Position numbers and translations under genes: made by a program. From positions 1-27,739 of the IMG/VR virus record IMGVR_UViG_3300008012_000137: DNA of 27,739 nt; one strand, given 5' to 3'. A model generated the notes under the pieces. That model made no database searches. It worked only from the letters and a program-made list of their open reading frames with translations, and was not told where the DNA came from. Shown piece after piece: positions 1 through 27,739 of the stretch (position 1 is the first letter of the stretch; every line of letters begins with the position of its first letter). Source of the DNA: a virus.

Positions 1-1400
1 ACAATCTTTCCGTTAGGCAAGAACGCTATTTCTTTAGGCTGAATTTCAAACTGCTCTGGCTCGGCATTACCCTCTTCAAGGGCTTGAATCTCTCTTCTAA
101 TAGCCATTGCTTCAGGCGACCCCTGATCACCAATGTTTTGGAGCTCTTCTTGCAAAGAGCTAATTCTGTTTTCAGTCTCCCCTGCATTCGGGTTGTCGAT
201 CACAAGGGTTTCTTTCTTCTTGTCGAGAGCCGAAAGAACGTATGATGTACCCTTAACTCCTGCATACATTTCGAAGTCATCAAGAGGCACGAGCACACCA
301 TTTTCATCAGTCTGCATAAGCTCTCCCGTCCTCAGGTACTGAAGACTATCTAAGAAGAATGTCTCAGAGCTGTCAAAGTCGGATCTATAAATGGTTGCGT
401 CTCTGTCAGAAGAAGTAGCGGTAGGCTCGTCTTCCTCTACAACAAACCTAGATGCCTCGGCCATCTGCTTGATAAGCTCACCATTGATGTCAGATATGTA
501 CTGGCTGTTTAGTTGATAGGTTGGGTCGCTAATATCACCCTGAATGTAAGAAGTGACCAAGGCTTCATTATCTCTCATTGCGTCACTAAACAGGTTAGCT
601 ACTGCCCATGCTCTAGCAGCAGCAGAGTCTTCGTTGTCCGCACCACCCTCAACAATTCCACGAGACACCCTGTAAGCTTCATCTCTGCTCCAAGTGTCTT
701 TGTTGAAGGCCTTTGCAGAATCTCTAACAGTACCCTCACCAATCTGAATAGCACTCTTTCCATATCGTGCTTGCGTTGGGACAGTGAATGTTGTTGGGTT
801 TGCCCAAGATTCCCAGCTAGTGATATCTGCCCAATCACCAGTCGGTTGGCCTGTTGCGGGGTCGATAGACTTGTAAACAACCTTACCGTCTGCACCCATC
901 TGGGTTACAATATTTCCACCTTCAAATATCTGCTGAGCCTGAATCATAGATTGAGGAGAGGCAGCAGATTGCTTATATATAGGCAACGAGGCGTTAAACT
1001 TAGCCGCTTCGGAGGGGTCTGTCGCTACTCTATTGTATTTCTCACGACTACCCTGAACCACGTCACTGTTGTGAGCAGCATGCATGTCAAACCAACTTCT
1101 AATATCCTGAATGGCTTGACGTGCTGCCACTGGATCGTCGATAGCAAAGTTGTTTATCTCTTGAAGCTTTTGATTGTAGTAAGTGTTGAAGTGATCACGC
1201 AAAGGAGGTATCAATTTTGAAACATCATACCCCTCTGTTTGAGAAAGCATTTTATCAGCAGCCTTTTGACGGGCCTGCATCTGATCTACAATAGCTTTCT
1301 TTCTTGCGGCTTCTTCTGCTTGACGAGCCTGAAGGCTGTCCATCAAGCCAGACATGTCAAGAGTCTCCCCCTGCAAAGGAGCTGTGTATGCTACTGGCAT
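1..1400 (-). CDS. Probable internal virion protein, C-terminus beyond the left edge
   Basis: The frame is open from the ATG at 1400 to the window edge, giving 466 visible codons and no stop, so the protein is partial. It starts MPVAYTAPLQGETLDMSGLM. A charged Ala/Glu/Lys/Gln-rich helix follows at about residues 22-52 (QARQAEEAARKKAIVDQMQ), and a second likely coiled coil lies near residues 415-445 (RISSLQEELQNIG). I see no signal peptide, membrane segment or enzymatic motif, and I do not recognise the family. The start codon overlaps the stop of the preceding gene as TAATG, so the two are probably translationally coupled. Its position behind the tail-hub genes and next to a probable ejection protein suggests a virion-internal or ejected protein. 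The coding call is firm; the role is inferred from context only. Confidence 0.85.
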   Translation of the reverse strand, partial: MPVAYTAPLQGETLDMSGLMDSLQARQAEEAARKKAIVDQMQARQKAADKMLSQTEGYDVSKLIPPLRDHFNTYYNQKLQEINNFAIDDPVAARQAIQDIRSWFDMHAAHNSDVVQGSREKYNRVATDPSEAAKFNASLPIYKQSAASPQSMIQAQQIFEGGNIVTQMGADGKVVYKSIDPATGQPTGDWADITSWESWANPTTFTVPTQARYGKSAIQIGEGTVRDSAKAFNKDTWSRDEAYRVSRGIVEGGADNEDSAAARAWAVANLFSDAMRDNEALVTSYIQGDISDPTYQLNSQYISDINGELIKQMAEASRFVVEEDEPTATSSDRDATIYRSDFDSSETFFLDSLQYLRTGELMQTDENGVLVPLDDFEMYAGVKGTSYVLSALDKKKETLVIDNPNAGETENRISSLQEELQNIGDQGSPEAMAIRREIQALEEGNAEPEQFEIQPKEIAFLPNGKI

Positions 1401-2488
1401 TACGCGAATTGAATTTCCTGTTGAGGAACTTGGAACTGAGGCTCATCGAAATGACTCATCTTTTCAAGAGCTGCCAGTAGTTCTTCAGGTGGGTTTTCCA
1501 TTTTAGAGAGAGCTGCCTTCAAGATGTTGAAGGCCTCCATAGTATTCTCTGTCTGCTCTGGATTGAGAACGGCTTCGTCTCCCGTGAGCTCAGCCTCCTT
1601 CTCCCCAGTCTCTTCGTCGATCAAAGCCTTTTTGTTTGTGTCGTGGTTGAACTCACCGCCTGTCACGTAGATCTGATCGCTAAGCTGACCACCTGACTCC
1701 AAGCTCTGAAGCCCAAGCTGTTGAGCTGTAAGGGGGGTGTTTCCAGAGGGAGCACCATATCCCATTGCTTGAATGGCCTCAAATGGAGCCTCCAGCCCTT
1801 TCATAATTGCCTCAGTGCCAGTAGAATATCCAAGACTAGCTGCAGCCTGACCCTCTCTTCTGAGAGCCTCCTGAAGCGCTCTGTCTTGCGCCACGTTAAG
1901 GTCTCCAACCTGCTGTGCTCTAAGAATGTTTCTGTCCAAGACACCCTGTTCTCTGAGAACGTTTGCCTTAGCGTAAGATTCAGCAAGGTTTGCAACGTTT
2001 TGCTTGGCTGCAGTAGACTGCCGTGCTGCTGCAAGCTCCGTCTGACCGAGCTGAGCTGCAAGAGAAGGGGCTATGTTTGCAATGCTTTGGCTCGCCCGTG
2101 TTGGGTCCATAACGCCAGAGGCTATAGCCTGCTGAGACATCGCAAGGTTTTGATCCCTCAAGTTTTGTATCGCCTCAGCGCTTTGACGCATCTGAAGCTC
2201 CGCCAAATCTCTCGTGTCCTGCGTCACCCCAAGTTTAGGACCTACCTGCATGTCTGGTCCAACCTGATAATCAAGACCCTCTAGTCTTTGAAGTGCTTGT
2301 TCAGCAATATCTTCCCCCTGCTTTCTCTGCTTCCTTGCGCGAATGCCTTTTGCTGCTGCCTGTGCAAGCTTAGTTCCCCCTGCAATAAGCGCCAATGTAG
2401 CAAGAGTAATCGGCTCTGCCTTCTGAAGATATGGGAGGTCAGCCCCAAAAACTAAATAATGTAGAAAGTCGTATGTAGCCTCGATCAT
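1400..2488 (-). CDS. Probable internal virion / DNA-ejection protein
   Basis: A 362-residue protein starting MIEATYDFLHYLVFGAD. A hydrophobic Ala/Leu/Ile stretch at about residues 27-40 could contact a membrane. The middle is a long, Ala/Gln/Arg-rich helical region. Near the C-terminus lies TGGEFNHDTNKKALIDEETG followed by ELTGDEAVLNPEQ, a pattern I know from internal or structural proteins of marine phages (G-x-F-x-H-x-TN ... TG-x-E-x-ILNP). I chose the ATG at 2488 because a TATATTTG promoter core ends 5 nt before it. A GTG at 2512 that overlaps the previous stop (GTGA) would add eight residues but places the promoter inside the gene. Ejection function is inference from composition and gene position; a structural role is more certain than the exact job. 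Confidence 0.85.
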   Translation of the reverse strand: MIEATYDFLHYLVFGADLPYLQKAEPITLATLALIAGGTKLAQAAAKGIRARKQRKQGEDIAEQALQRLEGLDYQVGPDMQVGPKLGVTQDTRDLAELQMRQSAEAIQNLRDQNLAMSQQAIASGVMDPTRASQSIANIAPSLAAQLGQTELAAARQSTAAKQNVANLAESYAKANVLREQGVLDRNILRAQQVGDLNVAQDRALQEALRREGQAAASLGYSTGTEAIMKGLEAPFEAIQAMGYGAPSGNTPLTAQQLGLQSLESGGQLSDQIYVTGGEFNHDTNKKALIDEETGEKEAELTGDEAVLNPEQTENTMEAFNILKAALSKMENPPEELLAALEKMSHFDEPQFQVPQQEIQFA

Positions 2489-2493
2489 AGTTG

Positions 2494-2501
2494 CAAATAT
2501 A
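2494..2501 (-). promoter_or_regulatory. Bacteroidetes-type promoter core (TATATTTG) for the gene starting at 2488
   Basis: Read on the minus strand the element is TATATTTG, followed by CAACT and the ATG at 2488. It matches the Bacteroidetes -7 consensus TAnnTTTG. With transcription normally beginning a few bases after this box, the message would start at or next to the ATG. No convincing -33 TTG box is visible at the usual distance. It lies between the stop of the preceding gene (2509) and the ATG. Confidence 0.7.
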
Positions 2502-2508
2502 GTTATTC

Positions 2509-3447
2509 TCACTTAGAATGGTCTAAGTCAGTGGGTTCGTAGTTTACGTTAAGTGAGTAGAGTTCAAAGGGTTCTGGTCCAGTGCCTATAGCCATCCCTA
2601 CTTCTGCGTACTGACCCCTCAAGAAGTCGCCGTTGATAGCTGGGTCTGTAATCGCAAAGATGGATACGATACCATCCGTACCCTGAAGAGCCCTAAGGAA
2701 TGCCTCATAAGCCTGTAGAGTAGACTTAAGTACAATTCCTCTCCCGAGAGGGTCGTCGATATCCAGTGAGTTTAATTGAGTAGCCGAAGGTGAAATAAAC
2801 CCAGAGTTAAGTGTGTAGAAATCAGTGTTTTCTTGCAATGACACAGAAGTTCCTTCTGGAGTTATCACCACAGGGGTAGTGCTGTTCCCAAAAACAAAAG
2901 CAAACTTCGTTGATTGGTCTAATGTGAAGGCAGTATTGCCTACCACCCCATTGAAAAAGTAAAGGTCCTGACCAAGAGCCTGAGTCGTTGTCTCTCCACT
3001 CGTAGCCCCCACGAACTTCATATTCACGTTAGCCTTAATTCTAGGGTCTTTGGGAATGTTCCCGTACAGTATACCCCCCTTGTTTTTCAACGTGTCTACG
3101 TTGATAGTCATAGGAATTTTTTGCGGCTGCAGGGTCTCACTCGTGCTAAAGGAATGAACGGATCCCCTGAGATTTTCAGAACCCTCTACGCTGAATGTCT
3201 TATACAGCTTGTTCTGAGACGGGTTGTCATTGAACGAAACCGCAATAGCAGACTTGTGTTGCTCCCCGTAGAAGTTGTTTCTCGTTGGGTTGGTATTGTG
3301 CTCCCAGCATACTACATCATCAGATGGAAACACAGTTTTTCTGCAAGAGAAAAACTGCTTATCAATAGACGCATAGTTAGAAGACGTGTAAGAGTACTTC
3401 GACGTCCAAATGTTCTTCTTGTTATTGAACCCTATAGTGTTGATCAT
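2509..3447 (-). CDS. Detached C-terminal part of the tail-hub / stabilization protein
   Basis: A 312-residue ORF starting MINTIGFNNKKNIWTSKYSY. Its first 20 residues resemble the segment that normally follows the GGYDP motif inside phage stabilization proteins (a TxGFxxxxxxWTSxYSY pattern). Its end, PFELYSLNVNYEPTDLDHSK, resembles the usual C-terminus of the same family. It is therefore most likely the tail end of the protein encoded immediately upstream, carried in a different frame. The ATG at 3447 lies 4 nt after the TAA of that gene (3452-3454), ideal for termination-reinitiation. The frame stays open upstream to a GTG or TTG near 3513-3516, so a longer start or a +1 frameshift fusion is possible. 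The two products probably associate in the virion tail. Coding status is firm; separate translation versus fusion is unresolved. Confidence 0.85.
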   Translation of the reverse strand: MINTIGFNNKKNIWTSKYSYTSSNYASIDKQFFSCRKTVFPSDDVVCWEHNTNPTRNNFYGEQHKSAIAVSFNDNPSQNKLYKTFSVEGSENLRGSVHSFSTSETLQPQKIPMTINVDTLKNKGGILYGNIPKDPRIKANVNMKFVGATSGETTTQALGQDLYFFNGVVGNTAFTLDQSTKFAFVFGNSTTPVVITPEGTSVSLQENTDFYTLNSGFISPSATQLNSLDIDDPLGRGIVLKSTLQAYEAFLRALQGTDGIVSIFAITDPAINGDFLRGQYAEVGMAIGTGPEPFELYSLNVNYEPTDLDHSK

Positions 3448-3451
3448 GAGT

Positions 3452-6400
3452 TTAAGATGATTGTACCACGAAGGCTGATTGATCAAAATCAAATACAAAC
3501 GATTCTCCCGCACCAAGATACTGACCTAGGGCATTGTTGATATTTGTTGTTAATACATCTATAAAACTAGAGTTAGTGCTTATAACACCATCAGTACTAG
3601 TTTCAGTAGTAACGAGGTTTTCATACCCATATTCTTCTCTCAACTGAGATATTTGTTCAGTAACGTTTGATAAAGTCACAGTGGATACTGAATTCCCAAA
3701 CAAAGTCAAAAACGAAAGCAAGTCGCCAGAGTCTATGTTTTGGTTACCGTTTGCATCGAAACCACTGTTAGCGTTTTGAATTTGCTGAGGAACAGTAGGT
3801 CCGTTTTGTATGAGAACGGGGTTGTTTTGACCGTCCAGAACGGCATTATTAAATGCAAACCGCTGTTGATCCCGCTCAAATTGTCTGGTTCGTTCGAGGA
3901 TATCATTGATAGTAACGATTAGAGCGTTTTGATCAACTGGTATAAAGTTACCATCACTGTCGAAAAAGTCTTGGAAATAATCTGATATGTTGTCATACGA
4001 TGGGCCGGAAGGAATAACGTCAAGAAGGCTTCCCGTAAAGTTGAATATGGGATAATTTCCGTCAAGGTTTGGACCAGTGTTAAAAGCATTAAAGAATACC
4101 TCTTCGCCAACAAGGTTAATTGAACCATTTTGATTTGTTGTGGCGTTAGAGTAGTTGGTCAGGTTGTTGTTTATGTATTCAAGCAGTCTCTTTACACCCT
4201 CGTAGGATGTGTAAACAGATGGACCCGAAACACTCGCGAATTCGTTTTCAATAGCCCCCCCCTGAAGAACTGTTTGAGCTATAAGGCCCTTACCTCCTTC
4301 GCCAGTGTATCCTACAGCAGGGGAAAATTGTGAGGCTTCTGTAGGTATAGAAAGCTCTGGGAAGGCTCCGGAGCTAAGGGTCCCTATCTGTCCTAAAAGA
4401 TTTGTAGAACCCAGTATTGCTTGGAACTCTTTAAGTCTCGTTACTGCTTCTGAAATGTTTGATGCAGCGTTATACAGTTCATTGTATTGAGAAGTGCCGC
4501 TTATAGGTGCGGTAGCTGCAAAAAGGTTTATTGCGTTAACAAAGCCTCCAGAAGCAGGGAACTGATTATCATCATAAAATCCAGAAAGAAGAAGGCGATC
4601 AGTATATTCTGTAAGTAATGTCTGAAGCGACCCGATAAGCCCCTCAAGAGTGAGGTCAAACCCCCCTGCATCCGCACCTGTGATAGTCGTGAGTGCTTGT
4701 TCCAGAGCCTGCTCCAAAACGCCATCTCCAGTATCTGGATTAGCAAGAACTTCAAAGTCATATCCCTCTGAGAATCCAGTAGGGAAGCCAACACTAGTTA
4801 ACTGTGTGTCCCACTCCTCCAAGAAGTTTTTAATCTTTTCTTTCAGGCCCGCACTAGCTCCAGTTCCCAGCGCCACCTCACCTCCAAAGTCGTTGTTTGA
4901 CAAGAAGTCAAGTATATTACTTACGCTTCCGAACAACTCATAGAATGTGTTTTGAGCATCTGTGATATCAATACTATCACCTCCAAGGGCTTCAATAATT
5001 GTTTCAGCAGAAGGTGATCCTCCAGAGATAAGAAGGCTATAAAACTGAGATGGAACACCTCCGTTGTACGCTGGATTCACACCATTGTTCAAATCTCTTT
5101 GTACGTTAAACGTAAACTGAGCAGTATTATAGAATGAGTTAGCAAGGCCATCCCTTACCGCAGTGACGTTTGTCAAATTAGCAGTGGTGTCATCGACCTC
5201 TTGTTGGTAATCAAACCTAAAGTCCAAGAGTCCTTGCTCTATGAGCTCTAGTATAGCGGTCTGAGTAAGAGGGTCGGTAAGTATTTCCTCCTCAAGAGCA
5301 GAGTTTCCTCCATTTGTGAAGGCGTCATAAAAGCGCTTGAGAGGGCTGTCACCAGTAATCTCGTCACTAGACGAGCCGTAGTCGTCACCGAAAGGATTCT
5401 TTCCCCCTGCGTCAGCATCCTCTGGTGGGGTGTTCACATCGGGTCCTCTACCCGTATAGACAGCCTCTACAAAATTGCCTATCTGAGTGAGGATAACGTC
5501 TTTGTCTGCTTCCAGTCCAGCGTTCTGCTCTTCTTTGTCCTGAAGTTCTTGCTCAATATCGCCAAGCGCGACTGTCTGCGCGAAAAGGATAAGTTTGTTT
5601 AGGTCAGAGCGCAAACCACTCTGTCCTGTAAATTCGCTTATGAAGTTTGGATTATCAAACAAGGCCGTACCTTCAGGGAAAGCGGATTCATTATTGTCGC
5701 TTAGAGACGCAGTAGTGGGGATACCATAACCCAAGGTGTACGTGAAGAACTCACCATTCCTCAAAGTAATTTGACCTGTATCAAAGGTAAATCGACCGTT
5801 AGCGTTTGATGGAGGCTCTGATCCGAACTCATTAAGATACACCTCAAGACGATCTTTAAACTCTTCTATCACGTTTACGTAGGTGCTAAACGTCACAGCA
5901 GATCCGGGACCTTGATCAGTTACACTAAGAACGATATCAGCATTAACATCAGGTATGATGTACTCTGCCTCCAGAAAACTTGTTGAACCTAGAGCAGACG
6001 TAATGAATATGTTAGCTGATTGTATAGCTCCAGCCGCTTGATCTCTTATCTGACTGTGCAAAGAAACAGACTGTTCGATCTGGTTGATATATACGTCTTC
6101 AGCGTCTTCTAGTTGATCGTTAATAGTTGATATCTCGTCCTCAAGTCCTGAGACAACATCATCTAGAATTGTACCGTTTGGATCGGTGGTTACAATAGGA
6201 TTGTTTATCGCGTCATTGATCTGCCCATACAGGTTGAGAATCTGCTGTTGAAGATCGTTAATGGTGTTGTTCGCCTCAGTGAGGTTACCCTCAAGATCTC
6301 CAATCTCAGCTTCAAGCTCCTCAACTTCAAGCGCAAGCTCGACCTCTGATGCAAGTTCAGGAAGCAGTGGATCAGAGAGATCATCTCCCTGCCCTTGGGT

Positions 6401-9400
6401 AACAGACCCTGTACCTGTAGTGGCTTGAGGCTGTGAGTTGTATACGCTTATCACGAACTCATCGAGCGTGGGGTCATAGCCTCCAACGACCCTTACTGGT
6501 CCAACACTTGCGTTATTCCTGAACTTTTCTATAGCAGATTTAAACAGCTCCCTGAAGTATGACTTAAGCCCATAGTCCGATATGACCGCCACACCGTTTG
6601 ATGGATTGAACTTGTATACCTCGTACTTTTCTTTGTTGGCGAAGTATATGTTCTCATCAATCTTAGTGACAGATTCTGGGTTGGTGCTACACCCGTAGCT
6701 TCCAGAATAAAACCTTTGGGACCCAAGAACTTTCTCTGATGCAATTACGATGTCAGTACCGACAGTGTCAGAGATAATGCTTCTTGATATGGGGATCTCA
6801 CTGATCTTGTCCTCTTGGAGAATGAAGAGGCTATCACCTCTGTCAATCATTTTCTGTATACTCCCGTGAGAGTTTGGCAGATCCTTGAAGTTAGATGTAG
6901 TGGCGTCAAACGTACAGTAGTTCAGCTTAGGCAAGGAGTAATTGTTTACGTCACTAAACGTAATAGATGAATCTCTCCTTATCTCTTTCTGATATGGGTT
7001 TACAATCTTCGGCTTACCCCAGTTGTGCTGGTTTGCACCAATGATAGTATCCGTAAAGGTCTTGGTCTCCAAGTAGTAATCCAAGAATCTAGGTCCTGTG
7101 CCTCCGTCAGATCGAACAAGGTTTTTGTACACTTGATCCTGAGCGCTGTATCTAGGCATGTTAACAGGAAGCCTTCTGAAATAGACGTCACCCTCGGTCA
7201 ATACGATGTTCGTTGATTGAAGTGACAGATTGCCCGCCACATCTCTCAACACTCTATATTTCTTGCTGATCTCGTAGTAGACTCTGTCCTCAGCATCCTG
7301 ACCCGTTCTTGGTGAGTAGATTTCTACAACACATCTGTTGTTCCAGAAGTGAGCTGCAGTATCCGTCTGAGGAGAGTTGTTTGCAATACCGTTCCTTACG
7401 GCATTGTAGTTAAAGTTTACGGCAGAAGGATTGTTTCTGAGTATTACAAACTGCCCCGTGCACGCATCTGGTGTTTCCAAGTCGGGATTAACCAGTGGGT
7501 TTTCGTCATCATCGGCAAGCGTAACTGTGCCCACCACATCAAACTCATAGGATTGTGGGTATACACGAGCATTTAGGTCGTCTTCACCAGCCGCGAGGGG
7601 GCCAAAGTAAGATATGATTCTAAGCTTGTCTCCCTCCTTGTATGTGTAGAAGTCTTGGTTTCCGTCGTAGTTGATGGCGCCAAAAGCATTTGAGTACGAG
7701 ACCTTGCTGTTGTTTTGCAGGTAGTTTAGAGATACGTATATGTTACCGTTGTTGTCAGGATCATCTGAATCAAACTCCACAAAGGCTCCGCCAGTGGTGT
7801 ACTGAACGAAGTCACTTACAGTGCTGTTCCCGCCGTAGACAATCTGATAATTCCAAGCCCATGACGGAGGCGTAATGGCATTAAGACCCACTTGCACACG
7901 AACAGGACCCTTCTGATTCAGCAAGTCGTAAGAGGGAATGTATACGTTACCTATAGGGGTGACATCACTAGACCTTCCTCGTTGATCGTAGAAGACGATT
8001 CCAAAATCGTGGTTGGCCTTGGTCTTGAAGGACTTGTATGTCTGCTGTTCACCCTGCTGCTCTGGAGAAATAAGAACGGTCTCGAAGTCAAACACCTCAA
8101 CGTGAGGCTGAAGGTTGGCGATAAAGGAATCATAGTCAGATTCTCCACCGACAAGTGTGGTTCCTGTAACTGCTGCAAATCCAGTAGAGCTGTCAATGTA
8201 ATCCGCAAGGGTTATGTCTGTGGTGTTTTGGATTAGAGGCATGCAGTTAAGCCTCGACCTAATAAGCCCCTGCCCATCTGTAAGGCCCAAGTCAGACCAA
8301 GGGGATACACCCGCCTTGATTGTTTGATACGAAACACTAGATAAAGACTGTCCATTAGCTTCATCTGCGTTCTTTCCACCTGCACCAGCCTCCCCATCGA
8401 GCAAGCTAAATGCGTAGTCAAAGTAGAGGTCGTCTCTATCAAAGATGTTTTCGGACCTATTGGTGAAAGTGTCTTGGGCGTAGTTATGGAACGTGTTGAT
8501 AATTCTTCCTCCACTAAACTCAAGGTACGTGTCTTCTGTTGTGATGCCAGCCCCAAGAACTGCTCCGACACCTATACCAGCAAACCCACCAGCAATAATT
8601 CCGTTGAAGTCCTCAGTAAGGCTTATCGTTGCACCTTCAGGAACAAGGAAACCAAACCACCTTCTTATCTGCTGCTCAATCCTGTCTTTGTTCCCGACAG
8701 GATTTTCAAAGTTTAGAGCATTAGTAATAAAGGTGTGAAGATCAAGTCGGAGTGCGGATGAACTCCAAGTCCCTTCTTTGATGTCGTAAAGCTGTTGAGC
8801 GTTGTGGACGAAGAGTGCTTCAAAATCAGGAAGCTCCATGTTAACTACTTGGAACTGTATATGATCTCTTGTCATACACACCCATCCATCAAAGATGTTG
8901 GTTCCAACAGAATCATCAAAGAAGTCCTCAAGAATTCCTGCACTCAAATTATCGGCAGCCACGTTGTCAATAACGATGTCTGGGATACAGGTGAGTATGT
9001 CGAAGTCTCCGAGATCTATGAGGTCAAGAGCAAAGAAGCAATCTTCGCTTTTTGCGGAGTCGCTAGGAGAGTCAATCGCATAGAACTGACTGATGTCTCG
9101 AAGTCTAAACTCGGGTGTGGCCTTGTTAAGGATGAAGTACCCCATAGGGTTGAGGTGCTTGGCGCTCTCTTCTGTAGCCAAAGAGTCCTGTTTACCTACA
9201 GCAACAACCATTTTTGCTCTATAGTCCGTTGCCCCAAACACCCTAAGCTTCTGCAAATTGGTGATGCCAAGATCGACAAGGTATGAAGAGCTAGACACCT
9301 CGTTAATGATAGAGATAGCAGGGGTGGGATCAATGACCCCATCTTCAAATCCATCAATCCTAACGTTAGGACCGATAACCATACCCTTGATTGCATCAGC

Positions 9401-11104
9401 AAGCTGCTCCTTAGAGAGGTCTGCAAGCGTGACAAAGGACCCACTGAAAGACAGGGGCTTACCCTCAATGATAAATGGGTTTCCCGCGTTAGTGCCATAC
9501 ACTGCGTCTTGACCCGCGTTGTCAAGGCTTCCCTGAGTATCTCCAGCAAACTGAGATCTCCAAATAGGATATCCGCTACCCTCCCCGTATGGGTTGTGGC
9601 AAACACCTGTCTTGTTAAAAAGATCAGTTCCTGCAAGAGGATATTGCTTCATGGCAGCGAAGTACTGAGACCCGTCACCACTAAATCCAGCCCCTATCTG
9701 ATTGCTGATAGTCTGAGCCTCCTCTGCTTCCTCAAAGTCATTTGCCTCATCTCTCAAGTAATTGTATCGAGTGCTACCGTGATATCCCGATCTAGATTCG
9801 TAGAGATGGAAGTTGCCGTCAGGATTCAGGTTTATGTTGAAGATGACCTGAGTGTTAGCAAGGACACCTTCGTTGGGAAGCTCAGATGTGCTCAGTCTAT
9901 ATGCTGCCACCCTGTTATTTCCTGTGGCATTACCAAGAGCTGAGTTTGTATTCCTTACTTCAGGGGTCAATGTGAGGTCTATGCTTATGAAGTCTTGAGG
10001 TCTTTCCAATGCTTCAACGGCAAACGAAGCCTGCATTGGACCAACGTCAAATCCTTCCACATAGTTGCCAAAGAACAGTCTGTTGTTTGTAACTTCTTGA
10101 GTCCTAGCCTTCTTGGGTACTGAGTCAAACTGTCTGCGAGTCTCACCCTCTGGAAGTATGCTAAGGATCTTGTCATTGTAGAAGCTGAAGTCAAGCTGAG
10201 TACCCTGATATTCAACCTCATCAACAACAAACCAAGATCCGTCGTTACCCTCTCTAACAAGAAGCCTTACTCTTTCAACCTCTGAAGTCATGGCGTCTTG
10301 AGGCACAATAACCTCAAGGTAGTTCTCCGAGAAAAAAGATGCGTTGGGAGAGGCTCCCTGATTGATGTACGCAAAAGGCACGGAGAGCTTAGAGTATGTG
10401 CTAAGAGCACTTACATCTCCAGACTTGTATATGTTCTGATATGCAAACTGAAATCCCTTGTTACCCTTGAAGTTAGTGACCTTAGTATTTGGGTCGTTTC
10501 TAAAGGTGGCAACAGGGGGGTCGATAGGAGTCCTTGGACAGGTAGAAATAAAGTCCAAGAAGGATAGGTCTTCACTACTGTAAAGGTCATCAGTAGCCCT
10601 TTGTACATCTATCTTTCTTGGCTCGTTTCTGTTGTCAGTAAAGAAAAGAATAGGCTTTACCTCATTGGCACTGTTGCCAGATCCAGAAGGGATGTAGACA
10701 ATGTTAGAGTCTACAAAAGAATTTGAATCGAAGTTGAAGAGGTTCGAAGTAATAAGCGGTGTCACCTCATTACTGCGACTATTGTACACATAGACTCCCT
10801 GCTCAGAAGCAACAGTGCTGTGCAGGAAGTAGAATATCTGTTGGTTTCTCTCGTCAACACAACTTCCAATAACTCTACCGCTACCCGTAAAATCAACAGA
10901 ATCGTCATTGGGTACCGCAGTATTGCCCATCACGGGCTTAAGAACGCCGAAGTTCCCACTGGGGGAGTCTACCCCACTGCCACTTTTGAAATCATCGTAG
11001 TTGTCGTCAATGGTTACATTGACTGCGTCGATCATCTCATCCTTGCCACGTACTCTTGCGTCCTTGCTTGAGTTAAGCTTTCTAGGAAATACCTTATCTA
11101 TCAT
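3452..11104 (-). CDS. Giant tail-hub / stabilization protein with a ~1000-residue C-terminal insertion
   Basis: A 2550-residue protein. The N-terminus (MIDKVFPRKLNSSKDARVRG, then a YDDFKSG...GVLKPVMGNT segment, then ILFFTDNRNEPRKI near residues 150-165) has the pattern of the large stabilization/tail protein of crAss-like and marine Bacteroidetes podoviruses. A Gly-rich hydrophobic stretch (GGFAGIGVGAVLGAG) lies near residue 845. The family's GGYDP...DEFVISVYN segment is at about residues 1541-1555. From there to the end the protein is acidic and has no cysteine, although the preceding part has more than ten. This tail holds coiled coils near 1580-1638, 1645-1692 and 1842-1881, and a dockerin-like loop (FDANGNQNIDSGDLL) near 2448. 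The start overlaps the upstream ring-protein stop as TAATG. The remaining family C-terminus is the next ORF. It presumably sits at the tail or collar of the particle. Confidence 0.9.
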   Translation of the reverse strand: MIDKVFPRKLNSSKDARVRGKDEMIDAVNVTIDDNYDDFKSGSGVDSPSGNFGVLKPVMGNTAVPNDDSVDFTGSGRVIGSCVDERNQQIFYFLHSTVASEQGVYVYNSRSNEVTPLITSNLFNFDSNSFVDSNIVYIPSGSGNSANEVKPILFFTDNRNEPRKIDVQRATDDLYSSEDLSFLDFISTCPRTPIDPPVATFRNDPNTKVTNFKGNKGFQFAYQNIYKSGDVSALSTYSKLSVPFAYINQGASPNASFFSENYLEVIVPQDAMTSEVERVRLLVREGNDGSWFVVDEVEYQGTQLDFSFYNDKILSILPEGETRRQFDSVPKKARTQEVTNNRLFFGNYVEGFDVGPMQASFAVEALERPQDFISIDLTLTPEVRNTNSALGNATGNNRVAAYRLSTSELPNEGVLANTQVIFNINLNPDGNFHLYESRSGYHGSTRYNYLRDEANDFEEAEEAQTISNQIGAGFSGDGSQYFAAMKQYPLAGTDLFNKTGVCHNPYGEGSGYPIWRSQFAGDTQGSLDNAGQDAVYGTNAGNPFIIEGKPLSFSGSFVTLADLSKEQLADAIKGMVIGPNVRIDGFEDGVIDPTPAISIINEVSSSSYLVDLGITNLQKLRVFGATDYRAKMVVAVGKQDSLATEESAKHLNPMGYFILNKATPEFRLRDISQFYAIDSPSDSAKSEDCFFALDLIDLGDFDILTCIPDIVIDNVAADNLSAGILEDFFDDSVGTNIFDGWVCMTRDHIQFQVVNMELPDFEALFVHNAQQLYDIKEGTWSSSALRLDLHTFITNALNFENPVGNKDRIEQQIRRWFGFLVPEGATISLTEDFNGIIAGGFAGIGVGAVLGAGITTEDTYLEFSGGRIINTFHNYAQDTFTNRSENIFDRDDLYFDYAFSLLDGEAGAGGKNADEANGQSLSSVSYQTIKAGVSPWSDLGLTDGQGLIRSRLNCMPLIQNTTDITLADYIDSSTGFAAVTGTTLVGGESDYDSFIANLQPHVEVFDFETVLISPEQQGEQQTYKSFKTKANHDFGIVFYDQRGRSSDVTPIGNVYIPSYDLLNQKGPVRVQVGLNAITPPSWAWNYQIVYGGNSTVSDFVQYTTGGAFVEFDSDDPDNNGNIYVSLNYLQNNSKVSYSNAFGAINYDGNQDFYTYKEGDKLRIISYFGPLAAGEDDLNARVYPQSYEFDVVGTVTLADDDENPLVNPDLETPDACTGQFVILRNNPSAVNFNYNAVRNGIANNSPQTDTAAHFWNNRCVVEIYSPRTGQDAEDRVYYEISKKYRVLRDVAGNLSLQSTNIVLTEGDVYFRRLPVNMPRYSAQDQVYKNLVRSDGGTGPRFLDYYLETKTFTDTIIGANQHNWGKPKIVNPYQKEIRRDSSITFSDVNNYSLPKLNYCTFDATTSNFKDLPNSHGSIQKMIDRGDSLFILQEDKISEIPISRSIISDTVGTDIVIASEKVLGSQRFYSGSYGCSTNPESVTKIDENIYFANKEKYEVYKFNPSNGVAVISDYGLKSYFRELFKSAIEKFRNNASVGPVRVVGGYDPTLDEFVISVYNSQPQATTGTGSVTQGQGDDLSDPLLPELASEVELALEVEELEAEIGDLEGNLTEANNTINDLQQQILNLYGQINDAINNPIVTTDPNGTILDDVVSGLEDEISTINDQLEDAEDVYINQIEQSVSLHSQIRDQAAGAIQSANIFITSALGSTSFLEAEYIIPDVNADIVLSVTDQGPGSAVTFSTYVNVIEEFKDRLEVYLNEFGSEPPSNANGRFTFDTGQITLRNGEFFTYTLGYGIPTTASLSDNNESAFPEGTALFDNPNFISEFTGQSGLRSDLNKLILFAQTVALGDIEQELQDKEEQNAGLEADKDVILTQIGNFVEAVYTGRGPDVNTPPEDADAGGKNPFGDDYGSSSDEITGDSPLKRFYDAFTNGGNSALEEEILTDPLTQTAILELIEQGLLDFRFDYQQEVDDTTANLTNVTAVRDGLANSFYNTAQFTFNVQRDLNNGVNPAYNGGVPSQFYSLLISGGSPSAETIIEALGGDSIDITDAQNTFYELFGSVSNILDFLSNNDFGGEVALGTGASAGLKEKIKNFLEEWDTQLTSVGFPTGFSEGYDFEVLANPDTGDGVLEQALEQALTTITGADAGGFDLTLEGLIGSLQTLLTEYTDRLLLSGFYDDNQFPASGGFVNAINLFAATAPISGTSQYNELYNAASNISEAVTRLKEFQAILGSTNLLGQIGTLSSGAFPELSIPTEASQFSPAVGYTGEGGKGLIAQTVLQGGAIENEFASVSGPSVYTSYEGVKRLLEYINNNLTNYSNATTNQNGSINLVGEEVFFNAFNTGPNLDGNYPIFNFTGSLLDVIPSGPSYDNISDYFQDFFDSDGNFIPVDQNALIVTINDILERTRQFERDQQRFAFNNAVLDGQNNPVLIQNGPTVPQQIQNANSGFDANGNQNIDSGDLLSFLTLFGNSVSTVTLSNVTEQISQLREEYGYENLVTTETSTDGVISTNSSFIDVLTTNINNALGQYLGAGESFVFDFDQSAFVVQSS
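3455..6440 (-). other. Inserted acidic, cysteine-free module within the stabilization protein
   Basis: This segment encodes roughly residues 1555-2550 of the giant protein. Read directly, it contains no Cys, is rich in Asp/Glu/Asn/Gln/Ser/Thr, has few Lys/Arg, and opens with heptad-like helices (LEVEELEAEIGDLEGNL). On both sides the coding sequence looks like conserved family sequence with cysteines: GGYDP upstream and WTSKYSY downstream. Near its end is a dockerin/EF-hand-like loop, and DFFDSDGNF occurs slightly earlier. I infer a large domain insertion, possibly a fibre or receptor-contact appendage. The boundaries are approximate. Confidence 0.65.
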
Positions 11105-11967
11105 TAGTACTTAGGTGCCTGCTTGAAGTTCTTTCTAATCGTTCTCAACGCCTCGTCTCTAGTGAAGTTACCGAGACGTGCCTTTGCCTTGCGGCGCTCA
11201 TTGTAGTACTCAGAGCGAGCTCTCATCTTTTCGTTTGCAGGTACCGTGGACTTTCTTTCGCACAACTTGTAGTAGATGTAAGCACGCAAGGCTTCTTCTG
11301 CATACACATGAATCAGAGGATTTGAGCTCCGAGCTTCATCCGCTACGTACTCAATAATAACCTCGCTGATATCGCTGGACGTATCAAGCTCAAGTCTGTT
11401 TTGATCGAGATTGATTCTGTACTCACCAATCCCGTGACCACCACCAATACCGTACAAACCTCCGAGGCTGTTCTCGTAGATGTAGTTGCGGAAGACGTAA
11501 GACTCAAAGGGGTCCTCACTGCTTAATACATCTGAGCCAGTGGTTGATGTCTTGTCATCCTCTCTATCCTCAACTTTGTTCCCATCCAAGTACATTGGGT
11601 CCTTGTTGGTATTATCAAAGGTCTCTGCACTATCATCATTGAGAGACACCTTCTGTGAGTAGTTGATGTTCTTGTTTTGATTCAGAACAAAGACTGTACC
11701 GTCGCCACCAACAATTCCAACCTTAACGAGATCCACATAGTCAGAGGGGAGGTCTACTGTGTTGTTGCTTCCAATCGTTCTCTTGAGAGACTTAATGCGA
11801 GCTGTAACATCAAACCCAAACTCTCGGATACCACGAAGCGCAACGTTGCGAAGCATCGCGTCATTGATGTTTGAGATGTGATCATCCGCATCCATAGTCA
11901 AAACAAAATCGTCCATCACCTGTCTAAGGGTGACGTAATTCATTCCCTCTGTAGAAATATCTGCCAT
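11104..11967 (-). CDS. Head-tail connector ring / tail tubular-type protein
   Basis: A 287-residue protein beginning MADISTEGMNYVTLRQVMDD. Recognisable features in order: LRNVALRGIREFGFDVTARI at about residues 39-58, then TVDLPSDYVDLVKVGIVGGD near 71-90. A YRINLDQNRLELD strand region lies near 185, EVIIEYVADE near 202, and a helical HVYAEEALRAYIYYKLCERK tail near 220-240. The protein ends FKQAPKY. This layout is one I associate with the adaptor/ring proteins (P22 gp4 / T7 gp11-like role) of marine and Bacteroidetes podoviruses. They bridge the portal to the tail and, in known podoviruses, form a dodecameric ring. It sits 3 nt after the previous ring-protein gene and overlaps the giant tail protein by TAATG. 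The exact ring position is inference. Confidence 0.8.
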   Translation of the reverse strand: MADISTEGMNYVTLRQVMDDFVLTMDADDHISNINDAMLRNVALRGIREFGFDVTARIKSLKRTIGSNNTVDLPSDYVDLVKVGIVGGDGTVFVLNQNKNINYSQKVSLNDDSAETFDNTNKDPMYLDGNKVEDREDDKTSTTGSDVLSSEDPFESYVFRNYIYENSLGGLYGIGGGHGIGEYRINLDQNRLELDTSSDISEVIIEYVADEARSSNPLIHVYAEEALRAYIYYKLCERKSTVPANEKMRARSEYYNERRKAKARLGNFTRDEALRTIRKNFKQAPKY

Positions 11968-11970
11968 GTG

Positions 11971-12723
11971 TTATACTTGTGGGGCTGCCCCGTACTGAGT
12001 CAAGAAAGTATCTCTCAGAGACACACCGATCATCTTGCAGATCTCGCTTACAATTTCACCGTAAAATTCGTAAGGCAAGTCAAAAGCCCTACATGTAGCA
12101 GTGTTTGGTACAGAGATACCCCCTGCAAGAGATTGAGCCGAATAGAAAGGCTGCCTAGAATAATCAATATCACCTCTTCTGCTCTGTCTGGTGTTTACCT
12201 CCATGCGAGAAGTTGGGTTGCGATAGTAGTTAGCGTATATGTTTCCCGACAAGCTGTCTGGGAACAGCTCAATCTGATCAGACACAAGGGCAACAGGGAA
12301 GTCATCAGTAGGCTCAGAGAGATTACTGTTGATGATGCGAGTCATCTTCTCTGTGTTGTAGATCAGGTCAATGCTGACGTTGCTGTCAGTAAACAGTGAA
12401 ATGATTCTGTTGCAATTATCTGGCTTAGAGAATGTCTTAGCCTCGTCGTAAAAGTTTGATCCAGTGACACTAGCGAGCTGATCTGTGTGAACGTATTCAG
12501 ACAGATAATTCTTGGCCCTCAGGTACACGGAGTCCTCTCCACCCAAGTCGGCACCCGATCTTCTCAGAGCCTTAGAAGATACCGCATACTCCATGATCTT
12601 AGTGAAGATGTTTGATTGAACTGCTGGGAGCAGAGAGTTAAACATCTCGGGAGTGACAAAGCCTTTCTGGTCTTTGTTCGCGATATCACGTACTGTATTG
12701 TATACCTCAATTACGCTAACCAT
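11971..12723 (-). CDS. Head-tail connector / collar ring protein
   Basis: A 250-residue protein starting MVSVIEVYNTVRDIANKDQK, followed by GFVTPEMFNSLLPAVQSNIF. This N-terminal helix pair (xxVYNTVxDIxNKDQxGxxTPEEFN) is typical of a structural protein found beside the tail hub in many Bacteroidetes and marine phages. The C-terminus has EIVSEICKMIGVSLRD then FLTQYGAAPQV. The ATG at 12723 is chosen because a TATATTTG core stands 4 nt upstream and a terminator hairpin just before that. A TTG at 12738 in the same frame would start inside the promoter. The gene is first in the connector/tail unit. A ring or stopper role is inferred from order and family pattern. Confidence 0.8.
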   Translation of the reverse strand: MVSVIEVYNTVRDIANKDQKGFVTPEMFNSLLPAVQSNIFTKIMEYAVSSKALRRSGADLGGEDSVYLRAKNYLSEYVHTDQLASVTGSNFYDEAKTFSKPDNCNRIISLFTDSNVSIDLIYNTEKMTRIINSNLSEPTDDFPVALVSDQIELFPDSLSGNIYANYYRNPTSRMEVNTRQSRRGDIDYSRQPFYSAQSLAGGISVPNTATCRAFDLPYEFYGEIVSEICKMIGVSLRDTFLTQYGAAPQV

Positions 12724-12727
12724 AGCG

Positions 12728-12735
12728 CAAATATA
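12728..12735 (-). promoter_or_regulatory. Bacteroidetes-type promoter core (TATATTTG) for the connector/tail unit
   Basis: On the minus strand TATATTTG is followed by CGCT and the ATG at 12723, a 4-nt spacing predicting a leaderless transcript. It directly follows the T-run of the terminator of the previous unit, so termination and re-initiation are packed into about 45 nt. The upstream -33 region is occupied by that hairpin and shows no clear TTG box. Confidence 0.75.
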
Positions 12736-12736
12736 C

Positions 12737-12766
12737 AAAAAGAAAAGAGGCCCCGAAGGGCCTCTC
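12737..12766 (-). terminator. Intrinsic terminator with UUCG tetraloop
   Basis: On the minus-strand RNA a perfect 8-bp stem AGAGGCCC / GGGCCUCU (12746-12753 with 12758-12765) closes a UUCG tetraloop. It is followed by UUUCUUUUUG, the classic GC-stem plus U-tract form. It begins 4 nt beyond the stop codon of the gene ending at 12769 and ends beside the promoter of the next unit. Confidence 0.85.
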
Positions 12767-12768
12767 TT

Positions 12769-13605
12769 TTACGCAAGCTTCTCTAGCTTATCTTCTAGAG
12801 TGGACAGCACCGCTGCCCCTTTTTCTGTTAGACAAAATCTTGTCATCACATCTGTAGGATCCATGCCCGCTGGTACAGATACAATCAACTGATTGCTATC
12901 ATACCAGTAGACACCACTCTTCTTCAAGTTAATGATCTGATAATCAGATGCTTGTGTGATGGTGGCTCTGGTTGTAACCTCTGGGGAATCAAACGCCTGA
13001 ATGAATCCAGTTGGATTCTTCTTTGCTGTCTGCAAGAGATCGTAACGAATCTCAGAGGTAGCTCGGTTGATGTTGATGCCGTAGTACAAAGCAACAGGGA
13101 GGAGTTCCTGAATGTCTTTCTCTCGAACCATCATGATGGCTTCAGACTGAGAGAACTCTCGCGCAAGCTCTTGCTCTGCATCCTTCTTGTCGTCTACAAG
13201 CTTAAAAAGGTGACCGCCATTGGCCACGTTTTCTGGGTGCAGGTCCAAGAAGGCCATCAAATTGGGCTTCTCTTTTGGAACCATCAGACGCCCGTCACGA
13301 AAGATTACTGCTTCGCGGACAGAGTTGTCACCTTGCTCATCAACAAAAGGAGAGTTCTCACGTGGGCAGTAACGAAGGTTTCGAATCTTGCCTTGATCTT
13401 CGTCGTAGATCTGAATCTCCTTCTGACGCAAGATGGTTACTATGCCTCCCCCACGAACAATCTCGTAGATTCGGTGACGAACCTCTTGTTTTTTTTGACG
13501 AATAGCTGGACGCTTTGGTGATGCCTTAGCCACTGCAGGTTCGACGCTAATTGTTTCTTGGGTCTTTTTAGGGCGTCCCGGAGCCCGGCGTGTTTGTTGT
13601 GCCAT
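12769..13605 (-). CDS. Conserved phage protein with N-terminal AT-hook
   Basis: A 278-residue protein. Residues 6-14, RRAPGRPKK, form an AT-hook: a GRP core flanked by basic residues, known to bind the minor groove of AT-rich DNA. A basic linker follows (KASPKRPAIRQKKQEVRHR), then a globular part containing IRNLRYCPRENSPFVDEQGD near 75-95 and MAFLDLHPENVANGG near 117-131. The C-terminal region has RFCLTEKGAAVLSTLEDKLE, which resembles a small winged-helix or substrate-closing element. I recognise this as a protein conserved in marine Bacteroidetes-type phages but know no assigned function. A DNA-binding or head-completion role would fit the hook and its place between capsid and connector genes. 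It is co-transcribed with the gene before it (11-nt gap) and followed by a strong terminator. Confidence 0.8.
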   Translation of the reverse strand: MAQQTRRAPGRPKKTQETISVEPAVAKASPKRPAIRQKKQEVRHRIYEIVRGGGIVTILRQKEIQIYDEDQGKIRNLRYCPRENSPFVDEQGDNSVREAVIFRDGRLMVPKEKPNLMAFLDLHPENVANGGHLFKLVDDKKDAEQELAREFSQSEAIMMVREKDIQELLPVALYYGININRATSEIRYDLLQTAKKNPTGFIQAFDSPEVTTRATITQASDYQIINLKKSGVYWYDSNQLIVSVPAGMDPTDVMTRFCLTEKGAAVLSTLEDKLEKLA

Positions 13606-13616
13606 AATAAATGAAA

Positions 13617-14834
13617 TTAAAGTTTGTAAAGTTGATGTAAGTCTCTTGCAAGTCTTGAGGCTGATGATTGCCCTATGTCTCTATCAATCACTCCGAATCT
13701 ACCAAGTGGTCCCTTGTATCCAGATGTGGTATTTGATCCTGCAGATCCAATCTGAAGTATGTTGAGGTCTCCAGATGTTTCTCCATCAATGATAATGGTT
13801 CCTGTTTTTCCATATACATTGGAGGGAATGCTGGCTATCAATACCCCTTCATAGTTGTAGACAGATAGATTGAAGTCCTTGTCTCTTCTAATAACAATAA
13901 CCGAAGGTAGCTGTTTATCAAATGGAACGCTAACCTCAGAAATAGCGGGGAGCCCCAGCCTTTCCTCATGACGGAAGCCAACTACGTTAGCTACTGTCGG
14001 TTGTTTATCAGTAGACTCGTTAGTCGCGCAAAATCCTACAGACTCCCCCGAAGAGCTTCCATATAGAACACCATTCACCCCATCGGATCCATCCAATCCG
14101 CTTGTAAATACAGCATAGATGGTGTAGTCACCAGTCACTGTAAGGGCATTTGACAACACCGCATATCCATCGAAAGGGATCGACACTGGATTTGTGTTGA
14201 ATCCATTTGTAGAGTTGCCCGTTCCCTCAAAAATAGATCCCACTGAGCTGGCAACATCAACATCGTATGTTGACCCACCTGTGCCTTGGTTTGCCCAAGC
14301 TGTAAGTGTGCCGCTGTATGTAGCGTCCCTGCAATCTAGATCAAGGATAGGCTTATTGTCAACAGCACCAAAGTCGACGTCTCCAACTGAAGCAGCCGTA
14401 GAAGCTGTAAATGAACCGTCTGTTAATCTGCTTTCAACACCCGTAACTCTGTTGACGGGGTTTGACCTCACAAAGGCCTTAATGCTTTCTCCGTATCTAC
14501 CGAACGTAGGAGATGCGGTGGCATCAAACATAAGAAAGGGGTTGCTTGTATTTGAGTTTGAAAAGACTGAAATGCTTTTCATAAGCTCAATCTCTGATCC
14601 CTCCTCACAGGATACCGTCACGAAAGATCTTTGAAGGGATTCTCCCGTAGAAAGATTGTTATCCTCGTATGGAGATACATCTCTTAAGAAGATGTTTACA
14701 CTCCCCGAAGAAGCTGTCATATATGCTATACGATCAACGGGTGCTGAGATAGCCTCGATACCCAGTCCATCGTCTGATACGAAATCTCCTGACGGAGTTA
14801 TTTCTTTCAATTTAAATATGATGAACTTATTCAT
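13617..14834 (-). CDS. Virion protein with LamG / ConA-like jelly-roll domain
   Basis: A 405-residue protein with two parts. Residues 1 to about 150 look like a small phage-structural domain (MNKFIIFKLKEITPSG, later SVNIFLRDVSPYEDNN and a CEEGSEIELMKSISVF strand pair). From about 157 (KPILDLDCRDATYSG then LTAWANQGTGG) to the end, the sequence has the pattern of a concanavalin-like/laminin-G sandwich: YTIYAVFTSG, FNLSVYNYEGVLIASI, and LGRFGVIDRDIGQSSASRLA before the terminal helix. Such domains bind glycans or serve as capsid and tail-fibre heads. The ATG at 14834 is fixed by a TACCTTTG promoter core 4 nt upstream. I infer a surface-exposed fibre or decoration protein; binding specificity cannot be read. 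Confidence 0.75.
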   Translation of the reverse strand: MNKFIIFKLKEITPSGDFVSDDGLGIEAISAPVDRIAYMTASSGSVNIFLRDVSPYEDNNLSTGESLQRSFVTVSCEEGSEIELMKSISVFSNSNTSNPFLMFDATASPTFGRYGESIKAFVRSNPVNRVTGVESRLTDGSFTASTAASVGDVDFGAVDNKPILDLDCRDATYSGTLTAWANQGTGGSTYDVDVASSVGSIFEGTGNSTNGFNTNPVSIPFDGYAVLSNALTVTGDYTIYAVFTSGLDGSDGVNGVLYGSSSGESVGFCATNESTDKQPTVANVVGFRHEERLGLPAISEVSVPFDKQLPSVIVIRRDKDFNLSVYNYEGVLIASIPSNVYGKTGTIIIDGETSGDLNILQIGSAGSNTTSGYKGPLGRFGVIDRDIGQSSASRLARDLHQLYKL

Positions 14835-14838
14835 AGTT

Positions 14839-14846
14839 CAAAGGTA
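14839..14846 (-). promoter_or_regulatory. Bacteroidetes-type promoter core (TACCTTTG) for the gene starting at 14834
   Basis: The minus-strand sequence TACCTTTG fits TAnnTTTG but differs from the TATATTTG used elsewhere at the two variable bases. AACT and the ATG at 14834 follow, so the message would be essentially leaderless. A hairpin closing the preceding unit ends 6 nt upstream (14853). Confidence 0.65.
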
Positions 14847-14852
14847 GTAAAG

Positions 14853-14877
14853 GAGAGGGGAGCCATTCTCCCCTCTC
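14853..14877 (-). terminator. Hairpin, probable terminator after the 14892-15218 gene
   Basis: A perfect 10-bp inverted repeat, GAGAGGGGAG and CTCCCCTCTC, with a 5-nt loop (AATGG on the minus strand). It starts 14 nt past the stop codon at 14892 and is followed by CUUUACUACC. The U-tract is weak, so termination may be partial, or the stem may protect the mRNA end. The next promoter follows at once. Confidence 0.6.
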
Positions 14878-14891
14878 GGTTACCAATCGCA

Positions 14892-15218
14892 TTATCCAAG
14901 AGAAGCAGTTCCCTGAAGCCCGACGCATCTCCATCCGTCAGGAAAGTAGATGCACTGTGCAGAATCTCCAGTTGCAGCAAACGTTATCTTGTCATTAGAT
15001 GCGCCTCCAGCAGCTGTTCCGAATGTAACTGTAGCGTCAACAGTGGAATTTGTGCAAAGAAAGTTAACAAAGGTTCCAACCTTTGCCGCATCGTCCAAAG
15101 TCAAGTCAATTCCAGAGCCCAAGTTTACATGACTAGACACAACCTCGTAGGCTGAATCATCTGAAGCAGGGGTGTCAGGATTTGCTTGAATGTAAAGAGG
15201 AATAATCAAATCCGCCAT
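14892..15218 (-). CDS. Small virion protein, possible capsid decoration protein
   Basis: A 108-residue beta-rich protein (MADLIIPLYIQANPDTPAS). It has an all-beta pattern with many Gly/Thr/Ala and ends YFPDGWRCVGLQGTASLG. The form DxxxCIYFPDGWRCVG is like that of small structural proteins encoded next to marine phage capsid genes. It lies directly after the major capsid gene and is bounded on both sides by hairpins, so its level could be set apart from that of the capsid. The element before it, ATCTTTTG, only partly resembles the promoter core (the TA is missing), so read-through from the capsid transcript is the likelier source. The decoration role is inferred from size and position. Confidence 0.7.
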   Translation of the reverse strand: MADLIIPLYIQANPDTPASDDSAYEVVSSHVNLGSGIDLTLDDAAKVGTFVNFLCTNSTVDATVTFGTAAGGASNDKITFAATGDSAQCIYFPDGWRCVGLQGTASLG

Positions 15219-15240
15219 AATTCAAAAGATTATGAAGATC

Positions 15241-15268
15241 AGAGCGAGAGCCCGAAGGCCCTCACTCT
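15241..15268 (-). terminator. UUCG-capped hairpin after the major capsid gene
   Basis: In minus-strand RNA, AGAGUGAGGGCC pairs with GGCUCUCGCUCU around a UUCG tetraloop. This is a 12-bp stem whose two non-Watson-Crick positions are G-U wobbles. On the plus strand those positions would be A-C mismatches, which indicates that the minus-strand RNA is the functional one. It starts 13 nt past the capsid stop at 15282. No long U-tract follows (GAUCUUCAUAAUCUUUUG), so it may attenuate transcription or stabilise the capsid mRNA. Confidence 0.65.
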
Positions 15269-15281
15269 TTACTTCAGGTTA

Positions 15282-16667
15282 TTACTTGAGCAATACGTGC
15301 TGGTTAGCAGCGCGAGTCACCAAAGCAACTTCAGAGCGGTAGTGGAACGTAGCAGTGTCCTTACCGTTGTCTCCGTTATTGTTGTGACCCAAAACGCCAC
15401 CACCAGTTACCCAGTGCTCCATCTCACGGCTGTAGCCGTTAGCTTCCTTGTAGCACAACTCCAAAGCAGGAGCCTTAACACCAGTGCGAGCGTCAGCAAC
15501 GTTCGACATAGGAATCATAGCACCAGCAACGCCGCCGCTAGTCACAGCGCCAACGAGAGTAGGATCGTTCAGCAACTTCCAATCGTGCTTGTGGAAAGTG
15601 TATCCACCACGTGTGAAGCTCTTAAATCCGAGCTGAACAGCCATGTCCGCGCTGTTGTTGAATGCACCAAACTGACCGGGCAAGCCAGCAGTCAACTGCG
15701 TAGCAACACCAGCAGCGAGCATGTCGTCGATAGCCAAAGACTGCTTTCTGTTCAAGTACATAGCGTACTCAGAGGGAGCACCTTGACGGTCGAGCTCAGT
15801 CAAGATCAAGTCGAACTCAGTGAAAGAGTCGAGAGGATCAGAGCCAACACCAGTCACCTCGATACCGCGAGCATCAATAGCAGAGAAGTAACCCTGAGAG
15901 CCAGCAACGTCAGTAACAGCAGTGTTACCCGCACCAGCAAGCTCCTCGCCAAACAAAAGCATCATTTCACGACGATCCATAAAGCGCTTACGAGCTTCCT
16001 GCTCACCGTGCATAAACCATCTGTAGTCACCGTTACCAACATTCACGTAACCAACGTTGGTTGCCTGTGATCCGTTGACTTCGTAACGATCCTTAACAAT
16101 CATGTAAGGATTCTTACGGCGCTCAGGAGTGGTTTCTTGGAAGAAGTCTGGCTGGTTAGAACCCTGTGGGTACATGTTGCCGAGGTACACGAACTCATCG
16201 TCATCCGTGATGGTCTGGTTGGTGCTCGCAGCAAGTTCTGCAATGTCAACAGTTCCACCAGTGATAGTGTCTGGGTCTGCTGATGTTCCGCTAACGATGT
16301 ACTTTTTGCCTGATGCAGTGTGCATCAAAACGTCATACTTCTGAGGGTTTTCCTCAAAAACCAAGGTGCTAGTAAGGGCACCAGAAGAGACTGATCCGCC
16401 AGTGGTAGCCTTGTAAAGCTTGTGACGACGGCCCTCTTCGAACCATTCGACTTGGTCAGCTGAGCCACCGCTGTTGACAGCGCCAGTCAAGCTCAAAAAG
16501 CCAGTAATGCCTTGGTCGCCGTAAGTCTGGACCAACAGGTCACGAACGTCAGGCTTGTTAAAATCGGTTGCACCGAGAAGATCATTAAGAGCTTGATACT
16601 TGCGTGGATCCAGCTTTACGCTGTTCGCAGTACCATGCTCAACAGTAGAAGAAGCAATAGTTGCCAT
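15282..16667 (-). CDS. Major capsid protein (HK97-like)
   Basis: A 461-residue protein starting MATIASSTVEHGTANSVKLD. Features in order: YQALNDLLGATDFNKPDVRD and VQTYGDQGITGFLSLTGAV near the N-terminus, FFQETTPERRKNPYMIVKDR near residue 175, and FMHGEQEARKRFMDRREMML near 215-235. FGEELAG then follows, AIDDMLAAGVATQL lies near 310, FTRGGYTFHKHDWKLLNDPT near 355-375, and IPMSNVADARTGVKAPALEL near 390-410. The E-A-R-K/F-MDRRE-MLLFGE helix and the late G-x-x-F-HKH-x-W element match the capsid proteins of crAss-like and marine Bacteroidetes podoviruses, which adopt the HK97 fold. The scaffold-like gene lies 5 nt upstream and a hairpin lies just downstream, the usual context for a highly expressed capsid gene. 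Confidence 0.88.
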   Translation of the reverse strand: MATIASSTVEHGTANSVKLDPRKYQALNDLLGATDFNKPDVRDLLVQTYGDQGITGFLSLTGAVNSGGSADQVEWFEEGRRHKLYKATTGGSVSSGALTSTLVFEENPQKYDVLMHTASGKKYIVSGTSADPDTITGGTVDIAELAASTNQTITDDDEFVYLGNMYPQGSNQPDFFQETTPERRKNPYMIVKDRYEVNGSQATNVGYVNVGNGDYRWFMHGEQEARKRFMDRREMMLLFGEELAGAGNTAVTDVAGSQGYFSAIDARGIEVTGVGSDPLDSFTEFDLILTELDRQGAPSEYAMYLNRKQSLAIDDMLAAGVATQLTAGLPGQFGAFNNSADMAVQLGFKSFTRGGYTFHKHDWKLLNDPTLVGAVTSGGVAGAMIPMSNVADARTGVKAPALELCYKEANGYSREMEHWVTGGGVLGHNNNGDNGKDTATFHYRSEVALVTRAANQHVLLK

Positions 16668-16672
16668 AATAG

Positions 16673-17800
16673 TTAGATTCTAAATCTCATTCCAGAATTA
16701 CCTCCCATGATTTGTTTTAGCTGGGAGACAACTGGATCTGAGTCATTGTTATTTGTTTGTTGTTGTGGGGTGCCAGCTTGAACATTAGCAGCCTTCTCAA
16801 CCAAACCACGCTGACCATCACTGAGGCCTTGTCGGTAAATCGACTGGGCAATCTGATCAATGTTGTCAATCAAAGCGCGGTGTGAAGAGAGGGTGTCAAT
16901 ATCCCAGCTACCATCATCCCGAATGTAAGGGTCGAAGTACTCGTCGAGACGAGCGTTCTTATCCTTGAGTTGTGACTTGTAGTTATCCTCCAACCCAAAC
17001 GTAAAGGTCTTTTCGGGACCGAGATCAAACTCCAGTCCAGTCAAAGAATCAACCTCGCGGCTCATGTTGGCGATCCACTGCTCGTCAATAATAGACTCCA
17101 CCTCTTGATTTTTTTGCTCAACCTCTGGGGCGCGATAGGTCTCTCTCAGATCCGTGATTCGCTTACGAGATTCAGCAGCGTCAATCTTGAGCTGCAGCTG
17201 TGAAAGCTGAACCTCTTCCTCCGAGTGGATGTCGGGATTCAGCTTGTATTTGCTCTGCATGAGAAGGTCGATCTCCTGTCCGCTAAGATCCTTGTACTCC
17301 GTAGCCATGCTCACCCGAACCGCCATAACATCATCCATCTCAGATGGGTTAAGGGATTGGTATGTGAACCAGTCTTGTGGAGAACGTCCAGTCTCTTGAA
17401 CGAACTTAGAGATAGCTTCGACTCTCTCGTCGAGCGGGGAAGCAGGCTCCGTAACAGGCGACAGGTCCTCAAGGGAAGTGATGTCGCGTCCGAGCCTCTC
17501 GCTCAGAAAAGTCATCACAGCACCCTCGATCTCTTGATCGCTATAGTCTTGAGTCTGCTGTTGTTGCACCTGAGGTTCAGGTGCGGGTTCAAACGTTTCT
17601 TGTGTAGGTTGGGCGGGAGCAGCCTCAGGATCAACATAGGGGGTCTCCTGAACGGGAGCCTCTTGTGTCTCTACTGGTGCAGTTTCTTGAACGGGAGCTT
17701 CTTGAGCAGGAGCCTCAGACTGATTCATACTAGCCTGAAAAGCCTCTGCTGATTCAAAGATCTCGAACGTGCCGCCTTCTGTGGGATTGTTATCTTCCAT
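16673..17800 (-). CDS. Probable capsid scaffolding protein
   Basis: A 375-residue, strongly acidic, Gln/Glu/Pro-rich protein. Residues 1-90 are low complexity with QEAPVQET twice and related variants, then QVQQQQTQDY. Later come LSERLGRDITSLEDL near 100, RKRITDLRETYRAPEVEQKN near 210-230, and a helical C-terminal part ending VVSQLKQIMGGNSGMRFRI. High charge, long helices, disorder and a short C-terminal capsid-binding-like tail are the hallmarks of phage scaffolds. The gene sits directly in front of the major capsid gene, the standard scaffold position. No protease motif is evident. The call rests on composition and position rather than on a specific motif. Confidence 0.8.
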   Translation of the reverse strand: MEDNNPTEGGTFEIFESAEAFQASMNQSEAPAQEAPVQETAPVETQEAPVQETPYVDPEAAPAQPTQETFEPAPEPQVQQQQTQDYSDQEIEGAVMTFLSERLGRDITSLEDLSPVTEPASPLDERVEAISKFVQETGRSPQDWFTYQSLNPSEMDDVMAVRVSMATEYKDLSGQEIDLLMQSKYKLNPDIHSEEEVQLSQLQLKIDAAESRKRITDLRETYRAPEVEQKNQEVESIIDEQWIANMSREVDSLTGLEFDLGPEKTFTFGLEDNYKSQLKDKNARLDEYFDPYIRDDGSWDIDTLSSHRALIDNIDQIAQSIYRQGLSDGQRGLVEKAANVQAGTPQQQTNNNDSDPVVSQLKQIMGGNSGMRFRI

Positions 17801-17826
17801 TTAATTTAAATTATTGATTTGTATTC

Positions 17827-18171
17827 TTATCCGAAGTAGCAGATGACTCCGCCGTCAGCGTCTGCATCTACGTCAACTCCAGTCCATCTTCCGTAAATCG
17901 TAAGACCTTTTGGGAAAATGGTGGTGCCAGCAGCGATTCTCTGACCTCCTGCAGAAGCCTTGCCTTTCTCGTTTGCTCCGTCACCAAAGCAAATTCCGTC
18001 GTCGCCATTTTCAGGAGACAAAGAGTTTACAGTTGTGTCAGCCAAAAACTGAATAGCAACGATGACGTGACCATCAGGTGGAGTAAGCTCTGTACTTGTA
18101 TTTGTAAAAGAGCTACCCATCTGCCCAAAGGCAGCTTGATTTGCTGATGCTGTATTTGAAAGATTTGCCAT
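17827..18171 (-). CDS. Small virion protein of unknown role
   Basis: A 114-residue beta-rich protein (MANLSNTASANQAAFGQMGS). Its centre, PPDGHVIVAIQFLADTTVNS, and its end, FPKGLTIYGRWTGVDVDADA then GGVICYFG, form a pattern I have seen in small proteins encoded near the scaffold and capsid genes of marine phages. No membrane segment or signal is present. The start at 18171 lies 7 nt after the stop of the upstream gene. It is probably a capsid surface or decoration protein made together with the capsid from the unit starting at 19014. Confidence 0.7.
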   Translation of the reverse strand: MANLSNTASANQAAFGQMGSSFTNTSTELTPPDGHVIVAIQFLADTTVNSLSPENGDDGICFGDGANEKGKASAGGQRIAAGTTIFPKGLTIYGRWTGVDVDADADGGVICYFG

Positions 18172-18178
18172 AGTCTAA

Positions 18179-18586
18179 TTATGAAAGGGTTACTGCTGAG
18201 CTGTCCAAACCAAACACTGCGTACTCAACCATTTGATCGACGTCAGTGCCGTAAGCCTTGAGCGTCTGATCGTTTTGAACAGGAAGGAATGCAAACTCTC
18301 CACCACCAAGCTTAATGATTTCTGGGTTGTCACTTGCCGTAGCAGCAAACACATAGATGTACTTCTCTTTCTCTTGAGTGAGATTACGAATGTACAAGTA
18401 TGCGTTCTCCAACTTATCACTGGCTTTGTATACAGTGATAGGGTTAGAGCCTGCAGACGTGCCAAGAATCTTGACGCGCTGGACACTGCCTGAGTCGGCA
18501 CGAACAACCATGTTCACCCCAATGTTAACTGGGGTTGGCATGACGGTGGTGGTAGAGAGACTAAGTGTAGCTCTTACCGTAGCCAT
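18179..18586 (-). CDS. Small virion protein, related to its upstream neighbour
   Basis: A 135-residue beta-rich protein starting MATVRATLSLSTTTVMPTPV. The C-terminal half reads AYLYIRNLTQEKEKYIYVFA, then EIIKLGGGEFAFLPVQNDQT and VEYAVFGLDSS. The same succession of elements occurs in the neighbour at 18586-19014 (IYLRNPSTTTSEYF, ELGRLYAGDWMFIPYSAAAD, LEYMAIYHT). I therefore read the two as diverged tandem copies. Start and upstream stop overlap as TAATG. A capsid decoration or surface role is inferred from size and position before the scaffold and capsid genes. Confidence 0.72.
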   Translation of the reverse strand: MATVRATLSLSTTTVMPTPVNIGVNMVVRADSGSVQRVKILGTSAGSNPITVYKASDKLENAYLYIRNLTQEKEKYIYVFAATASDNPEIIKLGGGEFAFLPVQNDQTLKAYGTDVDQMVEYAVFGLDSSAVTLS

Positions 18587-19014
18587 TACGTGTGGTAGAT
18601 TGCCATGTACTCCAAAGTCATTGACGTAGCAACGCTTGGGGTAATGGTGATATCGGTATCTGCGGCTGCGCTATAAGGGATAAACATCCAGTCTCCTGCA
18701 TACAATCTGCCGAGCTCCTGAGCATTAGCATCTCCAGTGCCATCACCCAACTTAATGGTGAAGTACTCCGAAGTGGTAGTGCTTGGGTTTCTCAAGTAGA
18801 TCTTGTGACCGGGGTCAGTGGGAGATCCGAAAGTTGTTTCGTCAAAGAGAACCACCTCAGAAGCTGCGGTGTAGATTCGTCTGTTGACACCAGTGGTCTG
18901 GTCCAAGCCAGTCACACTGTTACCCTTAGTCAACGTGGCTGTTGAAGCAAGAGACAAAGAGTCCCCCGTCAAGTCCCCGCTGGAAAGCGTAATGGATGCT
19001 GTTGTAGTAGGCAT
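18586..19014 (-). CDS. Small virion protein, first gene of the capsid unit
   Basis: A 142-residue beta-rich protein starting MPTTTASITLSSGDLTGDSL. It shares the order of elements of the next gene: an I-Y-L-R-N strand, an E-x-x-x-L-x-x-G-[D/E]-x-x-F-[I/L]-P turn, and a terminal L-E-Y strand. It is the first gene behind the promoter core at 19041-19048, with a 26-nt leader. A decoration or surface function is inferred. Its family is not known to me by name. Confidence 0.72.
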   Translation of the reverse strand: MPTTTASITLSSGDLTGDSLSLASTATLTKGNSVTGLDQTTGVNRRIYTAASEVVLFDETTFGSPTDPGHKIYLRNPSTTTSEYFTIKLGDGTGDANAQELGRLYAGDWMFIPYSAAADTDITITPSVATSMTLEYMAIYHT

Positions 19015-19040
19015 TATTTATTTTGTTGTGTTTGGTTTTG

Positions 19041-19048
19041 CAAATATA
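19041..19048 (-). promoter_or_regulatory. Bacteroidetes-type promoter core (TATATTTG) for the capsid unit
   Basis: The minus-strand sequence TATATTTG abuts the TGA stop (19049-19051) of the preceding gene and precedes the ATG at 19014 by 26 nt. Unlike the other promoter cores it leaves room for a 5' leader, which is A-rich (CAAAACCAAACACAACAAAA). A-rich leaders are known to promote translation in Bacteroidetes, consistent with strong expression of the capsid unit. Confidence 0.72.
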
Positions 19049-19363
19049 TCACTTTTTCTTTTTGCCTGCGCGGATCTTAGCAGCCTCCTTCTTTCCGAAA
19101 GCGCTGTTGACTCGACCCATAGCCCAAGCGTGCTGTGATGTCTTAGGTCTGTTGCCAGAACTCATGTAAGCAGCAAGGCCTCTCTTGTATACTTCCTTCT
19201 CGGCAGCATCAAGTCCAGCCATGCCGCCCTTCTTGTACATACGGACCTTCCCGCCCTTCTTCATCATCTTGAAGTCAGCGCCAGAAATCTTTCCGTCTTT
19301 GTTTTTATCGAGGGCCTTTTGCTTTTCAGTCAACCCTCCGTTCTTGTACTTTCTTGCTTTCAT
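19049..19363 (-). CDS. Small basic protein with EF-hand loop and KGG motifs
   Basis: A 104-residue, lysine-rich protein. Residues 19-30, DKNKDGKISGAD, fit the 12-residue calcium-binding EF-hand loop (acidic or polar at positions 1, 3, 5, 9 and 12, Gly at 6, Ile at 8), although position 12 is Asp rather than the usual Glu. KKGGKVRMYKKGGMAG follows, then KEVYKRGLAAYMSSGNRP and HAWAMGRVNSAFGKKEA, and the protein ends GKKKK. The latter YKRGLxAYxSSGxRP...WAMGRVNSF pattern recurs in small marine-phage proteins of unknown function. Start and upstream stop overlap as ATGA. Calcium binding is only suggested by the loop. Confidence 0.78.
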   Translation of the reverse strand: MKARKYKNGGLTEKQKALDKNKDGKISGADFKMMKKGGKVRMYKKGGMAGLDAAEKEVYKRGLAAYMSSGNRPKTSQHAWAMGRVNSAFGKKEAAKIRAGKKKK

Positions 19364-19761
19364 AGTTTGTCTCTCTGTGCCATAAGCTTCTTAAGTCTTG
19401 CGGCTACGGCAGGTGGGAATCCTTTCTTTTTTCTTTGGGCCTTTGTGCCGCGATGCTTCTTGTAGATATTAGAAATCTCAGTCATGAGCTGTTTACGTCT
19501 ACCTACGTTCTTACTACCAGCTGTGTATTTCTTGTTGAACCTCATTCCCTTTTCAGCCTTGGCTGGGGTTGAGTCAACAGATCTTCTGATGTAGTTGCCC
19601 TCAGAGTCCATCGTCAATTTTGACTTAAGACCAGACTTGTTTCCGCCCTTGGCATCATACATCTTGTCCACAACCTGACGACTTTTACTCTTAGCTTCGT
19701 AAGCAGGGCCCGTTGAGTAGTCAACGTTAGACTTTCTTTTTATCTTCTTTACCTTAGGCAT
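19360..19761 (-). CDS. Small highly basic protein of unknown function
   Basis: A 133-residue protein starting MPKVKKIKRKSNVDYSTGPA and ending AARLKKLMAQRDKL. It is about one quarter Lys/Arg, with KKHRGTKAQRKKKGFPPAV near the C-terminus. No zinc or enzymatic motif is visible. I chose the ATG at 19761, which overlaps the previous gene by 8 nt. The frame extends upstream to 19803, but that extension lies inside the neighbour and lacks the lysine-rich character. Nucleic-acid contact is suggested by charge alone. Confidence 0.7.
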   Translation of the reverse strand: MPKVKKIKRKSNVDYSTGPAYEAKSKSRQVVDKMYDAKGGNKSGLKSKLTMDSEGNYIRRSVDSTPAKAEKGMRFNKKYTAGSKNVGRRKQLMTEISNIYKKHRGTKAQRKKKGFPPAVAARLKKLMAQRDKL

Positions 19762-19939
19762 GATTAACGAGTTTGAACTTGGCCTTAGCGACTGCCTTAT
19801 CATGAGGCTTGTAATCCCCCTTCATGAGGAAGTACCTCCCACCTTCTTGCATCCAGTGATAACCCTTAGGTGGAGCAACCTCCATAGACTTCTGAGAAAT
19901 CTTAAGCTTACCCCCCTTGTTGTACTTGACGGTATTCAT
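19754..19939 (-). CDS. Small basic conserved protein (GYHWM motif)
   Basis: A 61-residue protein starting MNTVKYNKGGKLKISQKSME, continuing with APPKGYHWMQEGGRYFLMKG and ending AKAKFKLVNHA. The combination of a KGG motif with PPKGxHWMxxGxxYxLMKGDYxPH is familiar from small ORFs in marine phage genomes, without known function. It overlaps both neighbours (ATGA upstream, 8 nt downstream), so it is tied into the basic-protein cassette. Confidence 0.72.
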   Translation of the reverse strand: MNTVKYNKGGKLKISQKSMEVAPPKGYHWMQEGGRYFLMKGDYKPHDKAVAKAKFKLVNHA

Positions 19940-20109
19940 CTCATCACAAGCTCTTCGAGTTTCTTCTGATACTCTTTGAAAGAGATAATGCCTGACTGGT
20001 ATTCCTTCATAAGAAGTTCCTTTTCTTTCTTCTTGTCCTGAGGACCCTTTGATCCCTCCAAGTAATCAAGAAGGTGTCTTACGCCGGATGGTTTTTTCTT
20101 AGCCTTCAT
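19936..20109 (-). CDS. 57-residue basic helical protein (SHOCT-like)
   Basis: A complete small ORF with start ATG at 20109 and stop TGA at 19936-19938. It begins MKAKKKPSGVRHLLDYLEGS and ends GIISFKEYQKKLEELVMR. The second half is amphipathic: LLMKEYQSGIISFKEYQKKL resembles the SHOCT pattern (helix, G-x-I-[S/T]-x-x-E-[F/Y], helix), known as a short oligomerisation-type domain. It overlaps the upstream gene by TAATG and the downstream gene by ATGA, which strongly supports coding. The function is unknown. Confidence 0.75.
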   Translation of the reverse strand: MKAKKKPSGVRHLLDYLEGSKGPQDKKKEKELLMKEYQSGIISFKEYQKKLEELVMR

Positions 20110-20399
20110 TACCACTTTACTTTGTTAGCCCAGTAAGCTGCACTCATCTTACCCTTGGCAATATTCTTTGCATGACGAGCCTTGAATGAGGCGCGTTTCT
20201 TTTTCATCTTAGATCCCTCACCTGCCTTAGGCTTGCCCGCTGTCTTGGCCCCTTGCTCTCCGAATCGAATGGTCTTCACCTTATCACCAACTTTAGCCAC
20301 AACGATGTGTGACTTCTTGGGGTGACTAGGAGTTCTTTTAGGTTTGTTGAAACCACTAACTCCAGCTCTCTTCAATCGCGGGTCTTTCTTAGACTTCAT
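20109..20399 (-). CDS. Small basic conserved phage protein, first gene of the basic cassette
   Basis: A 96-residue protein, about a quarter lysine, starting MKSKKDPRLKRAGVSGFNKP. The centre reads VGDKVKTIRFGEQGAKTAGK and the end FKARHAKNIAKGKMSAAYWA then NKVKW. The KTIRFGxQGxKTAGxP...FKARHxxNIxKGKMSAAYWAxKVKW pattern is widely seen in marine phage small ORFs, with no function known to me. The ATG at 20399 is chosen because a TATATTTG core ends 4 nt before it; upstream in-frame starts would lie across the promoter. A DNA-condensing or packaging-related role would fit the charge and its place between portal and capsid genes, but this is a guess. Confidence 0.78.
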   Translation of the reverse strand: MKSKKDPRLKRAGVSGFNKPKRTPSHPKKSHIVVAKVGDKVKTIRFGEQGAKTAGKPKAGEGSKMKKKRASFKARHAKNIAKGKMSAAYWANKVKW

Positions 20400-20403
20400 G
20401 GTG

Positions 20404-20411
20404 CAAATATA
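20404..20411 (-). promoter_or_regulatory. Bacteroidetes-type promoter core (TATATTTG) for the basic-protein cassette
   Basis: The minus-strand sequence TATATTTG is followed by CACC and the ATG at 20399, giving 4-nt spacing and a predicted leaderless message. It sits in the 29-nt gap after the stop at 20429. No terminator hairpin precedes it, so transcription of the fibre unit can run through into this cassette. Confidence 0.75.
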
Positions 20412-20428
20412 AACAAGGACAATTACTG

Positions 20429-20836
20429 TTATGGAGTGTCTCCGCTGGGGATCCATCCACCAGTAGAAGCCTCAGCCTCAGTAAGCTGCGTAGCTGTAGA
20501 TGGTATTAAGTTTGAAAACAAAACAGTCCCCCCTAGATTAGCATTTATATAGGAAGACAAAGCATCTTTTTCTGACTGAGGAACTTCTGTAAGTATTGCC
20601 AAAAGATCTGTTAGGTCTGTGTCTTGGTGAACGCTTAAGACGTCTGACGTATCTGCTAGTATGGCTACCTGACCCGTTGTTGGGTGTACTACGCGAGCAT
20701 ACATGTGCTTTGTGTCGCCACTTGACTGAACAGACAGTGGGCGTTGAAGCCTCCAGAACTCTGCGTCCAGCTTATCCGCCCTTTGTTTCGATGTCAATCC
20801 ATCTCTTGCCTCTACGGGGAGATATACTAAGCTCAT
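20429..20836 (-). CDS. Small conserved virion-associated protein, unknown function
   Basis: A 135-residue protein starting MSLVYLPVEARDGLTSKQRA. Later segments are DTKHMYARVVHPTTGQVAIL, then ADTSDVLSVHQDTDLTDLLA and the C-terminal NLIPSTATQLTEAEASTGGW. The HPxTGxxAIxxDTxxxxxVH pattern and the NLIP...E-A-x-x-x-GW ending recall a small protein found near fibre genes in marine phages. It could be a chaperone or a small structural part of the fibre, but I have no direct evidence. Its start overlaps the stop of the jelly-roll gene as ATGA, so it is translated in step with that protein. Confidence 0.7.
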   Translation of the reverse strand: MSLVYLPVEARDGLTSKQRADKLDAEFWRLQRPLSVQSSGDTKHMYARVVHPTTGQVAILADTSDVLSVHQDTDLTDLLAILTEVPQSEKDALSSYINANLGGTVLFSNLIPSTATQLTEAEASTGGWIPSGDTP

Positions 20837-21816
20837 GTTATACTAAAATAAGTTTGAATGTCAGACTCAATGTTAGCTCTATTACTAGACTGCTCACTGT
20901 CGTAGATTATACACTCTTGCATGTATCCAGTCATGCCTTGAGTGTTGTTCTGTACCCTGTACATGAGGCTGTTCTCTCCTGAGGCTGGAACATAGAACCC
21001 AGCGTTTCCGTCGATAGGAGTCGTGTCTTCAACCCCATTGATTCTGAACTCAATAGCAGCCTTACCTCCAGCAGTGGTGCTGGTTCCGTCGTACATGAAG
21101 GTTCTTATTTTCTGGGCTGCAATCGTTGAGTCGTTAAATCTCACATAAGCTTGTGACGCTGCGGTTCCAGAGCCATCGCCAACGGCTATGTCTTGGTAAT
21201 TAGTCGCGGTTGTAGTTGCAATAACCATCCCCTGAGTTCTATAGAAAGTAAAGACTCTCTGAAAAGAAGAAGTCTGAGCATCCACATTGTACACCACAAA
21301 TACAGACGATGGCCCAAGAGTCGTCCTCACGTTACTTTCTAAGTCCAGTCCTATACTGCCGTTTGCGACGTTTGGAACCCTGATGGCGGCAAGTCCGTTG
21401 TCAGTATAGACACTAGAGCCGTCATATATTCTGGGTTGCTGGCTAGAAGTGGCTTGAACAGCATCATTGCCACTTCCCGTGCCCCCAGATGTAGACTGGT
21501 CGTACCATTTAGTCACGTAGCCTATAGCGCCTCCGCAGTGAGTCGCTATCGCTGCTGTGTCGAGGTATCCGCTTGAGTCAAAGCCGATGTCTGTCTCTGT
21601 ATTGCCTGAGCCCTCACGAACTCTCATGCAGGCTCCAGTGTAGTCAGAGCTTAGTTTTCTTACAGAGTAAGCAGCAGAGCTACCTGTATATGTGTCAAGC
21701 AAATAAGACGGAGGTACATCCTGACCTACGATCTTCGCAATAGACGAAGCAGAAACATCATTTACCTCAGAGACGCTTGACCAGTCAACGCCATTCAGCT
21801 TAGAGATATCTGGCAT
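20833..21816 (-). CDS. Fibre / adhesin-like protein with arabinofuranosidase-type jelly roll
   Basis: A 327-residue protein. The N-terminus, ISKLNGVDWSSVSEVNDVSA, is a short repeat-like anchor common in phage fibre proteins. From residue 38 it reads YLLDTYTGSSAAYSVRKLSS, YTGACMRVREGSGNTETDIG, later IGYVTKWYDQSTSGGTGSGN and QQPRIYDGSS. This A-Y-S-x-R-K-L...R-V-R...D-I-G-F-D...W-Y-D-Q-S series is the signature of the concanavalin-like module related to the catalytic domain of alpha-L-arabinofuranosidase B, frequent in marine phage fibres and usually of unproven activity. The protein ends with a terminal helix (YDSEQSSNRANIESDIQTYF). A glycan-binding role at the virion surface is likely; enzymatic activity cannot be claimed. 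Confidence 0.8.
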   Translation of the reverse strand: MPDISKLNGVDWSSVSEVNDVSASSIAKIVGQDVPPSYLLDTYTGSSAAYSVRKLSSDYTGACMRVREGSGNTETDIGFDSSGYLDTAAIATHCGGAIGYVTKWYDQSTSGGTGSGNDAVQATSSQQPRIYDGSSVYTDNGLAAIRVPNVANGSIGLDLESNVRTTLGPSSVFVVYNVDAQTSSFQRVFTFYRTQGMVIATTTATNYQDIAVGDGSGTAASQAYVRFNDSTIAAQKIRTFMYDGTSTTAGGKAAIEFRINGVEDTTPIDGNAGFYVPASGENSLMYRVQNNTQGMTGYMQECIIYDSEQSSNRANIESDIQTYFSIT

Positions 21817-21818
21817 TA

Positions 21819-23669
21819 TCAGGCTGTTAGTTCAATCCAATCTTTGGATGGATCAAAGTAAATAGTTCCCGCACTAGCGTCATAAACATATCCAACCACT
21901 CTTACTACAGCGCTAGACCCTGTTGGGGCGGTGGCAGTAACATGACCTGCCGTGCTGTCTAGATATAGTACATCTCCGTCAGCGGCAGAGCTGAATCCAG
22001 TAGAGTCAGCCATCTTTACAATACCCTCTTTTACCATGGCTGTTCTGCTCTGAGTGTCAGAAGCTACACAAAGCATTTTTATTCCGTCAGTTGTATTGGC
22101 TCTTGCGGCGTCCCAACCACCGTCATACTGATAGACGTCACCAGCTGTCAAAGACAATGTGTTCGTACCAAAAGATTTAAGGACCCTCGAACCCATAGAA
22201 AAATCTCCAGCGCTTGAAAGAGATACTGAGGCGTCTGTTCTTATAGAATTAGCCTCTAGAGCACCACCTAATTCTAAAGCAGTCCCACTCCACTCAAGGT
22301 TGGAGTCTCCTTTAATCGTGTCGGAATCCGTGAAAACTGCTAACTGAGTATTAGCGGGAGTTCCAAAAGTGTCTACGGTGCCTGAAGGTTGATCTACAAA
22401 AGAAAGGTTACCACTTCCGTCAGTCTTAATGACTTGGTTTGCGCTGCCGTCAGACGCAGGGAGAAAGAACGTGGTGTTTCCAGTAAGCACGTCAGGCGCT
22501 CTAAGAATAACATAATTGTCTCCAGCATCATCATAGAAAGCCAGCATAGCATCAAGAGCCCCAACTGGTTTTAAAGACGTGGTGCCGAGAAGTGTTTCTG
22601 TATTGCCATCCAAAAAAGTTTTCCAAGAAAGAGCTCCTGTCACACTTGAAACCAGCGCATAATCTGATACTGATGGAGGACCATCAGGAAGAATAAACGT
22701 AGTATCGGACGTTACACTAATTGGAGCCGATATTGCAATAAAATTGCTTCCCAAAACGTCAGACTCATAAAGTTTTATCTTTCCCGTCCCAATTCCCCCA
22801 CCACCGTCAAACTGAATATCATCAGACTTCAAGATGATGGCTCCAGTTCCGTCAGGGTCAATCGTAATGTCTCCGTTAGATGCAGACGTAATCTTATTTC
22901 CGTTTACGTCAAGGTCACCACCGAGCTGAGGAGTAGAGTCTAAGTCTACGCCGAAAGCCGTAGGGGTGGCAACACCGCTTGCGTTACCAATCCAAATCTG
23001 TCCATCAGGAATGTTGGGTACGTCGTTAGAACGACCAATAGCCATAACGACAATCTCACCGTTGTTCTGCTGGCGCCTACCTACCTTACCCACATTCTGA
23101 ATAAGGTTTGTTCCAGTAGGCTTGACGTTTGTAAGACCTCCTCCACTTGCAACATAAACGACATCACCCTCCTGAAAGTCATTAGCCACTTGAGTGTCAA
23201 TGTCCTCAAGACTTCCTATGCACGTAGCCTGACCGTTGTCGTTTTGAGAGTAGTCATCCTTAGCCAATCCAATAGAAGGCATCTTAGATGAGTCAGCTGC
23301 GTCAGCTTTGGCTACAGCAATTCTGTTCTGGCCGTTGTTGTATCCTGTGATGTACAACGGATCTCCTTTAGATACGGCTTCGTCGAACCTTACCTCAATG
23401 GTAACGCGATCGGCGAAAGACCACTCTGTGTTGTAGTCTTCTCCGTCAATCTTTCTAAGAACTTGAAATTGAGTTCCTCCAGCTGGTACCCCTTGGCCAG
23501 CAGCCCCTTGGTCACCAGTATCCCCCTTCTCACCCTTGTCACCCTTGGGTCCTTTCTCAGTAACGTCTACAGACGTGGCTACTGAAGTTGTAACATCTAC
23601 AGAAGTAGCAGCAGATACTGTTACATCAACAGACGTAGAATCACTGACAGTTATAGAAACATCGCTCAT
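21819..23669 (-). CDS. Collagen-stalk fibre protein
   Basis: A 616-residue protein built from modules. Residues 8-37 are three 10-residue repeats ending TSVDVT. Residues 40-60 are seven Gly-X-Y triplets (GPKGDKGEKGDTGDQGAAGQ), a collagen-like stalk that trimerises in phage fibres. From about 80 to 220 is a beta domain (VTIEVRFDEAVSKGDPLYIT ... GEIVVMAIGRSNDVPN). Next come beta-helix-like repeats (LGGDLDVNGNKITSASNGDI, then FDGGGGIGTGKIKLYES). The C-terminal domain contains GDVLYLDSTAGHVTATAPTG, VVRVVGYVYDASAGTIYFDP and WIELTA. The TAATG overlap with the upstream gene and the 2-nt gap to the jelly-roll gene suggest co-assembly. Its position between portal and capsid genes leaves open whether it is a head fibre or a tail fibre. 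Confidence 0.85.
   Translation of the reverse strand: MSDVSITVSDSTSVDVTVSAATSVDVTTSVATSVDVTEKGPKGDKGEKGDTGDQGAAGQGVPAGGTQFQVLRKIDGEDYNTEWSFADRVTIEVRFDEAVSKGDPLYITGYNNGQNRIAVAKADAADSSKMPSIGLAKDDYSQNDNGQATCIGSLEDIDTQVANDFQEGDVVYVASGGGLTNVKPTGTNLIQNVGKVGRRQQNNGEIVVMAIGRSNDVPNIPDGQIWIGNASGVATPTAFGVDLDSTPQLGGDLDVNGNKITSASNGDITIDPDGTGAIILKSDDIQFDGGGGIGTGKIKLYESDVLGSNFIAISAPISVTSDTTFILPDGPPSVSDYALVSSVTGALSWKTFLDGNTETLLGTTSLKPVGALDAMLAFYDDAGDNYVILRAPDVLTGNTTFFLPASDGSANQVIKTDGSGNLSFVDQPSGTVDTFGTPANTQLAVFTDSDTIKGDSNLEWSGTALELGGALEANSIRTDASVSLSSAGDFSMGSRVLKSFGTNTLSLTAGDVYQYDGGWDAARANTTDGIKMLCVASDTQSRTAMVKEGIVKMADSTGFSSAADGDVLYLDSTAGHVTATAPTGSSAVVRVVGYVYDASAGTIYFDPSKDWIELTA
23490..23552 (-). repeat. Collagen-like Gly-X-Y triplets
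   Basis: Seven consecutive triplets (GPK GDK GEK GDT GDQ GAA GQG), rich in Lys/Glu/Asp at X and Y, encoded directly after the short N-terminal repeats of the fibre gene. It is an uninterrupted stalk of 21 residues. Confidence 0.85.
23559..23648 (-). repeat. Three 30-nt tandem repeats at the start of the fibre gene
   Basis: The repeats encode VSDSTSVDVT, VSAATSVDVT and TSVATSVDVT. The last six residues are identical in all three, while the codons differ, so the repeats are old or kept by protein selection. They precede the collagen stalk and may form the trimer's base. Confidence 0.8.
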
Positions 23670-24148
23670 TATCTAGCATCCGTTTCTATTGCTTCAGAGA
23701 TATCTTCTTTCACAACGAAGTTTCCAAACAAAACAGTCTTGTGTGTGTCAAGTCCTCCAGTAGTACTGGGCTTGATGTATTGGATGTCGTATACGTAGTT
23801 GCCAGAAGGAATAGATCTCATAACCTTTGCAGAAGCCTGAATGGTTGCATTGCCACTGTCGTCGACAGCAACTGGCTCAAAGTTGTTTTCAGAACCAGCT
23901 CTATCTACAGCCTTGTCGCCAATGTCTTGGGTGCCAAGAACCAACCCCCCCTTACCTCTAGCTGCTCTTCCTCCCACAGGAGATACAACTTGTCTAACCT
24001 GAACAATAAATCTGTAGTTGTCAGTGTCAAGCTGAAGGGCTGTACCAGAGGAATCCTTTAGGGTTATCGTCAGGGAGAAGGTATCTCCTCTCTTACACGT
24101 GATGTCCAGTCTGGACGATTCGTCAAGATTTACTTTGCTCGTTGCCAT
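23669..24148 (-). CDS. Small Ig-like / fibre-adaptor virion protein
   Basis: A 159-residue protein starting MATSKVNLDESSRLDITCKR. The segment CKRGDTFSLTITLKDSSGTA is the typical N-terminal strand pair of small phage proteins resembling baseplate upper protein N-domains (R-G-D-T-F-x-x-x-x-x-x-x-D-x-x-G-x-x-x-x-L). A second half reads MRSIPSGNYVYDIQYIKPST then LFGNFVVKEDIS. Such proteins often anchor fibres. It lies between portal and fibre genes, overlapping both as TAATG, so an adaptor linking the fibre to the particle is plausible. The family is recognised by pattern only. Confidence 0.75.
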   Translation of the reverse strand: MATSKVNLDESSRLDITCKRGDTFSLTITLKDSSGTALQLDTDNYRFIVQVRQVVSPVGGRAARGKGGLVLGTQDIGDKAVDRAGSENNFEPVAVDDSGNATIQASAKVMRSIPSGNYVYDIQYIKPSTTGGLDTHKTVLFGNFVVKEDISEAIETDAR

Positions 24149-26583
24149 TATTGAAACATATTCATGAATGATGGAGCTTGCTCTTGCATTTCTCCACGGT
24201 CTCCTTTACGTTGTGAAATCAGCTGTGATTGTTTCACTGCCTGCTTGTCAACTCTTTCGTCCTTGCGATCCTCCTTGAGGACTTCAAGCTTTTCTTTAAA
24301 CTCCTGCTCTTCAGTTCTAAATCCGAGAGTAGCCTGAGCTCTAATCATTTCGATCTGCTTGCGCATCTCGTGCTCCATCTGCATGCGCTGAAGTTCAAGC
24401 TGACTCTTCATCTGCTCCATCTGCATATCTATCTGAGCCCTCATCTGCATCTCTTGTTGCTTTGCTTGAGACGCAGCGGCAGCTGACTGCTGAGCCACTT
24501 GAGCCTGCATAGCAGAGTTCTGTTGAGCCTGCTCAGACATGCGCTTCATGCGCTTATTGCGACGAACAATGAGAAGTCTTTCCGCCTGATTGACGTCACG
24601 CATATTGCGAACAGCAATGGCATCTTCGAGATCAATCTCTTTCTGTGCCAAAGCCATCTGGATATTCTGCTCAAGGTACATGCGATCCTTGTCCTCCATG
24701 TCCTTCACTACCTGAACACCGAAGTTGTACATAGGCAAGTCACCGAAGCTGCTGAGAACTTTCATGTTGCTCTCTCCAATCGCATTGGTGTAAGCCTTGT
24801 AGATGGGGGTGTCTTGGGGAAGGATTTGAAGACACTTGACGATGTCTTCGCAAACCTTCTTGTAGATAACCATGGCGGCATTGGTGATGTCGTAGATGGC
24901 GTTGTTGCCAGCCGCGATAGCGTTCTGCTGTACACCCACCAGCGTATCTCCTTTAGGAGTAGACGCATCCATCATCTCGTTGATGCCCGTAACGTCACGG
25001 ATCATACGCAAGTAGTGGTTGTACAAACTCACCAACTCGTTGATGTTTCGGATGTGGTTGTCAATGGTTCTGACAGGAGGGTTTTGGAATCCACCCTCTG
25101 GGTTCTTGCTTCTGTAGTAGAAGACACCCGTCTGCTCGTAGATATCGTGAAGCTCCAAAGGCTGGAGCTCTCCGCCCTTGCCGAGCTGTACGTTCTCAAG
25201 GCCTTCGATGTCGATGATAAGTCCGTCAGGCTTCGCCTTGGCCAGAGCCTGCTGAAGCTTGAGGTGTGTGATCTGCAACATATCAGCAAACCCAACACAT
25301 CCGTCGATCAAAGACTTGGGGATCATACGTCTGATGTTCGTGGCGATGCACGAGTAAGACATACGAGCTTTAGAGATGTCGTGAATGTTCTTAGGGACAT
25401 TGCTCTTCATACCGTAGTCAAACAGCATGTCGCAGCCCATAATGTATGTACCTCCGTAAATGGTTTGGATCTCCAGCTTGTGAGGCTTGCGAGCAAACAC
25501 AGAGTTCTTCTTCTCCTTGTATGAGTACCCCTCGTAGAAGAACCCACTATTACCGTACTGGTTTTCCTTCTCTTCAAAGTAGATGCAGTCCGTAGACACA
25601 AACTCGAAGTCGAGGAGGTCAACCATAAACTCATCGTACCCGTACATCGTCTTGTTTAAGGCACGATCGTACTGAGTGTCGTTAAGCTTTGATTTGTCGT
25701 AGCCATTCTTGTTAGCCACAGTGGTAGCAATCTTCTTGAAGTCTTCTTCAGAAAGAAAGTCTGCAGCTAGTCGCTTCAGTTCGCTGATGCTGACACGCTT
25801 GATGTGACCTGCATACTGCAAGTCATTCATTCCGGGATCTTCTGTGTAGCTGTGAATAAAGTTAATGGGATCCACGTACTCCTCGCGAATCCCGTAACTT
25901 GAGTCATTGCTTCTCTTGACGACACCCATCCCCAAAGAGACGAGATCATTAACGACTCTTCTAAAGATGCCGTCATTGAAGTTACTCCAAGAGAGTGTGA
26001 GGTTTGTCCCTATCTGAGCAGCAATCTCTGCGTCAGTCTTTACGTTTGTGTCCAAGAAGATGTCAGCCTCCTCCAGAGTTTCGGGCAAGGACTCAGGGTC
26101 TTCGCCCAGCACAAGGCCTCCGGTCTGCTCCTTGAGAGCTATAAGCTCTTCACGAAGCATCACCTGATTCTTGATACGATTCTTCTCTAGCTGCTTCTCT
26201 GAAGAAGAGATTGGATCAATCGCCTCAAGGTTAGGATACGGATCTCTTGACAGAATCTTGTTTGCGACAATCTTAGCGAACTTAGGGAGGATGGGGACAG
26301 GAGTGTAATCGAGGTTAACCAAACTGCCATCACCATTGTTTGGATCAAGGTTTGTCAAGATCTGCTTGTATATAGTAGTATCTTGAGTTCCGTTTGCGTA
26401 CTCTCTGTTCCTTTCAAAAGTTTTGTTTCGCTCTCTAAGTAGGGAGTTCTGATTGCTCAATCCACCCCACTGGCTTTCGATTGCTCTGGCGTAACTTGCA
26501 CCATAAGCTTCTGAAGATTTTTCTTGTTGAGAAGCAAGCGGATCGGGAAAGTTGCTTGACTTCTTGTTACCGTATGACTGCAT
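24148..26583 (-). CDS. Portal protein
   Basis: An 811-residue protein starting MQSYGNKKSSNFPDPLASQQ. The N-terminal part, RNKTFERNREYANGTQDTTI and PVPILPKFAKIVANKILSRD, is typical of portals in crAss-like and related Bacteroidetes phages. Later come FNDGIFRRVVNDLVSLGMGV near residue 205 and a clip/stem-like helix, DNHIRNINELVSLYNHYLRM then IRDVTGINEMMDAS near 505-545. Residues about 675-765 form a long Gln/Met-rich helix (QMEQMKSQLELQRMQMEHEM), likely the barrel that projects into the capsid. The protein ends APSFMNMFQ. It lies directly after the large terminase gene and behind its own promoter core. In the virion it forms the ring through which DNA is packaged and ejected. Confidence 0.88.
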   Translation of the reverse strand: MQSYGNKKSSNFPDPLASQQEKSSEAYGASYARAIESQWGGLSNQNSLLRERNKTFERNREYANGTQDTTIYKQILTNLDPNNGDGSLVNLDYTPVPILPKFAKIVANKILSRDPYPNLEAIDPISSSEKQLEKNRIKNQVMLREELIALKEQTGGLVLGEDPESLPETLEEADIFLDTNVKTDAEIAAQIGTNLTLSWSNFNDGIFRRVVNDLVSLGMGVVKRSNDSSYGIREEYVDPINFIHSYTEDPGMNDLQYAGHIKRVSISELKRLAADFLSEEDFKKIATTVANKNGYDKSKLNDTQYDRALNKTMYGYDEFMVDLLDFEFVSTDCIYFEEKENQYGNSGFFYEGYSYKEKKNSVFARKPHKLEIQTIYGGTYIMGCDMLFDYGMKSNVPKNIHDISKARMSYSCIATNIRRMIPKSLIDGCVGFADMLQITHLKLQQALAKAKPDGLIIDIEGLENVQLGKGGELQPLELHDIYEQTGVFYYRSKNPEGGFQNPPVRTIDNHIRNINELVSLYNHYLRMIRDVTGINEMMDASTPKGDTLVGVQQNAIAAGNNAIYDITNAAMVIYKKVCEDIVKCLQILPQDTPIYKAYTNAIGESNMKVLSSFGDLPMYNFGVQVVKDMEDKDRMYLEQNIQMALAQKEIDLEDAIAVRNMRDVNQAERLLIVRRNKRMKRMSEQAQQNSAMQAQVAQQSAAAASQAKQQEMQMRAQIDMQMEQMKSQLELQRMQMEHEMRKQIEMIRAQATLGFRTEEQEFKEKLEVLKEDRKDERVDKQAVKQSQLISQRKGDRGEMQEQAPSFMNMFQ

Positions 26584-26597
26584 TACTGTAGGCGCAT
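26583..26597 (-). other. Possible 4-codon leader ORF in front of the portal gene
   Basis: The first ATG after the promoter core (26597-26595) opens a frame MRLQ that stops at TAA (26585-26583). The last base of that stop is the A of the portal ATG, giving TAATG. The same TAATG joint links many full genes here, so a ribosome loading on the near-leaderless end could terminate and reinitiate on the portal gene. With four codons, chance is a serious alternative. Confidence 0.3.
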
Positions 26598-26603
26598 TTT
26601 GTG

Positions 26604-26611
26604 CAAATATA
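26604..26611 (-). promoter_or_regulatory. Bacteroidetes-type promoter core (TATATTTG) for the portal / fibre unit
   Basis: The minus-strand sequence TATATTTG is followed by CACAAA and an ATG at 26597, with the portal ATG 14 nt further on. It lies in the 33-nt gap between the terminase stop and the portal start. A perfect 12-bp palindrome (AGCCGATCGGCT) ends 7 nt upstream. No clear -33 box is seen. Confidence 0.72.
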
Positions 26612-26616
26612 AGAAA

Positions 26617-27739
26617 TTAGCCGATCGGCTTATACCGACGAAAAAACTTGGCCTCATTGAGTGTAGAGGTCTTCTTTTTCTGCTTCACCTTTTGAGCCGC
26701 AAGGAGGCATAACCCAGAGCTAATAGAAAGGTCATACTTAGTTCTGTTGTCGATCTTGAATCCAATCCAGTCCTCAAGAGTTCTGTTGAAGTACATCTTC
26801 CCATACTCTCCACTGTCTCTGTTGATGCCAACGTGATCGTGTATGTAAGCTTCTATGGCGTGAGCGTGAGCCTGTATCACCTCCTGAGAGTTAGAGGGGA
26901 TGCCTTTGGTCTTTACGTTGACTTTGGCATTAGGGGCAGACAGATGTCTTGGCCTGTTCATTAGGTATCCATCGTAACCCCTTGATTCAAAGTATCTTGC
27001 GATACCGTACTTATTGTTTTCAATCAACAGTGGGTACCCGTAGAACACAGCGGCCATCAAGCAGTCTTCATAGAAGATCTTAGCCAAAGGCGGACGGGAC
27101 GCATACTCCAGCACAAACATGTTCGATGGATGCTCCATGTGGAACTTGTTGTACAGGTGTAGCGCTCCCTTCGACCCCCGTCCATCGACGGTGGCATCAA
27201 GGTCGTAGGAGTCAACCCCGCCTACCCCCAGCTCTGCATTCGGTGCTATGCGCTTGTTGCGCTCAAACTTCTGTAGGTTCTGTAACTCTTTGGGGGGCAT
27301 CCATCCAATGTGGAATCTCCCCTGAGGATCTGGCTTGAATATTACCTCGGTGTCCTGAACACCGTCTCGCCAAACAAAGTTTCCCTTAACTACTGGATTT
27401 GGGAACAGCTCGTCATTGAACTGTATCTGCTCATAGATCTTTCCGATGTTGAACAAGCTACCCTCGATACTATCTCTAAAGGCTTCGTCCTCAGTGAAAG
27501 GGAACTGACGTATTACCTCGTTTAGTTCCGACGGGTCTTGCCTGAGGCTTTCCCTTTCGTTTTTAAGGTACGTCTTAGAGCCTTGAAAGATGCTATCACC
27601 ATCAAGACCATCCATAACCTTATCAGGATCTTCAACGATTGGATGTCCGTGGATGTCAAAGAAGCCCTCAAGGGAATCGTAAGCCGGGATAAATAATCTG
27701 TAAAGACCGCTCCTAGTCCTACCATTGGCATTTCTTTCT
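26617..27739 (-). CDS. terL: Large terminase subunit, C-terminal nuclease part (N-terminus beyond the right edge)
   Basis: The frame is open from the right edge with 373 visible residues and a stop at 26617; the ATPase half lies outside the window. The visible start, RTRSGLYRLFIPAYDSLEGF then FDIHGHP, is the post-ATPase linker common in Bacteroidetes phage terminases, followed by VIRQFPFTEDEAFRDSIEGS. The RNase H-like nuclease follows. A first acidic motif, GGVDSYDLDAT, lies near visible residue 177. A helix (FYEDCLMAAVFYGYPLLIEN) with acidic residues lies near 222-242. DNRTKYDLSISSGLCLLA lies near 330-345 and supplies the last Asp. The protein cuts concatemers and drives DNA into the head through the portal encoded next. 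The ATG at 27613-27615 is internal and not the true start. Confidence 0.88.
   Translation of the reverse strand, partial: ERNANGRTRSGLYRLFIPAYDSLEGFFDIHGHPIVEDPDKVMDGLDGDSIFQGSKTYLKNERESLRQDPSELNEVIRQFPFTEDEAFRDSIEGSLFNIGKIYEQIQFNDELFPNPVVKGNFVWRDGVQDTEVIFKPDPQGRFHIGWMPPKELQNLQKFERNKRIAPNAELGVGGVDSYDLDATVDGRGSKGALHLYNKFHMEHPSNMFVLEYASRPPLAKIFYEDCLMAAVFYGYPLLIENNKYGIARYFESRGYDGYLMNRPRHLSAPNAKVNVKTKGIPSNSQEVIQAHAHAIEAYIHDHVGINRDSGEYGKMYFNRTLEDWIGFKIDNRTKYDLSISSGLCLLAAQKVKQKKKTSTLNEAKFFRRYKPIG
26619..26630. other. Perfect 12-bp palindrome AGCCGATCGGCT at the terminase stop
   Basis: The sequence AGCCGATCGGCT equals its own reverse complement. It covers the last codons and part of the stop of the terminase gene and lies 7 nt upstream of the portal promoter core. 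It could be an operator for that promoter or a coincidence of the codons for Pro-Ile-Gly. Confidence 0.35.

Follow-up and report, generated by a model that had tools for sequence, protein, structure and literature searches.

Phage nozzles gate the ejection of DNA. In phicrAss001 the muzzle is gp44, which assembles as a hexamer at the tail tip and contains a seven-bladed propeller; its IG2 region (residues 318-1021) places about 700 residues within one blade and leaves the chain unbroken, and its published length variation concerns the crass and IG2 regions rather than the hairpin of a late blade (PMC10172136). Members of the same muzzle family as the one described here are encoded by Callevirus phi38:1 (gp097), Elemovirus and Gundelvirus Gundel_1 (gp060), all as a single chain without an insertion at the hairpin. 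The open literature that was searched contains no description of a split muzzle, though annotations deposited for isolates already list both muzzle genes.

The DNA analysed here (the window) is a stretch of 27,739 nt from a marine phage (viral record IMGVR_UViG_3300008012_000137), and its muzzle locus consists of two ORFs (Table 1). The longer one, the N-chain, has the sequence GGYDP at residue 1541 and matches PF25731 crAss_MUZ with 37.5 bits (cut-off 27), residues 1119-1549 aligning with profile positions 764-1181 of 1224; it also matches phrog_14478 (5.5e-81). Tblastn matches to phages, those of Flavobacterium and Cellulophaga among them, reach as far as residue 1554, and no match in the muzzle family was found for residues 1554-2550. 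The shorter ORF, the C-chain, opens with MINTIGFNNKKNIWTS in a frame different from that of the N-chain, and is separate from the crAss_MUZ ORF. It matches PF25729 crAss_MUZ_C (32.0 bits, cut-off 27) and phrog_18548, the latter beginning at the first residue of the phrog. With both ORFs above the cut-offs of their families, the arrangement is not due to chance, and on the strength of these matches they are halves of one crassvirus-type muzzle protein. The single-polypeptide state of the phicrAss001 muzzle is replaced in the window by a stop codon and a new start at the hairpin.

Table 1. Features of the muzzle locus in the window
Feature	Position (nt)	Strand	Basis
N-chain of the muzzle protein, whole ORF, 2550 aa	3452..11104	-	PF25731, phrog_14478
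Muzzle-homologous part of the N-chain, residues 1-1553, last strand DEFVIS	6446..11104	-	Pfam, tblastn
C-terminal extension of the N-chain, ~1000 residues	3455..6445	-	Composition, selection, present in the clade only
Putative coiled-coil stalk, residues ~1587-1704	5993..6346	-	Low-confidence model, sub-threshold matches
EF-hand/dockerin-like motif DANGNQNIDSGDLLSFLTLFG near the end of the extension	3695..3757	-	Motif scan
Junction: TAA 3454-3452, 4-nt spacer, C-chain ATG 3447-3445	3445..3454	-	Sequence
C-chain of the muzzle, 312 aa: second blade half and C-terminal region	2509..3447	-	PF25729, phrog_18548, model of a relative

The initial annotation had read the locus as two coupled ORFs derived from one ancestral stabilization protein, and this derivation is borne out by the Pfam matches, which place both ORFs in one muzzle family and not in unrelated ones. 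The family was correctly recognised under the name 'stabilization protein', and can now be specified as homologous to the gp44 muzzle of phicrAss001. The segment PFELYSLNVNY...LDHSK, taken to be the usual C-terminus of the family, was misjudged: it occurs in the small clade of the window only, and elsewhere the C-terminus is like VELFAIESTAIKSY. The next gene (1400-2512) starts at a GTG that shares four bases with the stop of the C-chain (2509-2512), which suggests that the two belong to a translationally coupled run. A search of the window for a promoter of the C-chain with the motif TAnnTTTG, the -7 promoter element of Bacteroidota, found none.

The 994 residues that follow DEFVISVYN include 146 D/E, 30 K/R and no Cys, while there are 11 Cys in the first 1556 residues of the N-chain, so that the change to an acidic, Cys-free sequence and the position of the break at the 3' edge of the insertion stand as originally described. 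Matches of the extension to coiled-coil families were weak and below threshold. An AlphaFold model from three rows had a pLDDT of 34.5, useless for a fold search, and in this low-confidence model long helices span residues 36-83 and 94-153 of the extension, which is predicted to be mostly helical. Scans of viral contigs found the extension in the clade of the window only. Near its end lies a 12-residue loop (DANGNQNIDSGD) whose ligands at positions 1, 3, 5 and 12 are acidic or Asn, and a motif scan detected the same EF-hand-like motif in loci L002, L003 (Thr at position 3 of the loop) and L004, and in the tail of the sister locus L013; a variant was read by eye in L012. No dockerin or EF-hand Pfam model was listed for the extension at E <= 1. 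This end of the arm may bind calcium. In L013, the nearest sister, only 166 residues lie past the break, a poly-Gly stretch and then the EF-hand-like motif, so the arm of about 1000 residues probably grew between the break and the motif.

The whole arrangement of extension and break is present in L002, L003 and L012, and the contig fragment L004 covers just the final part of the extension together with the C ORF; relatives with the same ~1000 residues are therefore also split, and do not carry them as part of an uncut protein. Compared with L002, the extension has a dN of 0.50 and a dS of 1.72 (NG86; dS is near saturation), giving a dN/dS of about 0.3 with the frame kept. By this measure the extension is under purifying selection, fast-changing yet constrained, in agreement with the earlier proposal that selection had kept the frame open. 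Identity between the window and L002 is 95% for the portal, 69% for the last part of the muzzle, 82% for the C-chain and 47% for the extension, so the extension diverges faster than the flanking muzzle (69-82%) and the portal, as expected for a surface part. A second divergent stretch is seen at 7750-10030 (N-chain residues 360-1118), with 54% identity to L002 compared to 69-70% in its flanks.

The prevalence of the break was examined in two surveys of loci chosen by similarity, many of them close relatives that are included in the counts. The first, which used one profile for the C domain and one for the last part of the muzzle, gave 121 split loci, whose halves lie 498-8701 nt apart, against 3-51 nt in 16 unsplit loci. 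The second, which started from unsplit relatives, gave 13 split loci (1808-5612 nt) and 52 unsplit loci (6-111 nt). Taken together (n = 202), the halves are 498-8701 nt apart in all 134 split loci and 3-111 nt apart in all 68 unsplit ones, without exception. The idea that an insertion divides one protein is partly right: the break is not specific to this genome, as it recurs in these 134 of 202 loci and in cultured Pachyviridae. Thinning of the first survey left 89 split and 15 unsplit loci; the C-chain starts within 10 residues of the start strand of the C domain in 77 of the 89, and in eight non-redundant loci the break falls within the insert, of which the C ORF then carries 135-598 aa. A 62-row tree, which leaves out the window clade, L013 and Gundel, shows at least four changes of state forced by well-supported branches (4-5 in bootstraps), and the link between split and insertion is thus not one inherited event. 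Where the window clade, L013 or Gundel is included, the trees show long branches, and their counts of 4 or 6 changes (3 or 1 forced) are less secure.

Some loci have other peculiarities. Four uncut muzzles (L195, L197, L214 and L236) carry about 750-1030 residues added after the C-terminal domain, and these additions, at the natural chain end, fit the free-C-terminus logic set out below. Four more, which form a clade (L044, L052, L055 and L081), are uncut at the hairpin and apparently cut farther upstream (in L044 an ORF of 1629 aa is followed by one of 439 aa). The muzzle of Maribacter phage Panino (PP540027; L173) is annotated as two CDS, with a frame change near a T5 run at a different site within the last muzzle part, which may be real or a sequencing error.

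Cultured phages show both states. All four of the Pachyviridae phi18:3, phi46:3, phi13:2 and phi19:3 have the C-chain family, and in phi18:3 and phi46:3 the muzzle is specified by two ORFs divided at the same strand boundary as in the window, with an N-chain extension of about 500 aa. In phi18:3 both chains, gp114 and gp115, are recorded from virion MS/MS, which makes this phage a cultured precedent for a two-chain muzzle. The Pachyviridae extension is unrelated to that of the window, consisting of a ~100-aa domain followed by Ig/cadherin-like sequence rather than an acidic, helical region with an EF-hand-like end. Gundel_1, which is in the same family as the cut Pachyviridae, is uncut. In Podoviridae sp. 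ctfjg026 (MW202828) the N- and C-chains are parted at the same point as in the window but, unlike in the window, a gene of 183 aa annotated as 'putative glycosidase' lies between them.

What follows the break differs between loci, with at least three kinds of module, which fits a slot for exchangeable parts. A related domain of about 100 residues continues the N-chain in 66 of the 89 non-redundant loci; a second group is BACON-type (a Pfam match in L104, and similar sequence by eye in others), Ig-like modules occur further along in the inserts, and the acidic helical module of the window is a third, clade-specific kind. Some loci have whole separate genes between the muzzle halves. Enzymes, which are not obvious tail parts, lie there in L040 (6658-8952; a glycosyltransferase, Gly_transf_sug) and in L063 and L072 (6650-8083; a carbamoyltransferase gene in L063). 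Among 80 non-redundant split loci, 19 (e.g. L014, L104 and L108) have TAnnTTTG in the 60 nt ahead of the C-chain start, frequently no more than about 10 nt from the ATG, compared to a background of 4.2% and to 0 of 81 before N-chain starts; the rows are related, which makes the p-value optimistic.

The position of the cut in the fold was taken from an AlphaFold model of a distant unsplit relative, built from 34 rows and covering the last blades (pLDDT 70 on average and 70-80 in blocks around the hairpin, pTM 0.38). Strands 266-271, 276-281, 285-290 and 295-301 of this model form a four-stranded blade (266-301), and the cut maps to the turn at 281-285, between the second and third of them. The muzzle part of the N-chain would thus end on one strand and the C-chain open with its partner strand. 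The top Foldseek matches of the model are the phicrAss001 muzzle structures 7qok and 7qol (E 1e-10), residues 138-526 aligning with gp44 1028-1371, and matches to propellers from other proteins extend over residues 121-302, thus running across the cut. When solved structures were searched by sequence, neither the N part nor the C part nor a profile of unsplit relatives found the muzzle, and 7qok and 7qol were recovered by the structural search only. The gp44 protein is a homologous muzzle with both Pfam domains and a structural match that spans the break, and differs in being one chain rather than two. A propeller blade completed in trans by two chains is a well-supported reading.

We consider it likely that the window specifies a muzzle of two polypeptides, which together complete one propeller blade in trans, and that a variable appendage hangs from the newly created chain end. 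The spacing of the ORFs invites a different account, in which a programmed frameshift or stop read-through joins them and some or all of the muzzle is one chain of about 2860 residues. The ORFs of the window are just 4 nt apart, long fused tail proteins are known, and in phi18:3 the two lie in the same frame around one stop; both of its products, gp114 (1612 aa) and gp115 (241 aa), are annotated 'experimental MS/MS proteomics analysis', and detection of both parts by virion mass spectrometry is compatible with read-through. However, 32 directly adjacent pairs show all three relative frames (15, 11 and 6) with spacers of -1 to 33 nt, no common slippery sequence was seen at their junctions, many other loci have entire extra genes between the halves, and in most loci the ATG of the C ORF sits at the strand boundary. 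The varied offsets, spacers and intervening genes make separate chains far likelier, and joining of the ORFs is improbable. A neutral history is easier to entertain, though still unlikely: gene fission came first, the gap then served as a safe site for genes, and the correlation with insertions is a by-product without a structural reason. Some inserts, such as the glycosyltransferase of L040 and the carbamoyltransferase of L063, look unrelated to tails, and the order of split and insertion is not readable from the tree. Yet a split without an insertion was found in 0 of 134 loci, where neutrality would lead one to expect some, and the N-chain nearly always extends at least ~94 residues beyond the break, usually with a conserved domain.

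A single conserved insertion site also calls to mind a mobile element, such as a group I or II intron, an intein or a split intein, and some crAss-like phages are dense in introns and inteins (PMC7886860). Rfam families stayed below threshold in the window and seven related loci, no intein domain was present in Pfam scans of the window chains, the extension and 20 inserts from relatives, and in most loci the C ORF lacks any additional N-terminal segment, all of which leave this origin very doubtful. That the break and extension are an artefact of sequencing or assembly, or mark a decaying gene, is hardly credible: the window is one metagenomic contig, but the same arrangement is common to other contigs with an extension identity of 36-47%, and the intact frame and low dN/dS speak against decay.

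In the two-polypeptide muzzle, the N-chain would give the N-terminal muzzle parts and the propeller up to the DEFVIS strand of a late blade. The C-chain, probably translated by re-initiation on the same message, would begin with the next strand of the blade (TIGFN...) and give what remains of the propeller along with the C-terminal region. A cut in the hairpin turn would free a C-terminus, so that the acidic arm could project with no need to lead back to the blade. By analogy with the hexameric phicrAss001 muzzle, six arms would stand around the tail tip, most likely contacting the host surface or stabilising the tip. For this phage we infer the association in trans, the outward projection and the function of the arm, and we hypothesise that the appendage, as first suggested from the sequence, may have a receptor or fibre role. 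Elsewhere in the window (21819-23669), a 616-aa protein with weak tail-fibre PHROG matches adjoins a phrog_1084 protein (23669-24148), and is a likelier classical fibre of this phage.

A broader proposition, which we believe and doubt in about equal measure, is that the hairpin is an expansion slot in flavophage muzzles, where a large appendage is accommodated only through a chain break. The slot would have been repeatedly opened and closed, with unrelated adhesin, carbohydrate-binding-type or enzyme modules exchanged in it, and would hold a calcium-binding helical arm in the clade of the window. Since gp44 holds its IG2 insertion uncut, a break is not a general requirement for insertion. For annotation, the C-terminal muzzle fragments labeled 'structural protein' or 'unknown function' (phrog_18548) can be corrected to one half of a tail-tip protein. 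If true, completion of the propeller by a second chain inside one blade would give a part under mechanical load an unusual architecture, and the rule that an insertion is present if, and only if, the chain is broken offers a testable principle for how the tail tips of marine Bacteroidota phages may gain host-contact modules.
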